From positions 1,860,001 to 1,924,000 of the forward strand of contig NZ_CP091092.1 of assembly GCF_029633915.1 (NCBI RefSeq): 64,000 nucleotides of DNA. The letters are read 5' to 3'. The position numbers were made by a program, and so were the translations under genes. Under the pieces are notes generated by a model. The model was not told where the DNA came from. It made no database searches and saw nothing but the letters and a program-made list of their open reading frames with translations. Positions within the stretch are counted from its first letter, which is position 1; every line of letters begins with the position of its first letter. Shown here piece by piece: positions 1 to 64,000 of this stretch. The DNA comes from Methanomicrobium antiquum (GTDB taxonomy: Archaea; Halobacteriota; Methanomicrobia; Methanomicrobiales; Methanomicrobiaceae).

Positions 1-1
1 C

Positions 2-250
2 GGCGGGAAATTAAAGACCAAATTTCACTATATTATCAGACTTGGAGGAATCCTAAGCGACAGAGGAAATGCAGGACTTTGCAGAAATTGTGGGAAATGT
101 AAAAAGTCATGCCCGCAGAATCTTGATATTCCAAATCTTTTGAAAGATGTTTCAAAGACATTTGAGGGAAGAACATTTGGAATAAAAACTGCAATACTAA
201 AAAAAGGAGCCGAACTTCAGGCCAGAATTTCCTTTAAAAAACGCAATTGA
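2..250 (+). CDS. Aldo/keto reductase with C-terminal 4Fe-4S domain (C-terminal end only)
   Basis: The gene enters from the left edge, so only the last 82 residues are seen. They hold a cysteine cluster of the form CxxCxxCxxxCP (CRNCGKCKKSCPQ), followed by LDIPNLLKDV and a basic tail. This matches the ferredoxin-like C-terminus of the predicted aldo/keto reductases common in methanogens and clostridia, where an NADPH-dependent TIM barrel is fused to an iron-sulfur domain. The barrel itself lies outside the window, so the enzyme class is inferred from the tail alone. The stop is TGA at 248-250, and a 10-base tandem repeat begins 10 bases later. Confidence 0.7.
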   Translation, partial: GGKLKTKFHYIIRLGGILSDRGNAGLCRNCGKCKKSCPQNLDIPNLLKDVSKTFEGRTFGIKTAILKKGAELQARISFKKRN

Positions 251-260
251 GAACTAATAA

Positions 261-350
261 GATAAAAATAGATAAAAATAGATAAAAATAGATAAAAATA
301 GATAAAAATAGATAAAAATAGATAAAAATAGATAAAAATAGATAAAATTA
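261..350. repeat. 10-bp tandem repeat array, unit gataaaaata
   Basis: Eight perfect head-to-tail copies of gataaaaata fill 261-340, followed by one altered copy (gataaaatta) at 341-350. The array starts just after the stop codon of the first gene. The rest of the gap up to 528 is T-rich on the plus strand and shows no gene. Copy number in such an array would be expected to vary between strains. Confidence 0.95.
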
Positions 351-528
351 AGAAGAAAGTAAAAAAACATTTGTGGAATTTATCCAGGTTCCTTTACATT
401 TTTTCTTATCTCTCATTGGATAATTCTCATCTGATGATTATTCATTATGTGTCTTTTTTATTCTGTGTTTTTTTCACCATGTGTTTTTTTCATTCTGTGT
501 CTTTTTCCTGGTTTTTTGTCTGAATTAT

Positions 529-1242
529 CTACTCATCGGACGATTTTCCAGCAGATTTTTTATACTGCACCTCCTCATCTCTGTCTTCTCCATGAACGGC
601 GGACAAAATATTTACAAGATGATTTACTGCCGGATTTACTGCCTGTGTACTTCTGAATAATTCAGATACAAATTCCGGTGGAATAAGACTGTATGACAAA
701 ACACCTGCCTCAGAGGCCTCTGTAAAAATAAGCCCTCTTAGTTTATCAAAAAGGCATGTATTGAATTTTCGTTCGTTTTTAAGAATTGAATTGTCGCATA
801 TCAGTGTCTTTTTCTCCAATATGTAATTCCAGTCAATTTCAGGACTGCCAAACGCTGATCTTAATGTTTCAACTCTCATCCAGTCACTACCAAAACATCC
901 CTTTAAACTCTCTTTTTGAGAGACTATGCAGTCCAGGAGCTTCTTGAAATCATATATAAACAGATTATAGCTTTCTTTAAATTCATTAAAGAGAAGATCG
1001 GCTTTTTTCTCAGCATCAGGAGGATCTGCAATCATTCCAAGAACAGATGTTCCAATAAGAAGTGACAGATTTTTTATCAGATTATCAAATGAGGCTTCGG
1101 CCTTAACAAGACGGGACAGTACAGAATCATTTTGGCATTTACTGCCCCCACCTTCAGATACATCGCCATACAGCCTCTCATGAACCATAAGAAAAAAAGA
1201 GGGCATCGATGCAATTATTGAAAGAAACGGAATTACTCTCAT
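529..1242 (-). CDS. Hypothetical protein, 237 aa
   Basis: No family is recognised. The product starts with a short hydrophobic stretch (roughly residues 4-20) that could be a membrane anchor or part of a buried helix. The rest looks mostly helical and soluble, with scattered cysteines that form no clear metal site, and the C-terminal tail is charged (EDRDEEV, then KSAGKSSDE). The start at 1242 has no strong ribosome binding site, so a shorter form is possible. The gene stands alone between the end of the reductase gene and a 470-base gap. Codon use resembles the neighbours. It is called because it is long and uninterrupted in AT-rich DNA and no better frame overlaps it. Confidence 0.6.
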   Translation of the reverse strand: MRVIPFLSIIASMPSFFLMVHERLYGDVSEGGGSKCQNDSVLSRLVKAEASFDNLIKNLSLLIGTSVLGMIADPPDAEKKADLLFNEFKESYNLFIYDFKKLLDCIVSQKESLKGCFGSDWMRVETLRSAFGSPEIDWNYILEKKTLICDNSILKNERKFNTCLFDKLRGLIFTEASEAGVLSYSLIPPEFVSELFRSTQAVNPAVNHLVNILSAVHGEDRDEEVQYKKSAGKSSDE

Positions 1243-1713
1243 CTGATATCTAATTAAACTCTTTTAAGGCTTATATTTATCCAAAATCTAAAATATGTCA
1301 GTACTCCTCTTTCATTTTAATACATGAAATATTACATGAAGCATCTGCATCAGAAACATATCCGGTCAAAATGGTTTAAAGCATTCATAAACTCATATAT
1401 GGTTTATACACAAATCAGGCCATCAAAACTAATATTTTAAAACTACCGGCAAAGATAGCTGAAAATGTAAAAATAAGAATAATACGATAAATTAACATAT
1501 AATTCTACGAAGCCTTACAGGCAAAATACCATTGAGTTCTTACCTTAAATCCTTGTAATTTTCTATATCCGACTCTACGCCTACATTTTCACAATTATTT
1601 ATCCAATACTTTTTTACCTATATGAATCAATCATCAATTCTCAGGATTAATTAATTTCAGAATTCATTATTTCAGAATTCATAAATTCAAAAAAAAGGGG
1701 GGATTACAAAGAG
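1243..1713. other. Intergenic gap, no gene seen
   Basis: AT-rich DNA. Near 1653-1681 a 14-base sequence (atttcagaattcat) occurs twice with a period of 15. An A/G-rich ribosome binding site (aggggggatt) near 1695 precedes the next gene. No convincing coding frame or stable hairpin was found. Confidence 0.6.
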
Positions 1714-1962
1714 ATGGACAGAGTCATTCTTGCAACAACATATGGCAAAAGATGCCTTTTGGAATTGAATAAAGACACAAAAGCCGACATATTCAGCTCA
1801 TTAAAAAAATTTAAGGAAATGCAAAATGAAAATCCTAAAAATTTACTGAATGTTCCAAAAACGCCAATATTATCTCTTGAAATAAATGAATACACTGCAA
1901 CCCTTACAGTTCATAAAGACATTATTATCCTTCATGCAATTGAAAAAACAAAATCAGCATAA
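1714..1962 (+). CDS. Small hypothetical protein, 82 aa
   Basis: The start ATG at 1714 sits about 10 bases behind a strong G-rich ribosome binding site (ggggggat), which favours a real gene. The product is basic, with a predicted helix (LKKFKEMQNENPKN) followed by three short beta strands (ILSLEINEYTATLTVH, then DIIILHAI). This order of helix and strands is loosely like small RelE/ParE-type folds, but no catalytic signature is visible and no antitoxin gene lies next to it, so no function is assigned. It converges with the MFS exporter gene, whose stop is 63 bases away. A 64-residue frame on the other strand is only its shadow. Confidence 0.55.
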   Translation: MDRVILATTYGKRCLLELNKDTKADIFSSLKKFKEMQNENPKNLLNVPKTPILSLEINEYTATLTVHKDIIILHAIEKTKSA

Positions 1963-2025
1963 ACTGAAGACATAACAAAAAAAAAGGATTGGTGATTTAT
2001 CTTAATTTTTGATTTATTTTAAAAA

Positions 2026-3519
2026 TCACAGACTTGCCATTATTGCAGAATCGTCATCGGCTTTTTCAAGATAATCCGGGTGAACCTCCTCTTTTACAAA
2101 GAATGAGAGAATAAACACAATCATTCCGACAATAAATGCGATGAAAAATGCAAAATCAAAACCTGCAGAAAGAATTTCAAGCTTTATATTTACAGGAGCG
2201 GTTGTTGTAATCCCGTGATGACTTGAAATTGCAAGTACACCCTGGATTAAAACAAGATTGTAAACTGCAATTCCAATCGTCATCGGTGCAAACCTCTCAA
2301 GGCTTGTAAGGCTTGAAACCATCCCCTGATAATTCTTTGCTGTAGAATTCATAATCATATTAAACAGTGGAGTAACCAAAAGGCCAAGTCCAAAACCTAT
2401 CAGAATCAGACAGACAATAACAAACGAAAGTCCGGTATCTGCATGAAGCCTTGTCATCATGAAATATCCGCCGGCAATTAAGAACGCCGCTAATATTGTG
2501 AGCTTTTTGCCACCAGTTTTGTTAAACAACAATCCTGCAAGAATTCCTGCTATCATCATCGAAAACGAAAGCGAAGTCAGGATAAAACCGGCAGAAGATG
2601 TATCATACCCTAAAACATACTCCAGATAAAAAGGCATAAGATAGTTTATTCCGGCAAAACTAAAGAATATCAGCGCCACTATCGAATTCATAAGAATGAA
2701 ATTTTTGCTTTTGAAAAGTGATAGTTCAAGGAGCGGATTTTTATCCTTCAGCTCATTAAAAACAAACAAAGCCAAAAGAATCAAAGCCAAAATAACAGAT
2801 ACAACAATTGCCGGATTAGTCCATCCCATAGCCTGTCCTTCGGAGATTCCAAAGAGCAGAAGAGCAAGACCTGCAAATATCAAAAATGCACCTTTTTTGT
2901 CAAAACCGTCATTATTTTTACTGCCATTTTCATTAGGAATTACTTTAGTTCCAAGTGCGACTGCAAAAATACCTACAGGAACATTTATGAAAAAAACCCA
3001 GTGCCATGAAAGATACTGTGTCAGAATACCTCCAAGGGTAGGGCCAAGTGCCATTCCAAGAGAGGCAACAGTCATCACAATCCCCATTGCCTTTCCTTTC
3101 ATATTAAAAGGAACATAAGCCGCAATCATTGCAGGTGCAATTGCTGTAATCATAGCGCCGCCAACCGCCTGTAGTGCCCTTGAACCAATAAGAGAATCAA
3201 AAGAACTGAAAAAATCCGGAATAAAACCACAGGCAAAAGAGCCTGCTGTAAATACGATAAATCCGGATAAAAATATCTTTTTAAATCCCACAGAATCAGA
3301 AAGCTTTCCAAATATCAAAAGACATCCTGCCATCACAAGCAGATAAATTGTTGCAACCCAGCTTACCGAACTTGTCGAAACATCAAAAGATTCTGAGATT
3401 GTCGGAAGTGCGATATTAACAATTGTACCATCCAGCGATGACATAAAAGTTGCAAGAGATATAGATAAAACCAAAAGGAAAAATCCATTTTTTTTGGAAT
3501 TATCTTCTGAATTATGCAT
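2026..3519 (-). CDS. MFS drug exporter, DHA2 (EmrB/QacA) type, 14 TM
   Basis: A proton-driven efflux carrier of the cytoplasmic membrane. The 497-residue length and about 14 hydrophobic segments fit the 14-TM DHA2 branch. The first helix contains the family hallmark LDGTIVNIALP, in which the Asp is the usual proton-coupling residue. The loop between TM2 and TM3 carries GKLSDSVGFKK, matching MFS motif A (GxLxDrxGrkx). TM5 has the antiporter motif C pattern (GPTLGGIL, around residues 157-164). The C-terminus is acidic. The substrate cannot be told from sequence. The gene is single, with no adjacent TetR or MarR regulator. Codon use resembles the neighbours. Confidence 0.9.
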   Translation of the reverse strand: MHNSEDNSKKNGFFLLVLSISLATFMSSLDGTIVNIALPTISESFDVSTSSVSWVATIYLLVMAGCLLIFGKLSDSVGFKKIFLSGFIVFTAGSFACGFIPDFFSSFDSLIGSRALQAVGGAMITAIAPAMIAAYVPFNMKGKAMGIVMTVASLGMALGPTLGGILTQYLSWHWVFFINVPVGIFAVALGTKVIPNENGSKNNDGFDKKGAFLIFAGLALLLFGISEGQAMGWTNPAIVVSVILALILLALFVFNELKDKNPLLELSLFKSKNFILMNSIVALIFFSFAGINYLMPFYLEYVLGYDTSSAGFILTSLSFSMMIAGILAGLLFNKTGGKKLTILAAFLIAGGYFMMTRLHADTGLSFVIVCLILIGFGLGLLVTPLFNMIMNSTAKNYQGMVSSLTSLERFAPMTIGIAVYNLVLIQGVLAISSHHGITTTAPVNIKLEILSAGFDFAFFIAFIVGMIVFILSFFVKEEVHPDYLEKADDDSAIMASL

Positions 3520-3889
3520 GATATTAAATTTCTTTTTTATTCAATAAAATCTTTCATTTAATTGATTCTTCATTTAATAGATTCTTCATCGGACTCATGC
3601 AGATTGTTTATCCGGTAATTCAATCATTAAATTCTTCAGGATATTCATTAATTAACTCATGCAGATAATTCACCGGGGTAATTCAATAATTATATTCAGC
3701 AGTTAATTCATCCATCAATCAGCAATTTATCAATCCCGCTTTTAAGAGAAACAATAGTTATTTTCAAGAGATTAACATGAATTAAAAGCCGTATCAAAAA
3801 TTAAAACAAACTACTAAAAATTAAAACCAACTACTTAAAATAAAAAAAATACTCTCAAATTTCAACAAAAATCCCTCTCCGGATTTTAT
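3520..3889. other. Gap with imperfect direct repeats, no gene
   Basis: The sequence actcatgcagat followed by a ccgg core and gtaattcaat occurs twice, starting near 3594 and 3656, so two copies of about 60 bases sit in tandem. The phrase gattcttcatt also recurs at 3562-3590, and aaaattaaaac is repeated near 3797-3830. These look like local slippage duplications. No coding frame is supported. Confidence 0.55.
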
Positions 3890-3976
3890 TCAGATGCTTT
3901 TTCTGTATTTAAGCATCATAACAATTCTTTCATATTCGTCATCTGAAAGACGGCGAACATTGCTCTTCTTATTCAT
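3890..3976 (-). CDS. Candidate 28-aa microprotein with perfect ribosome binding site
   Basis: Read on the minus strand, ggaggtg lies six bases before an ATG at 3976. It opens a short frame with two in-frame methionines in the middle and a TGA at 3890-3892. The peptide is MNKKSNVRRLSDDEYERIVM (20 residues) plus 8 more, highly charged, and would form one amphipathic helix. The G-rich site is as good as any in the window, while the coding evidence is only the length and the clean initiation signal. It stands alone between the MFS gene and the serA terminator. It could be a small regulatory protein or a leader peptide. Comparison with related genomes would settle it. Confidence 0.4.
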   Translation of the reverse strand: MNKKSNVRRLSDDEYERIVMMLKYRKSI

Positions 3977-4165
3977 ACTTTCACCTCCATCCATTGATGA
4001 ATCAAAAGTATCTGATTAGGTTAAATTAAAAAAAACCCTACAATTGTTAATAAATCACTAAAAAGCCAAAAACCGGCAATGAATAAAAATAGCTGAAATA
4101 TTAAAATACTAAAAATGACTGCAGACACCAAAAAAGATACAATTCTTTGCAGGAAAAAGTGATTT

Positions 4166-4192
4166 AAAAACGTTCATGAAATAAATATTTCA
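4166..4192 (+). repeat. Degenerate copy of the CATGAAA hairpin repeat family
   Basis: The sequence aaaaacgttcatgaaat is followed by a weak return arm (atatttca). It matches the left half of the intergenic repeat family described for 6108-6171 but lacks the second hairpin. It lies just left of the terminator hairpin downstream of serA. Confidence 0.5.
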
Positions 4193-4208
4193 GTCAGACT
4201 ATATTTAA

Positions 4209-4245
4209 AAACCAGATCTGATTAACATCAGATCTGGTTTTTTTT
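4209..4245 (-). terminator. Perfect 14-bp hairpin downstream of serA
   Basis: The arms aaaccagatctgat (4209-4222) and atcagatctggttt (4227-4240) are exact complements around a taac loop, with a T-run to 4245 on the plus strand and a weaker T/A-rich tail on the minus strand. It lies about 100 bases beyond the serA stop, so it most likely ends serA transcription. The symmetry would also let it work from the plus side. Confidence 0.6.
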
Positions 4246-4343
4246 CGTAAATTATTTGGATTTATATAGATCTTATTTAATTAATACTGCTTAGCTAATC
4301 CAATTAAATTGTCAGGATTATAATATCCGGATAAATTAATTGA

Positions 4344-5930
4344 TTAGATATGGGCATATTTTGCAGTAAAAACGCCGTCTATCTTTAATATTTCATCCAT
4401 CGCTTCTGAAGGAACGGCTGAATCAACGTTTAAGACCATTACAGCCTCTTCACCCGGATTGTTCCTTCCAACCTGCATACCTGCAATGTTAATATTGTGC
4501 TGACCTGTTATTGTCGCGAATTTTCCGATGACTCCCGGTTTGTCATGATGGCGTGAGATAATAACATCTCCACCAGGGGTCATATCAGTCATGTAGTCGC
4601 CAATCTTTACGATTCTGAGCTTCTCAGGCGAAGATACATTTCCACTTACAGTCTCTGTCATGGAATCTGTTTTGACAGTAATTGTAATCAGATTTGTAAA
4701 GCCGAGTGACTCTTTTGCAAGAGTCTCTGAAACCTTTATACCTCGCTCTGTTGCCGCAAATTCAGCGTTTACAATATTAACAGGGGTCTGAAGAATCGGA
4801 TCAAGAATGCCTTTTAATGCAAGCCGGGTAACATACTTTGAACCAGAGCCAAAATCTGCGGCTTTACCGCCGTATTCAATATCCACCGATTCAATTCTTC
4901 CCTCAACAAGCTGGATGAGAAGTTTTCCCATCTTCTGCGCAAGTCTTGCATACGGCTCTATTCTGTCCTGCTGATCCGGTGCAACCATAGGAGCGTTGAC
5001 AACAAACTTTGCTGAACCGCCCTTTAACACTTCTATACACTGCTTTGCAACCGATACTGCAACATTCTGCTGTGCTTCAACTGTTGATGCACCAAGGTGC
5101 GGGGTTGTAATTACCTGCTCTAAAGTTACAATCTTTGAATTCTCAGGCGGTTCTTCCTCATATACATCCAAAGCCGCACCTGCAACCTTTCCTGCGACAA
5201 TCGCATCATACAGGTCATCTTCATTTATTATTCCGCCGCGTGCACAGTTAATAATGCGAACGCCGGTTTTCATCGTTGCAATTGTGTCTTTGTTGATGAG
5301 ATGCTTTGTCTCTTTGATTAACGGTGTGTGAACTGTGATAAAGTCGGCAACCGGAAACAGCTGTTCCAGTGTCATTACCTCAACACCAAGTTCATTCGCC
5401 CTTTCTTTATTGATGTAGGGATCGTATGCAACAACCTTCATCTCAAGAGCGTTTGCACGCTTTGCAAGCTCCTGGCCGATTCTTCCAAATCCGACAATTC
5501 CAAGAACCTTATCGTTTAGCTCAACACCCATAAACTTTGAGCGTTTCCATTCGCCCTTTTTAACAGATGCAGTCGCCTGCGGAATATTTCTTGCAAGAGA
5601 TGCCATCATAGCGAGTGTATGTTCACACGCGGCAAGAGTATTTCCTGCAGGCGCGTTTGCAACAATAATCCCGCGCTTTGTTGCAGGTTCAAGCTCGATA
5701 TTATCTACACCTGCGCCTGCACGTCCAATGAACTTGAGTTTTTCTGCGGCATTAATTACCTTCTCAGTCACCTGTGTTCCGCTTCTTACCAAAAGCCCGT
5801 CATATTCATTTATTATTTTAACGAGTTCGTCCTCTGATAAACCGGTCTTTACATCTACTTCGCAAAATCCGCGAAGGATATCTACTCCCTCATCTGCAAG
5901 AGGGTCGCTGACAAGCACTTTGTAGCTCAC
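4344..5930 (-). CDS. serA: D-3-phosphoglycerate dehydrogenase
   Basis: Oxidises 3-phosphoglycerate to 3-phosphohydroxypyruvate with NAD, the first step of serine synthesis in the cytoplasm. The 528 residues match the long form: substrate and NAD domains (1-310), an intervening domain, then a C-terminal ACT domain (about 455-528, DKPGVIGKFATITGQHNINI) that normally binds serine for feedback control. The NAD loop is GFGRIG (147-152). The catalytic trio is visible as Arg231 (NCARGG), a Glu near 260 (EEEPP) and His278 (PHLGAS). It is monocistronic and divergent from ppsA across a 500-base gap. A perfect hairpin lies downstream. Assignment is firm. Confidence 0.97.
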   Translation of the reverse strand: MSYKVLVSDPLADEGVDILRGFCEVDVKTGLSEDELVKIINEYDGLLVRSGTQVTEKVINAAEKLKFIGRAGAGVDNIELEPATKRGIIVANAPAGNTLAACEHTLAMMASLARNIPQATASVKKGEWKRSKFMGVELNDKVLGIVGFGRIGQELAKRANALEMKVVAYDPYINKERANELGVEVMTLEQLFPVADFITVHTPLIKETKHLINKDTIATMKTGVRIINCARGGIINEDDLYDAIVAGKVAGAALDVYEEEPPENSKIVTLEQVITTPHLGASTVEAQQNVAVSVAKQCIEVLKGGSAKFVVNAPMVAPDQQDRIEPYARLAQKMGKLLIQLVEGRIESVDIEYGGKAADFGSGSKYVTRLALKGILDPILQTPVNIVNAEFAATERGIKVSETLAKESLGFTNLITITVKTDSMTETVSGNVSSPEKLRIVKIGDYMTDMTPGGDVIISRHHDKPGVIGKFATITGQHNINIAGMQVGRNNPGEEAVMVLNVDSAVPSEAMDEILKIDGVFTAKYAHI

Positions 5931-6107
5931 TTAAAAGTCCCCGTATTATTTTACACATACAGCATATTGATTGTTTTTATAACTTCATCCTCAATAACAG
6001 CCGCAATTTTCCTTTTTTTTATTTTAATCAGTCGCAATTTGAAGGTTTTTTTAGAATTCGACCCAGATTAACATCCTTTCACCAATGATATTTTACAAAC
6101 TTTCTAT

Positions 6108-6171
6108 AAAAACGTCCATGAAATTATATTTCATGCACCGGTTTCATGTAAGTTACAAAGTAACTTTCATG
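6108..6171 (+). repeat. Intergenic hairpin repeat, two-hairpin type copy
   Basis: This is the reference copy of the family. The order is aaaaacgtc, then hairpin 1 (catgaaat and atttcatg arms), the spacer caccggttt, then hairpin 2 (catgtaagttac and gtaactttcatg arms around aaa). It lies in the 500-base divergent gap between serA and ppsA (5931-6430). The remainder of that gap is AT-rich with several atatatcc/tatattca stretches and holds no gene. Confidence 0.9.
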
Positions 6172-6430
6172 TAAATTTTTAAAACTTTTTACAACCTGTT
6201 ACATATGATTCAAAGCTCATTCACAATATATTCATAGCGAATTCCAGTACATACACAATATATATCCAGTATATCTCCTTCATTTACAGTATATTCACAA
6301 CAAAAAAACACACACAATCAACAATGAAAAATCTTTATGAAGATTGTCAGTTGTGGCCACTTTTGGGAAACATAATTTAGCCTCATAGTCATAGATATTA
6401 CACAACCTATACGACAGGTGGATTTATAGC

Positions 6431-8701
6431 ATGAGTAATATGCCAGATATTCTGTGGCTAGCAGAAATAAAAAAAGAGGATATTCCGTCAGTTGGCGGCA
6501 AAGGAGCCTCGCTTGGCGAAATGACTTCAGTCGGACTTCCTGTGCCTCCTGCATTTGTTGTAACAGCGCAGGCATTCCGCCGTTTTCTTGTAGAAACAGG
6601 CATCGAAGATGAACTCTTCAAAAAACTTGAGGGTGTTGATGTCGAAGACTCAGATGTTTTGGAAACAACCGCTCAGAGAGTAATGAAGCTTGTAATGAGC
6701 GTTAAAATCCCAAAGAAACTTGAGGAAAACATACTTCTGTCCTATAAAAAGATGGGGGACAATGAGGTTGTCGCTGTGCGCTCCAGTGCAACTGCAGAGG
6801 ATCTTCCTGACGCAAGTTTTGCAGGTCAGCAGGAAACTTACCTCAATATCAGGGGTGATGAGGATCTTCTTGTGGCAATCCAGAAATGCTGGGCATCCCT
6901 TTACGGAGCACGCGCAATTTACTACCGCGCAAAGCAGGGATTTGACGACAGAAGTGTTGATATTGCAGTAGTCGTCCAAAAGCTTGTCTACTCTGAAAAG
7001 GCAGGGGTTATGTTCTCATCTCATCCTGTAACAGGAGAGTCCTCAACAATAATCGAAGCTTCATGGGGACTTGGAGAAGCAGTGGTCTCCGGTGCTGTAT
7101 CACCTGACAACTATGTCTTTGACCAGAACTCAAAGCACATCGTTGACCGCTACATCGCAAATAAAATAGTTGAGATAGTTCCTGACGGCAGTAAAGGAAC
7201 AAAAGAGGTTGAAGTTTCAAAAGAAAGACAAAACGCAACTGTTCTTTCAGACAATGAAATAATAAAGCTTGCAAAATTTGCAAAAATTGCAGAAGATCAC
7301 TACGAAAATCCACAGGATATTGAATGGAGCATCGTTGGCGACACAATATACATCCTTCAGTCCCGTCCGATTACAACAATCACAAGCAAAACATCCAAAA
7401 AAGGCAAAGATGTACATGGAGAAGGGAATATTCTTCTTGAAGGTCAGGGAGCATCCCCTGGCATTGCAACAGGCGCTGTTGTAATCGTCCACTCAGTAAA
7501 GGACCTTTCAAAAGTAAAAGACGGCAATATCATGGTTGCAAAGATGACAAATCCTGATATGGTGCCTGCAATGAGAAAGGCCGCCGCAATCATCACTGAT
7601 GAAGGCGGAATGACATGCCATGCCGCAATTGTATCACGTGAGCTTGGCACACCTGCCGCTGTCGGAACTAAAAAGGCCACACAAATCTTAAAAGACGGCC
7701 AGATTGTAACAATAGATGGTGAAAAAGGTCTTGTATTCGAAGGCGATGTTAAAAGAGCCGAAGAACCTCAGGCACAACAGGTTGCAGGATTTATATCTGC
7801 ACCAGCTCAGATTATCACTGCAACAAGCATCAAAGTCAATGTATCTCTCCCTGAAGCCGCAAAGCGTGCGGCGGCAACCGGTGCAGACGGTGTTGGCCTT
7901 TTAAGAATCGAACACTTAATTTTAGGTCTTGGAAAAACGCCGAACTGGTACATAATAAACAAAAAAGAAGATGAATTCATCAATGAACTATACTCCGGTA
8001 TCAAGACTGTAATGGATGAGTTCAACGGAAAGCCGGTCTGGGTAAGAACTTTAGATGCTCCAACTGATGAATTCAGAAACATGAAAGGAGGCGAAGATGA
8101 GCCTGAAGAGCACAATCCAATGCTTGGGTGGAGAGGTATCCGCCGCGACCTTCAAAGCAAAAGTCAGTTCAGACTTCAGGTAGAGGCCTTCAAAAAACTC
8201 TGGAACGAAGGATACGATAATCTTGGAATAATGTTCCCGCTTGTCGGCCACCCTGACGAGTTCGTCGCCGCAAAAGGCATGATGAAAGAATTTGGTGTTG
8301 ATGTTGAGAATAAAACACTTGGAATAATGGTTGAAATCCCAAGCAGTGCAATTTTGATTGACGACTTTATCTCTGCCGGAATAAACTTTGCATCCTTTGG
8401 AACAAACGATCTTATCCAGTACACTCTCGCAATCGACAGAAACAACCAGAATGTCGCCGACATGTACAGGCCAAAACATCCTGCTGTTTTAAAGCTCATT
8501 GAATATGCAATTAAGCGCTGTAGAAAAGCCGGTGTTGAATGCTCAATATGCGGCCAGGCAGGATCTGATCCTGAAATGGTCAAATGGTTAGTCGAAACAG
8601 GCATTGCAAGTGTCTCTGCAAATATTGACGCAGTACAAAAAATCCGCGAGACTGCCGCAAGAACAGAGAAGAAAATCATTCTTGATGCGGCACGAAAATA
8701 A
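6431..8701 (+). CDS. ppsA: Phosphoenolpyruvate synthase
   Basis: Converts pyruvate and ATP to phosphoenolpyruvate, AMP and phosphate, the entry to gluconeogenesis from acetyl-CoA carbon in a methanogen. The order of parts is the standard one: N-terminal ATP-grasp domain (about 1-330, VAVRSSATAEDLPDASFAGQ), swivelling phosphohistidine domain with GGMTCHAAIVSRELGTPA and His397 as carrier, and a C-terminal PEP/pyruvate barrel with the cysteine signature CGQAGSD near 705. The 756-residue length is normal. The start at 6431 follows a long AT-rich leader, and the ribosome binding site is weak. mfnA begins 20 bases after the stop, so the two may be co-transcribed. Confidence 0.97.
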   Translation: MSNMPDILWLAEIKKEDIPSVGGKGASLGEMTSVGLPVPPAFVVTAQAFRRFLVETGIEDELFKKLEGVDVEDSDVLETTAQRVMKLVMSVKIPKKLEENILLSYKKMGDNEVVAVRSSATAEDLPDASFAGQQETYLNIRGDEDLLVAIQKCWASLYGARAIYYRAKQGFDDRSVDIAVVVQKLVYSEKAGVMFSSHPVTGESSTIIEASWGLGEAVVSGAVSPDNYVFDQNSKHIVDRYIANKIVEIVPDGSKGTKEVEVSKERQNATVLSDNEIIKLAKFAKIAEDHYENPQDIEWSIVGDTIYILQSRPITTITSKTSKKGKDVHGEGNILLEGQGASPGIATGAVVIVHSVKDLSKVKDGNIMVAKMTNPDMVPAMRKAAAIITDEGGMTCHAAIVSRELGTPAAVGTKKATQILKDGQIVTIDGEKGLVFEGDVKRAEEPQAQQVAGFISAPAQIITATSIKVNVSLPEAAKRAAATGADGVGLLRIEHLILGLGKTPNWYIINKKEDEFINELYSGIKTVMDEFNGKPVWVRTLDAPTDEFRNMKGGEDEPEEHNPMLGWRGIRRDLQSKSQFRLQVEAFKKLWNEGYDNLGIMFPLVGHPDEFVAAKGMMKEFGVDVENKTLGIMVEIPSSAILIDDFISAGINFASFGTNDLIQYTLAIDRNNQNVADMYRPKHPAVLKLIEYAIKRCRKAGVECSICGQAGSDPEMVKWLVETGIASVSANIDAVQKIRETAARTEKKIILDAARK

Positions 8702-8721
8702 AAAATAAGTGACTATATAAA

Positions 8722-9819
8722 ATGCAAAAAAAGGGTTGTTCTGAAGAAGAACTCTTCTCTTTTCTCTCTTCAGCAAGATTAAAGGACCGAAAATACGAAA
8801 AAGTCCTAAGTTCAATGTGCACAATTCCGCATCCTGTTGCGGTAAAAGCACATAATATGTTTATTGAGACAAATCTCGGAGACCCCGGACTTTTCATGGG
8901 GACAGCCTCGATTGAGGCACTTTTGGTTGAAAGGCTAGGGGTTCTTCTCCATCATAAATCTGCGGGAGGATATGCAACAACAGGAGGAACAGAGTCAAAC
9001 ATTCAGGCTCTTCGCATTGCAAGAGAGATTAAAAACTTAAAAAATCCAAATGTTGTTGTTCCGGAATCTGCCCATTTTTCTTTTGAAAAAGCATGCGAAA
9101 TACTCTCGCTTGAGCTAAGAAGTGTTCCTTCTGATAAAAACTATCAGATGGACGAAGAAAAAATTGAGGAGTGTATTGATAAAAACACAGTATGTCTGGT
9201 AGGAGTCGCCGGAACAACTGAATACGGTGTCTTAGACCCGATATCTTATCTTTCGGAAATTGCTCTTGAAAGAGATATTTTTCTCCATGTAGATGCCGCA
9301 TTTGGAGGTCTTGTTCTTCCATTTATCGATGAAAAACCTGATTTTGACTTTAAACTTCCGGGCGTTTCAAGCATATCGGTTGATCCTCACAAGATGGGAA
9401 TGTCAACAATTCCGGCAGGCTGTCTTTTGGTTCGTGATTCATCTGTTTTTAAATCAACAGAGGTTGACACGCCTTACCTTACTGTTAAAAAGGAGTGCAC
9501 ACTCTGCGGAACAAGACCAGGAGGGTCGGTTGCGGCGGCTTTTGCAGTCCTTGAATATTTAGGTGAAGAAGGAATGGAAGAGATTGTCAGCAGGTGTATG
9601 AAAAACAACAATAAGCTGATTTTTGGCATGAAAAAACTGGGGTATCCTGTTGCCGCAGAGCCCTGTGTAAATGTAGCATCGTTTTTGTGCGAGGATACAC
9701 CAAAAGGCTGGCAGGTTTCAAGGACACGTTATGGTCATTTGAGAACAGTCTGCATGCCTCATATAACAGAAGATATAATTGATGAATTTTTAAAAGACGC
9801 AGAATCAATGCAGAACTAA
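8722..9819 (+). CDS. mfnA: L-tyrosine decarboxylase of methanofuran synthesis
   Basis: A PLP enzyme that decarboxylates tyrosine to tyramine, the first committed step toward methanofuran, the C1 carrier of methanogenesis; archaeal homologues can also use aspartate. Its 365 residues fit the archaeal group II decarboxylase family. The PLP lysine is Lys224 in [10 protein letters not shown], and the preceding HVDAAFGG carries the Asp that contacts the pyridine nitrogen. The glycine-rich stretch ATTGGTESN lies near 88-96. A gtgact site precedes the ATG. hpt follows 10 bases later, so it sits in a plus-strand run from ppsA to the Fsr-type carrier. Confidence 0.93.
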
Positions 9820-9829
9820 GAGGAATATT

Positions 9830-10381
9830 ATGTTTAACAAACTTGTAGAATCACTAAAAACCTGCCCTATTGTAAAAAGGGGCGAATATAATTATTTTAT
9901 TCATCCGATATCAGACGGTGTCCCGATTGTTGAACCTGCACTTTTAAGAGAAGTTGCGGTTTTGATGCTCAGGGCGCTTGACCTAAAGGGCGTTGACAAA
10001 ATTGTAGTTGCAGAAGCAATGGGAATACACATCGGCGTTGCACTTTCACTGATGACAGATCTTCCTCTTACAATCATCAGAAAGAGGGAATATCAGCTTT
10101 CAGGAGAAGTTGCCCTTCATCAGACAACCGGATACTCAAAAGGAGAGCTTTACTTAAACGGTATCGAAAAAGGCGACAGAGTAGTTGTTATCGATGATGT
10201 GTTCTCAACCGGCGGAACGATGAAGGCTATTCTAAAAGGTCTTGCTGATAAGGGTGCTGAGGTTTCAGACGTTTTGGTTGTAATCAAAAGAGGCGAATGT
10301 GACATAGGAAGGCCATACAAATACCTTGTTGAGATTGAAGTTACAAAATCCGGTGTAAATGTTAAAGATACAAAATTCTGA
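9830..10381 (+). CDS. hpt: Archaeal hypoxanthine/guanine phosphoribosyltransferase
   Basis: Salvages purine bases by transfer to PRPP. The PRPP-binding signature [13 protein letters not shown] is seen around residues 118-130, and the 183-residue length matches archaeal Hpt proteins, which resemble adenine phosphoribosyltransferases in layout. Start and ribosome binding site (agagga, then ATG) are clear. The 3' end overlaps the start of dph2 by 23 bases, suggesting translational coupling. Base preference (hypoxanthine, guanine or adenine) cannot be read from sequence, and the name rests on the archaeal family. Confidence 0.88.
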
Positions 10382-11306
10382 TCTTTTTTTAAGGCTTGAA
10401 AAAACAGGTGCAAAAAAGATAGGTCTTCAGTTTCCTGAAGGTTTGAAGCGTGAAGCATACGCTTTTGCAGATGAACTGAAAATAAGAGGTTATGATGTTA
10501 TAATATCAGGTGATCCCTGTTGGGGTGCATGTGACCTTGACACATCTCTTATTAGTGAATGCGATTGTTTAATCCATTACGGACATGCACCTGTAGATGA
10601 TACAAAAAACGTCCTCTATGAATTCATAAGTCAGGATATCGAAATCAGTTCACTTGAAGCTGTTTTGCCCCTTTTAAAAACAAAAAAAACCGGCCTTGTT
10701 ACAACAATTCAGCATGTGCATGAACTTGAAAAAGCAAAAGAATTTTTAAAATCCAATGGAATTGAGGCTGTTATTGCAAAAGGCAGTAAAAGAACGCCCT
10801 ATCCAGGTCAGATTTTAGGATGCAGTTATGAGGCCGCAAGAAATACAGAGTGTGAGGAGATACTCTTTATCGGAACAGGCGTTTTTCATCCTCTCGGAGT
10901 TTCTCTTGCAACCGGCGCAAGAGTTGTTGCATTCGATCCATTTATGAAAATAGCAGAAGCGGTTGACTCTGACAAACTATTAAGGCAGAGGTTTGCAAAG
11001 ATTGAAAAAGCAAGAAATGCCGGGAACTTTGGAATAATTTTAAGCAAAAAATCCGGGCAGAAAAGATATGAGCTTGCAAAAAGGCTCTGTTCACTCTCAG
11101 ATAAGGCATATCTAATCTCTCTTTTTGAGATAACACCCGATGCACTTCTAAATTTAGGATTTGACGCTTATGTAAATACGGCATGTCCTCGTCTTGCATA
11201 CGATGATCAGGCAAGGTATCCGCGTCCTGTGCTTTCACCAGCGGAATTTGAGATAGTTTTGGGTCTTCGCAACTGGGAAGACTTCGAGATTGATGAAATT
11301 GTCTAA
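10359..11306 (+). CDS. dph2: Diphthamide synthase subunit, archaeal Dph2
   Basis: Catalyses the first step of diphthamide formation on elongation factor 2: a non-canonical radical-SAM cleavage that transfers the 3-amino-3-carboxypropyl group to a histidine. Three widely spaced cysteines that hold the 4Fe-4S cluster are visible in their usual contexts: [20 protein letters not shown] and [11 protein letters not shown]. The length of 315 is typical of the archaeal homodimeric form. The ATG at 10359 lies inside the end of hpt behind a ggtg. The next gene is a METTL5-like methylase, so two translation-apparatus modifiers sit side by side. Confidence 0.92.
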
Positions 11307-11385
11307 AGATAAGTATCTATGCAGTATTTAAAATATGCAATATTTATTCTTCTATTAAATACATTACAAAACGGGGTGATTTCAT

Positions 11386-11985
11386 ATCAAACTTCGAACA
11401 CTTGAGATAAAACTTGAAGGGCTTTTGGATTTCAAAAACCCCGACTGTTCTCTTGAGCAGTACAAAACACCTGCAGTTGTTGGCGCAAGGCTTTTGTATG
11501 ACGCAATGCTTAAAGGCGACATTAAAGGACTTTCTGTCTTTGACCCGGGGTGCGGTACAGGTGCACTTGCAATCGGTGCGAAACTGCTTGATGCAGACTA
11601 TGTTTTAGGAATAGACATAGATTTTTTTGCAGTTGAAACAGCAAAGAAGAATGCTGAAAGTCTGTCTCTTGAAGTTGATTTTTTTGTCTCTGACATAAAG
11701 AACTTTAATCACCGGCACTTTGACACAGTTGTTATGAATCCGCCGTTTGGTGCACAAAATGTTCATGCAGACAGACCATTTATTGACGCGGCTCTTGATT
11801 GTGCTGATGTTGTGTACTCAATATTTAATAAAGGAAGTCTTGCTTTTTTAAAGGCTTATACAAAGAAAAGAGCAGAAATTACCGATGTTTTTACCTGCAG
11901 TTATCCAATAAAACACACATTTTCACATCACACAAAGGAGTGTGCCTTCATCGATGTTGAAATAGTGCGGATGGTAAAGTTATAA
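11386..11985 (+). CDS. METTL5-like RNA N6-adenine methylase, probable AUC start
   Basis: A class I SAM methyltransferase. It has SAM motif I (VFDPGCGTGALAIGA) and the catalytic NPPF motif (VVMNPPFGAQN), and its ending resembles METTL5 (FIDVEIVRM). Family members use Trm112 as partner and methylate one adenine of small-subunit rRNA. The nearest conventional start is TTG at 11425, but the same frame continues upstream to 11380. Residues encoded from 11386 (KLRTLEIKLEGLLDFKNP) match the conserved METTL5 N-terminus (KxLExxLxxxxGFxxPxxxLEQY). A site ggggtgat at 11373-11380 lies five bases before ATC at 11386, so that codon is the best start. The Fsr-type gene begins 8 bases downstream. Confidence 0.85.
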   Translation: MKLRTLEIKLEGLLDFKNPDCSLEQYKTPAVVGARLLYDAMLKGDIKGLSVFDPGCGTGALAIGAKLLDADYVLGIDIDFFAVETAKKNAESLSLEVDFFVSDIKNFNHRHFDTVVMNPPFGAQNVHADRPFIDAALDCADVVYSIFNKGSLAFLKAYTKKRAEITDVFTCSYPIKHTFSHHTKECAFIDVEIVRMVKL

Positions 11986-11993
11986 GTGATAAA

Positions 11994-13172
11994 ATGGAGG
12001 ATAATACACGCTCAATTCTGGGCCTTTCAGCATCGCATGTTGTAAACGATATTTACTCACCTGTTCTTCCGGCGATTCTGCCGCTTTTAATCCTTCAAAA
12101 CGGTTATTCATACTTTTTAGCAGGACTGTTGGTTACAGTTTACAACCTTACGTCATCTTTCACCCAGCCTTTTATCGGGTGGCTGTATGACAATAAGGGA
12201 ATAAGCATACCTGTGCCGGTATCAATCATGTTTTGTGCATTTTTCATGTCGTTTGTTGGATTTGTTCAGGGAAACTACTGGATGATTCTTCTCTTTGGAG
12301 TTGGAGCGGCATTAGGGCATGCTTTTTTCCACCCAAGCGCTCTTGGCCTTGTAAGCCGGCTTGCTAAAGGTGCCAACAGAGGCAAACTTACATCATATTT
12401 CGTTGTCGGAGGTAATTTGGGCTTTGCAATCGGTCCTTTACTTGCAGGACTTGCAGTTGGTTTTTACGGATTAAACGGCCTTGCACTTCTTTTCATTCCC
12501 GGACTTTTAATGGCAGTTATTCTTCTAAAAGTTCTTCCTCAAAATTTCAACCGGAAAACTGTTTTAAAACCGGAAGAGGAATCCGCACAGGACAATAAAA
12601 AATTCCCATACCTTCCAATTACACTTCTTGTTGTCGGATCGTCATTTAGATCATGGGTAATCTTCGCATCTGTTGCATATCTTCCGACATACCTTACAGG
12701 AGAGGGATTCAGCTTGATTTTTGCAAACATTATAACATCTGCGGTTCTAATCGCCGGTGTATTCGGGCAGGTCATAGGTGCATCACTCTCTGATAAATAC
12801 GGAAGAAAAGAATACACCCTTTTTGGTCTTTTAGCATCAATCGGGCCATTCATCCTGTTTATAATAACAAAAGGCTGGATCTCTGTTTTATCTTTAATAG
12901 TCTTTGGCTACTTCCTCTGGTCAACGTTTTCAGTAACTGTCGCAATGTCACATGAGATTGCACCAAAAGGAACAGGCACAGTCTCCGGACTTATGCTTGG
13001 TCTTGGTGTTGGCGCCGGGGGTATTGGTGTTGCATTTACAGGATATATTGCAGATATGTCAGGTGTTTTATTCGCTCTCTCACTTCTGGTAATTCCAATT
13101 GTAATAGCACTTGTATTCTTCATGCTTGTTCCATATCCCTGGAAGAGTTTTAAGAAAAACATAGATGTATGA
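11994..13172 (+). CDS. MFS transporter, fosmidomycin-resistance (Fsr) type
   Basis: A 392-residue inner-membrane carrier with about 12 hydrophobic segments. The opening SASHVVNDIYSPVLPAILP and the loop GWLYDNKGIS resemble the Fsr family of MFS exporters. TM5 includes GPLLAGLAVG, similar to antiporter motif C. The second half begins with a basic linker near residues 182-200 and contains SDKYGRKEY in the TM8-TM9 loop, the repeated motif A. The substrate is unknown; family members export small anionic or hydrophobic compounds. It closes the plus-strand run that starts at ppsA and is convergent with the HEAT-repeat gene. Confidence 0.88.
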   Translation: MEDNTRSILGLSASHVVNDIYSPVLPAILPLLILQNGYSYFLAGLLVTVYNLTSSFTQPFIGWLYDNKGISIPVPVSIMFCAFFMSFVGFVQGNYWMILLFGVGAALGHAFFHPSALGLVSRLAKGANRGKLTSYFVVGGNLGFAIGPLLAGLAVGFYGLNGLALLFIPGLLMAVILLKVLPQNFNRKTVLKPEEESAQDNKKFPYLPITLLVVGSSFRSWVIFASVAYLPTYLTGEGFSLIFANIITSAVLIAGVFGQVIGASLSDKYGRKEYTLFGLLASIGPFILFIITKGWISVLSLIVFGYFLWSTFSVTVAMSHEIAPKGTGTVSGLMLGLGVGAGGIGVAFTGYIADMSGVLFALSLLVIPIVIALVFFMLVPYPWKSFKKNIDV

Positions 13173-13219
13173 ATAAAATATAAAATTGAATGAAATATAA
13201 AAATAATTTTTTTATTGGT

Positions 13220-14680
13220 TTAACTTTTTTTCTCATCCGGTTTTTTTATTGAAAAGCCGTACCCAAAAAGATAATCTTTTGCAGTGCTTCTTATTTCAGG
13301 ATCAAAGTCAACTGCGGCATACTTTAGCGCTTCGTATGCCTTTTCCCCTCCAATCCGGCCAAAAGCATGTACAATTCTTTCTCTTACCTGACAGTCCTTT
13401 TCAGTTTTAAAAAGGCTTAAAAGAGGCTCTATTGATCTTTCACTTTTTATTCGTCCAAGTGCGTTTACAACAGCCAGTTTGACTCCGCGTGAATTGTCAT
13501 TTAATGCTTCACATAAATCATCCACAACCGACTCATCTCCAATTCTTCCAAGCGATTTTGCAGATTCTTTTCTGACATAATGAATATCATCCTGCAGAAG
13601 TGAGGCAATGTCAGACATACCGCCTTTTACACCGATTATTCTCAAAGCGGCACAGCTTCCGGCACGAATCCTCCATTTTTCGTCAAACATCGCTTCAAAA
13701 AGGGGTGCAATGGCAGGTTCACCTATCTTTGCAAGGGCCTGTACACATGCATTGTGCATCTTTTTGGACTCGTCATCCATTGCATCAATAAGAGAGCATA
13801 TTGAATCAGGCGATTTTAATATTCCAAGCATTCCGGCAGAATTTTCCCTTACCGGAAGATTTGGATTTTGAAGCGCTGAGATAAGATAAGGCTCTGCAAA
13901 AGGACCTATTGATTCAAGAGCACGAAATGTCTGAGAGATAATTTCTCGATCTCTTACTTTGAAGGAATTAATCAGAGAGATAATCTGATCAGAAGATATA
14001 CTTTCAGATTCAGTCAAATCACTGCTCTTTAATGCCGCAGAGCCTGCAGTATGTACAATAAATTTATCGCCTCCGGCATTTATTTCAGGCTTTCCTGCAA
14101 TATCTGAGGTCATTATATTCCCGGATGAATCAAAAGGTATGGATGAACCAGATGAATCACATAAATCAGATAAATTTTCAGATAAGGATGTAGATTTCAC
14201 AGTGATAAGAGGCTCACTTGTTTCACTTTTTGAATTTTCTAAACCTGGTGTTTTTTTAGTATTATCTTTTGCATAATCTGATACTTTATCCATACCGCCA
14301 AAATCATCGGCATTATTGACTTCAGTTTCCAGGGGCCCTTTCCATGAAGGTACATAAAGAATTGCAAAATAAACCCACAGGTAAATAAAAGATGTGAATA
14401 ATGTGAAAATTACATCAAGACACCACCCGCAAATCAAAAATCCAAATATGAATATTGCAATAATTATTAAAAATATCAGTAAATGCGCAAATTTTTCCTG
14501 CGGATACCAAAGAGCAGTTAAAACAAGCGGAATATAAACAAGATGGGGTGTAAGCCTTGCAAGTATAAAGCCCACCTCACCACTTTCAGACGTATACGAA
14601 TACGCCGCGAGTATCGCGACAACAATAAAGTACGCAATCAAAACAAATACTTTAATTTTGTCTGTATTTTTTCCGCTCAT
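13220..14680 (-). CDS. Membrane protein with C-terminal HEAT (PBS-lyase) repeats
   Basis: The 486-residue product begins with three or four membrane helices (about residues 8-120). A low-complexity serine- and acid-rich cytoplasmic linker follows (about 125-235). The C-terminal half is a run of roughly seven HEAT-like repeats of about 31 residues, each with patterns such as VRKESAKSLGRIGDESVVDDL and VREDIVHAFGRIG-type helices. HEAT arrays are protein-binding scaffolds, so this looks like a membrane-anchored docking protein. The partner is unknown. It is transcribed toward the Fsr-type gene and away from the PAS cluster. Confidence 0.82.
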   Translation of the reverse strand: MSGKNTDKIKVFVLIAYFIVVAILAAYSYTSESGEVGFILARLTPHLVYIPLVLTALWYPQEKFAHLLIFLIIIAIFIFGFLICGWCLDVIFTLFTSFIYLWVYFAILYVPSWKGPLETEVNNADDFGGMDKVSDYAKDNTKKTPGLENSKSETSEPLITVKSTSLSENLSDLCDSSGSSIPFDSSGNIMTSDIAGKPEINAGGDKFIVHTAGSAALKSSDLTESESISSDQIISLINSFKVRDREIISQTFRALESIGPFAEPYLISALQNPNLPVRENSAGMLGILKSPDSICSLIDAMDDESKKMHNACVQALAKIGEPAIAPLFEAMFDEKWRIRAGSCAALRIIGVKGGMSDIASLLQDDIHYVRKESAKSLGRIGDESVVDDLCEALNDNSRGVKLAVVNALGRIKSERSIEPLLSLFKTEKDCQVRERIVHAFGRIGGEKAYEALKYAAVDFDPEIRSTAKDYLFGYGFSIKKPDEKKS

Positions 14681-14888
14681 ATTTTGTGCAAATTCCGGAT
14701 ATAATCCCTTTTATCTGTCAAATATTTTTTTGCATCCTGAATTGGTTTGGCTTAGTTCATTCATCATCTTTTTGCAGAACAGATAATAATATCTCTTTTG
14801 CACCAGATTTAAGGGTAATGTTTTTCATTGAGAAATTTAAATCTAATGAAACATATAGAAAACAAATATATGGAATATGGGGATTTTG

Positions 14889-15917
14889 ATGAGAAACAAA
14901 ATTAGTTCTGCAAATCTTAGGTTTTGGACAAAAAACCAGTCTGAATCACCGGATATGATTACAGATATGATTATTAATGCAATTTCAGATCCACTCTTTA
15001 TTCTTTCAACAGAAGGGGAAATTCTTTTATGCAACACTGCATGCGAAGATTTCCTTAAAATGAGTGTCTCAGATATCAAAGGGCATCACTGCTATGAATT
15101 AGTTCATAAATTAAATGATTTTATAGAAGGGTGTCCTTTCGTCCGGTCTATGAGATCCAAAGAAAGAGAGACATATAAGGCCAATATTGATGGCAAATGG
15201 TCTTTGGTGACTATTGATCCTTTAATCAATGGAGAGGAAGATGTTGTCGGAGCAATTCATTTTATAAAAGATATTGATAATATTGTTCGTCTTGACGCCG
15301 CAAAAACAAATCTGGTTGGATTAATAGAAAACACTCTCGATGCAATGGCAAGTGTCCTTTTGGATGATACTATCAAATACTGGAATTTGGGTGCAGAGGA
15401 AATTTTTGGTTACACAGAAGAGGAGATTATAGGAAAAAATGCACGAATTCTTATCACAAAAGAAGGAATACCGCATTATGAAGAAATTAAAGAGAAAATA
15501 AGAGCCGGAGAAAAGGTACCAAGATTTGAATCAAAAATGGTTGCAAAGTCAGGTGAGAAAATTGATGTCTCAATCAGTTTTCAGCCTATGTATGATGAAA
15601 GAGGAGTTGTCATAGGAAATTCCTTTATTGCAAACAACCTCACTCCTCAAAGAAAAGCAGAACAGGAACTTTTACATTATGTAACAGAAGGTACAATGCG
15701 GCTTGAAAAACCCGTAGAGATAATAAAACGAAATCTCTCTGACATAAAAGAACTACTCATATCAGGAAAATTAGACTCTCATGATTTAGAACTTCTTCTT
15801 GATGTTCAAATATCAAACGCAGGTCAAATCTATGACAATTTAAAAGAATTAAAAAAAGAGATTGCGGCTAAACAAAAAGATCTCCCTGACGAACACACCA
15901 GATTTTTAAATGAATAG
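14889..15917 (+). CDS. Soluble PAS-PAS sensor with kinase-less DHp-like tail
   Basis: No membrane segment is seen. PAS 1 (about residues 20-125) has a cysteine/histidine cluster GHHCYELVH...GCPF of a type found in many PAS domains and possibly binding a metal or redox group. PAS 2 (about 135-260) ends in a PAC-like segment. The last 85 residues form a helical module starting LLHYVTEGTMRLEKP and ending in ELKKEIAAKQKDLPDEH. It aligns with the tail of the protein at 16654, has no HisKA histidine and is not followed by an ATPase domain. An ATG 12 bases upstream (14877) is possible, but ggggatt precedes 14889, so the latter is preferred. Confidence 0.8.
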   Translation: MRNKISSANLRFWTKNQSESPDMITDMIINAISDPLFILSTEGEILLCNTACEDFLKMSVSDIKGHHCYELVHKLNDFIEGCPFVRSMRSKERETYKANIDGKWSLVTIDPLINGEEDVVGAIHFIKDIDNIVRLDAAKTNLVGLIENTLDAMASVLLDDTIKYWNLGAEEIFGYTEEEIIGKNARILITKEGIPHYEEIKEKIRAGEKVPRFESKMVAKSGEKIDVSISFQPMYDERGVVIGNSFIANNLTPQRKAEQELLHYVTEGTMRLEKPVEIIKRNLSDIKELLISGKLDSHDLELLLDVQISNAGQIYDNLKELKKEIAAKQKDLPDEHTRFLNE

Positions 15918-15931
15918 GAGATTTTACAGGA

Positions 15932-16483
15932 ATGGAGACTACACCAGATGAACAAAATATTTCAAAAGTCATTTTGTTCTTTTCAGATCCTCAAAAAATA
16001 AGAGAGAGCAACACATCAATCATAAAAGAGGCACAGGACAGAGGTTACACACCAATAGTGACCACCATTAATTTTCCTGCATCAATTCTTGAAAAACTCT
16101 ACCTTCAAAATGATTTGGATACTTCAGAAATCTACTTTATAGACGCAATTTCAAAATTTTCAACAGGCCCAAAATCAGTCTCCCCCGATGACAGACACAT
16201 ATTCCTCAATACCCCTTCAGATCTTACAAACTTAAGCATAGCAATATCTGAGATGCTCAAAAGAAACAATGGGAAAAGAATATTAATTCTCATTGATTCA
16301 ATCAGCACGATGCTTATCTATCTTCCTTCTGTTAAAATTTCCCAGTTTGTTCATATTATTTCAAGCAAAATAAGGCAGATCGAAGAGAACTGCACATTTT
16401 TGGCTGTTGAAGGAGGGCTGGATCCTCTTTTATACTCACAGATAAGATCCTTTGTTGACGATGTTGTAGAAGAAACCGGCTAA
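15932..16483 (+). CDS. KaiC/RecA-like protein without a Walker A loop
   Basis: The 183-residue product looks like a single KaiC-type RecA domain. Strand 1 (KVILFFSDP) is followed by QKIRESNTS where a P-loop GxxxxGKT would be, so ATP binding through the usual loop is lost. The Walker B strand is present (RILILIDSISTMLIYL) and resembles KaiC, as does the following helix-strand pair. Such inactive KaiC-like proteins (related to DUF7504 and DUF835 groups) are common beside archaeal sensor genes. The gene lies 15 bases after a PAS sensor and upstream of another, so a role as a signalling partner is likely but not shown. Confidence 0.7.
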   Translation: METTPDEQNISKVILFFSDPQKIRESNTSIIKEAQDRGYTPIVTTINFPASILEKLYLQNDLDTSEIYFIDAISKFSTGPKSVSPDDRHIFLNTPSDLTNLSIAISEMLKRNNGKRILILIDSISTMLIYLPSVKISQFVHIISSKIRQIEENCTFLAVEGGLDPLLYSQIRSFVDDVVEETG

Positions 16484-16653
16484 CTCTAAAAAACTCCATC
16501 AAACCGGTTTTAACATATTTTTACCACAATTCACTTTTTCATAAGTCAATTTGTCACAAGTCACTTTATCATAAACGACTAAATAATCCTGCAATTCGTT
16601 ATTAAATTGTACAATAAAAACTATTAAACGCATAAGATGTGATATAACTTTTA

Positions 16654-17619
16654 ATGGACATTTATCTGCCTGAAAAATATCAGACTATTCCGGTAAAGCT
16701 ATTTGTTCTGGTAATTTTAACTGTTTTTACTTTAATCATTACGTTTTTTTCTCTTTCAGTAAACGTCCAGGTGGTTTTTACACACTTTTATTACATACCA
16801 ATAATCCTGGCGGCATACTGGTTCACAAAAAAAGCGATTGTCTATACAATTTTTCTCTGTGCATTTTATCTGGTATTAGTCTATATTCTAAGCTTTCATA
16901 ATCTGCAGATTTGTTTGGAAGCACTACTACGATGCCTTATATTTACAGGAATCTCATCAGTAACAGCCATTCTTTCGATGACAATTAAAAATCAGAGGAA
17001 AAAAATTAAAGAATCAGAGATGCTTTACAGGGCAGTCTGGGAAAATGTCCAGGCAGGAATTGTTCTGATAAATCCAGAGGACAACAAAATAATCTCAATT
17101 AATCCTGAAGCCTTAAAGATAACAGGTTTTTCAGAGAGTGAGGTTTTAGGACATGTCTGTCACAAATTAATCTGCCCGACACTGGCCGGAAACTGTCCTA
17201 TAAGAAATAAAAGCTTAAAAATTGAAAATGCCGAACGCATTGCCCTTTCAAAAGATGGAAAAGAAATTCCAATTTTAAAAACAGCAACAGCAATGCAGAT
17301 TGGCGATAATGAATTTTTAATAGAATGTTTCATCGATATTTCAAAGATAAAAGAGGCTGAGGCAACACTGCTTGGGTACATTCGTGAAGCAACCCTTCGC
17401 ATAAGAAATCCGGTAAGTCTTGTAAAAAACAATCTTACAGAGCTTAAAAAGGATTTAAATGATAAAACAATAAACCCTGAATATTTTATCACTACTCTTT
17501 CAGTACAGGAGAAGCACATGGAGGAAATTTTGAAAAATTTAAAGGAAATTGAGCAGGCTGTTGCTGAAAAGCATACGGAAATACCAGAAGAATTAAGAAA
17601 TTACTTAAAAAGAGAATAA
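16654..17619 (+). CDS. Membrane PAS sensor with kinase-less DHp-like tail
   Basis: The first 110 residues hold about four hydrophobic helices. A coiled linker (NQRKKIKESE) leads to one PAS domain (about 125-235) with a cysteine pattern GHVCHKLICP...GNCP, like the PAS 1 of the protein at 14889. The last 85 residues (LGYIREATLRIRNPVSLVKN to EIPEELRNYLKRE) match the tail of that neighbour. RIRNPVSLV recalls the HisKA segment HEIRNPLxxI, but the histidine position is occupied by another residue and the protein ends without an ATPase domain. A gatgtgat site precedes the ATG. A short inverted repeat just after the stop (near 17620-17640) may end transcription. Confidence 0.82.
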   Translation: MDIYLPEKYQTIPVKLFVLVILTVFTLIITFFSLSVNVQVVFTHFYYIPIILAAYWFTKKAIVYTIFLCAFYLVLVYILSFHNLQICLEALLRCLIFTGISSVTAILSMTIKNQRKKIKESEMLYRAVWENVQAGIVLINPEDNKIISINPEALKITGFSESEVLGHVCHKLICPTLAGNCPIRNKSLKIENAERIALSKDGKEIPILKTATAMQIGDNEFLIECFIDISKIKEAEATLLGYIREATLRIRNPVSLVKNNLTELKKDLNDKTINPEYFITTLSVQEKHMEEILKNLKEIEQAVAEKHTEIPEELRNYLKRE

Positions 17620-17668
17620 GAGAGAGAAAAATTTCTCTTAAAACCTGAAAAGTATTAATTATAAAAAT

Positions 17669-18538
17669 TTAAGTCGGAGTTTCATTCATCTCCAGAAATA
17701 TCTTCGTAATTTCTGCATATTCATAAGGTGCATAACTTGATCCCATATGAGGGATGCCTTTGAATCTTACAAGCCATGAGCCGTTAATCCTGTCTGCAAT
17801 TAAAACTGCCACCGACTGCGGTGTTATAATATCCTCTGTTCCTGTAATCAGCATTATATCATTTTTTATTGATGAGAGATTATCATAACATCCCGGATAT
17901 CCGAGATTTGCAACAGCCTCCTTAACAACGCCTTCTGAAGAGTCGGGATTTGTTAGTGCATCCTCAATAAGTCCATGGAGTACTTCGGTCTTTGGAATTA
18001 AAACGCTGTATGTCGCAGATGATAAAACAGCCTTCCTGACCTTCTCCGGGTGTGAGATTAAAAGCTGTTGTGCAACTGTTGATCCCATCGAAACGCTATA
18101 GGTATTCATGCTGTCATATCCGAGGCCTGTTATAAGATTTGCCGCATCGTCAGAGAGATCATATATGGTAAAATTACTTAGTGTTTTTGAACTTTCACCC
18201 ATATCCCGGTGATCATAGATATAAACATGATAATTTTCAGAAAGAAGACTGATAAATGTCGTATTCCACGAATCCATTGTCCCACCAAATCCTATTATCA
18301 TCAAAAGAGGTTCTGAATCAGGTTTTCCAAATTCACGGTATGCAAGGCTTACATTATAAGAAAGATCAAGATACGAAACAGGCGTTTTTTCATATGAAAT
18401 AATGGAAATCTCTGACATGGGGGTTTGTGAGATTGTTTGCACAGGCAATTCTGATTCTGATTCTGATGTGCATCCTCCTGCAAAGACTGAGAAAACCAAA
18501 ACCAGCATAAAAAAAATTAAAGAAATATACTTTTTCAT
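17669..18538 (-). CDS. Alpha/beta hydrolase lipoprotein
   Basis: A 289-residue extracytoplasmic hydrolase. The N-terminus is a lipoprotein signal (MKKYISLIFFMLVLVFSVFA) followed by GGC, so Cys23 would be the anchoring residue. The fold is the alpha/beta hydrolase type: oxyanion strand IIGFGGTMDSW, nucleophile elbow YSVSMGST, acid in GTEDIITP and histidine in KGIPHMGSS. The elbow reads SxSMG rather than the usual GxSxG, a mild variation. It ends in EMNETPT. Substrate unknown. It converges with the PAS gene and is divergent from the transglutaminase-like gene. An agagga site precedes the ATG. Confidence 0.88.
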   Translation of the reverse strand: MKKYISLIFFMLVLVFSVFAGGCTSESESELPVQTISQTPMSEISIISYEKTPVSYLDLSYNVSLAYREFGKPDSEPLLMIIGFGGTMDSWNTTFISLLSENYHVYIYDHRDMGESSKTLSNFTIYDLSDDAANLITGLGYDSMNTYSVSMGSTVAQQLLISHPEKVRKAVLSSATYSVLIPKTEVLHGLIEDALTNPDSSEGVVKEAVANLGYPGCYDNLSSIKNDIMLITGTEDIITPQSVAVLIADRINGSWLVRFKGIPHMGSSYAPYEYAEITKIFLEMNETPT

Positions 18539-18735
18539 ATTAATCCTCTGAAACAGAGTTTATTTCCATCTGTTTAATAATTATTTATCTGTTGTTTTTT
18601 CTGTTGTTATCCTGACAAATATTGTTTTTCTCCTGACAACTGCAAATCACGAAAATAATTAAGACCATACAAAAGATAAAGAGGCTAAAAACAAAACAAC
18701 GCTAAAAACTGAGATCTAAAAAACTGAGGTATTTT

Positions 18736-19518
18736 ATGAAGATAAATCCTCATATAATTAAATATGCGACCTGTATACTGCCGCTATTAGCAGTTATTGT
18801 ATTTTTAGCATATGCTGTCTTTCTACTGAAACACATCCAGATAATATATGGTAAATTCCACATTTTGCCATTATCAGTCTTCCTGGAAATAACTGCTCTG
18901 ACAATATTATCATTATTCTTTATTTTTCGTTTTTTCCTTAAAAAAACGAGTCTGACTCCGGTAATAATTCTGGTTTTTCTTCTCTGGATAATTCCGCAAC
19001 TGACATTCATTTCATTTATTGAGTATGAATATGGTCTGGTTGAAAAAAATTACTTTGATTTTACAAAAGATGAAAAAACATCAGGAGACACAAAGATTGC
19101 AAAAGCGTGGAACATCTCAAAAAAATATCTTGATTCTTTCTCATCATCTCAAAATGATATTAGAATCCCGGTGCCTGTCCGTTGTTTGTATGAGGATAAT
19201 ATTGTCTTAAAAATGAATTCATTCCTTCATATTTACCTTTTTTATTATCAGGGCCTTGAAAAATTAACAGTTACAGACAAAAGAGGAAACTGTAGTGAAT
19301 TTGCCCGTGCTGTTGCATACATCTCAAACAAAACTCTGGGAATGCAAACCAGAATTATAGAAATTTCGGGCTACAATCATAAAATTGCAGAGGTAAAAGA
19401 AGATGAAGAGTGGTACGTTCTTGACCCCTTGAAAACCACACCTGATTCTCCTGTTTTGGAATCCGACTATAAAAAAATCTTTGAAACTTATTCCTTAAAA
19501 GAAGTTCATTACATTTGA
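18736..19518 (+). CDS. Membrane-anchored transglutaminase-like protein
   Basis: The 260 residues begin with three hydrophobic segments (about 10-30, 40-65 and 75-95), followed by an extracytoplasmic or cytoplasmic domain with the papain-like transglutaminase core. Cys186 in GNCSEFARA, His215 in YNHKIAEV and Asp230 in YVLDPL have the right order and spacing for the catalytic triad. Archaeal members of this superfamily are usually thought to be peptidases or peptide-bond remodelling enzymes rather than true crosslinkers. A gaggt site precedes the ATG. A large repeat-rich gap and tRNA-Gln follow. Confidence 0.82.
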   Translation: MKINPHIIKYATCILPLLAVIVFLAYAVFLLKHIQIIYGKFHILPLSVFLEITALTILSLFFIFRFFLKKTSLTPVIILVFLLWIIPQLTFISFIEYEYGLVEKNYFDFTKDEKTSGDTKIAKAWNISKKYLDSFSSSQNDIRIPVPVRCLYEDNIVLKMNSFLHIYLFYYQGLEKLTVTDKRGNCSEFARAVAYISNKTLGMQTRIIEISGYNHKIAEVKEDEEWYVLDPLKTTPDSPVLESDYKKIFETYSLKEVHYI

Positions 19519-19540
19519 GGATTTAAAATATCTGATGATA

Positions 19541-19758
19541 AAAAACGTTCATGAAACTAAGGTTTCATGCAATAGTTACATGTAAATCACAAAGTGATTT
19601 TCATGGTAAATCGCTTAATTAAAGACTTTCATGAAATTATATTTCATGCAACAGCTTCATGAAAGCTACGAAATTACTTCCATGTGAAAAATGCATGATA
19701 AGCGTTTTTCATCACACAAAAACTGATGACAAGTATATCAGGGATTTTAGACTTTCAT
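19541..19758 (+). repeat. Composite hairpin repeat: two copies plus third module
   Basis: Two units of the family lie in tandem: 19541-19604 (hairpin 1 variant with actaagg loop, hairpin 2 with arms aaatcac/gtgattt) and 19624-19685 (catgaaattatatttcatg, then a degraded second hairpin). A third module follows from about 19692 to 19758: catgataagc, tcatcac...tgatga-type arms, then tatcagggattttagacttt. The third module recurs at 22590-22661 and 46930-46994. Confidence 0.85.
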
Positions 19759-20054
19759 AACTAATCAAAAGACTACAGATTCACGAAAGTTAATGACATT
19801 GGCAAAAGGGAAAATGAATGCATAAAAAGAGATCCAAAGGATTTGTTTATGTGGTAATATTAATATCTAATCGGCCAAATATAGTAAGGCACAATTTAAC
19901 TAAAAAAGTTCATGAAACAAATGTTTACATTAAAAAATAGATGTAATTAACAATTTAGTTTCATAGAAATTCATATCAGACCGGATATTTTCTAAACGAT
20001 TTCATAGTAATCAGGTCTGATTTATAGAAGCAAACAAATTATCTTATATCCCAT
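19759..20054. other. Gap before tRNA-Gln with a degenerate repeat and probable promoter
   Basis: A worn copy of the repeat family is visible at 19903-19930 (aaaaagttcatgaaac...gtttacat). An 8-base inverted pair, atcagacc (19975-19982) and ggtctgat (20014-20021), spans 31 bases. The tttatag at about 20020-20026 lies about 30 bases before the tRNA and is a plausible TATA box. No coding frame is supported. Confidence 0.5.
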
Positions 20055-20127
20055 ACCCCCGTAGTGTAGTGGTCAATCATACCGGCCTTTGGAGCCGGTG
20101 ACGGCGGTTCGAATCCGCCCGGGGGTA
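20055..20127 (+). tRNA. tRNA-Gln (anticodon UUG)
   Basis: A full cloverleaf can be drawn. The acceptor arms are acccccg (20055-20061) and cgggggt (20120-20126), with discriminator A at 20127. The D stem is gtg/cat, the anticodon stem ccggc/gccgg, and the loop ctttgga places TTG at 20089-20091. The T arm is ggcgg-ttcgaat-ccgcc. CCA is not encoded. In methanogens this tRNA is normally charged through Glu-tRNA and amidation by GatDE. A tttatag lies about 30 bases upstream. Confidence 0.95.
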
Positions 20128-20243
20128 TAAAAAGACCTCTTTTTAATGAAATTATTAATTCATGGTTTTTAAGAAGAAGAATCCTCCTGATTCTTAATTA
20201 TGAAATTGAATGAAATAAAATTAGGATATAATTATTTTCAATG

Positions 20244-20270
20244 AAAACGTCCATGAAATTATATTTCATG
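20244..20270 (+). repeat. Half copy of the hairpin repeat (hairpin 1 only)
   Basis: The sequence aaaacgtc then catgaaat-tat-atttcatg is identical to hairpin 1 of the reference copy, but the second hairpin is missing. It lies 12 bases beyond the stop of the minus-strand PAS sensor. Read on that strand, the hairpin is followed by gacgtttt, so here it could act as a terminator. Confidence 0.8.
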
Positions 20271-20281
20271 TAAAACTCATA

Positions 20282-21841
20282 TCAGGATTTTTCAGATTCA
20301 TCAGTATCAATCTCATAATATTTTCTTAGATATTCCCTGATTTTTTCAGATTCCACCCAGCTTTGATCAAGTTCATTTATGAGCCTGTCAATAATTCCTG
20401 CCTGATCCAAAATTTTTTCTGAATATTCTCCGGAAATCATAGATGCATAGCCAACAATTACTGCAAGAGGATTTCTTATCTCGTCATTTAAAGCCGCAAG
20501 TCTCAAAAGATTTTTTTCAATCTGCTTTAATGCCTCAAATTCACGGATCCTTGATTCCTTTTCTGCTGTGATATCAACAAACGAACAGTGAACGCCATGG
20601 AATATGCCTTTTTTATCTCTGACTTCCGAAACTGAGCCGATTCCATAAAATGATGAGCCGTCATCGCGTAACCCCAAAACCTCACCTGTACGGCTGTCTG
20701 ATTTTTCTTTCTCCTCAATAGTTTTATCTTTAAAAAAATCTGATAAAAACTCAGTGTTTTGTATTAACGATGAGATTTCTCTCATTTTTGCAGCCTTTTC
20801 ATCAATATTCCACTGATTTTGTGCGGCTTTATTCATATAAACAATCCTTCCGGATTCATCAGATATCACAACAGGACTTACCGATGAATCTATTGCAAGA
20901 TTTTTTAGCAAAAGTTCATCTTCAGCTTTTTCAAGTTCATCAGTTCTTTTTCTAAAAGCCCTGTTAAGCCACATATGACTATAAACTGTATAACCTGACA
21001 GGATACCTATAAAAATTACAAAAAACAAGGTGGTCTGTCTGAAAGGCGACATTTTATCCTCAACAAAACCCATCCATCCGTTTTCAGGTGCAATTGCAAA
21101 TGTCCAGATTTCATTGCCTATAGTCATCTCATATAATCCGGGGGAATTATCAAATACAGACTCATTACCATAAAAAACACCATAATCATCGTTTTTCATA
21201 GCTACGTTATATCCATGAATTTTAAACATGCCACTTTGATCATAGATTTTTGGAAGATCAACTGACAATGACACAAAACCCCAGAAATCACCGTCATCGG
21301 ATGTGCCGTTTAGGAAAACAGCCTTAGTTATGATAATTTCATCTTTTCCCAGATGATTTTTTACAGGACCTCTGAGGACAAAAGGCTTCCCATTTAAAAG
21401 ATATTCATTCTGTCTGACAATTGCAGGGCTTGGATCATTAAAAAAATTATAGTTTAAAAAAAACTCATTCCCTGATTCCGGATATATATATGTATAGACA
21501 CCATCAGGTGCAACACCTATGAAATTTAATTCAGAATGGCCTGACAAAAGAGTTTTTGCAAAAATATTGAATCTGGAATCCAGTTTGTTATTATCAATCT
21601 CAGCAACAACAAATGAATAAACACCATCAATGAGCCCTATTTTTTCGTTTATTGAATAAGTAATGGAATTGCTGTAAAAAGAAAATTCATGATGCAGAGT
21701 TTCTTTATGATCGCTTATTAGTTTTTCACTGTAAACCAGACAGCCATAATGCCATATTGGAAGTAATAAAAAAATTACCAGAATACATACCAAAAATGCA
21801 CCAATTACAGGATTTTTTCTGATATATTCAGGATATGTTAT
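20282..21841 (-). CDS. Membrane PAS sensor, kinase-less DHp-like tail, possible AUA start
   Basis: An N-terminal membrane helix, an extracytoplasmic ligand-binding region (Cache/CHASE-like, about residues 40-255), a second helix (about 262-285), a coiled linker, one PAS domain (about 310-440) and a C-terminal helix pair. The pair contains LNDEIRNPLAVIVGYASM, where a kinase would have HEIRNPL; Asp replaces the phospho-acceptor His, and no ATPase domain follows. Conventional initiation is TTG at 21793, which cuts into the first membrane helix. The frame continues upstream, and gaggaggt at 21855-21848 lies six bases before ATA at 21841, giving the N-terminus TYPEYIRKNP before the helix. That start is preferred but unproven. 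Confidence 0.82.
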   Translation of the reverse strand: MTYPEYIRKNPVIGAFLVCILVIFLLLPIWHYGCLVYSEKLISDHKETLHHEFSFYSNSITYSINEKIGLIDGVYSFVVAEIDNNKLDSRFNIFAKTLLSGHSELNFIGVAPDGVYTYIYPESGNEFFLNYNFFNDPSPAIVRQNEYLLNGKPFVLRGPVKNHLGKDEIIITKAVFLNGTSDDGDFWGFVSLSVDLPKIYDQSGMFKIHGYNVAMKNDDYGVFYGNESVFDNSPGLYEMTIGNEIWTFAIAPENGWMGFVEDKMSPFRQTTLFFVIFIGILSGYTVYSHMWLNRAFRKRTDELEKAEDELLLKNLAIDSSVSPVVISDESGRIVYMNKAAQNQWNIDEKAAKMREISSLIQNTEFLSDFFKDKTIEEKEKSDSRTGEVLGLRDDGSSFYGIGSVSEVRDKKGIFHGVHCSFVDITAEKESRIREFEALKQIEKNLLRLAALNDEIRNPLAVIVGYASMISGEYSEKILDQAGIIDRLINELDQSWVESEKIREYLRKYYEIDTDESEKS

Positions 21842-21992
21842 TGTTATACCTCCTCATGAAAATTTACCCGCCGGATTTTTTGCTATTTGTTTTAGAGATA
21901 TATATTGCTTTTTCATATGACAGGCAAAGATAAAAAAAATCAGAGATTCTTTGCCTTTTCAAAATATTTTTACCTTTTTTAAAAAAAAATTA

Positions 21993-22056
21993 CATGAAAT
22001 TTACTTCTTAACTTAGATGAAACCGTTGTATAAAATGTAATTTCATGGACGTTTTT
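21993..22056 (-). repeat. Hairpin repeat copy, reverse orientation
   Basis: Read on the minus strand it gives aaaaacgtccatgaaattac, then diverged arms ending in catg. Hairpin 2 is degraded (aagtt/aactt arms partly kept). It sits in the 230-base gap between two minus-strand genes. Confidence 0.7.
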
Positions 22057-22071
22057 ATTGAATTGTAGATT

Positions 22072-22341
22072 TTATACACTTTTTTTGTATTCTTCAATCA
22101 AAGCCTTTGCATATGAATCCTTTTTTTTAGTCGGAATATAATTAAGAACAGTTGCTCTTTTCATAATCTCTTCTTCTATTTCATTCTCAGACGTCAGATT
22201 TAACTTTTTAACCTCTGAGAAGATGAAGTCAAGCTTGTTTATTCCTGTCACCTTTCCATCAACATCTATCTGTCTTACATCATTTCCGGATGGAACTATT
22301 CCTCCGCATACTGTGCAGTAATCCCCATCTTTTTCACTCAT
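22072..22341 (-). CDS. Small conserved-looking protein with CxxC motif, 89 aa
   Basis: No family name is given. The N-terminus has a YCTVCGG zinc-ribbon half site, and only one CxxC pair is present, so a metal site would need dimerisation. The rest is a compact alpha/beta sequence (VRQIDVDGKVTGINKLDFIF) and a helical C-terminus with KRATVLNYIPTKKKDSYAKA. The start at 22341 is preceded by ggtgaacggca, a good ribosome binding site, and the length is complete. It lies upstream of the membrane PAS sensor on the same strand, separated by a repeat copy, so co-transcription is doubtful. Confidence 0.7.
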   Translation of the reverse strand: MSEKDGDYCTVCGGIVPSGNDVRQIDVDGKVTGINKLDFIFSEVKKLNLTSENEIEEEIMKRATVLNYIPTKKKDSYAKALIEEYKKSV

Positions 22342-22950
22342 TGCCGTTCACCAAATTCCCTGTTTTTTAATTATTATACCAATCTGCATTTAAATCTGTA
22401 GTTAAAAATCTGTAGTTAACTTTGTAATTCAGCATGTATTTAAAACTGTAGTTTAGCCTGTAGTGAAGTCTTTAGTTAACAGACAGGCACTTCAGACATG
22501 CATTTTTTTTCAGATTTACCATGAAAACGTCCATGAAATTATATTTCATGCACCGGTTTCATGTAAGTTACAAAGTAACTTTCATAGCAAACGCACATGA
22601 TAAGCTTTTTTCATCACACAAAAAAGTGATGATAAGTCTATCAGGGATTTTAGACTTTCATTGCGAATCACATTATTACCTACAAAAAGCAACATGAAAC
22701 TTTGAATGAAAAATTTATTTTGTGAAAATTATTAGCAGAAATTTTTCAAAATTTAAAAAAAACCTCTTCTTTAACTCCATCTTAAATCAGATAATCTGGT
22801 TCAATATCATATTTCACCATAAATAAGGTCTTATTCCATCCCTTTTTGCAGACACTAAAATGAAAAAATTATGAAAAAAATCTCAATAGAAATCATTAAA
22901 ATCAGCAAAACCTTTCTATTCAGTAATACAAACCTAAAAGATACGATAAT
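22342..22950. other. 600-base divergent gap with repeat element
   Basis: Holds a full-length repeat (listed at 22524-22661). Around 22390-22480 the phrase ctgtagttaa and its variants recur four or five times (taaatctgtagttaaaaatctgtagttaac...), a local short tandem duplication. The rest is AT-rich and without a gene. Confidence 0.6.
22524..22661 (+). repeat. Full-length three-module hairpin repeat
   Basis: The most complete copy. Hairpin 1 (catgaaattatatttcatg), caccgg spacer and hairpin 2 (catgtaagttac-aaa-gtaactttcat) are identical to the copy at 6108 over about 60 bases. A third module then holds two further perfect 7-base stems: tcatcac/gtgatga and aagtcta/tagactt. It lies in the divergent gap between a minus-strand gene and the signal peptidase gene. 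Confidence 0.9.
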
Positions 22951-23631
22951 ATGAAAAGCGCAAAACAAAATTCAAAAGATAAACCTAAAAAAGAACAAAA
23001 AAACCCGCTGGATAAATTTTTAAATAGTGAAGATTCAGCTGTTAGCTTTATACGCGACATATTATTGGTTTTAGGCGCTGTAGGCATAATTGCGCTTTTA
23101 CTTATTTTGGTGTCAGGCACATGGCCTGCCGTTGTTGCAGTTGAATCAGAGAGCATGGTTCCTAATATGAACATTGGAGACCTCGTATTTGTTGTGTCTG
23201 CAGACAGATACGGTGACCTTCAGACATGGGAAGACGGCCTTTCATCAGGATATGCTAAATTCAACAATTATCCTGACAAACAGGGAAACTCTGTATTTGG
23301 AGATGTCATAATATACCGGCCAAACGGCGATGACAGTGTTCACCCAATCATCCACCGTGCTTACGGATGGTATGAAAGCAATGAATCAAACCCTTTGACA
23401 AACAGCGGATACATAACAAAAGGAGATAACAACAATGTATATGACCAGTTATCCGGCATATCAGGAATTGGTGTAATAAAGCCGGTCAAAAGCGAATGGA
23501 TAATTGGAAAAGCGCTTTTTTCTGTGCCATATCTTGGATATGCACCTCTTCATCTCTTTGAATTTGCAGTCATTCTTATAGCAATAATGATAATTCATGA
23601 ATTATACCTGAGAAGACGCGGAGATAACTGA
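22951..23631 (+). CDS. Archaeal signal peptidase I
   Basis: Removes signal peptides from secreted proteins. The 226 residues have a basic N-terminus, a membrane helix at about 30-55, the catalytic box AVESESMVPNMNIGDLV (the Ser of SMxP is the nucleophile), HPIIHRAYG, and the box YITKGDNNNVYDQ. A second hydrophobic segment is at the C-terminus (about 200-220). The archaeal/ER type uses His in place of the bacterial Lys; the His of IIHRA fits. cofH starts 3 bases after the stop, so the two genes form a unit. The link between protein export and deazaflavin synthesis is probably only co-transcription. Confidence 0.88.
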   Translation: MKSAKQNSKDKPKKEQKNPLDKFLNSEDSAVSFIRDILLVLGAVGIIALLLILVSGTWPAVVAVESESMVPNMNIGDLVFVVSADRYGDLQTWEDGLSSGYAKFNNYPDKQGNSVFGDVIIYRPNGDDSVHPIIHRAYGWYESNESNPLTNSGYITKGDNNNVYDQLSGISGIGVIKPVKSEWIIGKALFSVPYLGYAPLHLFEFAVILIAIMIIHELYLRRRGDN

Positions 23632-23633
23632 AA

Positions 23634-24728
23634 ATGAGCAGAAATGACATAAAGATTCTATTAAATGATACTTTAAACGGGCACAGGCTCACAGTAGAGG
23701 AAGCTGAAAGCCTGATGAAAATAAAAGACAGGCAGATTTGGGATGTAGCCCGTACAGCAGATGAAATACGTGAAAAAAAGGTTGGAGATGTTGTCACATA
23801 TGTCAGAAACCAAAATATCCATATAACAAATATCTGCAGAAACCTCTGCCATTTTTGTGCCTTTGGAAAGCCTAAATCCGACAGTGAAGCCTACCTTTAC
23901 AAAGAGGACTTTGTCCGAAATGCGGCAAGGCTTGCAAAAGAAAGAAAGGTCACAGAAATCTGTCTTTTATCCGGCGTTCATCCTGATTTTGCAACCCAAA
24001 ACTATGAAAATATACTTGGATGGATTACAGAGGAGTTCCCGGGCGTTGACATTCATACAATGAGTCCTGATGAAATATCTCATGCGGCGAAGATGGACGG
24101 CATCACAACAAAGGAAGTTCTTGAACGTGTTGTTGCCGCAGGGCTTGGAACACTTCAGGGAACAGGCGCCGAGATTCTTGTTGACAGCGTCAGAAAAGTA
24201 ATATGTCCGTCAAAAGTATCCACTAAGGAGTGGTCGCGGATAATAAAGGAGGCTCATTCTTTAGGACTTAAATCAACTTCCACTATAATGTACGGATCTG
24301 TTGATACAGAAAAAGACAGGGCAGAGCACCTTTCGGTCTTAAGGGATATTCAGGATGAGACAGGAGGCTTTACAGAGCTTGTGCCTCTTCCTTATCTTTA
24401 CCAGAATACAAGGCTTTATGAAAGAGGTCTTGCACCGGCAGGTGCGACAGGAAGAACTGATCTTTTGTTTTTTGCAACAGCACGGCTTTTTTTGGACAAC
24501 TTCGACAATATTCAGATTTCATGGGGAAAAGTAGGCCTGAAATTCACACAGCTTGGTCTTTTGGCAGGCGGAAACGACTATGGCGGGACAATGTTTGCTG
24601 ACGAAGTTTCAATTGACGCCGGCGGAGACGGTTCGGATTATTTTGACCCTGAAGAGATGAAAAGAGTCACTGAGGATATTGGAAGGGTACTCCGGCAGAG
24701 AACAACAAGATATGAGCTTATTGGATAA
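23634..24728 (+). CDS. cofH: FO synthase subunit 2 (CofH), radical SAM
   Basis: Joins tyrosine and 5-amino-6-ribitylaminouracil in the path to FO, the deazaflavin core of coenzyme F420. The radical SAM cluster CxxxCxxC is at Cys68, Cys72 and Cys75 (NICRNLCHFCAF), which is the CofH spelling. Other CofH signatures are present: LLSGVHPDF, HTMSPDEI, LQGTGAEIL and SWGKVGLKFTQL. Length 364 is normal. CofG is not next to it. Methanogens may carry more than one CofH-like gene, so this could be a paralogue rather than the main subunit. It converges with recQ, whose stop is 14 bases away. Confidence 0.88.
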   Translation: MSRNDIKILLNDTLNGHRLTVEEAESLMKIKDRQIWDVARTADEIREKKVGDVVTYVRNQNIHITNICRNLCHFCAFGKPKSDSEAYLYKEDFVRNAARLAKERKVTEICLLSGVHPDFATQNYENILGWITEEFPGVDIHTMSPDEISHAAKMDGITTKEVLERVVAAGLGTLQGTGAEILVDSVRKVICPSKVSTKEWSRIIKEAHSLGLKSTSTIMYGSVDTEKDRAEHLSVLRDIQDETGGFTELVPLPYLYQNTRLYERGLAPAGATGRTDLLFFATARLFLDNFDNIQISWGKVGLKFTQLGLLAGGNDYGGTMFADEVSIDAGGDGSDYFDPEEMKRVTEDIGRVLRQRTTRYELIG

Positions 24729-24741
24729 AAATTAACAAAAT

Positions 24742-26967
24742 TCAGATTTTATTCTGATTTCTCTCAAAAAAAGCCTTCACAAACCTTATTTCACTGACAG
24801 ATATCCTTCCGTCTGTCAGGCTTTTTATATCCTTTATCGATATATCTCCATAATTTTTAAGAGAAGAAAAGACAGCTTCCTGATTTTTTTCAGAGACCAA
24901 ATCATCCAAATCTATTTCTGCACCCTCTCTAATTTTTTCTTCAATGTGAACCGCAATAGTCTCTTCAGTAAGCTCCCTTTCTTTTGCAATCTGACTTATT
25001 GTCATTCCTTTTGCATACATCCGGTAGGTTGCATCACTGCTCTTTTCCCGAACTGAAGTTTTGCTTTCATTACCGGAAGATGCATAAAGGCCTGCATTTG
25101 ATTTTTCACTCTCAAACGATGATATTTCATCCAAAAAGAGCTTTCCAAATTCTCCTGCTTTGTGATCTCCGATTCCCTTTATGCTTAAAAGACCGGTCTT
25201 TGTTTTCGGCCGCTTAGATGCAAGTTCAGCTAAAGATGCAATTGATAAAACCATGTAAGGCGGAATTTTCTTCTCATCCGCAATTCTCTTTCTGACTGTT
25301 TTAAGCCTCTCATAGAGGAAATTGTCACAATCACGCATCCTGCCATCAGATAATTCCTGTGGGGAGGTTTTACTAACACTCTTTTTAGATCTTTTTTCTT
25401 TTGATTTTTTATCCTTAAAACGTATAAGTGTGACACGGACTTTTCCTGAAAGAACATCCATGCTTTTTTCATTTAATACAACTACAGGATAGCGGCTTCC
25501 CTCACGCGACAAAAAGCCGCCTCTCATTATCTCTTTAATGTAGGACTCCAGTTCATCCTTTGAAAATGTCTTTCCTGTGCCAAAATATGGTGATTTTTCA
25601 TGGCCCTTCTCTTTTATCTTTTTGCTCTTAGATCCTCTTAGAACATCAGCAATGTATCCTATTCCAAAGGAGACCTCAAGAGACTGAATACACCTGATTA
25701 TCTTTTTCGCAATATCTGTTCCGTCAAATGGCTCTGAAGGATTTAAACAGTTGTCGCATCTTCCGCAGGCAAATCCAGTTGTGTCCTCGCCGAAATAATC
25801 AAGAAACATCTTAACGCGACACTCTGTGCTCTCGCAAAAATCAGTTATAGCATCAAGCTTTTTAAGAGCTGAAGTCTTTTGCCTGCCGGCGTTCATCCGG
25901 TTGATAAAATATTCAACCTTTGCCCTGTCACCTCTGGAATAAAACAAAAGGCAGTCAGATAAAAGACCGTCACGTCCTGCTCTTCCCGTCTCCTGATAAT
26001 AATTTTCAGGACTGTCAGGAAGATCATAATGAATCACATACCTGACATCAGGCTTGTTTATTCCCATTCCGAATGCAACCGTTGCAACAATTACAGGCAC
26101 GTTGTCCTTTATGAATTTGTCCTGAGTTTTTTCACGGACCTGCTTGGAAAGCCCTGCATGATAGGGAAGTGCGTAGATTCCGGCAGAACCTAACTTTTTT
26201 GAGATATCCTCAACACCTTTTCTACTCTGACAGTAAATAATTCCGGAATCGTCAGAACGTCTTTTTTTGATATATGAAACAATCTGACCAAAAGCATCCT
26301 TTTTTGGAATAACAGTATATTTTAAATTTTTCCTGTAAAAACTACCAACATAAAATAGCGGATCTTTAAGATTTAGCTGTTTTATAATATCAGTTCTCAC
26401 AACCGGTGTTGCCGTTGCAGTCAGAGCAATTACAGGTATTTGTGGAAATTCTTTTTTTAGTGATGCAAGCCGCCTGTATTCAGGCCTGAATTCATGACCC
26501 CACTGTGAGATGCAGTGAGCCTCATCGACTGCCAGAAGTGAGATTCTGCAACGTTTCAGAGTTGATATAAAAGAAGGTGTAACAGCTCTTTCAGGCGATA
26601 CATAAACAATATCCAGACTGCCACTGACCATTGCACCAACAGTCTTTGTATAATCTGAATAATCCTGAGTACTGTTTAAAAATCCTGCGGAAACACCGGC
26701 TGTTACCAGTGAGTCAACCTGATCTTTCATAAGCGAAATAAGAGGTGATACAACGACTGCGATTCCGTCCATCAAAAGTGCCGGAAGCTGATAACATATT
26801 GATTTTCCACCTCCTGTTGCTATGACTGCCAGTACGTCACGCCCGTTTGTCACAGAATCAATTATCTCTTTTTGATAGGGATACAAAGAATTGTAGCCAA
26901 AATATTTTGAAAGCGCTGATTCAGCAGAAAGACTGCCTGCCGGTATTGTGTCTGAAACCTCATGCAT
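24742..26967 (-). CDS. recQ: RecQ family DNA helicase
   Basis: An ATP-dependent 3'-5' helicase for recombination and repair, 741 residues. Motif I (VIATGGGKSICYQLP), motif II (AVDEAHCISQWGHEFRPEY), LTATAT and the second RecA-domain motif (QETGRAGRDG) are intact. The RecQ zinc site is visible as CESTECRVKMFLDYF...CGRCDNC (about 370-405). A winged helix and an HRDC domain (about 545-625) follow. The C-terminus adds a helix-turn-helix (MYAKGMTISQIAKERELTEE). This layout resembles bacterial RecQ, as in many Methanomicrobia. It is a single minus-strand gene. Confidence 0.95.
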   Translation of the reverse strand: MHEVSDTIPAGSLSAESALSKYFGYNSLYPYQKEIIDSVTNGRDVLAVIATGGGKSICYQLPALLMDGIAVVVSPLISLMKDQVDSLVTAGVSAGFLNSTQDYSDYTKTVGAMVSGSLDIVYVSPERAVTPSFISTLKRCRISLLAVDEAHCISQWGHEFRPEYRRLASLKKEFPQIPVIALTATATPVVRTDIIKQLNLKDPLFYVGSFYRKNLKYTVIPKKDAFGQIVSYIKKRRSDDSGIIYCQSRKGVEDISKKLGSAGIYALPYHAGLSKQVREKTQDKFIKDNVPVIVATVAFGMGINKPDVRYVIHYDLPDSPENYYQETGRAGRDGLLSDCLLFYSRGDRAKVEYFINRMNAGRQKTSALKKLDAITDFCESTECRVKMFLDYFGEDTTGFACGRCDNCLNPSEPFDGTDIAKKIIRCIQSLEVSFGIGYIADVLRGSKSKKIKEKGHEKSPYFGTGKTFSKDELESYIKEIMRGGFLSREGSRYPVVVLNEKSMDVLSGKVRVTLIRFKDKKSKEKRSKKSVSKTSPQELSDGRMRDCDNFLYERLKTVRKRIADEKKIPPYMVLSIASLAELASKRPKTKTGLLSIKGIGDHKAGEFGKLFLDEISSFESEKSNAGLYASSGNESKTSVREKSSDATYRMYAKGMTISQIAKERELTEETIAVHIEEKIREGAEIDLDDLVSEKNQEAVFSSLKNYGDISIKDIKSLTDGRISVSEIRFVKAFFERNQNKI

Positions 26968-27095
26968 GGATAGTTGTATTGTAATGTTTGTATCTGATAA
27001 TGCAAAAAGAAAACTAAAAAGATGAGAAAAAAATTGAATTTTTATTTTATTTTTCTGTAATATTGTTTGAATTAATGTTTGAGTTAATGCTTGAA

Positions 27096-28997
27096 TTATT
27101 GTTTGTCAATCTTAAAACGGCTCATATTGTCCTTTAAAATGCCGGCCATCTCATTAACCTCATGAATTGCGCTTCCAATCTCCTCAACAGATGCACTGGT
27201 CTCCTGGGCAAGGGCTGCTAACTCCTCAACTTCTCTTAAATTCTCTCCGGTCTCTCTTGCACCGTCATCAGTCGCATTCACTACCACATTTGCAATCTGG
27301 GCCTGGTTTTCAATAGCCCGTGCAATCTCGCTCATATTTGATGTGACCTGCTGAGACTGCCCCACAATTTCATTTAATGCGGTAATTGTTGCATCAACGC
27401 TTCCAACAGCACTTAAGACACCTTCATTGGCAGACAGAATTGCATCTGCAGTATCACGGCTGTTCTTCTGAATTGATGTTATTACTTTTTCAATATGATC
27501 TGTTGCTTTTCTTGCATCGCCGGCAAGGTTTTTGACCTCTCCTGCAACGACTGCAAATCCGCGTCCATGCTCACCTGCACGTGCGGCCTCTATTGCGGCA
27601 TTTAAGGAGAGGAGATTAATCTGTCCGGTGATATCGTTAATCATCTTCACAATCTTGTTTATCTCTTTTATCTGCTCGTTTAGATCGTTTATTTCATCAA
27701 CGCTTCTTTTGGTTATACTCCTGACAGACTCCATTTTGTCGTTTGCATCATTTCCAAGCACCTGTGCATCGTTGCCCTTTGTGGTCATATCTTCAGCGTT
27801 TTTCAAAACATCCTGAGAAGTTGCGGCAATCTCTTCGTTTGATGCTGAAAGATCTGATATCTGCCTTTGAATATTTTCCATCTTTGAAAGAACCGATCTG
27901 CTCAGATCAGCGCATTTCTGGCTTGTCATTGCAACCTGCTCGGTTGCCTTGGCAACCTCATCTGAACCTTTGCTTGCCTCTGATGTTCCAACAGTTACAT
28001 TAACAACCGCTTTTTGAACCTCATCTATTACATAAACCAGTCTGTCACCAAGTTCGTTTATCGATTTTTTGAATTCAGCAAAATCCCCGCTTACTGGCAC
28101 TTCATCAGAAAATCGTGCAATGTAATCATTTTCTGCATAACAGCTGATGACTCTCATAGATTCATTTAAAGGTCCTGATATGATATCTAAAGTCTGGTTA
28201 AAGCCTTCCATTACTCCCCTGAAATGACCCTCATGCCTTTTTACATCAGTTCTTTCACGGAGATTTCCACTTATTGCGGCGTCTGACAAAAGTTCTGCAT
28301 CTGAAACCAGATTTTCAATTGCAGATTTTGCTTTTGAAAGACTGGACGAAATCTTAAAAATCAGCTCTCTGGCATCTTTGGTATTTTCATCTGCATCAGA
28401 GACAGACAAATCAAGTTCAAGATTGCCTTTGGAGATTTTTTCTATATTATCTGAAATTTTGTCAATCTCATGATTCAGATAACTGTTAAGAGCGTTTTCA
28501 GCAGTTAAATCCTGATAAATATAATAATTGATATCTATTTCGCCCGAATCGTTTAAAATCGGAGTCTGGAAAAGTCTCAGATATGTCTTTGTATTGTCCG
28601 GCCATGATATTTCCATGTCAGTCTGTGCATTCTTCCTTGTGTTGTAGGAAGCATAGAAATCATCTCCACCGGTAATTTTTATATCGAAGTCATAGAGTTT
28701 TTTATTCATCAGCTCTTCATAGCTTCCACGCCAGGCGCGTTCATATTCTTTGTTTAAATCAATTCTTTTCTTATCAGGACCCAATACAGCTATTGCCTGC
28801 GGATTGAATTTCACAAAAGAGAACATGCGTTTTTTAAAGACTTCACTATCATCTGCATGCTCAAGCTTTTCAATTACTGTATTTACAGTCTGTGCAAGAT
28901 TTTTCAATTCAGGACCTGCATCTCTTTCATCAACCCTGACAGAAGTATCTCCCTCAAGAGCCCTTTTAAGAACCCTGTTTATTTTCTCAATGCTCAT
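27096..28997 (-). CDS. Soluble methyl-accepting chemotaxis protein with PAS domain
   Basis: A cytoplasmic chemoreceptor of 633 residues without membrane helices. Order: a short HAMP-like N-terminus (EGDTSVRV), a PAS domain (about 50-170), HAMP-like helices (about 175-330), then a long coiled-coil signalling domain whose hairpin tip contains [21 protein letters not shown], the region that binds CheA and CheW. Glu/Gln pairs flanking the hairpin are candidate methylation sites. No che genes lie next to it in this window. The gene upstream on the other strand is separated by a repeat-containing gap. Confidence 0.93.
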
Positions 28998-29126
28998 TTA
29001 TTCTCATCTCAACAAATTTGATAAAATATTTTGACATTGTTCTTTAACGCTATTAGTTTAACAGACAATAATAATATTTTATTCTTAACAAAAGTTTTCT
29101 ATTTGGTACTGAATTTTTTTATTCAC

Positions 29127-29188
29127 CATGAAAACCAAATCTGATTTTCATGAAACACTGCATGAAAAATTAGTTTCATGAATGTTTT
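29127..29188 (-). repeat. Hairpin repeat, variant with catgaaaatcag arms
   Basis: Read on the minus strand: aaaaacattcatgaaactaa, ttttcatgcagtg, then catgaaaatcagat paired with ggttttcatgg. Hairpin 1 is altered and hairpin 2 uses a different inner sequence. A near-identical copy is the right half of the element at 63581-63706. Confidence 0.8.
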
Positions 29189-29227
29189 TTGGAATTTTTT
29201 CAGGCAGAATAATTACAATCCAAAAAA

Positions 29228-29319
29228 ATTCAAATGATAAATTATTCAATAAACAAGCTATTCTAATAAAAAATTATTCAAATGATAAATTATTCAATAA
29301 ACAAACTATTCTAATAAAA
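29228..29319. repeat. 48-bp tandem duplication, two copies
   Basis: The unit beginning attcaaatgataaattatt is present at 29228-29275 and again from 29276, with a single difference (caagc versus caaac). The second copy ends about four bases short. It looks like a recent slippage or recombination event in the gap before a TPR gene. Confidence 0.9.
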
Positions 29320-29592
29320 GATCAGTTAAATAAATTTTTATAAATTGTGAAAAAATGCTTATTTTATCAGTATAATCCTTTTGTTTTTCAATAATATGCA
29401 CAATTACAATATTTAAGAATATAATTATATAGACATCGACTCATATAAAAATGGATTTAAATATCTGAATGATTTTCTAACATCAATAGCAGGATTGCAG
29501 ATGCAAACAGATGATTATATCAATCGCAACACAAATAGTAAATTATTGTCTGATGGTAAATTATTGTCTGCGATATTTCAGAAAGGGAATTT

Positions 29593-29988
29593 ATGCATTT
29601 GGAGATTAACATGAAAGTGAGTGTCAGTTACTGGTTTAACAAGGGATTGTCCCTTAGTGAATCCAACATGCATGAAAAAGCTTTGTATTGCTTTGACAAA
29701 GCACTTTTACTGGATGAAAATGAGCCTGTAATATGGTTTAAAAAAGGTATTGCACTTTTTCATGTAAAAAGAACAGAAGATGCGATTTCAAGCTTTGAAA
29801 AAACATTAGAATTAAACCCTGAAAATGCGGCGGCGTTTAACAACATGGGCGTTGCTCTTTCTGTCTTAAACAGATTTGATGAGGCAAAAGAATGTTTTAA
29901 AAAAGCTCTTGAATTAAAGCCCGGAAAACCAGAGGTTTGCGTCAACCAAAACATTTCAAATGAGATGAACAATAAAAGAAATTTATGA
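29593..29988 (+). CDS. Small TPR protein, 131 aa
   Basis: Three tetratricopeptide repeats make up almost the whole product (about residues 12-45, 46-79 and 80-113), recognisable by patterns such as WFNKGLSL, ALYCFDKALLLDENEP and AFNNMGVALSVLNRFDEAKE. TPRs form superhelical protein-binding surfaces; the partner is unknown. Two starts are possible: ATG 29593, and ATG 29611, which has a better site (ggagatt). The later one gives MKVSVSYWFNKG. The stop is 15 bases before the next gene, which encodes a coiled-coil protein, so the pair is probably an operon. Confidence 0.75.
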   Translation: MHLEINMKVSVSYWFNKGLSLSESNMHEKALYCFDKALLLDENEPVIWFKKGIALFHVKRTEDAISSFEKTLELNPENAAAFNNMGVALSVLNRFDEAKECFKKALELKPGKPEVCVNQNISNEMNNKRNL

Positions 29989-30003
29989 AGGCGGTAATGT
30001 AAA

Positions 30004-30549
30004 ATGAGGATTATTATCAATGTTGAAGATGAACTCGGCGCAAAAATTGAGAATGCCGCAGATACGCTCAATATAAAAAAAGGTGAATGGATTAAAGATA
30101 TAATCGCCGGTTATTTTGAGAATACCTCTTTGGAAAACGATTCTTATGACTCAAAGTCTTCTTCGGAAGACTGGATGAATACTATTGAAGTTTTAGAAAA
30201 TGAAATAAACAATCTTAAAGAAGAAGTTGAAACTCAAAAGGAACTTAAAAATACATACAGCAAATTAATCTCAGAAAAGGATCAAAGAATCGATGATTTA
30301 AAGGAGAGTATTTCAAGAATTGAAGCAATAAGCATCACAACAACAGATCAGATTGCATCATCAAAAGATGAAAGGATAAATGATCTGACACATATGATTG
30401 ATCATCTTCAGGCTCAGGCCGCGGCTCACAGTGCTGCACTTCAGTCTGCAATAAAACCGGCGGCTCTTGAAAGCAAAAACAGCAGATCAGACGCAGATGA
30501 TTATGAATCTGAAATGATAGAAAAGCCAAAATGGATGTTTTGGAAATAA
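30004..30549 (+). CDS. Coiled-coil protein with possible ribbon-helix-helix N-terminus, 181 aa
   Basis: The first 40 residues (MRIIINVEDELGAKIENAAD, then LNIKKGEWIKDIIAGYF) have a strand and two helices, as in MetJ/Arc-type DNA-binding domains. A long heptad coiled coil follows (about 58-140), with repeated phrases RIDDLKESI and RINDLTHMI. The protein ends in the aromatic/basic tail KPKWMFWK, seen in various membrane- or phage-associated coiled-coil proteins. No exact family is recognised. An operon with the TPR gene 15 bases upstream is likely. Function may be regulatory or structural; neither is shown. Confidence 0.65.
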   Translation: MRIIINVEDELGAKIENAADTLNIKKGEWIKDIIAGYFENTSLENDSYDSKSSSEDWMNTIEVLENEINNLKEEVETQKELKNTYSKLISEKDQRIDDLKESISRIEAISITTTDQIASSKDERINDLTHMIDHLQAQAAAHSAALQSAIKPAALESKNSRSDADDYESEMIEKPKWMFWK

Positions 30550-30814
30550 AGGAAGACGAAGATAAAAAATTAATTTATTGACTTGAATTATTGTCTTTAA
30601 AAATCCTCAAAACACAGATACAGATAATAATTGAACAGTTGAAAATCAGCTGTACATAATAAAAAACTTACAGGATAATATTATTTTCATTATTACCCTG
30701 CTTTTTTTGTTTATTCTCTTTTGTTTGATTTTTTGTCCTTGTTTGATCTTTCGTTTTTTAATACTTCTCAGTTGCCTGATTTCCGGCAACCAAAAAACTC
30801 AGATAAACATAAAA

Positions 30815-33800
30815 TCAGGCAATAATTGAGTTCAATGCTTTCTTTCTTGCCTTTAATGCACCCTCATGCTCCGGTTCAAGCGCAAGAGTCTTTTCAAAGC
30901 ATTCAAGAGCTTTCTCATATACACCGGTTTGACCATATAAAACACCAAGAGTGAACAAACACTCGGCATTTTCAGAATCCAAAGAAAAAGACTTTTCAAA
31001 GCATTTCTTCGCGGCATCATAATATCCCTTCTTTATGAAAACAAGACCCTTTGAGAAGAGATATTCAGGATCATTTAACTGTTTGGACGTTGGTTTGTCA
31101 GTCTCATTTATAGTATATAAAATTTTTTCCCGATTTGATGCTGATTCATCAAATGCAACATTCCCCATATCAGATTCGTCTGTGTAATCATCCGGGTAAT
31201 CATCTTTCACCCTTATTTCACTATTATTCAGACTGCTCTTAGCCTTTTCAGGCAGACCGAATCTTTTAAAGGATTCACGCGGAATTTTGGAAGTTTCCTT
31301 TCTTTCCAAGAAGTAAGTTGCATCAATTCCGTTTTTAGCCCATACATTTCCATATTCAGGGTCAATATCTATTGTATTCATATAACAGGACAGTGCCTGC
31401 TTATGCATCCCGAGTTTTATGAATGCAAGGCCTGTATTTAAAAGACTCTCAGGATCATCGGGCTTTAGTTTTGAAACAGTTTTAAAGGTTGAAACTGCCT
31501 TTTCATACTGACCTGCCGCATAATGAGCCATTCCTTTTGATGTCAGAAGGCCTGCATCCTCCGGTATCATCTCAATCAGCATTTCATAATATCCAATAGT
31601 CTCAGAATACCTCTCCATATCAGACAGGAGTGTTATAAGAGAGAGGATATTTCCAGAATTATGCGGGTCAATCCTGACTGCAGTCTGATACAAAACAACT
31701 GCTTCTTCAAAATGTTCTAATTTTTCCAAAACAGTGCCTTTTCCTGCAATAAGCCCTGCATCATCTGGTGATTTTACAATTAGCAGATCATATAGTGGCA
31801 ATGACTCCTTATACCTGCCAAGATTTATCAGACAGCGTACTTTTCCGGTCAACCCTTCATCCAGGCCTTTTTCGACCTCCAAAGCCATATTATATGAAGA
31901 CAGGGCTTTTTCATACTGACCTGTGGATTCATAAATTTCTCCTAATGAAAGCAGAGCCTCGATATTTTTTGAATCCCTTTTTACAATGCTTTCATAGTCA
32001 ATTTTCGCATCATCAAATCTTTTTGTCAGCTTTTCACATCTGGCTTTTCCTGCCAGTGCTCTTATGTCTTCAGGATTGTATGTCAAAGCCAGATCATAAT
32101 TTTTCAGGGCTTCCTCATAAAGCTCTGATTTTAACTGAATTGCACCAATTTCACAATAAATTATGTAGTCATCAACACCGGATGAGAGAATATCCTGATA
32201 ATCTGAAAGAGCCTCATCATATCTTTCAAGCACTGCAAGCACACGTGCCCTTTCATGCTTTGCGTCTATATCATCCGGTGCCAGTGCAATTGCAACTTCA
32301 AATGAATGAAGAGCTTCATCATATTGACCAACAACTCTCTGGACAAGGCCCCGTGAGTACCAAAGTCCTGCATTTTCCGGATTTTGATTGACGAGCCTTT
32401 CATAACAGACCAGGGCATCAGAATGACGGTTAAGCTTTACCAAAAGCAGTGCCTTTCTAACCCAGGCCTGTGTGAAATCTTCATTGAATAAGAGTGTTTT
32501 ATCATAATCTGTAACGGCTTCTTCGATGTTTAATAAAGTCTCATTCAAAAGAGCTTTTTCATACCACAAGGTGTAATCTGACGGTTTTAGCTCAATCAGC
32601 TTTTGAATTGTATCCTTTGCATCTTTAAATCTTTCAGATTCTTTAAGAAGAGAAAACACTTCCAGGAGTGCTTTTGTGTCATCCGGCGATTCAGACAGGA
32701 TCTTTTCATAAGCAATAAGAGCTTCGTTTGAATTGGCCAGAGCCGCCTGTGAACGGGCATATTTTGCAAGATAATCAGACTCCAAAGTCTCAATTCCACC
32801 TGCCTTTAAGAAATCAGCAACAGCTTCATTATATTTTTTTATGTCGGCAAACACTGAGGCACGACTTAATAAAGCCACGATACAGTGGGGATTTATGTCA
32901 AGGACTTTTTGATATGCCTCTAGTGCACCTTCATAATTATTTTCAGACTTTAATTCATCTGCTTTTTCAAGCCAGTATGATTCACTGAATTCTTCCTCTG
33001 TCTCCGGCATAGAGTCTGAATTCTCAAGTTCTGTTAAACCTGAAAACTCCAAATCTGATTCTTCAGAGGGCAATTCAGAATATTCAGATAAATCTGAGAA
33101 TTCAGACGATAATTCATCATCAAAGGAAGATAATTCACTCTCTAAAGAATCGTCAAGCTCACTTAAGTCAGGAGTAAAGTCAGGAGTAATTACACCTTCA
33201 TCAATAACTACTTCTTCAGCATCAGGTGATAATTCTAAAGCTAATTCATCATCACTGGAGGATAGTTCATCACCAAAGGGAGATAATTCACTCTCTAAAG
33301 AATCATCAAGCTCACTTAAGTCAGGAGTAAAGTCAGGAGTAATTACACCTTCATCAATAACTACTTCTTCAGCATCAGGTGATAATTCTGAAGCTAATTC
33401 ATCATCACTGGAGGATAATTCATCACCAAAGGGAGATAATTCACTCTCTAAAGAATCATCAAGCTCACTTAAGTCAGGAGTGAAGTCCGGAGTAATTACA
33501 CCTTCATCAATAACTACTTCTTCAGCATCAGGTGATAATTCTGAAGCTAATTCATCATCACTGGAGGATAATTCATCACCAAAGGGAGATAATTCACTCT
33601 CTAAAGAATCGTCAAGCTCACTTAAGTCAGGAGTGAAATCCGGAGTAATTACACCTTCATCAATAACTACTTCTTCAGCATCAGGTGATAATTCTGAAGC
33701 TAATTCATCATCACTGGAGGATAATTCATCACCAAAGGGAGATAATTCACTCTCTAAAGAATCATCAAGTTCGCTTAAGTCAGGAACAGGGCCTTCGGAG

Positions 33801-34369
33801 GCTTCAATTGGTTCCTGCTCCAGGCTCAGATAATCATAATCCGGGTCATCATCAGGATTTTCTAAATTCTCCTCTGAAAAGCCGCTCTCAGAAAATGATT
33901 CCTTTGAAGATTCATTTATAATAGATTCATCTACAATAGAACCGTCTGAAAATTCTTCTGAAAAGTTCCCACTTTCCAAAGATTTTTCTTCATCACTGCT
34001 GAAACTCATTCTGATTTCATCATCAACAGGATAATATTCTAAAGATTTATCATCTTCTACTGTTTCCTCAGAAAAAGAACATATTATATCTTTGGACGAA
34101 TCTGAAAAATCACCATCAATGCTTTTTGCCCAGGAAAGCATCTCATCGATCTCATTTAGGACAACATGAATTAATGCAGGATCTTCAGGAACCCTTACAT
34201 CAACAGAATTTTCGCCTGCGTCAACATAAAGGGCTTTATATTTTCCAAAAAGGCCGGACAAATCACTTTTTTCTGCAGAGTTGAAAGATATTGTATACTC
34301 GGATGGAATAAGAAAGCCCTCTTCTCCTTCGTAATATTGTTTTATTGTAATCTCTGCCATTTTAATCAT
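30815..34369 (-). CDS. Giant acidic TPR protein, 1184 aa
   Basis: Starts with a conserved-looking domain of about 95 residues (ITIKQYYEGEEGFLIPSEY...). A long acidic, serine-rich region follows. It includes four copies of a 51-residue repeat (about residues 196-400; key phrases DLSELDDSLESELSPFGDEL and EEVVIDEGVITPDFTP) and a broken fifth. From about residue 460 to 1030, sixteen or so TPR repeats follow (for example YEGALEAYQKVLDINPHC). A charged linker and two more TPRs close the protein. No signal peptide or membrane helix is evident, so it should be a cytoplasmic scaffold. Shorter TPR and coiled-coil genes lie downstream on the opposite strand. Confidence 0.85.
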   Translation of the reverse strand: MIKMAEITIKQYYEGEEGFLIPSEYTISFNSAEKSDLSGLFGKYKALYVDAGENSVDVRVPEDPALIHVVLNEIDEMLSWAKSIDGDFSDSSKDIICSFSEETVEDDKSLEYYPVDDEIRMSFSSDEEKSLESGNFSEEFSDGSIVDESIINESSKESFSESGFSEENLENPDDDPDYDYLSLEQEPIEASEGPVPDLSELDDSLESELSPFGDELSSSDDELASELSPDAEEVVIDEGVITPDFTPDLSELDDSLESELSPFGDELSSSDDELASELSPDAEEVVIDEGVITPDFTPDLSELDDSLESELSPFGDELSSSDDELASELSPDAEEVVIDEGVITPDFTPDLSELDDSLESELSPFGDELSSSDDELALELSPDAEEVVIDEGVITPDFTPDLSELDDSLESELSSFDDELSSEFSDLSEYSELPSEESDLEFSGLTELENSDSMPETEEEFSESYWLEKADELKSENNYEGALEAYQKVLDINPHCIVALLSRASVFADIKKYNEAVADFLKAGGIETLESDYLAKYARSQAALANSNEALIAYEKILSESPDDTKALLEVFSLLKESERFKDAKDTIQKLIELKPSDYTLWYEKALLNETLLNIEEAVTDYDKTLLFNEDFTQAWVRKALLLVKLNRHSDALVCYERLVNQNPENAGLWYSRGLVQRVVGQYDEALHSFEVAIALAPDDIDAKHERARVLAVLERYDEALSDYQDILSSGVDDYIIYCEIGAIQLKSELYEEALKNYDLALTYNPEDIRALAGKARCEKLTKRFDDAKIDYESIVKRDSKNIEALLSLGEIYESTGQYEKALSSYNMALEVEKGLDEGLTGKVRCLINLGRYKESLPLYDLLIVKSPDDAGLIAGKGTVLEKLEHFEEAVVLYQTAVRIDPHNSGNILSLITLLSDMERYSETIGYYEMLIEMIPEDAGLLTSKGMAHYAAGQYEKAVSTFKTVSKLKPDDPESLLNTGLAFIKLGMHKQALSCYMNTIDIDPEYGNVWAKNGIDATYFLERKETSKIPRESFKRFGLPEKAKSSLNNSEIRVKDDYPDDYTDESDMGNVAFDESASNREKILYTINETDKPTSKQLNDPEYLFSKGLVFIKKGYYDAAKKCFEKSFSLDSENAECLFTLGVLYGQTGVYEKALECFEKTLALEPEHEGALKARKKALNSIIA
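33120..33785 (-). repeat. 153-bp in-frame tandem repeat inside the giant TPR gene
   Basis: The phrase tctctaaagaatc recurs at 33140, 33293, 33446, 33599 and 33752, a period of 153 bases (51 codons). Four full units and a truncated fifth are nearly identical at DNA level (a few single-base changes), which points to recent expansion. The encoded region is acidic and probably disordered. Confidence 0.95.
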
Positions 34370-34866
34370 CAGAATTGGATAAAACCTTGTTAATGTTGCA
34401 AATTAGATTGTATATATATTTTTACACTCATTTACACTTATTGAAGAATCTTTCTTAGTTTAATAACAAGATGATTCATTCTTGACACATATATTATTTT
34501 TAAAAAAAATATTTCCAAATTGTTATTATCACTACAATATCAAAGGTTTGATTCTTACAATAAATCACATTGTGATTACATAAAACAGTGCATGAAAAAT
34601 TTCACAACTGTTTTTTTTTAACTTATTTGCCTATTTTGTTTCTTTTGTTTATTTTGTTTCTTTGTTCCTTTTGTTTATTTTATTTCTTTGTTTCTTTTGT
34701 TTATTTTGTTTCTTTGTTCCTTTTGTTTCTTTGTTCCTTTTGTTTATTTTGTTTCTTTGTTCCTTTTGTTTATTTTATTTCTTTGTTTCTTTGTTTCTTT
34801 GTTTCTTTGTTTCTTTGTTTCTTTTGTTTCATGGTCTAAATTAATCAAAATAATTCAATGAAATAA
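34370..34866. other. Gap with long pyrimidine-rich microsatellite
   Basis: From about 34625 to 34830 the plus strand is almost entirely T with G or C interruptions, in variants of tttgtttattttgtttctttgttcc that repeat about six times. On the minus strand this is an A-rich tract. A short worn repeat copy lies at 34563-34602. No gene is seen; a frame through the tract is an artefact of the low-complexity DNA. Confidence 0.75.
34563..34602 (-). repeat. Degenerate hairpin repeat copy
   Basis: Contains aatcac-att-gtgatt followed by acataaaacagtgcatgaaaaattt, matching hairpin 2 and part of hairpin 1 of the family in reverse orientation. It is shorter and more worn than most copies. Confidence 0.5.
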
Positions 34867-35445
34867 TTAGTCCTGTTTTATACTGTCTCTATGGGTATTG
34901 CTTAGCAATTTTAAAATTCTCTCTCCAATCGCATCACATTTTTTAATTGCATGCTCATCCTTTAAAATGTCTCCTTCTTTGAATCCTCTTCCGGAGACAA
35001 ACCCAAGTGAGGAAAAACCATGAGTATTTACAAAACCTTCAAGAGTTGCAAGAGTGCGTTCACATCCCCGGTCTGCACAGACAGAAATTACAACAGCATT
35101 CTTTCCCGCCAGTTTTCTGTCATGGTACAGAGAATATGTCCTGTCTATGAAATTTTTTGAGTGCCCGTTTACATCATAGAAATATGTTGGCGATCCAATA
35201 ATCAGCACATCACATTCAATCATCTTTTCCGCAACAGCATTCCAGTCATCTTTTTGAACACACCATTTGGATTCTTTGCATTTTTCACATCCAATACAGG
35301 GCTTTATGTTTAATCCTGAAAGTGAGATATATTCAGTTTCAAATTCAGAACAGCCTTCAGAGTCAATATATTCAATTATTTTTTTTACAAGAATTGCGGT
35401 GTTGCCATTTTTTCTTATGCTTCCCGAGATTCCAAGAACTTTCAT
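34867..35445 (-). CDS. Iron-sulfur flavoprotein (NADPH-dependent FMN reductase family)
   Basis: A flavodoxin-like electron carrier. The N-terminal GISGSIRKNGNTAILV binds FMN phosphate, and the compact cysteine motif Cys50-x2-Cys53-x2-Cys56-x5-Cys62 (CIGCEKCKESKWC) is the 4Fe-4S signature of the Isf family of methanogens, which passes electrons between ferredoxin and acceptors such as O2 or peroxide. GSPTYFYDVNGHSKNFIDR matches the second FMN loop. The length of 192 is normal. The gene stands alone on the minus strand next to a pyrimidine-rich tract. Assignment is good; the physiological partner is unknown. Confidence 0.88.
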   Translation of the reverse strand: MKVLGISGSIRKNGNTAILVKKIIEYIDSEGCSEFETEYISLSGLNIKPCIGCEKCKESKWCVQKDDWNAVAEKMIECDVLIIGSPTYFYDVNGHSKNFIDRTYSLYHDRKLAGKNAVVISVCADRGCERTLATLEGFVNTHGFSSLGFVSGRGFKEGDILKDEHAIKKCDAIGERILKLLSNTHRDSIKQD

Positions 35446-35517
35446 ACTTTCTATTCATAACGTTATATTAATAAATATTTGGCATAATAACAACAAAATC
35501 CCGCAGGCATTTAAAAA

Positions 35518-35979
35518 TTAACACTCAGATTTCAAAAATGTTTTTGTATCAATTATCTGCAAATTAAGCCCCAAATCAGCAGATATCTGTTTTAATTCAT
35601 TCAAGGGATCACTTTTTCTAAAATAAAGATGAGAAAGGCACTTACAGTCACTACATCCAAAGCCAATAACACAATCACCACCAAGCATTCCGGCCGCCCT
35701 GCACTCATATTTTTCAGAAGTGTTTAAAAAAACGGCATATTCCAAATTAAATTCAGAAGATTTCAACAGATAATCTACATGCCAGCGTTCCTTTTTGTCC
35801 TTTTTTTCTGAAAGAAGAAAATGCCTTCTGACTCTTTTTATTCCGGAATTTCCAAGAGCAGAACCAACATATACATGAAAGCCTTCCTGAAAACCTAAAA
35901 ACCCAAGCGCTCCTGTCAAAACTTCAGCATAAGAATTTTCAAAAACAAGAAAATAAATTCCGGTTTGTTTCATTTTCAA
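35518..35979 (-). CDS. DUF123 / GIY-YIG-like nuclease-fold protein
   Basis: The 153 residues open with GIYFLVFENSYAEVLTGALG and GFHVYVGSALGNSGIKRVRRH, the altered GIY...YVG pair typical of DUF123 proteins, which share the GIY-YIG nuclease fold. They continue with the family phrases WHVDYLL, ECRAAGML and GFGCSDCKCLSHLYF. The C-terminal GCSDCKCLSHLYF adds cysteines usual for the family. Such domains are sometimes fused to endonuclease III or V; here the domain is free-standing. Activity is not established. The first two methionines (MKMK) leave a two-codon start ambiguity. Confidence 0.85.
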   Translation of the reverse strand: MKMKQTGIYFLVFENSYAEVLTGALGFLGFQEGFHVYVGSALGNSGIKRVRRHFLLSEKKDKKERWHVDYLLKSSEFNLEYAVFLNTSEKYECRAAGMLGGDCVIGFGCSDCKCLSHLYFRKSDPLNELKQISADLGLNLQIIDTKTFLKSEC

Positions 35980-36191
35980 AATCAGACCCCCTGTGAATAT
36001 TAAAAAAGGTTCAAGAAATAATAAAATTAGTCTTTCATTCTTTCATGCAACATCATTCATGTATGCAACGGATATAGCAAAAACCAGAGTTTTCATGAAA
36101 CACGGATATGGTTTGCTACCAGATATGCCCCCCCGGGCCCTTATTTCTTGTTTTTTGTCTCATTTTCAATTTAATTTGTGTAGATTTGTTA

Positions 36192-36794
36192 TTATATGTA
36201 TGACATCTCAATTGAACGAAGTGCCGCTTTAATATGCAGATTTCCATTATTTATGACAGGAAGACCATGACCCGGATAAAGGCCTTCAACGTCAAGCAAT
36301 GAGAGCTTTTTTATTGATTCTTTAAGCTGGTTTATACTACCTCCCGGAAAATCAAACCTCCCGAAACCTCCGTCTGTAAACACAGTGTCGCCAGAAACCA
36401 AATCTTTTGTATCCCTGTTATAAAGGCAAATGCATCCGGGAGTATGTCCCGGGGTATGAATCACCTCAAACGGGCCAATGGTCTCGCCTTCCTGTAAAAT
36501 TCTGTCAGGAACAATCCCCGGACTTCTTGCAGAAAACTGGATAGACAGGCTTTTTGAATCATCATTTAACCCTTTGGCATCAGCTTCATGAATACACACT
36601 TCTGCACCGCTCATATAAGCGGCTTCTTTTACATGAGCAATATGATCAAAATGACAGTGAGTTAAGACAATAGTCTCTATTTCATCTTTGAATTTTTCAA
36701 AAGACATAGGAAACATGCCTGCGTCAAACAAAATTCCATCTGAAAAATAGGAGTTTGAATAATAGCCTTCTCCCCTTATCCATTCAATAGACAT
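36192..36794 (-). CDS. Metallo-beta-lactamase fold hydrolase (glyoxalase II-like)
   Basis: A 200-residue zinc hydrolase. The metal motif LTHCHFDHIAH (HxHxDH, around residue 52-60) is intact. HTPGHTPGCICLYN supplies the third histidine set, SGDTVFTDGGFGRFDFPGG the bridging Asp, and YPGHGLP the last His. The best match is the archaeal glyoxalase II-like group (hydroxyacylglutathione hydrolase relatives), but substrate is unknown because archaea lack glutathione. It is divergent from thiC with only 39 bases between start codons, so the two promoters overlap. Confidence 0.9.
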   Translation of the reverse strand: MSIEWIRGEGYYSNSYFSDGILFDAGMFPMSFEKFKDEIETIVLTHCHFDHIAHVKEAAYMSGAEVCIHEADAKGLNDDSKSLSIQFSARSPGIVPDRILQEGETIGPFEVIHTPGHTPGCICLYNRDTKDLVSGDTVFTDGGFGRFDFPGGSINQLKESIKKLSLLDVEGLYPGHGLPVINNGNLHIKAALRSIEMSYI

Positions 36795-36833
36795 TGGTAG
36801 TAGTTTTTAGCTAACAGGTACAAATTAATATCC

Positions 36834-38090
36834 ATGCAGACTCTGATCAGGGAGTGCAAATCAGGCGTTCCTGAGAATGTAATTTCCGCAGCAAACAGAG
36901 AAAAAACTGACGGTGAGAAGCTTGCACAGGCAATAGCCAACGGAAGAGCAGTAGTATGCGGCAATAAAAGGCGTGAACACACTCTTTGTGCAATTGGTGA
37001 GAACTGTAGCGTTAAAGTAAATGTAAATATCGGAACATCCGGTGCAAGATGTGATCCTGCACTTGAACTGAAAAAGGCAGAATGTGCACTAAAAGAAGGC
37101 GCTGACGCAATAATGGATCTCTCAACAGGCGGAGATTTAAGTGCAATCCGAAAAGAGATACTAAAACTTGACACAACAGTCGGCACTGTTCCTGTCTATG
37201 AAGCAGTCCGCCGTGCAGGAAATGCTTTGGATGTTGATGCAGATCTCCTTTTCAATGTAATACGCGACCACTGCAGGCAGGGTGTTGATTTCCTGACACT
37301 TCACTGCGGCGTCACACTTGAGACATTAAAGGCATTAAGAGACGATAAAAGAGTAATGGGTGTTGTATCAAGGGGAGGTGCGTTTCACACCGCAATGATG
37401 GCATCATCAGGTGAAGAAAATCCTCTTTACAGTGAATTTGATTACCTCCTTGAAATTCTCGCAGAGGATGACGTTACAATATCATTAGGTGACGGAATGC
37501 GTCCCGGTGCTATGGTTGACGCTGTTAAGCGTGCAAAAACTGTCGAATACTTAAATCTGGGTGAGCTTTCCAAACGAAGTCTTGATGCAGGTATTATGAG
37601 AATGATTGAAGGGCCGGGCCACATCCCAATTCATCAGATTGAATATAATGTGAAGATGATTAAGGAGTTAAGCGGTTATGCTCCTCTTTACCTGTTAGGT
37701 CCGCTTGTAACTGACATTGTGCCGGGCTACGATCATGTTTCAGGCGCAATCGGAGGCTCAATTGCGGCTGTATCCGGTGCAGACTTTTTGTGCATGGTGT
37801 CACCATCAGAACATCTTGCGCTTCCTGACATTGATGACATAAGAGAAGGAACAAGGGTAGCAAAACTTGCGGCGCATGTCGGAGATACAGTCAGAATGAA
37901 AGAGCGCTGGTTTGAAACAGGCGAGGCTCAAATGGCAGAAGCCAGAAGAGATCTTGACTGGGAAAGGCAGTTTTCACTTGCGATATACGGAGAACACGCC
38001 AAAAAAATTCACGAGCGTGACGGAGATATTGAAACATGCTCCATGTGCGGCGACCTCTGCGCTGTAAAAATCGTCCGCGACATGCTTTGA
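36834..38090 (+). CDS. thiC: Phosphomethylpyrimidine synthase
   Basis: A radical-SAM enzyme that rearranges aminoimidazole ribotide to the pyrimidine phosphate of thiamine. The C-terminal cluster Cys402-x2-Cys405-x4-Cys410 (CSMCGDLC) is the ThiC iron-sulfur site. Conserved body motifs include MDLSTGGDL, PVYEA, HCGVTLE, SRGGAFHTAMM, SLGDGMRPG, EGPGHIPIHQI and LGPLVTDIVPGYDHVSGAIGG. The 418-residue length is that of the short archaeal form without the plant/bacterial N-terminal extension. No TPP-riboswitch-like structure is seen in the 39-base upstream gap. Gene is firm. Confidence 0.97.
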   Translation: MQTLIRECKSGVPENVISAANREKTDGEKLAQAIANGRAVVCGNKRREHTLCAIGENCSVKVNVNIGTSGARCDPALELKKAECALKEGADAIMDLSTGGDLSAIRKEILKLDTTVGTVPVYEAVRRAGNALDVDADLLFNVIRDHCRQGVDFLTLHCGVTLETLKALRDDKRVMGVVSRGGAFHTAMMASSGEENPLYSEFDYLLEILAEDDVTISLGDGMRPGAMVDAVKRAKTVEYLNLGELSKRSLDAGIMRMIEGPGHIPIHQIEYNVKMIKELSGYAPLYLLGPLVTDIVPGYDHVSGAIGGSIAAVSGADFLCMVSPSEHLALPDIDDIREGTRVAKLAAHVGDTVRMKERWFETGEAQMAEARRDLDWERQFSLAIYGEHAKKIHERDGDIETCSMCGDLCAVKIVRDML

Positions 38091-38123
38091 TAAGTAAAAC
38101 AAACGATGAACAAGATGACCAAT

Positions 38124-38244
38124 AAAAATTTCATGAAGCAAGTGTTTCATTCATGATTATCAAAAAACAGATTTGATTTGCAATGAAAGTTACTCTGTAA
38201 CTTACATGAAACCGTGCATGAAATATAATTTCATGAACGTTTTT
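38124..38244 (-). repeat. Hairpin repeat, full copy plus worn half copy
   Basis: The main copy (38183-38244) reads on the minus strand as aaaaacgttcatgaaattat, atttcatgcacggtttcatg, taagttacagagtaactttcat. A worn half copy lies at 38124-38151. The main copy is about 95 bases past the thiC stop and ends in gaacgttttt on the plus strand, so it could terminate thiC transcription. Confidence 0.85.
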
Positions 38245-38331
38245 ATAGCAAATTTACCTACAATTTACAAAAAATTATTTTTTGCGCTTATTATCTCTTA
38301 TTTTTTTCTCTTATTTTTTAATTAACGAGCG

Positions 38332-38727
38332 TTATTCTGTTTCTAAGGCTTTCAGAATCTTTAAAGCAAGATGCGCCGCATTTGCTCCATTGTCAATCCC
38401 GACACATGCGACAGGAACACCTCTTGGCATCTGGACTATTGATAACAGTGCATCAAGTCCTCCGAGTGTGCCTGAGACAGGAACGCCAATTACAGGCTTT
38501 TTTGTTCTTGATGCAACAACTCCCGGAAGTGCCGCGGATAGTCCTGCGATGCAGATGAAAACCTTTGCATCTGATGAATTTACATATTCGTCAAGCTCGT
38601 CAGGGTTTCTGTGCGCTGATAAAACAGCATAATCGAACAAAACATTGTTCTCCTTTAAAACAGCTCTTGCTTTTTCAACAATATGCTCGTCTGATGCCGA
38701 ACCTGCAATTATTGCCACATCTGCCAT
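38332..38727 (-). CDS. purE: N5-CAIR mutase, PurE family
   Basis: Catalyses carboxylation or carboxyl shift on aminoimidazole ribotide in purine synthesis. The 131 residues show the PurE hallmarks: IAGSASDEH (substrate phosphate loop), [11 protein letters not shown] (catalytic His) and [45 protein letters not shown]. The SxxD and SAHR spellings fit the family, though class I and class II forms cannot be told apart with certainty. The start at 38727 gives [12 protein letters not shown]. It converges with thiC. Confidence 0.93.
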
Positions 38728-38958
38728 GTAATAATCTATGCTTTCAGATGTGATTTAAGTTTTTGATTATTTTAAATGCCAAATTCAGATACGAATTTTT
38801 ATAACACAAATTATATTCTTCAGTTCAAAAAATTCAAACAGCTTTTAAGATCAAAATAAATATAGAGTCAATCAGGTAATAATCAATGAATATTTATAAC
38901 AAAAAATCGCTTTAGAAGATAAATATTGATCTATTAAACAATTTGTAAGGACTAGTTA

Positions 38959-40980
38959 ATGGAATCTGAAATAATAACTGTAATATTATGGCTGACATTC
39001 ATTAAATTCAGCCAAATGACAATCTATCCCCATCTTAAACCTGCTTTTGGTAATTTATCATATGGATTGTCTTACCCTGCCGGCATGCTTTTATTTACTC
39101 TTATATCTTGGTATCTTGGTTTTATGAATCTGCCTTTTCAGCTGTTGTTTGTTCCGTTTTTCTTTTCAGGAGTTTACGCAATCTGGAAAAAAATGTATAA
39201 TCTCTGTGAAATAAAGTCCCTTTTAAAATGGGACATAATATTTTTCGGAGTATTTCTGATTACGCTTATTTTCAGAATAAAATTTGACAATCTTGCAATT
39301 ACCCAGATTCCTGAGCAATATATGAATGCTGCATTCATTGGTAGTATTATGAATCAGCCAGTTGTAACCCCTGTGGACCCATGGTTTGCAGGAGAGTCAC
39401 TTACAATTTATTATTACCTTGGCCACTGGATGATGGGCGTTTTAGGAGGACTTACAGGTGGAATTCATACAGTTGTTTTTAATCTGACTCTTCCGACAGT
39501 ATTTGGACTATTTGCAGTTTCAGCATATGCAATAGGAAATCTGGTTTTAAAGCGTCATCAATGGTTACCCCTTCTTATAATGATAATTCCAAATGCCGCG
39601 GCTTTATGGTATATAACACAAATAGGAAAACTTGGAGTTGCCGGTGTTGCTTCAAATATCATCAATACTGCTAATGGAGTGAATCCAACTCCTTTTTACA
39701 AGGTACTTATAGGTGCTCCTCATGGTATGGTGTTCAGCTGGTTTAATCAAATTTTTTTCCTGTGTCTAATTACAATTATGCTTTTAAACTGGAAAAAAAT
39801 GGAAAAAAAAGGTCGATATATCCTTCTCTTCTTCTTATCATTATCACTTGGAACAATGCCGTGTATGCATGCATGGGATGTATTTGTTTATGCGCCCGTA
39901 TACCTGCTTACATGTTTTATCGTATGGTACACTGCTGAAAATCATGATTTTTCAAAAATCTTTCCATTTATTCTAGTGCCGGTTTTATCTATATTACTAT
40001 ATATTCCCTTTCTCAGTTCTATGCTCTCAGGAAACAGTGCAGTAAGCGGAATCGCAATATCAATACCTACGGGATTTATTGAATTTTTGGGAGTGTATCT
40101 TTTTATTATAGCAATTATTATAATTCACGGATTTAGTGCTCTCAAAAAATACCCTGTATTAATGATTATTCCAGTAATATTTGGTTTATTGGGATATTCT
40201 GTTGCAGGAATACTATTATTTTGCATTTTATTACTGATTGGTAAAAAAAATGTACTTCCGGAAACATTGTTTGGAATTATCGGGCTGGGGATATTATTTG
40301 TTATTGAATTTATTTATATAAATGACGGAATTCAGGGTGTAATTGCCACTCAGTATAATACAACTGTAAAATTTGGAGTAATCGCATGTATAATGCTCCT
40401 CATATCAGTTATAATTATTACCGGACGATGGCTTGAAAATTATTTTTTCCAGATTAAAGAGAAGCATGTTTTTGCAGTATTAGCAGTTATTTTTATTTTA
40501 TTTGTAATATTCCCGGTAAATATCAGTGTTGGAGAAACATTTGGCTATCCAAACAATAACAGCCTTGATGGCAAAAACTGGATGCAAAAATATTATCATT
40601 CAGATTATGAAGGAATTTCATATTTACTGGAAAATGCAAAACCAGATGATGTTATTGTAGAGGCACCAGGCGATGATAAGTCTTATTTGGGACGTGTATC
40701 TGTTATGACCGGCTTGTCAACAATATTAGGGCGGGTTTCTCATGAAAATCACTGGCGTAACGGAGACAATCAAATCCTTGAAAGGCAAAAAGATATTCAA
40801 TTGATATATGAAGACCCGACAAAAACAATTGAAATCATGAATAAATATAATGCTGATTATTTATTTGTAGGCGATTCTGAACTAAAGAAATATAATGTAT
40901 CCTTACCATCATCAGGTATTTCCGAAGTTTTTAAAGCTGATTCTGTAACTATTTATAAACCTGATATACAAAAAATATAG
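38959..40980 (+). CDS. DUF2298 (YYY-type) polytopic membrane protein
   Basis: A 673-residue membrane protein with about 12-15 hydrophobic segments. The signature TPVDPWFAGESLTIYYYLGH is the hallmark of the archaeal/chloroflexal YYY family, and it is followed by TGGIHTVVFNLTLPTVFGLF. The family is thought to be a GT-C-like glycosyltransferase-related group. A soluble C-terminal region (about 545-673) has phrases EGISYLLENAKPDDVIVEA and GRVSHENHWRNGDN. An aaggact site precedes the ATG. A family 2 glycosyltransferase starts 10 bases after the stop, which supports a role in cell-surface glycan or glycoprotein assembly. Confidence 0.87.
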   Translation: MESEIITVILWLTFIKFSQMTIYPHLKPAFGNLSYGLSYPAGMLLFTLISWYLGFMNLPFQLLFVPFFFSGVYAIWKKMYNLCEIKSLLKWDIIFFGVFLITLIFRIKFDNLAITQIPEQYMNAAFIGSIMNQPVVTPVDPWFAGESLTIYYYLGHWMMGVLGGLTGGIHTVVFNLTLPTVFGLFAVSAYAIGNLVLKRHQWLPLLIMIIPNAAALWYITQIGKLGVAGVASNIINTANGVNPTPFYKVLIGAPHGMVFSWFNQIFFLCLITIMLLNWKKMEKKGRYILLFFLSLSLGTMPCMHAWDVFVYAPVYLLTCFIVWYTAENHDFSKIFPFILVPVLSILLYIPFLSSMLSGNSAVSGIAISIPTGFIEFLGVYLFIIAIIIIHGFSALKKYPVLMIIPVIFGLLGYSVAGILLFCILLLIGKKNVLPETLFGIIGLGILFVIEFIYINDGIQGVIATQYNTTVKFGVIACIMLLISVIIITGRWLENYFFQIKEKHVFAVLAVIFILFVIFPVNISVGETFGYPNNNSLDGKNWMQKYYHSDYEGISYLLENAKPDDVIVEAPGDDKSYLGRVSVMTGLSTILGRVSHENHWRNGDNQILERQKDIQLIYEDPTKTIEIMNKYNADYLFVGDSELKKYNVSLPSSGISEVFKADSVTIYKPDIQKI

Positions 40981-40989
40981 GCACAATAA

Positions 40990-41709
40990 ATGACTAATCC
41001 AAAACTGACTGTTGCAATCCTTGTCTACAATGATGTTGAAGCTTTGAAACATGCAATTCCAAAATCTGTTGAAATACTGAATTGTCTGAATATTTCTTAT
41101 GAAATTCTTATTACAGAAGATGCAAGTACTGATGGAAGTTATGAAGTAGCTCTGGATTTTTCCAAAGATCCCCATATCCGTGTAAATCACAGTGATATGC
41201 GCCGCGGTAAAGGCGGGGCTATAAATGATGCCCTTGAGGATTCATCTGGAGAAATTTTCTGTTTTTATGATGTTGACCTCTCAACAGACTTAAGATCCTT
41301 AGAAGAACTTATAACAAATATTCAAAATGGTGCTGACATTGCAATAGGGTCACGTCTGGCCCCAGGAAGTCAAGTTAACCGCAAAGGAGGGAGAAACACT
41401 GCCAGTATAATTTATAATAAGTTTGTCCGGATCATTTTGAAAAGTAAAATCCAGGATCATCAGTGTGGATTTAAAGCATTTAACAAAGAGCGCCTGAAAA
41501 AAATTATGCCTTATATTTCTGCAAAAAAATGGACATGGGATACAGAAGTATTGGCTCTTGGTCAAAAATGGGGATATAAAATTATTGAAATTCCTGTTGT
41601 GTGGACTCAGACAGGGAAAACAAATCTTTGTTTCCATGATGTTTTAGATATGGGCTGGTCTGTCCTGAAATTTGCTGTAAAAATCCGTAGTTTTCCAGAT
41701 AAAATATAA
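40990..41709 (+). CDS. Family 2 glycosyltransferase (DPM1/ALG5-like)
   Basis: A 239-residue GT-A enzyme. It has LTVAILVYNDVEAL at the start, the EDASTDGSYEVA nucleotide-binding motif, FYDVDLSTDL (the DxD equivalent) and GSRLAPGS. The later stretch DHQCGFKAFNKERL and WTWDTEVLALGQKWGYKIIEIPV matches dolichyl/polyprenyl-phosphate sugar synthases. No C-terminal membrane helices are present. Its donor is probably a nucleotide sugar and the acceptor a polyprenyl phosphate. It follows the DUF2298 gene by 10 bases, so the pair probably builds and uses a lipid-linked sugar. Confidence 0.9.
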   Translation: MTNPKLTVAILVYNDVEALKHAIPKSVEILNCLNISYEILITEDASTDGSYEVALDFSKDPHIRVNHSDMRRGKGGAINDALEDSSGEIFCFYDVDLSTDLRSLEELITNIQNGADIAIGSRLAPGSQVNRKGGRNTASIIYNKFVRIILKSKIQDHQCGFKAFNKERLKKIMPYISAKKWTWDTEVLALGQKWGYKIIEIPVVWTQTGKTNLCFHDVLDMGWSVLKFAVKIRSFPDKI

Positions 41710-41725
41710 TAATCTCAATATTCTG

Positions 41726-41756
41726 AAAAAAACGTTCATGAAACAATGGTTTCATG
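41726..41756 (+). repeat. Half copy of the hairpin repeat
   Basis: aaaaaaacgttcatgaaac-aat-ggtttcatg: hairpin 1 variant with the same gttcatgaaac arms as the copy at 19541. The second hairpin is absent or replaced by aaacaaatttgatcttcac. The gap to the next gene (41757-42095) holds no gene. Confidence 0.75.
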
Positions 41757-42095
41757 AAAAACAAATTTGATCTTCACAATAAATGAACTACTATTAGGAA
41801 TCATTCTAAACAAACACAATGCCATGAAAAAAAGAGGACATTTTTTTTAAGTTGAATTAATAGCTTTTTGAATTAAATCGTGCGCGAAATAATTTGTGAA
41901 AAAATCTAAGAATAATAATACTAAAAAAATTAGATTAAAAATTAACTTTTTTCCTTGGAAATAAGATATTTAAATGAAATCCCGTTCAAAACAAAATATA
42001 ACAAATGTCAGTAATATTAATTTCCCCTGTGAAATAAAGTGAAAAAAATACGAACAAAAATAAGATATTGATTTAAAATAATTATACTGATTTTT
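41757..42095. other. Gap before aminotransferase gene, no gene seen
   Basis: AT-rich DNA. There is no clear ribosome binding site before the ATG at 42096, while tatactga at about 42080 could be a promoter element for a leaderless or short-leader transcript. No stable hairpin other than the preceding repeat. Confidence 0.45.
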
Positions 42096-43707
<1,612 letters not shown>

Positions 43708-44040
43708 TTTCAAAAATAACAAAAAATTTTCTTTTTTGAAAGTTGCACATATAGTAACATATAAATAATATAAATTAAAAAATAAAGGCAGAATCAGCCA
43801 TTTGGAATATCTGCATAAAATTAAGATTTTACCATTGTATAAACCAAACCTGATTTTCATAATAACCGTTGCATGAAAAATTAGTATGATAAGTTCGATA
43901 ATTAATTTCATGAACGTTTTTCTGGGAATTTGTAGAGGTTGAGTCCTTGATTTAAGATTGATCACTAAGGTTAATCAGTCTAATCTCTCTGATAAAATCT
44001 TTTTTTGCATATGTTTCAAAAACACAGGGGGATTTATTGC
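43708..44040. other. Gap after ribC with a repeat copy
   Basis: AT-rich gap. It contains the repeat copy listed at 43843-43921. The rest shows no coding frame except the candidate small gene that begins at 44041. Confidence 0.5.
43843..43921 (-). repeat. Hairpin repeat copy, worn, reverse orientation
   Basis: On the minus strand it starts aaaaacgttcatgaaattaa, then diverged DNA, then ttttcatgcaacgg and atgaaaatcagg. The outer parts match the family, and the middle is altered. It ends in gaacgtttttc on the plus strand, 140-215 bases past the ribC stop. Confidence 0.7.
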
Positions 44041-44181
44041 ATGTTATCTGATAAAAGAAGAAAAAAACAATACTACTATAGCTGTATATTAGACAGTCTT
44101 AGTGCTTTTTTTAAAAAAGAATTTTATAGCGGCTTTTTTCAATCATCATTAAATCAGCCTGAAAACAACCGGATTTATTGA
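44041..44181 (+). CDS. Candidate 46-aa small protein
   Basis: A short frame with a G-rich site (aggggga) about nine bases before its ATG. The product begins MLSDKRRKKQYYYSCILDSL, is basic at the N-terminus and aromatic-rich, then ends in NNRIY. No family is recognised. It lies in the gap between ribC and kamA, more than 100 bases from the next start. Coding evidence is only the initiation signal, so it may be chance. A leader function upstream of kamA is conceivable but unsupported. Confidence 0.28.
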   Translation: MLSDKRRKKQYYYSCILDSLSAFFKKEFYSGFFQSSLNQPENNRIY

Positions 44182-44293
44182 AATCTGTATAATCTGAAGA
44201 AAACCTAAAATAAACTAAAAAAAGCCCGGTTTTAAAAAGATAAGCACAATTTCCGGTGTAAAAAAGCCAATTAAAATTAAACCTTCGATAATT

Positions 44294-45616
44294 ATGAAAA
44301 TATATTCAGAGAAACAAAAAACAATTGCAGACAGAATAGATAATGAAAATACACTTTCAAACTGGAAAGACTGGAAGTGGCAGATAAAAAACACAATAAG
44401 GGATATTCCTACCTTTGAGAGACTTTCAGGAATTACATTTCCTGAAGATAAAAGAGAAAAACTTGAAAATACTCTTGAAAAGTTTCCAATGGCAGTAACT
44501 CCTTATTACCTCTCGCTCATTGAGATAGAAGATTACGAAAACGATCCAATATTCATGCAGTCATGCCCTTCAGAGCACGAAATAACAATAACACGGGATG
44601 AGATGAGCGATCCCCTATCTGAAGATCTGGACAGTCCTGTCCCGGGTATTACTCACCGCTATCCTGACAGAGTGCTCTTCATGATAAGCAACATCTGCGC
44701 GATGTACTGCCGCCACTGCACAAGAAAAAGAAGGGTAGGCGATTGCGAGTATATTCCCGACAAGGCGGAAATAAGCAAGGGAATTGATTATATCAACAAT
44801 AACTCTCGGGTAAGGGATGTTTTGCTCTCAGGCGGAGATCCCCTGATGCTTGACAATGATTATCTTGAATACATCTTATCCGAGTTGTCAGATATCCGTC
44901 ATGTAGAAATTATCAGGCTTGGAAGCAGAATGCCTGTAGTACTTCCTTACAGAATCGACTATGATCTTGTCGAGATGATAAAACAGTACCACCCTGTGTG
45001 GCTCAACACTCACTTCAATCACCCAAGAGAGATTACAGGATCGTCTACTGAAGCTTTAAGAAAACTTGCAGACGGCGGAATTCCGCTTGGCAACCAGTCT
45101 GTCCTTTTGGCGGGCGTAAACGACTGTCCAAGAATTATGAAATCACTTTTCCAAAAGCTCCTTATAAACAGGGTAAGACCCTACTACCTGTATCAGTGCG
45201 ATCTCTCCGAAGGATTATCACACTTCAGAACGCCGATTGGAAAGGGAATTGAAATTATAGAAAGCCTGAGAGGACACACATCAGGACTTGCAGTGCCAAC
45301 CTACGTTGTTGATGCACCAGGCGGCGGAGGAAAAATACCACTTATGCCAAATTATCTGATGTCATGGTCGTCAAACAAAGTGGTTCTTAGAAACTATGAG
45401 GGAGTAATCTGTACATACAAAGAGCCTGATACATATGAGCCGCTTTTCTGCGACAGGAAATGTGATGATTGTAATCTTCAGCTGAAGCTTGACAATGCGT
45501 CTGAGATAAAATCGATTGGTATTGAAAGGCTTCTTTGCGATTATGACGATACAATATCCCTCTACCCTGAAGACAACGAGAGAATGGGAAGACGTGATGA
45601 TGCAGATGAAGAATAA
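44294..45616 (+). CDS. kamA: Lysine 2,3-aminomutase
   Basis: A radical-SAM, PLP-dependent enzyme converting L-alpha-lysine to L-beta-lysine, the first step of N-epsilon-acetyl-beta-lysine synthesis, an osmolyte of methanogens in salt. The cluster Cys135-x3-Cys139-x2-Cys142 (CAMYCRHC) is intact, with the following [16 protein letters not shown] and GSRMPVVLP are the SAM and lysine/PLP region, and [10 protein letters not shown] contains the PLP lysine (GGGGK). The C-terminus has a four-cysteine zinc site ([11 protein letters not shown]). The length of 440 fits. ablB overlaps its 3' end, giving the ablAB operon. Confidence 0.95.
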
Positions 45617-46547
45617 TGATAATGATGAAATCTGCCTGCTTTTAAATTCATTAATTCAGCACGGGCCTAACAACAAACGTGTTTATTTAATGAAGCTAAA
45701 CAGCAGTGATTATCCTGCAATTATTGATGAAATTGAAAAGATAGTTTATGAAAACAACTACTCAAAATCATTTGTCAAAGTTTCTGAAAGTTACGCATCG
45801 GGTTTTTTATCAAACGGATATGTATGCGAAGGAATAATTCCAGGGATGTTTGGAGAAGAAGAGGATGGATATTTTCTGTCAAAATTTTATGATGAAAATA
45901 GATCTGTTGCAGAACAGGGAATCATAAATGATAAGATTTTGGAGAGGAGAAAAGGCAAACAAAGTTCTTTTCCTGACAATAATAAATCCGGTGCCAAAAC
46001 TTCTGATCAAAATAAGTCTGATGGTAATAATTCAGATGAAAAAATATCAAACGGAATTAAACAAAATAAAGCAGGAATCCTTCCGGACGGCTTTGTCATA
46101 AGAGAAGCTGGCTTTTCGGATTCAGAAGCGCTGGCAAAACTTTTTAAGAAAACTTTTGAAAGCTACCCCTTTCCGGTGGATGATCCTTCCTACATTAAAA
46201 AAACGATGGATGAGGAAATTATATACTTTGGAATCTGGAAAGACGATATTCTTGTCTCTGCGGCATCCTCTGAAACTGACTCTGCCTCAAAAAGTGTTGA
46301 GATGACTGATTTTGCAACCTCTGAGGAGTTTGGAGGAAGAGGTTTTGCAGGCATGATTTTGGATTTTATGGAAAAAGAGATGAAGAAAAGAGGATTTATC
46401 ACCTCATATACAATTGCAAGGGCCGCTTTTTTACCTGTAAACCTTTTGTTTTACAACCGGGGCTACAGGTTCTGCGGAACTTTGATAAAAAATACAAATA
46501 TCTGCGGTTCGTTTGAATCAATGAATCTCTGGTATAAAAGACTTTAA
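45597..46547 (+). CDS. ablB: Beta-lysine N6-acetyltransferase
   Basis: Acetylates beta-lysine at the epsilon amino group with acetyl-CoA. The N-terminal part (about residues 1-110, [40 protein letters not shown]) and the C-terminal GNAT domain (about 165-316, [20 protein letters not shown] binds acetyl-CoA) match AblB. Between them is an asparagine/serine/lysine-rich linker (about 130-160), where bacterial homologues tend to be shorter. The frame is open from 45516, but that part overlaps ablA and is not conserved. The ATG at 45597, 20 bases before the ablA stop, starts MMQMKNN and is preferred. Coupled translation is expected. Confidence 0.9.
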
Positions 46548-47087
46548 TTAAAGACTTTTATTCAAAAATACTTCAAAATACTTAGTTTAAATTCAAATTG
46601 GCTTTAATTTAACCTTTTTAACTTTTTAACTTTTTTTAACTTTTAAAATATCACAAATGAAACTTATCTTTCTGAAATTCCGGCTATTACATGAAAGTTA
46701 TCTTGAAAAATTCAATGAAACAACAATTTCAGACAAAACCAGACAAAAGTTTGATAAAAAAACGTTCATAAAATTCTATTGGAATTTTATTTCATGCAAC
46801 TTTTCATTTAAACTACGAAGTAGCTTTCATATGAATCAAATTTTATTTTCATGGCAAAAAACGTCCATGATAATTTTTTTCATGCTAACTGTTTCATGTA
46901 AGTTACGAAGTAACTTTCATGTAAAACCCGCATGATGAGCTTTTTTCATCACACAAAAAAGTGATGAAAGTCTATCAGGAATTTTGACTTTCATTGCAAA
47001 TATCTTTTCAGATTACTCACCCCTCTAAATTCATGATGAGAAAGATAATACTATTAAAAATACAAACCTAAATGCAGGAGTAATAAT
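46548..47087. other. 540-base gap holding the largest repeat composite
   Basis: Contains the composite repeat at 46756-46994. The left part near 46590-46640 is T-rich (ctttttaactttttaac repeated). An aggagt ribosome binding site precedes ribH. A 92-residue frame that crosses the gap runs through the hairpins and is not regarded as a gene. Confidence 0.6.
46756..46994 (+). repeat. Composite hairpin repeat, 239 bases, two copies plus third module
   Basis: Left unit (46756-46830): aaaaaaacgttcat, then variant arms aaaattctattggaatttta, and a second hairpin with aactacgaagtagcttt. Second unit (46856-46921): aaaacgtccatgataatttttttcatg, then catgtaagttac-gaa-gtaactttcatg. The third module (about 46930-46994) has tcatcac/gtgatga and ends in ttgactttcat. 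It is the longest member of the family in the window. Confidence 0.88.
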
Positions 47088-47492
47088 ATGACTATAAAAT
47101 TAGGATTCGTAGTCGCTGAATTTAACCGCGATCTGACATATATGATGGAAATTGAAGGAGAAGAGCACGCTAAATTCCTCGGTGCCGAGGTCAGTGAGAG
47201 AATCTATGTCCCGGGCGCATATGACATGCCGCTTGCAATTAAAAAACTTCTTAAAAACGACAATATTGACGCAGTGGTAACAATCGGCTGTGTAATTGAA
47301 GGTGCAACCCATCATGATGAAATTGTCGTATCACACGCGGCAAGAAAAATAATCGATCTGTCACTTGAATTTAACAAGCCGGTAACACTTGGAATATCAG
47401 GGCCTGGTATGACACGCCTTGAAGCAACAGACAGAATTGACTATGCAAAACGTGCTGTTGAATCTGCTGTAAAACTTGTCCAGAGGCTTTAA
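47088..47492 (+). CDS. ribH: 6,7-dimethyl-8-ribityllumazine synthase
   Basis: Condenses 5-amino-6-ribitylaminouracil with dihydroxybutanone phosphate. The 134 residues include [33 protein letters not shown] (the active-site histidine loop) and the [14 protein letters not shown] ending. The aggagtaa site is seven bases before the ATG. The archaeal form assembles as a capsid-like multimer. Together with ribC it completes the last two steps of riboflavin synthesis, and its substrate is also used for F420 via cofH. Confidence 0.95.
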
Positions 47493-47569
47493 AACCTTAA
47501 TCTGGCAAAAAACTATAAAAGCGGTCGAAGAATTTGTTCCTTAAAAGCTTAATTTAAGCGTGGCTAAAT

Positions 47570-48703
47570 ATGAAAAAGCTCTCTGAAAAGATTTCAAGTA
47601 TAGCTCCGTCTGCGACAATTGAGATTGCAGACAAAGCCAGGAAGATGAAAGCACAGGGTCTGGATGTAATTTCTCTCTCTATCGGAGAACCTGATTTTGA
47701 CACACCGGCCCATATAACAAAAGCCTGTATAGAAGCGCTTGAATGCGGAAAAACACATTACGAAGCAAGCCAGGGGCTTTTGGAACTTAGAGAAGCAGTA
47801 TCTGACAAACTTAAATCAGAGAACAACATCCCTGCCAAAGCGACTGATATTATAATTGCATGCGGTGCTAAAAACAGCATATCAGAAGCTATGGAAGCAT
47901 GCTTAAATCCCGGCGATGAAGTAATAATACTTGATCCTTCATGGGTAAGTTACGAGCCTGCGGTTCAGATGGCGGGGGGAATTTCTGTTCATCACTCTCT
48001 TAACCGTGACAATTTTCAGGCAGATGACACAATTCTTGAAAAAATTTCAAAAAACACCAAGATGATTGTGTTTAACTCACCCTCAAATCCGACAGGTTCT
48101 GTTTTAAACAGCGATTCTCTTACTCTTTTGAAAGATGTCTGCGAGGATAACGATATTATTGCCCTCTCAGATGAGATTTATGAGAAGCTCATTTATGAAA
48201 AAAAGCACGTCTCAATAGCATCAATAGGGGATATGCATGAGAGGACAATTACAATAAACGGCTTTTCAAAGGCATACGCAATGACCGGCTGGAGGCTTGG
48301 ATATTCACATGCGCCTGAAGAGATTACAAAAGCGATGACAAAAGTCCAGCAACACACAATAAGCCATCCTGCCTCTTTTGCAATGTGGGGCGGAGTTGCG
48401 GCTTTAAGGGGCAGTCAGAATTGTGTTTTGGAGATGCGTGAGGAATTTGACAGGCGCAGAAAATTCCTCATTGGTGCATTAAACAAAATCGGTTATAAAA
48501 CAGCGCCTGCTGACGGTGCCTTCTACGCATTTTTAAGAGTTGACGGGGATGATATGAAAATCTGCAGTGACTGGCTTGAAAACGCACATGTCGCAACAAC
48601 CCCCGGAACTGCATTTAATGCACCGGGATGGGTAAGAATATCATATGCCGCCGGAATGGATACATTAAAAGAGGCAGTACGCCGCATTGAAAATTCAGGA
48701 TAA
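47570..48703 (+). CDS. Aspartate/aromatic-type aminotransferase (class I)
   Basis: A PLP enzyme of 377 residues. It has the class I fold signatures SIGEPDFDTP, the PLP-binding NSPSNPTGSVL, DEIYEKLIY and the lysine site GFSKAYAMTGWRLGY, with the carboxylate-binding Arg in GWVRISYAAG. The closest known groups are archaeal aspartate aminotransferases that also accept aromatic or other amino acids; the exact substrate pair is uncertain. The ribosome binding site is weak (gtggct). The next gene starts 12 bases after the stop. Confidence 0.9.
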   Translation: MKKLSEKISSIAPSATIEIADKARKMKAQGLDVISLSIGEPDFDTPAHITKACIEALECGKTHYEASQGLLELREAVSDKLKSENNIPAKATDIIIACGAKNSISEAMEACLNPGDEVIILDPSWVSYEPAVQMAGGISVHHSLNRDNFQADDTILEKISKNTKMIVFNSPSNPTGSVLNSDSLTLLKDVCEDNDIIALSDEIYEKLIYEKKHVSIASIGDMHERTITINGFSKAYAMTGWRLGYSHAPEEITKAMTKVQQHTISHPASFAMWGGVAALRGSQNCVLEMREEFDRRRKFLIGALNKIGYKTAPADGAFYAFLRVDGDDMKICSDWLENAHVATTPGTAFNAPGWVRISYAAGMDTLKEAVRRIENSG

Positions 48704-48714
48704 AGGGGCATTTC

Positions 48715-49440
48715 ATGGACAATCCGGAAGAGAAACCAGTATCATTTCTTTCCGGACTATCTCATGCAGGAATTATTCTTTTTAATCTGACTATTCCATT
48801 CATAATAGGAGGAATCTGGTTTTTCTGTGTTTTTTTGATAACACCGTTTGAGATTTTTGAAAAATTAATGGGACTTATGGTCATAAACCTTATCCCGCCA
48901 GCAGGAAAGGAGAGTGTTATCCCGCTTGGAATTGCATTTGGTATCCCATGGTGGCTTATTGCCGCATCCACAACAGTAATGGACATCTGTGGTGCACTTT
49001 TTATGACGCTGAACTTTGATCTGGCACTTAAAATCCCGATTCTGGGACGCTGGATAAATGCAGTTATGAAAACAGGAGAGGAGTTTTTCTCATCACACAC
49101 GTGGCTTGAAAAAGTCTCACAGGCAGGTCTTGTACTTTTCGTTGTTGTTCCCTTCCAGGGTTCAGGCGGAATCGGCGGAACAATTGTAGGCAGAATGCTT
49201 GGAATTTCAAAATTAAAGGTATTTTTGTCGATAGCTCTTGGTGCATTTATAGGCTCTTTTTTAATCGCACTTGGAGTTGAATATATTATTGATCTTTTTA
49301 ATTTTGACCCTGTTATTGCGGCAGTGGCACTTTCTGCAATAATGATAATTATTGCCACCGGATATTTTATAAAAGGAAAATTCGATAAAAAATTAAGAAG
49401 CGGATTTAAAAAGAAGACTAAACTTTCCAAAAAGTGGTAG
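48715..49440 (+). CDS. COG2426 small-molecule exporter-like membrane protein (copy 1)
   Basis: A 241-residue membrane protein with about six hydrophobic segments. The signature PPAGKESVIPLGIAFGIPWWLI and the later GSGGIGGTIVGRMLGI are typical of the Sm_multidrug_ex family, proposed to export small toxic molecules but poorly characterised. The C-terminus is lysine-rich (KKKTKLSKKW). A ggggc site precedes the ATG. It shares much of its sequence with the gene at 50158. Close coupling with the upstream aminotransferase is visible (12 bases). A gap of GC-rich hairpins separates the two paralogues. Confidence 0.85.
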   Translation: MDNPEEKPVSFLSGLSHAGIILFNLTIPFIIGGIWFFCVFLITPFEIFEKLMGLMVINLIPPAGKESVIPLGIAFGIPWWLIAASTTVMDICGALFMTLNFDLALKIPILGRWINAVMKTGEEFFSSHTWLEKVSQAGLVLFVVVPFQGSGGIGGTIVGRMLGISKLKVFLSIALGAFIGSFLIALGVEYIIDLFNFDPVIAAVALSAIMIIIATGYFIKGKFDKKLRSGFKKKTKLSKKW

Positions 49441-50157
49441 AGCACTTAATTTTTGAGTTTTTTTCTGTTATCCTTTTTGACTCTTCGCCATATTTCTGAT
49501 CACCCTAATTTGGAATTGATTTGTCGCGATGTACACAATATCCCCGGGAACCGGAGGGGCTTAGCCCCCCTCCGGGGACCTATCGTAAGCGGGGTGGGTT
49601 TAAGGGAGGGGCCTGTCCCCTCCCTTGCTAATAATCGATTAGCTTTGATTGTCTTCCAGTCAAGGCCAGTAACCTAAGAAACTGATGAAATCTTCCATAT
49701 CAATAATCTTAAAAGCCCACAAATGAGAACATATGTGTGAATGCAGAAATGCATTCCCTCCATTTGTAATGTTTATTGGACATATCATCACATTTGGAGG
49801 TTATTCTCTAAGTTGTTTCTCTTTTTGGATAGTCCTAACTTTCAGAAAAATGGAGAAGAACCTCCTTCTTTTCAAGGTCTTATATTATCTTTTTTAGTAT
49901 TTGCAGTATCAATTCTTTTTTAGTTTTTTACAATTTTTTTTATTTTTTATTTCTTTCTTTTTCAATTTTTTTTATTTTTTATTTCTTTCTTTTTCAATTT
50001 TTTTTATTTTTTATTTCTTTTTCAATTTTTTTTATTTTTTTTTCTTTTCAATTTTTTTATTTTTTTTTATTTCTTTTCAATTTTATATCCCCTTTTTTTC
50101 AGGTTTTGTAATAATTTAGTGCTGTTTTTATCTACATTTAGGTACCACATTTATTAA
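49441..50157. other. 717-base gap with GC-rich hairpins and T-rich microsatellite
   Basis: Three parts. At 49540-49630 two strong GC hairpins lie in tandem (listed separately). At about 49740-49800 a pair of imperfect inverted arms (cctccatttgtaatg / catcacatttggagg) and gaatgc-agaaat-gcattc are seen. From about 49900 to 50100 the DNA is T-rich with repeats of tttttatttctttctttttcaa. A frame crossing the first part and others in the T tract are not credible genes. It may be a relic of a mobile element, but no transposase is left. Confidence 0.55.
49540..49630. repeat. Pair of GC-rich hairpins in AT-rich DNA
   Basis: Hairpin A: ccggagggg (49551-49559) pairs with cccctccgg (49567-49575), or alternatively ccccgg (49542-49547) with ccgggg (49572-49577). 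Hairpin B: aagggagggg (49602-49611) pairs perfectly with cccctccctt (49617-49626) around cctgt. The GC content is far above the surroundings. This looks like a REP-type or transposon-end structure, but could be a structured RNA. Confidence 0.75.
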
Positions 50158-50850
50158 ATGAATACAGCGCCTGGCAATATTACACAAAATATGACACGGG
50201 CAGGAAGAATTTGTTTTAACTTCCTTTTTCCTTTTGCACTCCTCGGCGCTTTTATTTTTATACTTTTTATATCCCTTCCATACGAGATTTTTCTTGCGCT
50301 TCTCGGCCTGATGGGAATCTATTTTGTTCCGCCTGCAGGAAAAGAAAGCGTTATACCTCTCGGAATTTCGCTTGGGATTCCGTGGTGGCTTATTGGAACA
50401 GCAATTGCGATGATGGATATAGTATCAACGCTTTTTATGATTCTGAACTTTGATCTTGCACTAAAAATTCCTATTCTTGGAGACCGCTGGATGCGTTCAT
50501 TTATGGAGCACGGAGAAGAGTTCTTCGCAAAACACAGATGGATTGAAAAATTCTCATCTCTTGGACTGGCAATATTTGTAATGATTCCTATGCAGGGAAC
50601 AGGAGGTATCTCAACACCAATTGTTGGACGAATGATAGGAATACCCGGCAAAAACGTTCTTCTTGCAGTAATCACAGGTTCTCTTGCCGGATGTTACCTG
50701 ATTGCGCTTGGATCAGAATTTATAAAAGATCTCTTCATAGCAGATATAAAACTGGGTGCAGGAGCGGTAATAATTATAGCTTTATTATTTGCCGGCGGAG
50801 TTTTCCTCTGGAACAAAAATAAAAGAAAACTAAGAGAAAGAACTCCATAA
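50158..50850 (+). CDS. COG2426 small-molecule exporter-like membrane protein (copy 2)
   Basis: A 230-residue paralogue of the gene at 48715. The matching segments include PPAGKESVIPLGISLGIPWWLI, LNFDLALKIPILG, HGEEFFAKH and GTGGISTPIVGRMIGI. Both proteins have the same number and order of hydrophobic segments and a basic C-terminus. No strong ribosome binding site lies before the ATG; ggtacc lies about 14 bases upstream. The two copies are separated by 717 bases and probably arose by tandem duplication. Their substrates are unknown. The gene is followed by a 526-base gap with a repeat. Confidence 0.85.
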   Translation: MNTAPGNITQNMTRAGRICFNFLFPFALLGAFIFILFISLPYEIFLALLGLMGIYFVPPAGKESVIPLGISLGIPWWLIGTAIAMMDIVSTLFMILNFDLALKIPILGDRWMRSFMEHGEEFFAKHRWIEKFSSLGLAIFVMIPMQGTGGISTPIVGRMIGIPGKNVLLAVITGSLAGCYLIALGSEFIKDLFIADIKLGAGAVIIIALLFAGGVFLWNKNKRKLRERTP

Positions 50851-50982
50851 ATAACTCACTAAATTAAACATTAAATTTAATTTTAACTGCAAAATAACTG
50901 GAAAATAAATTAAACTTTAAAAAAATTTAACTTAAAAATTTAAATTCAAAAAAAAATCTTCTTCAATTGGGGAATTTTCTGA

Positions 50983-51024
50983 TGTTGAATTTGAATATAT
51001 AATTGTTGAATTTGAATATATAAT
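50983..51024. repeat. Perfect 21-bp tandem duplication
   Basis: The unit tgttgaatttgaatatataa plus a final t occurs twice without a mismatch, at 50983-51003 and 51004-51024. It directly abuts the hairpin repeat at 51029. Confidence 0.95.
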
Positions 51025-51028
51025 ATTA

Positions 51029-51107
51029 CATGAAAATTACATTTGTAACTTACATGAAACAGTTAGCATGAAACCTTGCATGAAATATAATTTCATGGAC
51101 GCTTTTT
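51029..51107 (-). repeat. Hairpin repeat copy, reverse orientation
   Basis: On the minus strand: aaaaagcgtccatgaaattat, atttcatgcaaggtttcatg, ctaactgtttcatgtaagttac and further arms. On the plus strand the final hairpin is followed by gacgcttttt. It is located 180 bases past the stop of the second COG2426 gene. Confidence 0.82.
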
Positions 51108-51376
51108 ATGCAAAAAAATATTTGAAAAAGCCTTCATGATTCCAAAGGGGAAAAAAAAGATATAATCCTCACCTTTGATATAACACTCAGGAGTTTTGGA
51201 CCGCCACCAGGCTTTTTTAAGATTTATAGTTGAAATCAAAGACTGAATACTAAATGAATCCGGGTAAATGAATCAGGGCTTTAAAACACATAATTAAAGA
51301 CAATATTAAAACATATTCTATCAAATAGTTAAACTCTGTTCAAAATAATACATAATTAAAAAATGGAGCTTTAAAA

Positions 51377-51799
51377 ATGGAGGATAAAAAGAAGGTTCTT
51401 TTCATATGCAACCACAATGCAGGCCGCTCGCAGATGGCAGAGGCTATCTTAAATCACCGCTATGGCGACAGATACAAAGCTTTTAGTGCAGGAATTAATC
51501 CGTCAGAGAGCATCAATTCAAATACGGTTGAGGTTTTAAAAGAGGTTGGAATAGATGTTTCTGATAAAAAACCAAAGGGTATACTGCCTTTTTTGGATGA
51601 CGTTTTTGATGTTGTTGCTATGACATGTGAGTGTGGAAATACATGCCCGATGTTTCCCCGGCACAATACCCTAATCAAAGTAAACTTCAAAGATCCTTAT
51701 CACTTTTCAGGTTCAAAAGAGGAGATTTTAAAGGGTTTCAGAGGTGTCAGAGAGGATATTTCAGATTGGATTGATGAATATTTCAAAAACAATTCGTGA
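51377..51799 (+). CDS. Low-molecular-weight phosphatase / ArsC-like protein
   Basis: The 140 residues carry the CX5R phosphate loop at the N-terminus (Cys11 to Arg17, FICNHNAGRSQMAEAILNH), the GINPSESIN and DKKPKG segments, and AMTCECGNTCP with KDPYHFSGSKEEIL, which supplies the acid and distal cysteines. This arrangement fits the thioredoxin-coupled arsenate reductase branch or a protein-tyrosine phosphatase; the choice cannot be made from sequence. A ggagc site precedes the ATG. The next gene is a small cysteine-rich protein, which would fit a metal- or arsenic-related pair. Confidence 0.85.
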   Translation: MEDKKKVLFICNHNAGRSQMAEAILNHRYGDRYKAFSAGINPSESINSNTVEVLKEVGIDVSDKKPKGILPFLDDVFDVVAMTCECGNTCPMFPRHNTLIKVNFKDPYHFSGSKEEILKGFRGVREDISDWIDEYFKNNS

Positions 51800-51850
51800 A
51801 ACAAAAAGACTTGTAAAACCGATTCAATATCAAAGAGAGGATTTTAAAAA

Positions 51851-52225
51851 ATGAAGGAAGTAAAGGTAAAAATTTTGAAAAACGCCTATAACCCCGGTGC
51901 AATGCCAATATGCCCCGATACCGGACGTCATCCAAAATTAGTTGCATCAGAAATGAACAAACTGCTAAAAGAAGATAACATTGAAGTATCATATGAGGAA
52001 AAAGAGGCAGAAATCCCAAAAAATCTTTTATTTTTAATTACAGTAAATGATAAAACATTAGAAGAGCTTGTGCCACTACCAGACCCTTCAAAATACTGCG
52101 GGATGTCATGCGATTCATGCGGAGGCATTTCATCTTCCGGTGGAAGTCAGGGATGTGTCAGAGGATATAATGAAGTGCCGGAGTCTGTGTTAAGGCTTGC
52201 AATCAAAAAAGCGGCTTTTCTTTGA
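51851..52225 (+). CDS. Cysteine-containing small protein, 124 aa
   Basis: No family is named. The product starts MKEVKVKILKNAYNPGAMPI, with a conserved-looking CPDTGRHPKLVASEM segment. Its second half has the cysteine cluster YCGMSCDSCGGI followed by SSSGGSQGC, which could bind a metal or cofactor. The C-terminus is a basic helix (LRLAIKKAAFL). A gaggatt site lies before the ATG. It follows the ArsC-like gene by 51 bases on the same strand, so they are likely one unit. Confidence 0.6.
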   Translation: MKEVKVKILKNAYNPGAMPICPDTGRHPKLVASEMNKLLKEDNIEVSYEEKEAEIPKNLLFLITVNDKTLEELVPLPDPSKYCGMSCDSCGGISSSGGSQGCVRGYNEVPESVLRLAIKKAAFL

Positions 52226-52324
52226 TTAAAAACGATAATATAAGATATGTTTCAAAAAAAAAAGATCTTTGCGGGAGTTTATCCATCCACATAATATATA
52301 TAATTGATTAAAAGATATTTGTGC

Positions 52325-52963
52325 ATGATTTCCTTAAAGGAACTTTTGTTCTCTCCAAAGCAGTTCTTTGAAGAACTGAATAACAAACCGGAAAATCTTA
52401 AATTTCCGGCAATTATAATTTTTGTCTTAGCAGTTATCTCAGCAATAAGTGCGGCAATTGTAACATCTGCAACATCAGCCCTGTTTCCGGAGGAGATGGC
52501 TTTTCTTGCAGTAGTAATTACCGTTTTTACAATAGTATTCACTATTGTTTTTACATTTATATTATGGGTAGTGGCTGCAGGAATATTCCATATCATTTCA
52601 TCGTTTCTCAAAGCAAAGGGCACATTTAACCGTTCACTTGAGATAACCTCCTACGGAATGATTCCACAGATTTTCGGAACACTTCTTTCTTCTGTTCTCG
52701 TCTACATGCATTTTTCATCGCTAAATCTCTATCCTGTCTCTTCCCAGGCAGAGATTGAGGCTCTTACAACCGCAATCTCAACAGGCCCTCTGATGACCGC
52801 CGGAGGTATCATTTCACTGATATTTGTTCTATGGAGTGCAAACATCTGGATAATTGGTTTCATGAAATGCAGGGAAATGGATGTAAAAAGTGCATTGATT
52901 GCTGTAGGTATACCTGTTGGCATATACATTTTAGTATCCTTTGTAGCAATGTTTTTGCTATAA
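52325..52963 (+). CDS. Yip1-family membrane protein
   Basis: A 212-residue integral membrane protein with five hydrophobic segments (about 30-50, 63-90, 105-130, 150-165 and 180-205). The N-terminus SLKELLFSPKQFFEEL is the usual Yip1 opening in archaea and bacteria. The loop FLKAKGTFNRSLEITSYGMIPQ and the terminal MDVKSALIAVGIPVGIYI fit the family. A frame from 52304 adds seven residues through a TTG; ATG at 52325 is more natural. Function is not known in archaea. It is separated from the CARDB/ABC genes by 225 bases. Confidence 0.85.
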   Translation: MISLKELLFSPKQFFEELNNKPENLKFPAIIIFVLAVISAISAAIVTSATSALFPEEMAFLAVVITVFTIVFTIVFTFILWVVAAGIFHIISSFLKAKGTFNRSLEITSYGMIPQIFGTLLSSVLVYMHFSSLNLYPVSSQAEIEALTTAISTGPLMTAGGIISLIFVLWSANIWIIGFMKCREMDVKSALIAVGIPVGIYILVSFVAMFLL

Positions 52964-53188
52964 AGTGCTCATAATAAATCACTAAAAAAATTAAAATCAA
53001 TATCCTGATTTTTTTTGGCAGATACTCATGAATATTATGATGCATTATCTGTTTTCAGATTAATCAGGAGTGGAAAAAAAGTATAAATTAAGTCTTATCT
53101 AAAAAAAAGTCTTATCGCAACAGAAAAAATTCAAAAAAAAAACTTTGAAAAAAAAATTAAATTTTAAAAAAATTACGGATGTTAAAAA

Positions 53189-54352
53189 ATGATAAATAAA
53201 CCAATTCAATTGATTTCATTGCTTGCATTGCTCATATTTCTGGCAGTTCCCGCATCGGCCGCTGATACTTCAGTCTCATCTGCCGCTCAAATATCTGTCA
53301 TCTCATATGAATCAAATCCTTCAGTTTTAATGAAAGGTGATATAGCAACTGTAAAAGTGATTGTAAAAAACACAGGAACTGAAAATGTGGATATAAAACG
53401 TGCAACAATTCTTACAAAGGATTTGAATATTCTAAACGAACAGTCGTATGCAACCGTCGGTGCAATAGGACCTGATGTTTCAAAGGAATTTGTATTCACC
53501 TTAAAAGCAAAAAGTGACGGAATATTCTACCCCAGATTTTATCTTGATTTCTCTAATGGAGGCAGTCTTGGCTATCCGCTTATGACCAAGGTTGAATCAA
53601 GCCCGATTGAACTTTCTGTTCTTGAAAAACCCGATGTTTTCCAAAAAGATGTCAAATCAAATGTAAAACTTGTTGTTGGAAATCCAAGGGAAAATACTGT
53701 AAATGGAGTAATAATAAAACCGGTTAGTGATTCAGCCTCCTTTACACAGACAAGCATCTTTGTTGGAAAACTTGACCCTAACGAAAACAGGGAAATTGAA
53801 ATTGAAACAATTCCATCAAAGGACGGGGAGATAAAATTCATTGCAGAATACAGAAACGGCATAAACATCCATGAGACCGAAAAAACTATTCCTTTAATTC
53901 TGGGAGAAGACAAAAAATCAGCAGACCCGGTCGTCAACAACATTGAGATTCAGACAACCGGTAAAGGTTACAGGGTTTCAGGTGATGTTACAAATGCCGG
54001 TCTTAAAAATGCAAAATCTGTAGTTGTAACAACAAAAAGCCCTGCTGTTCCTATCGAGCCAAACCGGCTTTATGTCATAGGTGAACTTGAACCTGACGAT
54101 TTCTCTGGTTTTGACGTTGATTTTATTGTAGAAGAACAGGATTTTGCCCCTCTCCTCATCCAGTACAAAGATGAAGACGGAAATGACTACACAAAAACAA
54201 TCGACATAAAATTAAAGGATAGTTCATTGTCATTGAAGGGCCAGGACAAATCTGAAAATAGCGATGAAGGACTCCCTCTTGTTGCAATTATATTGATAAT
54301 CGCAATAATTGTAGTGATCTGCGGTGCAATATACTATTCCTGGAAGAAATAA
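53189..54352 (+). CDS. Secreted, C-terminally anchored CARDB-like protein
   Basis: The 387 residues start with a signal peptide (LISLLALLIFLAVPASA, then ADTS), followed by three beta-rich domains with the CARDB/NPCBM-like pattern VIVKNTGTENVDIKRATI, LVVGNPRENTVNGVIIKP and VTNAGLKNAKSVVVTT. The C-terminus has one membrane helix (VAIILIIAIIVVICGAIYY) and a short basic tail, giving an outside domain tethered to the membrane. It lies 20 bases upstream of a MacB-type ATPase gene, so it probably acts as the outside partner of that transporter, similar to COG1361 proteins in other archaea. Confidence 0.85.
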   Translation: MINKPIQLISLLALLIFLAVPASAADTSVSSAAQISVISYESNPSVLMKGDIATVKVIVKNTGTENVDIKRATILTKDLNILNEQSYATVGAIGPDVSKEFVFTLKAKSDGIFYPRFYLDFSNGGSLGYPLMTKVESSPIELSVLEKPDVFQKDVKSNVKLVVGNPRENTVNGVIIKPVSDSASFTQTSIFVGKLDPNENREIEIETIPSKDGEIKFIAEYRNGINIHETEKTIPLILGEDKKSADPVVNNIEIQTTGKGYRVSGDVTNAGLKNAKSVVVTTKSPAVPIEPNRLYVIGELEPDDFSGFDVDFIVEEQDFAPLLIQYKDEDGNDYTKTIDIKLKDSSLSLKGQDKSENSDEGLPLVAIILIIAIIVVICGAIYYSWKK

Positions 54353-54402
54353 CTCCAAATATTGAGAAATTTATGAATTCATTTTTTGGAGGTGACACAG
54401 GT

Positions 54403-55080
54403 TTGACAAAAAAAATGCCGGTTATAAGTCTTAAAGATGTAAGCAAGACCTATTCCCTTCCTTTTGGTGATGTAAAAGCACTAAAAAATGTGTATCTGGA
54501 TATAATGCAGGGGGATTTTGTCGCCATTATGGGCCCTTCAGGTTCAGGAAAGTCCACCATGTTAAATCTTGTCGGATCTCTTGATGTTCCGACATCCGGA
54601 AGCCTCTTTATTGACGGAACTGACATTAAAAAACTTACAGATCAGGAGCTTACAAGTTTAAGACGGGACACAATAGGGTTCATATTCCAGCAGTTTAATT
54701 TAATCCCGCTTCTGACAGTCAAAGAAAATGTCGAATATCCGTATATCATGAAATACAGGCACGCCGATAACGAGGGAAGATGTGAGGAGCTTTTATTCCG
54801 TGTCGGACTAACCGACCAGATGCTTCACCACAAACCAACCGAACTTTCCGGCGGACAACAACAAAGAGTCGCAATCGCAAGAGCACTTGTGAACAATCCT
54901 AAAATTCTCCTTTGCGATGAGCCTACAGGAAACCTTGACTCAAAAACCGGTGCACAGGTAATGGAACTCTTAAGTGAACTAAACGAGCAGGGAAAAACAG
55001 TTATCATGGTCACACATGACCAGAATATCGCTGAATATGCAAAACGCCAGATTGTCTTGAAGGACGGTGAGATTGTATGA
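54403..55080 (+). CDS. ABC transporter ATPase, MacB/LolD type
   Basis: A nucleotide-binding subunit of 225 residues. Walker A (MGPSGSGKST), Q-loop (FQQFNLI), ABC signature LSGGQQQRV, Walker B (ILLCDEPTG) and H-loop (MVTHD) are all present. A frame begins at ATG 54373, but a perfect ribosome binding site (ggaggtga, about 54388-54395) lies inside that extra part and about seven bases before a TTG at 54403, so that start is preferred: MTKKMPVISLKDVSKTY. The last four bases of the gene overlap the permease start (ATGA). Confidence 0.93.
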   Translation: MTKKMPVISLKDVSKTYSLPFGDVKALKNVYLDIMQGDFVAIMGPSGSGKSTMLNLVGSLDVPTSGSLFIDGTDIKKLTDQELTSLRRDTIGFIFQQFNLIPLLTVKENVEYPYIMKYRHADNEGRCEELLFRVGLTDQMLHHKPTELSGGQQQRVAIARALVNNPKILLCDEPTGNLDSKTGAQVMELLSELNEQGKTVIMVTHDQNIAEYAKRQIVLKDGEIV

Positions 55081-56216
55081 ACAATGGCATATTCTTTGAT
55101 TTTGCAAAGCGGAATATAAGACTCCACTGGCTTAGATCACTTCTTGCGGTAATTGGCATTGTAATTGGTGTAGCCGCAATCGCATCTATGGGAATGCTTG
55201 GAAACAGTCTTGTTCTGGCAGTCTCGGACTCATTATCAGATGTTGGTGATTCAATCGTAATTTATCCATATGGAACAGAAGATGACAAAATAACTGAAAG
55301 GCAGGTAAAAGATATAATAAGTGCTTCAGGCGGAAACAGAGTAATTCCTCTTTACAATAAATACGATGAGATTACTGTTGGCGGAGATGATGGATACGCA
55401 TCAGTTTACGGGCTTGAAACAGATGACATGCCTTTTGTTTTGGAGCTTGGAAGCGGGCAGTGGCTTAAAACGTCTTCAGGTGCAATGGCAGGCGCAAGAC
55501 TTGCAGAAGATTACGAATTAAAACCCGGAAGCAGGATAAAGCTTGGAAGTGAAAATTTAAGGATTGTCGGAATCCTTGAGGAAAGGGGTATGGGCTTTGA
55601 TATTAATCCTGACAATGCTCTTTTTGTAACTGAAAAGTTCTTCTCGTCTGTTTATGATCAAAATGATTATGATCAGGTTATTGTGAAAGTTTCCGATTTA
55701 AACACAATAGACTCAGTAAAAGAGGATATTGAGAAGAAGCTCAACAGGCGCGATGATGTAATTACAGCGTTTGACACAAAGGCAATTTTAGAAACAATTC
55801 TTACGACATTTGGACAGATAACAATGTTTACTACAGCAATCGGAGGAATCTCACTTCTTGTTGCCGGAGTCTCAATCTTCAATGTCCAGATGATGTCTGT
55901 AACTGAGAGAATCAAAGAGATTGGTATTATAAGGAGTATTGGTACACAAAAATCCGAGGTTTTAAAAATGTTTATCTACGAAGCCTTTATTTTAGGATTT
56001 TTGGGTGCGGCATTAGGCGCAGTATTCAGTTTCCTTGGCGGATATGTCGCAATATTTGTTATGCTTCAGGACACATCGTATCTCTTTGAGCCTTCAACTC
56101 TGATTTATATTCCGTTTGGAATGGCGTTTGGAATAGGAACAAGCCTTCTGTCAGGGCTATATCCGGCGTGGAAGGCCGCAAACCTAAATCCGATTGAAGC
56201 GCTAAGGCATGAGTAA
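55077..56216 (+). CDS. ABC permease, MacB/FtsX type
   Basis: A 379-residue permease with an N-terminal membrane helix (about 20-42), a large outside domain (about 45-255, MacB_PCD), and three C-terminal helices (about 265-290, 310-345, 350-370). The coupling region RIKEIGIIRSIGTQKSEVLKMF lies between helix 2 and 3, and the C-terminus ends LNPIEALRHE, the family hallmark. It overlaps the ATPase gene by four bases. With the preceding CARDB protein it forms a three-gene transporter module, probably for export or for lipoprotein/signal handling at the membrane. Confidence 0.92.
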   Translation: MNNGIFFDFAKRNIRLHWLRSLLAVIGIVIGVAAIASMGMLGNSLVLAVSDSLSDVGDSIVIYPYGTEDDKITERQVKDIISASGGNRVIPLYNKYDEITVGGDDGYASVYGLETDDMPFVLELGSGQWLKTSSGAMAGARLAEDYELKPGSRIKLGSENLRIVGILEERGMGFDINPDNALFVTEKFFSSVYDQNDYDQVIVKVSDLNTIDSVKEDIEKKLNRRDDVITAFDTKAILETILTTFGQITMFTTAIGGISLLVAGVSIFNVQMMSVTERIKEIGIIRSIGTQKSEVLKMFIYEAFILGFLGAALGAVFSFLGGYVAIFVMLQDTSYLFEPSTLIYIPFGMAFGIGTSLLSGLYPAWKAANLNPIEALRHE

Positions 56217-56304
56217 ATATATAATTAGATCTAAAAGAAAACACAAAAGCATCAAAAAGCATCAGTAAGTGCAAAAAATACCTGAATAACCCACAATTCT
56301 TTTT

Positions 56305-56595
56305 TTATTCGCAGTCTAAAATTTCAGATAACCACGATAAATCCTCTTCAAAAGAATATGTATAATAGCAATTATTATGCACAAAAAAAAGTCCGGCAGG
56401 ATTCAGACTCAATACTCCTCCGGAATCTGTATTTAATTTTTTTCTCCTGATTACCGGATATATCTCAAAATCGCAGGTTTTTAATGATTCCCCAATAAAA
56501 ATGCTTTTTTCCGAACTGATTTTTAAATCCTTTAGCTTTTGGTAATCTCTTTTTAATGTTTTTTGCCCACAGAATTTAAAATCTCTCAGCTTCAT
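56305..56595 (-). CDS. Hypothetical protein, 96 aa
   Basis: No family is recognised. The product is basic in its first half (KLRDFKFCGQKTLKRDYQKL) and ends in a short acidic stretch (EEDLSWLSEILDCE), with no cysteine cluster and no membrane helix. A long beta-rich middle (GGVLSLNPAGLFFVHNNCYY) is visible. It converges with the ABC permease gene, 88 bases apart. The next gene upstream on the minus strand (DUF2953) starts 97 bases away, so it may be in the same transcript. Confidence 0.5.
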   Translation of the reverse strand: MKLRDFKFCGQKTLKRDYQKLKDLKISSEKSIFIGESLKTCDFEIYPVIRRKKLNTDSGGVLSLNPAGLFFVHNNCYYTYSFEEDLSWLSEILDCE

Positions 56596-56621
56596 CTGAA
56601 ATCCTCAAATTTTTTTTTAAG

Positions 56622-56674
56622 AAACTTTCACGAACCTGATTTTTCATGCAACGTTATTATGAAAATCAGATTTT
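56622..56674 (-). repeat. Very worn hairpin repeat copy
   Basis: Contains aaactttcac-gaacctgatttttcatgcaac-gttattatgaaaatcagatttt. The arms cctgattttt and aaaatcag pair. It resembles the catgaaaatcag variant at 29127 but lacks the aaaaacg end. Assignment to the family is uncertain. Confidence 0.4.
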
Positions 56675-56691
56675 ATTTTACAGGGTAAATC

Positions 56692-57339
56692 TTACTCCAC
56701 AGGTGTTTGGAAAGTGGCGGGATTTATAGGTTTTTCTCCGGCAGGTCTCTTCTTTTTAGGTTTTTTGCTGAAAGCTTTTTTGTAAAGTCTGTATGAGGGG
56801 ATAAATATCCTAAAAATGTGGTTTATCTGAAATACACTCTCACATTTGCCTCTTAGATAAAGACCTTCAAAATCCGGATATATCTCCATTACGATTTTTT
56901 TCTGTGAGTAAAGGATTCCCCTTAGCGCCATTAGAAAACCATACATTACTCCGGTGTCTGCCGGATCATTAAGTCCGAATTTTATTTTTGCATAAAAGCT
57001 TTCAAACGAAATCAGATTAAATATCTGCTGTAATTCCGGTTTAAAAGAAACAATCATATCCAAAGATATATCAGGCTTTTTATCTTCCCCTCCATTTTCC
57101 TTTGATTTTTTATCAGTTTCATCAATAATTAAGGAAGATGCCGGTCTTTCAATTATTTTTATGCCTTCAATCCATAGTTTTAGCATCATGTCCTGTGATA
57201 TTTGTGCTTTTATCCTTGCAAGACCCCAGCTGATTTTGAGCATCGCTTTTTTCTCATCGCCAATACTTCCGTTCAGATAAATTTTCAGGGGTATTATTGT
57301 TAAATGAAGAATTAAAACCAAAAATAAGGCACACAACAC
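56692..57339 (-). CDS. DUF2953 protein (YtfI-like)
   Basis: A 215-residue protein with an N-terminal membrane helix and then a beta-rich DUF2953 domain; the signature KFGLNDPADTGVMYGFLMAL is clear and is followed by EIYPDFEGLYLRGKCE. The C-terminus is lysine/proline-rich (KKPKKKRPAGEKP). The GTG at 57339 is the nearest conventional start, but the frame is open further upstream through a hydrophobic stretch, so the N-terminus may be longer. It lies 103 bases downstream of the GerW-like gene, as ytfI and ytfJ do in Bacillus, where they function in spores; no spore exists here. Confidence 0.85.
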   Translation of the reverse strand: MLCALFLVLILHLTIIPLKIYLNGSIGDEKKAMLKISWGLARIKAQISQDMMLKLWIEGIKIIERPASSLIIDETDKKSKENGGEDKKPDISLDMIVSFKPELQQIFNLISFESFYAKIKFGLNDPADTGVMYGFLMALRGILYSQKKIVMEIYPDFEGLYLRGKCESVFQINHIFRIFIPSYRLYKKAFSKKPKKKRPAGEKPINPATFQTPVE

Positions 57340-57442
57340 ATAAAAAATTATTATAAGGATAATATCCCGCCAAAATTTTTTAGTTTTTTTTAACTATTTC
57401 TGTTTTTTATTTTTTTGTTTTTTACCATTTCCGAATAATTTT

Positions 57443-57865
57443 TTATTCCTTTTTGGTTTCTGTCTTCTTATCTTTTAAATCTTTATTTTTCTCTTTTTCG
57501 TCATCTTTCTTATCTAATTCAAGTTTTAGAGCTTCAACCACTTTTGGCAGAAGATCGCTTCCAACCGCTGATATGGCCTCGCTTATCGCGCCCGGCTTTC
57601 TTAATGGAACTACTTTTACAGCACCTTCGCCATGAAGTGTCTTGTCAATTAATACAACTGCAACAGGAGATATTCCCGCACCAGCACCGGTTCCGCCACC
57701 GTTATCTTCTCCTTCTCCATAACCTGCCCCATATCCGAATGCAAAGGAGGCAACAGGAATTATTACATGATCGCCTAAATCCACTGCATCACCTAATATT
57801 GAGTCAGCGTTTAAGAGCCTGTCAAGCTCTTCTAAGGTTTTTACAAACATATCATTTTTTTCCAT
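57443..57865 (-). CDS. GerW/YtfJ-family protein
   Basis: The 140-residue product has the GerW core: VIIPVASFAFGYGAGYG, then a glycine-rich loop GEGEDNGGGTGAGAGISPVAVVLI, and VKVVPLRKP. The C-terminal 30 residues are lysine- and acid-rich. A ggggagatt site lies before the ATG. In Bacillus the family (YtfJ) is required for germination, but homologues are widespread in non-sporulating bacteria and archaea. Its neighbour downstream is DUF2953, so the pair is conserved across domains of life. Function in archaea is unknown. Confidence 0.9.
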   Translation of the reverse strand: MEKNDMFVKTLEELDRLLNADSILGDAVDLGDHVIIPVASFAFGYGAGYGEGEDNGGGTGAGAGISPVAVVLIDKTLHGEGAVKVVPLRKPGAISEAISAVGSDLLPKVVEALKLELDKKDDEKEKNKDLKDKKTETKKE

Positions 57866-57989
57866 TCTTAAATCTCCCCAATTAGTCCTGTATAATTTCC
57901 AGGTATTTTATAGAGTGATGCTTTCTGTATAAAAATATATAGGATGAAAATTTTCTGCAAAAATAAGCCTGCCGAAAAAAATGGTTTCC

Positions 57990-58055
57990 CATGAAAATCA
58001 AATTATGATTTTTTCATTAAAAAGTCCATGAAAAATTTGTTTCATGAACGTTTTT
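57990..58055 (-). repeat. Hairpin repeat copy abutting a stop codon
   Basis: On the minus strand: aaaaacgttcatgaaacaa, atttttcatggac, and then a pair aaaaaatcat/atgattt...catg. The end (tttttt) runs up to and includes the stop codon (58056-58058) of the Cache-domain gene. It is the closest contact between a repeat and a coding sequence in the window. Confidence 0.75.
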
Positions 58056-58910
58056 TTAAAGTTCACGAATTGAGATTAAACGCAACTCTTCTCCATGAAG
58101 GCCAATTGTTGTCCATATGGCTTTTTTATCAACATTCTTTGAAAGAGTTTTATCAAGATAGCTGTATTCAAATTCGCCTGAGAAAGAATCAGAATATGCT
58201 TTTGCAAATTCCAGTACTTCGGGGAATTCATCATACATCGGATTATTAAATGTCTCTTTTCCAATCTCGTTTATGTCAGTATCGTATAATACAACACCGT
58301 CTTTTTGTGCAATCATTACCTGATATTCTGTATTATTCATAAAATCCGAGGCAGGTTCATTAAAAAGAGTATATGGATCAAATGTAAGGCTTACAAAACC
58401 TGTGTACTTTTTATCATTTGAAAATACAGGATAGTTGACTGACGCCGCATAGCCTCCTTCAGACAGTGCAAAAAGGCCTGTCATCTGCGGCACCATCTCC
58501 TCATTCATTGAGGAAACAACCGGTGTTTCTGATAAGTCCCATCCCGTAATATTGTGCGTTAAAGGAGACATTGCTGTGCATATTCCCTGACTGTCAAATA
58601 TTCCGATTGTTACAATACCAGGCATTATTTTTTGGGCTTTGTCAAGTTCAGCCTGAATGTAGTCTCCAAAAAGACCTTTTTCAGCAGATATCCGGGCAGT
58701 TTTTTCTGTGATTTCTGAAAGATTTACAAGTTTCTCCTGAAATTCACCCTGATTTAAAAGAAGCGATTTTGCCATGTATCCGTCACCTAAATTCAAAGAA
58801 TTCTGACAGGGTCTTAGGTCTTCTTTTCCCGGCAGTGCAAAATGCAGAAAAACAACTGCCAAAAGGATGGTTACGACTGAAAAAAACGCTATTTCTTTTA
58901 CATATTTCAT
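58056..58910 (-). CDS. Membrane-anchored Cache-domain protein
   Basis: The 284 residues begin with one membrane helix (about 7-26, IAFFSVVTILLAVVFLHFAL), followed by a long extracytoplasmic domain. Segments such as GIVTIGIFDSQGICTAMSPL, FVSLTFDPYTLF and YQVMIAQKDGVVLYDTDINEIG match double Cache ligand-binding domains. No cytoplasmic signalling part follows, so it is a sensor fragment or a free ligand-binding protein; it may interact with another receptor. A repeat adjoins its stop. Confidence 0.8.
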   Translation of the reverse strand: MKYVKEIAFFSVVTILLAVVFLHFALPGKEDLRPCQNSLNLGDGYMAKSLLLNQGEFQEKLVNLSEITEKTARISAEKGLFGDYIQAELDKAQKIMPGIVTIGIFDSQGICTAMSPLTHNITGWDLSETPVVSSMNEEMVPQMTGLFALSEGGYAASVNYPVFSNDKKYTGFVSLTFDPYTLFNEPASDFMNNTEYQVMIAQKDGVVLYDTDINEIGKETFNNPMYDEFPEVLEFAKAYSDSFSGEFEYSYLDKTLSKNVDKKAIWTTIGLHGEELRLISIREL

Positions 58911-59037
58911 ATAATCGTATTTTAAAATCTCATCAGATATAATTTTACATTAAGGCTGGTTGTATCTTAAATAAAGCAGTGCTTTAATTCAGGTTTATGA
59001 AAATATTTTTCAGGACTTCATTTTCAGGATTTTATTT

Positions 59038-60318
59038 TCAGGACTTTTTTTGAAAGATTACAACGCGGTTAGTGTTAGTTCCACGTTTTTTATTTGATAT
59101 TCCCCAGATGTTGGAAGTTTTTGTAAAATTCTGTTCATTTATCAAAACAGCGGCACATTCAAACCCTGCAGATTTTCCAAGCGGAATAACATGCTCATCT
59201 AAAAAGACGCTTTTGTTTCTGACCTCCCCCACCTCAAATGCAACCCATCCGAACGGCTTTGTAATCCTAAAAAGCTCATAAAAGACCTTTTCCATTGCAC
59301 TGCACCATCCGAAAGTAGTCCCTTCCATAGTTATATTTTTGCCAATCTCTTTTGCATCAAGTGAATTGAACCAGCAACGTAGCCAGTTGTCAGATGCATA
59401 CTGAACTATGTTTAAAAACGGAGGTGATGTCACTGTAAGCGATACCGAGTCAGAAGGAATCGACTTGGTTTTTGCAGCGTCCTCTGTTAGATATATCGCT
59501 TTTTCTCCTGCACTTTTAAGAGTATTTATCTTAGCCGCAGTTATATCTTTTAAAAGTTGTCTGCTTTTTTTAAGAATTAATGCGGTCGTATCACGATATT
59601 CAGGGGACTGCCCTTTCTTTTCATTTATTTTAATCTGGCTCTCCTTTGATACCGCCTGGTTTGGAGGGAGAGTGTAGACCGAAAAAAATCCGGGGGAGTG
59701 GCCTGTAAGCCTGTTTGTTGCAGTCATTCGAATCCACTGGTCTGTATTGTCCTCTTTACCATTTGCTCTTTTTTTCTCAAGATAATTTTTAAGAGATACA
59801 ATTTCAGACTCTGTTTTGGGATGGTAAAACATTGATAATGAAAAACTGGAGAGTTCTTCTCTTTCCTTTTCTATTATTTCAAGCCGGTTTTTTATCTCAT
59901 CATATAAAGGTGGATTTAGGCGTGGTTTACAGAGGATTTTGCTCAACGGATTTATATCGTTTGAGATTATATTTCGTTTTAAAAGCGCCGCTTCAATTAC
60001 AGTAGTGCCTCTTCCTGTAAAGGGATCATACACAATATCTCCTTCATCTGTAAGCATTTCGATAAAAAAACGTGGAAGCTGTGGCTTGAAGCATGCACGA
60101 TAAGAAATTTCATGAATTGATGAGGCCTGACGCTGTTTTGCAGTCCAGAAACTATTTGTATAAGTCTTTACTCCTGAAATCTCTGAAACCAAAGTTTGCC
60201 CGGAGTATGATTCAATATCAGAATTTTTGCCGAAGAAATCGTTTAAGCAAACTTCATCTCTCGATCTGTAATTTTTTAGGTAATCCTGAAGAGTCGGGAT
60301 ATTGAAGATTTCAGGCAT
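59038..60318 (-). CDS. Solitary DNA N4/N6-methyltransferase-like protein
   Basis: A SAM-dependent methylase of 426 residues. The order is SAM motif I first (VYDPFTGRGTT, about 97-106) and the catalytic motif VTSPPFLNIVQY much later (about 298). The roughly 190 residues between them hold no other known domain and may serve target recognition. The C-terminus has FEVGEVRN and NKKRGTNTNRVVIF, typical of archaeal site-specific DNA methylases of the TSPPF group. No restriction endonuclease gene lies nearby, so this may be an orphan modifier. A role on RNA is also possible. Confidence 0.8.
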   Translation of the reverse strand: MPEIFNIPTLQDYLKNYRSRDEVCLNDFFGKNSDIESYSGQTLVSEISGVKTYTNSFWTAKQRQASSIHEISYRACFKPQLPRFFIEMLTDEGDIVYDPFTGRGTTVIEAALLKRNIISNDINPLSKILCKPRLNPPLYDEIKNRLEIIEKEREELSSFSLSMFYHPKTESEIVSLKNYLEKKRANGKEDNTDQWIRMTATNRLTGHSPGFFSVYTLPPNQAVSKESQIKINEKKGQSPEYRDTTALILKKSRQLLKDITAAKINTLKSAGEKAIYLTEDAAKTKSIPSDSVSLTVTSPPFLNIVQYASDNWLRCWFNSLDAKEIGKNITMEGTTFGWCSAMEKVFYELFRITKPFGWVAFEVGEVRNKSVFLDEHVIPLGKSAGFECAAVLINEQNFTKTSNIWGISNKKRGTNTNRVVIFQKKS

Positions 60319-60611
60319 ATTCTTACCATTTATTTTTGCAGGATGAGTTGTTATCTCTTCTGAATCAAAGATCTCAAAATTAAGCCATGCCGGAATATTA
60401 CCATTCTTTCATTGTTTACATAATAAATATATGAATGCAGAATATACGGCCTTAAAAATCAAGTAAATTCAGTTTTCCGGATTTTATCTGAGTTCTCAAC
60501 CTGAATTCATCCAAACATTCCTAATCATTTCCAATATATCCAAAATAATCATTAATTATCCAAAAACTATCCTAATCATATAAATAGAGATAATTAAAAC
60601 ATTAATCTCAT
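60319..60611. other. Divergent gap between methylase and DUF1805, no gene seen
   Basis: AT-rich. Around 60518-60580 the phrase cctaatcat and taattatccaaaa-type elements recur (cctaatcatttccaatatatccaaaataatcattaattatccaaaaactatcctaatcat). A tataaat at 60578-60584 may be a TATA box for the DUF1805 gene. Confidence 0.4.
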
Positions 60612-60911
60612 ATGAACGGCATTAAAATTAAGGCAGGCAAAAAAGAGGCAGAGGGCTTTGTGATTCCTATTGGCAATGTAAATCTTGTATTCGCCAAAAA
60701 CGAAAATGGACTTATCGGGTGCGGTGCTTTTGATGTTATTGCCCTTGAAAAATTTGGCTATCCGGCCGCGAAAATAAAGCCAAAAGGAAACTCGGTTGCC
60801 GATATTGACGATCTTTTAAACGGAACAGTTGCAGTAATGAATATATCTGCAGAGAAAAAAGGCATAAAAGAAGGTATGAGCGGCAAAGAAGCCGCAGAGC
60901 TTATGTTTTAG
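60612..60911 (+). CDS. DUF1805 family protein, 99 aa
   Basis: A small alpha/beta protein. The signature NENGLIGCGAFDVIALEKFGYPAAKIKP, with its single cysteine, is typical of DUF1805 (YunC-like). The rest is GNSVADIDDLLNGTVAVMNISAEKKGIKEGMSGKEAAELM, also conserved in archaeal members. Function unknown; the family is often near cofactor genes. It has no strong ribosome binding site, and the tataaat box about 30 bases upstream suggests a leaderless transcript. The gene is convergent with the next PAS gene. Confidence 0.85.
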   Translation: MNGIKIKAGKKEAEGFVIPIGNVNLVFAKNENGLIGCGAFDVIALEKFGYPAAKIKPKGNSVADIDDLLNGTVAVMNISAEKKGIKEGMSGKEAAELMF

Positions 60912-61031
60912 ATTTGAGCTCAAAAAACAAATGAATTAATTTTTTATCAGCACTTAAAACTTAAAGTTACCTGTGTACAGTGTTTTTACCAGATATTGCG
61001 GCATTTTCTGGAGTAATTTTTGTATCAAAGA

Positions 61032-62189
61032 CTAATATTCAGGTATTTTTTTCAGATAGTTTATTGCCTTTTCAACATCAGAATTGTCAATTATGGATAC
61101 ACCATAGTGTTTTGCAATCATTTTTCTGACCTTTTCTGATTCAATCCAGCCATTATCAAGCTTGTTTACAATTCTGTCTATTTCTGATATGTATGGCATT
61201 ATCTTTTCAACCGCACACGGGCATTCAAGATCAACTATTCCCAAAATTACCTGAAGAGGATTTCTTATATGATCGTTTAGAACAGCAAACTGCTCCATAT
61301 TTTTGTCAATCTGCAGAAATGCCTCCTTTTTCATCTTATCCATCACGATATTTTCGGTAATATCCCTCATATAAAGAACAGACTGCTTAAAAATCCCACC
61401 TTCAAAGATAGGCATATTACGCACACTGTATACAGAAACATCATCCCCCCGCCTGAGCTTCATATTTATCTCATAAAACTGAAGATAATCTGATACAGAA
61501 TCAAAATTTCGGTTGTTTGCCCAGTAGAGATATTTCAGAATCTGTTTTAGGTTTTCAACCTCAGCAGAGCCTTTAAAACCGGCCTTCCTGCACAGTCTGT
61601 CAAATGAATTATTTGAGATTACAATATCCAGTGAACTGTCAATTACAACAATAACATCTTTTAGCGTGTTTATTGTCGTTCTGTACTGCATTTCTGATTC
61701 ACGGATTGCATATTCAAGCCTTTCTCTTTCTGTTATATCACGACACACTGCTGCTGCATAAGTTTCTCTACCAAGCCCTGAAAGACTAAAGCTTACTTCC
61801 ATATGCACTTTCTTACCGCTTTTTGTTGTAAAATACGAATCAATAAGTCCGGCCTGCACTTTGCCTGACAAAAACATCTTAGAGATTAATTCCGCTGAAT
61901 CGTTGTCGGAAAGATCAGTTATTTTCTTCTCAAACAACTCTTTTTTTGAGTATTCAAGAACATCTTCAGCATGACAGTTAGTGTCAATTATTTTTAATGA
62001 GGGGTAATCAAGAATAAAGACAAGATCGCTTGTATTATCAAGAGCAATTCTAAAGCGCTTAAGCTCGTCCTCTCTGAACTGAAGCATAGGATAATAACTT
62101 TTTCTAAAAGATTCCTCACCAAAACCGATGATTCTCTTCCTTATTTCCAAAAGGTCCTCTTTTATTAATTCATCATCACCAGGCGCCAT
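61032..62189 (-). CDS. Soluble PAS sensor with kinase-less DHp-like tail
   Basis: 385 residues, no membrane helix. A coiled N-terminus leads to PAS 1 with a PAC segment (about 45-165) and a second PAS-like domain (about 170-295) ending in YMRDITENIVM. The last 85 residues carry LNDHIRNPLQVILGIVDL, in the position of a kinase HEIRNPL, with Asp in place of the phospho-acceptor His. They continue with NGWIESEKVRKMIAKHYGV, as in the membrane sensor at 20282. No ATPase domain follows. It is upstream of, and on the same strand as, nothing closely spaced. Confidence 0.85.
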   Translation of the reverse strand: MAPGDDELIKEDLLEIRKRIIGFGEESFRKSYYPMLQFREDELKRFRIALDNTSDLVFILDYPSLKIIDTNCHAEDVLEYSKKELFEKKITDLSDNDSAELISKMFLSGKVQAGLIDSYFTTKSGKKVHMEVSFSLSGLGRETYAAAVCRDITERERLEYAIRESEMQYRTTINTLKDVIVVIDSSLDIVISNNSFDRLCRKAGFKGSAEVENLKQILKYLYWANNRNFDSVSDYLQFYEINMKLRRGDDVSVYSVRNMPIFEGGIFKQSVLYMRDITENIVMDKMKKEAFLQIDKNMEQFAVLNDHIRNPLQVILGIVDLECPCAVEKIMPYISEIDRIVNKLDNGWIESEKVRKMIAKHYGVSIIDNSDVEKAINYLKKIPEY

Positions 62190-62236
62190 TTGATTACCAC
62201 ATAATTGTAAAGAGAATGCTGTTTTTCATTTAGTAT

Positions 62237-63412
62237 TCATAAGACCTGCATAACTTCTGCAAATAATTCTTCAACATCAGTATATGAAGGTAATTTGGGA
62301 TTTGTTGCAATGCAGGGATCTGTCATTGTATTTTTAACAAGAAGCGGTATATCCTCATAACGCCCGCCATGATTAGAAAGTGATTCTCCTTTAGTAAATG
62401 AACCTCCAAGGGAAAATATTTTTTCAATAAGTATATCCAAAGCCTCAGAATCTGTTTTACCGCCTGTATCCGCCAAAAGCGCCTTTGAAACATCCCTGTA
62501 TCGCTCAGGCTGACTAGAAAAGTTATAGCGTATAACAGCCGGCATCACAAGAAAACTTGAAAGACCATGAGGTGTTGAATAAACGCCGCCTATTGCATGC
62601 GACATTGAATGTATTAGTCCAAGTCCTGCGTTTGAGAAAGAAATGCCTGCATAAAGACTGGACAGAAGAGTTTTGTAACGGAAATCAAGGTCATCTTTTA
62701 ATGAAGAGTCATACGGAAAAGATTCTGCAATATTTTTTATCGCCTCTATTGCCAAAAGATCGCTCCAGTGTGACTGACCATTTGATAGATAGGCCTCAAT
62801 AGCATGGGAAAATGCATCAATTCCAGAATATACAGTAATTTCATCAGGTTGTGTAGTTAAAGGAACAGGATCCAGTAAGGATACATCTGGAACGAGGGAT
62901 TTTGATGTTATCAGGTTTTTCTTAAGATTATGCTTTGAACTGATTACTGCATACTGCGATACATCTGCAGAACTTCCTCCTGTTGTCGGAATGCAGATCA
63001 AAGGCGGCATCGGTTTTTTCACAAGATCCACCCCGATATAGCCGGCGATATCACCGCCGTTTGCGGCAACGATTCCTATTCCTTTTGCGCAGTCCAAAAC
63101 ACTGCCTCCACCTGCCGCAACTATTGCTGAGCACTCCTCAGCTTCATAAACAGCCGCTCCTTCCATAACCTCTCTGTCGGAGGGATTTTGCGATATATTT
63201 GTATAAACCTCAAAATCAATTCCTGCATTTAAAAGACTTTCAGTTATATCCTCCATCCAGAACTGGTTAAGCATATTTTCATCGGTTGCCAGAAGAATTT
63301 TATCAGAATGAAAATTAGACGCATATCTTCCGGCAAATACTCTGGAGTTGTCCCCTGTAATAAATTCAGGAGCTACAAATTTTCGAAGCTCCCGGTTAAG
63401 TTTCACTGGCAT
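62237..63412 (-). CDS. Iron-containing alcohol dehydrogenase
   Basis: A group III NAD(P)-dependent dehydrogenase of 391 residues. Nucleotide-binding GGGSVLDCAKG and PTTGGSSADVS lie in the N-terminal half. The metal site is spelled by DAFSHAIEAYLS and MSHAIGGVYSTPHG, with His residues in the C-terminal helical domain. Alcohol or aldehyde substrate unknown; in some methanogens such enzymes oxidise secondary or primary alcohols, and the coenzyme may be F420 or NADP in other families but is probably NAD(P) here. The next gene downstream is the PAS sensor, separated by 47 bases; co-transcription is possible. Confidence 0.88.
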   Translation of the reverse strand: MPVKLNRELRKFVAPEFITGDNSRVFAGRYASNFHSDKILLATDENMLNQFWMEDITESLLNAGIDFEVYTNISQNPSDREVMEGAAVYEAEECSAIVAAGGGSVLDCAKGIGIVAANGGDIAGYIGVDLVKKPMPPLICIPTTGGSSADVSQYAVISSKHNLKKNLITSKSLVPDVSLLDPVPLTTQPDEITVYSGIDAFSHAIEAYLSNGQSHWSDLLAIEAIKNIAESFPYDSSLKDDLDFRYKTLLSSLYAGISFSNAGLGLIHSMSHAIGGVYSTPHGLSSFLVMPAVIRYNFSSQPERYRDVSKALLADTGGKTDSEALDILIEKIFSLGGSFTKGESLSNHGGRYEDIPLLVKNTMTDPCIATNPKLPSYTDVEELFAEVMQVL

Positions 63413-63978
63413 AGATATCTATCCCGAATAAAGATAGGCTTCTATATAGAATGCAATGTAAAAAAGATTTTCTCTCATTTTAGAAAAACATCCATTTTTT
63501 TCAAAAATTAGATATTTAAAGAAATAAATTTCTGAAATTAAAGATTTTAGAGAACATATGACTTTTCAATATTGATTTACCATGAAAAAGTTCATGAAAT
63601 TATATTTCATGAAACAGTTTCATGTAAGTTACAGAGTAACTTTCATGGAAAACCAAATCTGATTTTCATGAAACACTGCATGAAAAATTAGTTCATGAAT
63701 GTTTTTATAAAAAAGACAGACAAAACTAATCATTTTCGGAAAGAATTTATAACTACCTAATAGTGATACATAACTTATCACACAAAATTACATGACTACC
63801 TGACTCTAAGTATACATTAAGCATAGTTGCTATCAAAATCAACGCAAATCTAAAACATGAAATCCTATTAATAGAACGGGAAGTTACAAAGTTTTTTGTC
63901 TGGATTTAGATTTTTAACCAGAGGTGTCTGGAAAGTCTTAAAATCAAGGATTATTTTGAAGAATTAAAGGGATGAAGC
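63413..63978. other. Gap at right edge with double repeat
   Basis: Holds the double repeat listed at 63581-63706. Elsewhere AT-rich with ttagagaacatatg-like sequence; no gene except the partial start at 63979. Confidence 0.5.
63581..63706. repeat. Two hairpin repeat copies in convergent orientation
   Basis: The left half (63581-63647) reads aaaaagttcatgaaattata, tttcatgaaacagtttcatg, taagttacagagtaactttcatgg: forward type. The right half (63650-63706) reads on the minus strand aaaaacattcatgaactaat, ttttcatgcagtg, catgaaaatcag: the same variant as 29127-29188. The two meet at catgg, so the joint is a palindromic array. Confidence 0.88.
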
Positions 63979-64000
63979 ATGAACAGTGAAAATACATCTG
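63979..64000 (+). CDS. Start of a gene cut by the window edge
   Basis: An ATG at 63979 is preceded by aaagggatgaagc, a usable ribosome binding site, and opens MNSENTS before the end. Nothing can be said about function. Confidence 0.4.

Follow-up and report, generated by a model that had tools for sequence, protein, structure and literature searches.

A two-hairpin repeat family in Methanomicrobium antiquum and related Archaea, probably non-autonomous mobile DNA inserted at A-runs

MITEs have terminal inverted repeats in common with a transposon and are usually flanked by a target duplication. REPs of the CGTC type, including dRS3 of Neisseria and RPE-4 and RPE-6 of Rickettsia, are defined by an unpaired CGTC (or TGTC or CCTC) at one end of a hairpin with a stem of 8-9 bp and a loop of 4-5 nt; A-T pairs occupy stem positions one and two, a CCA-type tail follows, and the units occur mainly as head-head dimers (Di Nocera et al. 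2013, PMC3733652). No transposase is known for these bacterial repeats, and their spread without a RAYT was left open (PMC3733652). GTAG REPs and REPINs are paired with a RAYT (Y1) transposase (PMC3116915, PMC6006769). Two archaeal examples come from Haloquadratum walsbyi: PATEs, with near-terminal palindromes, no inverted terminal repeats, no target duplications and IS605-type kin in the genome, and SMRs, which have inverted terminal repeats, an unknown mode of mobilisation and a tendency to insert into other elements (PMC3119063). Since archaeal Y1 enzymes in a survey of this class were of the IS200 type only, the REP-associated class not being seen (PMC6006769), a REP-like amplification in an archaeon is unexpected.

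Here we describe a family of hairpin repeats encountered in a 64,000-nt stretch (the window; GC 36.7%) of the 2,438,126-b, single-contig genome of the methanogen Methanomicrobium antiquum. The family is probably non-autonomous, hairpin-forming mobile DNA that copies into intergenic T-rich/A-run sites (about TTTnnnT-AAAA). Its dispersal, its patchiness among relatives and seven pairs of filled and empty sites together point to an element that was active recently. An Rfam search of the window returned tRNA only and no family matching the repeat, and the open-access literature yielded no description of such a hairpin family for Methanomicrobiaceae.

The repeat unit is about 66-71 nt long and contains two hairpins, with the core layout A4-6-CGT(C/T)-[CATGAAAT..ATTTCATG]-spacer-TTTCATG-[AAGTTAC..GTAACTT]-TCATGT-AAA(A) and the consensus (T)AAAAACGTYCATGAAATTATATTTCATGCAACnGTTTCATGTAAGTTACGAAGTAACTTTCATGTAAAA. 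Hairpin 1 (H1) has an 8-bp stem that opens with a C-G pair followed by A-T, and in most copies a loop of 3-4 nt; a short GCAAC/GCACC spacer runs from it into hairpin 2 (H2), whose stem is about 5-7 bp. The tag CGT is nearly fixed, its fourth base being C in 47, T in 42 and A in 1 of 90 copies, and the two ends of the element have only ATGAAA in common. The two hairpins proposed in the initial annotation thus stand, while the left A-run, there taken as part of the core, is at least partly derived from the target, and at the right the element ends in TTTCATGT, after which comes the A-run of the target.

Both stems carry compensatory changes. When 105 distinct copies were aligned by fitting them to a covariance model, 95.5% of the pair cells held standard pairs, a share that fell to 48% or less when one arm was slid, and 63 stem cells showed double changes, as against 17 in shuffles; this covariation tracks a few subfamilies and so reflects few independent events. 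Whole base pairs are exchanged between the H2 subfamilies (GTTAC/GTAAC, ATCAC/GTGAT and an AAATCA type), and the inner pair of H1 is U-A, C-G or A-U. The ATCAC form is minor in M. antiquum and major in Methanolacinia, and a form tagged CGTG occurs in two further genomes (G006 and G009), with additional compensatory changes in H1 in one G009 copy.

A covariance model trained on 29 copies and run with cmsearch detects about 20 copies within the window and at least 150 in the genome (Table 1). All 17 places named in the initial annotation match it, 15 at E<1e-3, 4165 at E=0.005 and 38124 at E=0.01; at the last of these the plus-strand match is weak and a strong copy adjoins it on the minus strand. 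That list missed the copies at 19620, 46856 and 63638(-). Chance can be dismissed as an explanation: the pattern CATGAAAN{2,14}TTTCATG has 13 matches against 0.05 expected in shuffled sequence, the kind of excess that had been set beforehand as the test, and the core AAACGTYCATGAAA has 142 exact matches in the genome against none for the reversed control pattern. Both orientations occur, as had been claimed (76 plus and 74 minus among the 150 matches listed). Spacing of the best 150 copies is Poisson-like (median 11.7 kb, expected 11.3 kb), with no neighbours within 300 nt among them; weaker close pairs exist, such as 63583/63638 in the window.

Table 1. Hairpin repeats and type II cassettes in the window (positions of the window), and filled sites with their empty counterparts in two Methanolacinia genomes (insert between slashes)
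Feature	Position or site	Strand	Evidence or junctions
Worn copy, H1 only, right half degraded	4165..4211	+	cmsearch 26.3 bits, E=0.005
Full two-hairpin copy, anchor of the finding	6107..6177	+	96.3 bits
Full copy, ATCAC/GTGAT subfamily	19540..19611	+	90.9 bits
Full copy, tandem with copy at 19540	19620..19690	+	71.1 bits
Type II cassette (CATGATAAGCGTTTTTCATCACAC...), 3' of copy at 19620	19694..19761	+	pattern match, genome 1879694
Worn copy	19901..19971	+	30.2 bits, E=5e-4
Short single-hairpin form AAAACGTCCATGAAATTATATTTCATGTAAAAC	20242..20287	+	39.6 bits
Full copy	21987..22057	-	76.0 bits
Full copy	22522..22592	+	91.1 bits
Type II cassette, directly 3' of copy at 22522	22596..22664	+	pattern match, genome 1882596
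Full copy, third subfamily (AAAATCA stem)	29121..29190	-	68.4 bits
Worn copy	34552..34616	-	39.7 bits
Weak copy	38122..38190	+	24.8 bits, E=0.01
Full copy	38176..38245	-	90.0 bits
Single-hairpin form	41727..41784	+	41.1 bits
Copy with insertion	43827..43922	-	37.0 bits
Copy, H1 loop enlarged	46757..46837	+	57.4 bits
Full copy, tandem with copy at 46757	46856..46927	+	85.4 bits
Type II cassette, directly 3' of copy at 46856	46931..46997	+	pattern match, genome 1906931
Copy with spacer segment duplicated	51023..51107	-	65.2 bits
Worn copy	56619..56690	+	35.5 bits
Full copy, third subfamily	57984..58056	-	66.1 bits
Full copy	63583..63653	+	88.3 bits
Second copy, tail-to-tail with copy at 63583	63638..63707	-	52.9 bits
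Pair 1			GAATTATCAAAAA/CGTTT..CATGT/AAAATACC vs empty GAATTACCAAAAATACC
Pair 2			TTATTAAAA/CG..CATGT/AAAATCAAATGG vs empty TTATTTAAAAATCAAATGG
Pair 3			CCCGGAAAAA/CG..CATGT/AAGATCG vs empty CCCGGAATAAGATCA
Pair 4			GACTTAAAA/CACG..CATGGT/AAACCTTC vs empty GACTTAAACCTTC
Pair 5, 43-nt one-hairpin form	X:75982		ATTATTCAAAAAA/CG..CATGT/AAAACCGG vs empty ATTACTTAAAACCGG
Pair 6, 42-nt one-hairpin form	Y:53436		TTTGTGTAAAAA/TG..CATGT/AAAACCCCC vs empty TTTGTGTAAAACCCCC
Pair 7			GTTTCATCAAAAA/CG..CATGT/AAAACTG vs empty GTTTCATAAAACA

The hairpin repeats lie essentially only between genes. With an ORF caller made for the analysis and run on stretches picked around the copies, overlap with an ORF is apparent for 6 of 90; five of the six overlap short ORFs (79-129 aa), and the sixth, at genome position 2255732, lies under the upstream end of a 460-aa ORF whose start is possibly mis-called. 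Many copies of the family itself (type I) are joined to a second hairpin unit, the type II cassette (AAAACGCACATGATGAGCTTTTTTCATCACAC...TATCAGGGATTTTAGACTTTCAT), which has 76 copies genome-wide. Of these, 47 lie immediately 3' of a type I copy (47 among the 150 matches listed), 10 follow another type II unit in tandem and 19 are found elsewhere; none of the 76 stands 5' of type I.

The window contains other repetitive features. Just past the worn copy at 4165, a palindrome AAAACCAGATCTGATTAACATCAGATCTGGTTTTTTTT (4206-4243) looks like an intrinsic terminator, which is unusual in an archaeon. A 10-bp unit, AGATAAAAAT, forms a near-perfect tandem array of about nine copies at 260-349, close to a long T-rich stretch, and long low-complexity, pyrimidine-rich intergenic tracts of (TTTGTTTC)n-like and TTTTTTATTTCTTTC-like sequence occupy 34600-34840 and 49878-50067. 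A 153-nt unit occurs as five direct repeats, with 67-97% identity, at 32952-33863 within an ORF on the minus strand (30815-34369) that encodes 1184 aa with many TPR repeats.

Among relatives the family is patchy. At a presence threshold of E<1e-6 it occurs in 10 of the 232 genomes of the order and in 6 of 40 genera. Counted at E<1e-3, there are at least 83 copies in the genome of the window (G000), 47 in G013, 45 in G007, 45 in G009, 21 in G004, 10 in G006, 2 in G016 and 1 in G001; a third Methanolacinia genome, G019, has a single match. The window is syntenic gene-for-gene with contig C3 of G004 and largely with contig C2 of G001, both congeneric, and the corresponding gaps in the compared stretches of both contain no copy (best match E=0.5). 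Judged by this distribution, the family is amplified in a lineage-specific manner. The lone G001 copy and one G016 copy are nearly identical to those of the window, while the compared G001 genes are about 70% identical in DNA, and the family has perhaps been transferred between genera. The sole copy found in G001 (L061:1501-1680, contig C3) has a tandem repeat of GGTCAAGTAGT about 50 nt downstream. A pattern search of genome contigs added one Methanomicrobiaceae MAG (L190); a bacterial record that also matched proved unrelated. Searches of plasmids and phages gave no match, and viral contigs gave one only, a chance match in unrelated DNA.

Evidence of movement comes from two Methanolacinia genomes, M. 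petrolearia (G007, of the same family as M. antiquum) and G013, which are about 93% identical (mostly 90-95%) and colinear over long stretches. Seven clean orthologous pairs, filled in one and empty in the other, have the insert at an A-run (C32:6226, C32:145763, C41:60781, Y:103732, X:75982, Y:53436 and a site in L205). The empty site is a run of 3-5 A in six of the seven and AATAA in the seventh, and A's flank every insert on both sides; the insert of pair 6 is placed precisely where a type II unit common to both genomes begins with AAAA. Because the A-runs vary in length by 0-2 at several sites and no single model fits every site, a TAAA or AAAA duplication is not separable from an A-run target combined with A's of the element's own, and the exact positions of the cuts are masked by the A-runs at the two ends. 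The pairs lack base-level outgroup polarity, and precise excision is possible, though G019 of the same genus has just the single match. Other sites in the two genomes are shared, partial or too diverged for reading, and long indels beside elements contain ordinary genes. In M. antiquum 76% of copies have a T preceding the A-run, whereas the figure for other intergenic A-runs is 47%, and insertion sites are T-rich 5-7 nt upstream. Methanolacinia also has a second, GC-rich mosaic repeat family, with modules of about 125 nt in inverted pairs that often adjoin the hairpin element. Its dozens of copies are 75-92% identical (L147:12451-12785, 16599-17021 and 18253-18414; G007:C1:1694366-1695955), and in one place about five units form an alternating +/- array that is BIME-like.

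The covariance model, the survey of relatives and the flanks of orthologous gaps, the checks proposed with the initial annotation, thus support mobility; the target duplications sought at the flanks do not stand out from the A-run in 90 copies. The label given there, MITE- or REP-type, is apt in kind, for a noncoding, dispersed, lineage-specific family with seven filled/empty pairs, and strictly the family is neither. Its CGTC-like tag at the foot of a stem of about 8 bp resembles that of CGTC REPs, and it shares with them a high copy number, a mostly intergenic position, patchiness across lineages and the lack of a dedicated transposase. Unlike them, it is archaeal, has CGTT about as often as CGTC, contains as a fixed part a second hairpin unrelated in sequence to the first, and has an A-run target shown by empty sites. 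Its stem begins with CATG, and it has no CCA tail and no head-head dimers; as three CGTC-REP features (A-T stem start, CCA tail and head-head dimers) are thereby missing, we class it as REP-like and not as a member. GTAG REPs and REPINs are likewise non-autonomous dispersed hairpins with an asymmetric tagged end, but the stem foot here has no GTAG and the element-rich genomes have no RAYT/Y1. Like PATEs and SMRs, the family is archaeal, has no transposase and inserts into other elements. It has palindromes as PATEs do, but without a Y1 gene in G000, G007 or G013 or matching ends at the Y1 loci of relatives, and unlike SMRs it has no real terminal inverted repeats. Classical MITEs (NEMIS/Correia, RUP, Nezha) are similarly short, noncoding, intergenic and mobile, whereas this family lacks a real terminal inverted repeat and a clear target duplication, and no parent transposon was found in G007.

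How the repeat moves can be narrowed from these comparisons. It is unlikely to be an archaeal member of the CGTC superfamily of REPs that a Y1 (RAYT/IS200) transposase mobilises through single-stranded hairpins, even though the CGT(C/T) tag by an 8-bp stem, the high intergenic copy number, the absence of terminal inverted repeats and an orientation fixed relative to the A-run target, as in REP/IS200 logic (PMC3733652, PMC6006769), would all fit. A search with one Pfam profile for Y1 transposases (PF01797) found none in G000, G001, G004, G007 or G013, which include the four genomes with the most intact copies (G000 and G007, complete single contigs, and G004 and G013, draft assemblies), and G007 and G013 have nonetheless diverged by recent insertions. 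Ends matching the repeat are also absent from the Y1 loci of other genomes in the order, and the missing tail, dimers and pair of opening A-T pairs weigh on the same side. A lagging-strand, Y1-like mechanism would also predict a strand bias, and orientation relative to the replication strand shows a weak skew and no clear bias, a point that also counts against the Y1-like parallel drawn below. A classical MITE that owes its movement to a DDE transposase and leaves short TAAA or AAAA target duplications is improbable as well: A-runs lie on each side of the inserts, and Y:103732, Y:53436 and C32:145763 are readable as TAAA duplications, but C41:60781 has none, flank matches among 90 copies do not exceed those of shuffles, the terminal inverted repeat amounts to ATGAAA, and G007 has no longer element with the same ends.

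Spread without an enzyme, by template switching or annealing of hairpin fragments at A-runs during replication, could draw on the A-run microhomology at each end, the variable A-run lengths, the CATGTAAA direct repeats, which would permit hairpin loss or gain, and the precedent of bacterial CGTC REPs that likewise lack a transposase (PMC3733652). It sits poorly with the precise, recurrent use of CGT and CATGT as the ends and with the T-rich preference upstream, which suggest recognition by a protein, and we regard it as quite unlikely. We give very little credence to a functional RNA element, or a terminator or mRNA-stability hairpin, kept by selection at gene ends. The intergenic position and the hairpins preserved through compensatory changes agree with such a role, and convergent gaps, defined with the ORF calls on the stretches around copies, are slightly over-represented (25 observed against 17.8 expected), but this excess is not significant (p=0.16), both orientations occur relative to genes, congeneric genomes with the same genes lack copies in the orthologous gaps, and presence differs between two genomes about 93% identical. 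As the convergent excess is not significant and orthologous gaps do without the repeat, no terminator or RNA role is needed.

For mobile DNA of the kind favored here, the inserted unit would read [target A-run]-CGT(C/T)-hairpin 1-spacer-TTTCATG-hairpin 2-TTTCATGT-[A-run]. A trans-acting enzyme may recognise the folded hairpins together with the CGTY foot and would cut or join at the A-run, by analogy with Y1 transposases, which are guided by a tetranucleotide next to a hairpin. Since TTTCATGT-AAA at the right end is similar to the target, older units could receive new ones at their ends, and tandem cassettes would grow in this way. In G007, however, no gene is bracketed by left and right element ends and no longer element has those ends; ten proteins encoded next to copies in the window comprise sensors, hydrolases and the like, and no transposase. 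With PF01797 absent and no bracketed gene, the candidates are a divergent HUH enzyme, a recombinase or no enzyme. Tentatively, an enzyme outside the Y1/RAYT group may insert hairpin units at TTTnnnT^AAAA, the right end re-creating the site so that cassettes stack in a fixed order, and may still be active in Methanolacinia. The combination of recently moved CGTC-like copies, exact empty sites, small and complete Y1-free genomes and two close species makes the missing enzyme directly searchable.

Follow-up and report, generated by a model that had tools for sequence, protein, structure and literature searches.

The window (the whole stretch of DNA analysed here, 64,000 nucleotides of the Methanomicrobium antiquum genome) contains a two-gene cassette in which a sensor lacking a kinase domain is followed by a KaiC-fold pseudo-ATPase of the DUF7504 family that lacks the P-loop (Table 1). 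The association of this pseudo-ATPase with the C-terminal tail of the sensor is near-obligate, the two genes are almost always present or absent together across the order Methanomicrobiales, and tail and partner diverge in a pair-specific manner. It is probable, in our estimation, that the sensor docks through its tail on its own pseudo-ATPase and that the signal is passed on by binding.

Table 1. Features of the sensor and pseudo-ATPase genes, in window positions
Feature	Position	Strand	Basis
Cognate sensor: two PAS domains and C-terminal tail, without HATPase	14877..15917	+	ORF, Pfam, tail search
Tail of cognate sensor, about 84 aa, predicted helical hairpin, no conserved His	15663..15914	+	genome search, alignment, model
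KaiC-fold pseudo-ATPase, DUF7504 family, 'iKaiC' type, 183 aa	15932..16483	+	Pfam, copies, model, structure search
End of strand 1 and helix in place of P-loop, residues 19-36 (QKIRESNTS = 21-29)	15986..16039	+	model DSSP, alignment, low conservation
Walker B strand and two residues past its Asp, residues 117-124, ILILIDSI	16280..16303	+	alignment, model
Second sensor, 'orphan' tail gene: hydrophobic N-terminus, PAS and tail	16654..17619	+	Pfam, tail search
Tail of second sensor	17365..17616	+	tail search

The identification of this gene as KaiC-like, made in the original prediction from the letters alone, is borne out. The reading frame is exact, starts with ATG and lies 14 bp past the stop of the upstream PAS gene. 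Four copies of the gene (36-100% identity) are present in the host genome, which is archaeal, complete and 2.44 Mb in size, and of the 199 genomes of the order 124 contain relatives (E<=1e-5), with up to seven per genome and the nearest named ones in Methanomicrobiaceae and other Methanomicrobiales; thus, the frame is not a product of chance. The window protein exceeds the curated cut-off of DUF7504 (PF24336; 32.0 vs 27 bits), and the same-genome copy at 891639 falls under it (19.6 bits). All 34 aligned family members match DUF7504 and 19 of the 34 match the KaiC model PF06745 (both at E<=0.01; best for KaiC 2.6e-11). Weak Pfam resemblances extend to DUF7090, to the Elongator subunit family Elong_Iki1 and to DUF835 (PF05763), for which the score is below the cut-off (16.2 vs 33.1 bits). 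No match was returned by NCBIfam for the window protein, nor by a sequence search of solved structures at E<=5, whether the protein or the family profile served as query. When the family profile was compared with four KaiC/RadA-type proteins of the same genome, the match was weak (E 0.008, probability 4.9%), although strand 1 and Walker B were aligned with their counterparts.

The AlphaFold2 model of the pseudo-ATPase, based on an alignment of 34 rows all taken from the window or named loci, has a pLDDT of 92.1 and a pTM of 0.89, and its best match among solved structures is PH0284 (Z 17.0, 167 aligned residues, rmsd 2.6; Foldseek E 4.8e-7). Further matches obtained with Foldseek and VIA-align include KaiC and FlaH (Z about 14-16), Elp456 (Z 14.8) and PH0321. 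The protein is accordingly modelled with a RecA-type alpha/beta core as in KaiC. Strand 1 of the model spans residues 13-18, and helix A (20-36) begins directly after it with no loop between; the QKIRESNTS stretch, which had been read as the altered Walker A site, falls within this helix. The P-loop consensus GxxxxGK[TS] is found in none of 48 aligned family members, Micrarchaeota and other distant archaea included, and its loss is therefore old. To judge from this alignment the loss is a property of the DUF7504 family and not a local event; the P-loop of a KaiC protein encoded in the same genome is intact (L136). The Walker B strand was also rightly said to be preserved, its aspartate (D122) being conserved in 98% of 89 pairs.

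Conservation is distributed unevenly over the predicted fold. Among 147 copies, loops at the edge of the former active site average 2.82 bits and those at the opposite edge 1.64 bits, a contrast whose P value of 2e-5 is indicative only since the copies are related. The most conserved residues include T45, N47, P49, D71, D122, S123, D164 and P165, at the C-terminal ends of strands 2-5. A histidine in the helix after Walker B (H141, window 16352-16354) is the top conserved residue of the protein, at 5.34 bits. The greater conservation of the former active-site face suggests that this face is still in use, for a partner or for a ligand. The second of these options leads to a rival explanation, in which the pseudo-ATPase is itself a ligand sensor or an atypical nucleotide binder at that face and the tail reads its state. 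The concentration of conserved residues at the strand ends would suit such a role, and a missing P-loop alone does not exclude ligand or nucleotide binding: Elp456 lacks the Walker A consensus, yet it is called a hexameric RecA-like ATPase in a title cited by PMC11050213. However, the model has a helix in place of the P-loop, the former P-loop stretch (residues 19-29) is among the least conserved parts of the protein (1.59 bits in 147 copies), and a conserved surface equally fits a protein interface. We regard the ligand-sensor explanation as rather unlikely.

The pairing of tail and pseudo-ATPase is an argument for the binding of one to the other. A search of the host genome with one of the window tails finds exactly five tails. 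All four pseudo-ATPases lie directly behind a tail gene, three of them at distances of 14, 3 and 14 bp and one, with an uncertain start codon, overlapping it, and the fifth tail belongs to the second PAS gene of the window. The 28 genomes of the host's family yield 70 pseudo-ATPase hits, a number that includes fragments, and 60 of them have a tail less than 300 bp upstream on the same strand. Reciprocally, a pseudo-ATPase follows 58 of the 81 tail hits; the other 23 stand without an adjacent one, and 12 of these score above 48 bits. The ten tail-less pseudo-ATPase hits comprise one whose upstream frame resembles a relic tail (G053:C56, L056), two without an intact tail gene (G131:C20, L058; G127:C179, L057), three stand-alone genes from one genus (L059-L061, the contig of L059 having only 1.1 kb upstream) and, for the remainder, fragments. 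Conservation of the gene order in other genomes, put forward as a check with the original prediction, is thus found: 151 of the 169 distinct copies above 120 bits in the loci read lie within 300 bp behind a tail. Of the 18 unpaired copies, eight belong to distant archaea (L039-L041, L043-L047), L037 is at a contig end, and L019 and L074 show the reversed order; the rest are the three lacking an intact upstream tail gene and the three stand-alone genes already mentioned, and L195. No natural fusion of tail and pseudo-ATPase is present among the pairs listed. Two loci each carry three cassettes close together (L110, 1757-9807; L111, 1647-10581).

The distribution of the two genes among the 199 genomes of the order leads to the same conclusion. 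Both are present in 83 genomes and neither in 108, so that 191 are concordant; the 8 discordant genomes comprise 2 with the pseudo-ATPase only and 6 with the tail only (Fisher P 6e-46, with genomes treated as unrelated). Presence was called at E<=1e-25 for the pseudo-ATPase and E<=1e-10 for the tail, and 39 genomes with only weak KaiC-like matches were scored as without. Half of the tail-only genomes (G047, G096 and G116) have only a short, low-scoring tail, which is carried on a REC protein where it was read (L068). In this locus, whose source genome is without a pseudo-ATPase match, and in L069, the REC proteins bear a related but shorter tail in which the IPxAYRxFL end is missing. A C-terminal peptide of that pattern was rejected as a required docking motif, as 18 of 94 paired tails, judged by a loose pattern, lack it or have it in altered form.

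Tail and partner also diverge together. The correlation between their distance matrices is 0.635 (144 pairs, 83 genome groups), and shuffling partners inside the 33 multi-pair genomes reduces it to 0.345 on average, the highest of 2000 trials reaching 0.447. A first run with 89 pairs gave 0.644 against a shuffled maximum of 0.631 (5000 trials). Because the real correlation exceeds those of the within-genome shuffles, the pairs stay together as units. This co-divergence fits dedicated partners but would in part be expected from the duplication of cassettes by itself. Direct couplings between tail and partner reach 2.17 against at most 1.33 in shuffled data; at an effective depth of 89 for 258 columns the strongest of them look clade-driven, and they are not counted as support for contact. 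A joined model, in which the tail and partner of L012 and seven relatives were linked by reading the stop codon as Gly, has a mean pLDDT of 84.8 and a pTM of 0.78. By our own estimate, a randomly placed hairpin would give a pTM near 0.65 (about 180 well-placed of 269 residues), and since the value obtained is higher, some defined placement of the hairpin on its partner is likely in this model. The tether is artificial, and the alignment has 8 paired rows of 45 with no unpaired control and no error matrix; the structure prediction of tail plus KaiC-like domain, as proposed at the outset, is weighed lightly. In a structure search with the joined model the KaiC part alone was aligned.

These observations bear on a second alternative, namely that the pairing reflects co-transcription only, with both proteins serving one pathway without touching. 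Co-expression together with the duplication of cassettes could suffice to explain the pairing, and some co-divergence of a jointly inherited cassette is expected even without contact; moreover, in distant archaea the KaiC-like family adjoins other signalling or pilus-type genes and no tail. Nevertheless, contact accounts better for the fact that 191 of 199 genomes have either both genes or neither and that paralogous pairs within a genome co-diverge in a pair-specific way, and at two loci (L019/L081 and L074) the gene order is reversed with the neighbours kept. Co-transcription as the sole explanation is in our judgement unlikely.

The original prediction placed the gene between two PAS genes. 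This is true of the window; beyond it the layout proves to be local, and only the upstream neighbour is conserved. A further tail gene is found within 1.5 kb downstream of 3 of 80 testable pairs, two of these being the next cassette, so that a lone downstream tail gene occurs in 1 of 80 and the downstream PAS gene was rejected as a conserved third member. A three-gene operon was likewise rejected: in 64 of 143 cases the gene downstream of the pair shares its strand, and the largest blast cluster holds 19 of 143. Outside the order, the common thread of the surroundings is mostly signalling. In Woesearchaeota and Pacearchaeota the KaiC-like family member stands beside response regulators, adjoining a full histidine kinase and a REC protein in one locus (L048, 1888-6574) and two REC proteins in the other (L053, 4106-5555). 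In Micrarchaeota it lies behind a gene for a type II secretion F-like (T2SSF) membrane protein (L044, 3714-5435, the locus on which Pfam was run for this assignment; L045). In Methanomassiliicoccus (L054, 4051-5426) a KaiC gene with an intact P-loop is overlapped at its end by the gene of a P-loop-free KaiC relative, the two possibly forming an active/inactive KaiC pair.

Both flanking sensors were said to be kinase-less, and indeed no HATPase match is found in either by Pfam. The further statement that they are of one subtype holds for the common C-terminal tail and the missing HATPase; their N-terminal parts differ, the second sensor having a hydrophobic, weakly DUF4118-like N-terminus followed by a single PAS domain. 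Among the 120 scanned of 151 upstream partner sensors, PAS_9 occurs in 96, Response_reg in 16 and GAF in 11, and neither HATPase_c nor HisKA is among the best 25 of 29 families. The tail forms the extreme C-terminus, with at most 3 residues beyond it in 136 of 151 sensors. Varied input domains with a constant tail and pseudo-ATPase are as expected of a common output module.

The tail itself appears as a helix hairpin in the joined model (helices 2-33 and 39-69), of the size of the histidine-kinase dimerisation hairpin, and like HisKA it has a proline in its first helix. E9, R13, P17, Q49 and N59 are near-invariant in 144 rows. Histidine occurs in at most 33 of the 144 rows of any column, so none is conserved, and column 12, five before the invariant proline and presumably where a HisKA-type histidine would sit in the H-box, holds Leu or Met in 111 of these rows. 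The tail therefore looks like a dimerisation hairpin minus the phospho-accepting histidine, to go by model and alignment, and its descent from HisKA would be a guess. Comparison of the tail profile with solved structures gives weak helical matches only (best E 0.13), which were left unused. Elsewhere in the window, on the reverse strand (20282-21793), a further kinase-less PAS sensor ends in a HisKA match of 33.3 bits; its H-box, which we take to be NDEIRNPL, has Asp at the position expected for His.

Phosphoryl transfer by the tail is unlikely, given that HATPase_c and HisKA are missing among the sensor families listed and that the tail has no conserved histidine. A two-component remnant, that is, an incomplete histidine kinase ('HisKA, no HATPase') phosphorylated in trans or acting as a phosphatase beside an incidental neighbour, is very improbable: such proteins are known in Methanomicrobia (PMC5847659), the hairpin is of the right size and 4 of 33 tails match HisKA weakly (E<=0.1, best E 0.012; the window tail not at all), but the class is described with a conserved histidine, which the tail columns lack, and the pairing, co-occurrence and co-divergence show that the neighbour is not incidental. 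The claim that the tails act by binding rather than by phosphoryl transfer is thus well supported by pairing, co-divergence and the missing histidine, binding itself being what we infer from them.

Under this preferred explanation of docking and binding, the first gene would provide a PAS (or GAF, or REC) sensor ending in a tail hairpin built like that of histidine kinases, without the phospho-accepting histidine and with no kinase domain behind it, and the second a KaiC-fold protein without a P-loop. The tail would dock on its own pseudo-ATPase, and a ligand-induced change in the sensor dimer would be passed on by binding. The pseudo-ATPase would then be an adaptor, probably by way of its conserved former active-site face, acting on a target that may be encoded elsewhere since no conserved third gene lies downstream. 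A first guess at this target is a P-loop-bearing KaiC/RadA-type ATPase. More specifically, the cassettes may constitute a phosphate-free, one-to-one relay in which histidine-less hairpin sensors act on private pseudo-ATPases that enter mixed assemblies with active KaiC/RadA-type ATPases, with several insulated pairs per genome kept alongside but separate from two-component systems; this extension is tentative and falls short of probable.

Methanogens of the Methanomicrobiales possess many PAS proteins without a kinase or an evident output. Should the tail prove to be a hairpin that docks on a private pseudo-ATPase, a definite partner could be assigned to these proteins, and the hub role proposed for KaiC-like proteins in archaeal signalling could be tested on individual pairs. 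The tail would then also clearly exemplify a two-component-like dimerisation module that serves only for binding.

Inactivated KaiC proteins are already known in archaeal signalling. Galperin 2018 (PMC5847659), citing Makarova 2017, describes inactivated KaiC-like ATPases ('iKaiC'; DUF835, PF05763, and MEDS, PF14417) in archaeal signal transduction and links them in Methanomicrobia to PAS and REC sensors, some as REC-PAS-PAS-DUF835 fusions. The window protein resembles these in being KaiC-fold, inactivated and beside a PAS sensor; unlike the DUF835 type, it is a separate gene of the DUF7504 type, a family for which Pfam names no function, with a near-obligate sensor tail and no fusion among its listed pairs. 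No description of the cassette was found in the literature searched, Makarova 2017, the likeliest place, being outside that search; a near-obligate cassette of a histidine-free tail and its own pseudo-ATPase, present several times per genome and co-diverging, thus appears to be undescribed. Like the 'HisKA, no HATPase' proteins, the PAS, GAF or REC sensors end in a helical hairpin without a kinase domain, but their tail has no conserved histidine and has a near-obligate KaiC-like partner. The Elongator Elp4/5/6 ring is likewise made of RecA-fold subunits without the Walker A consensus; it differs in being a eukaryotic tRNA-modification subcomplex. ArlH/FlaH and KaiC have their fold in common with the pseudo-ATPase and, unlike it, keep the P-loop and ATP binding.
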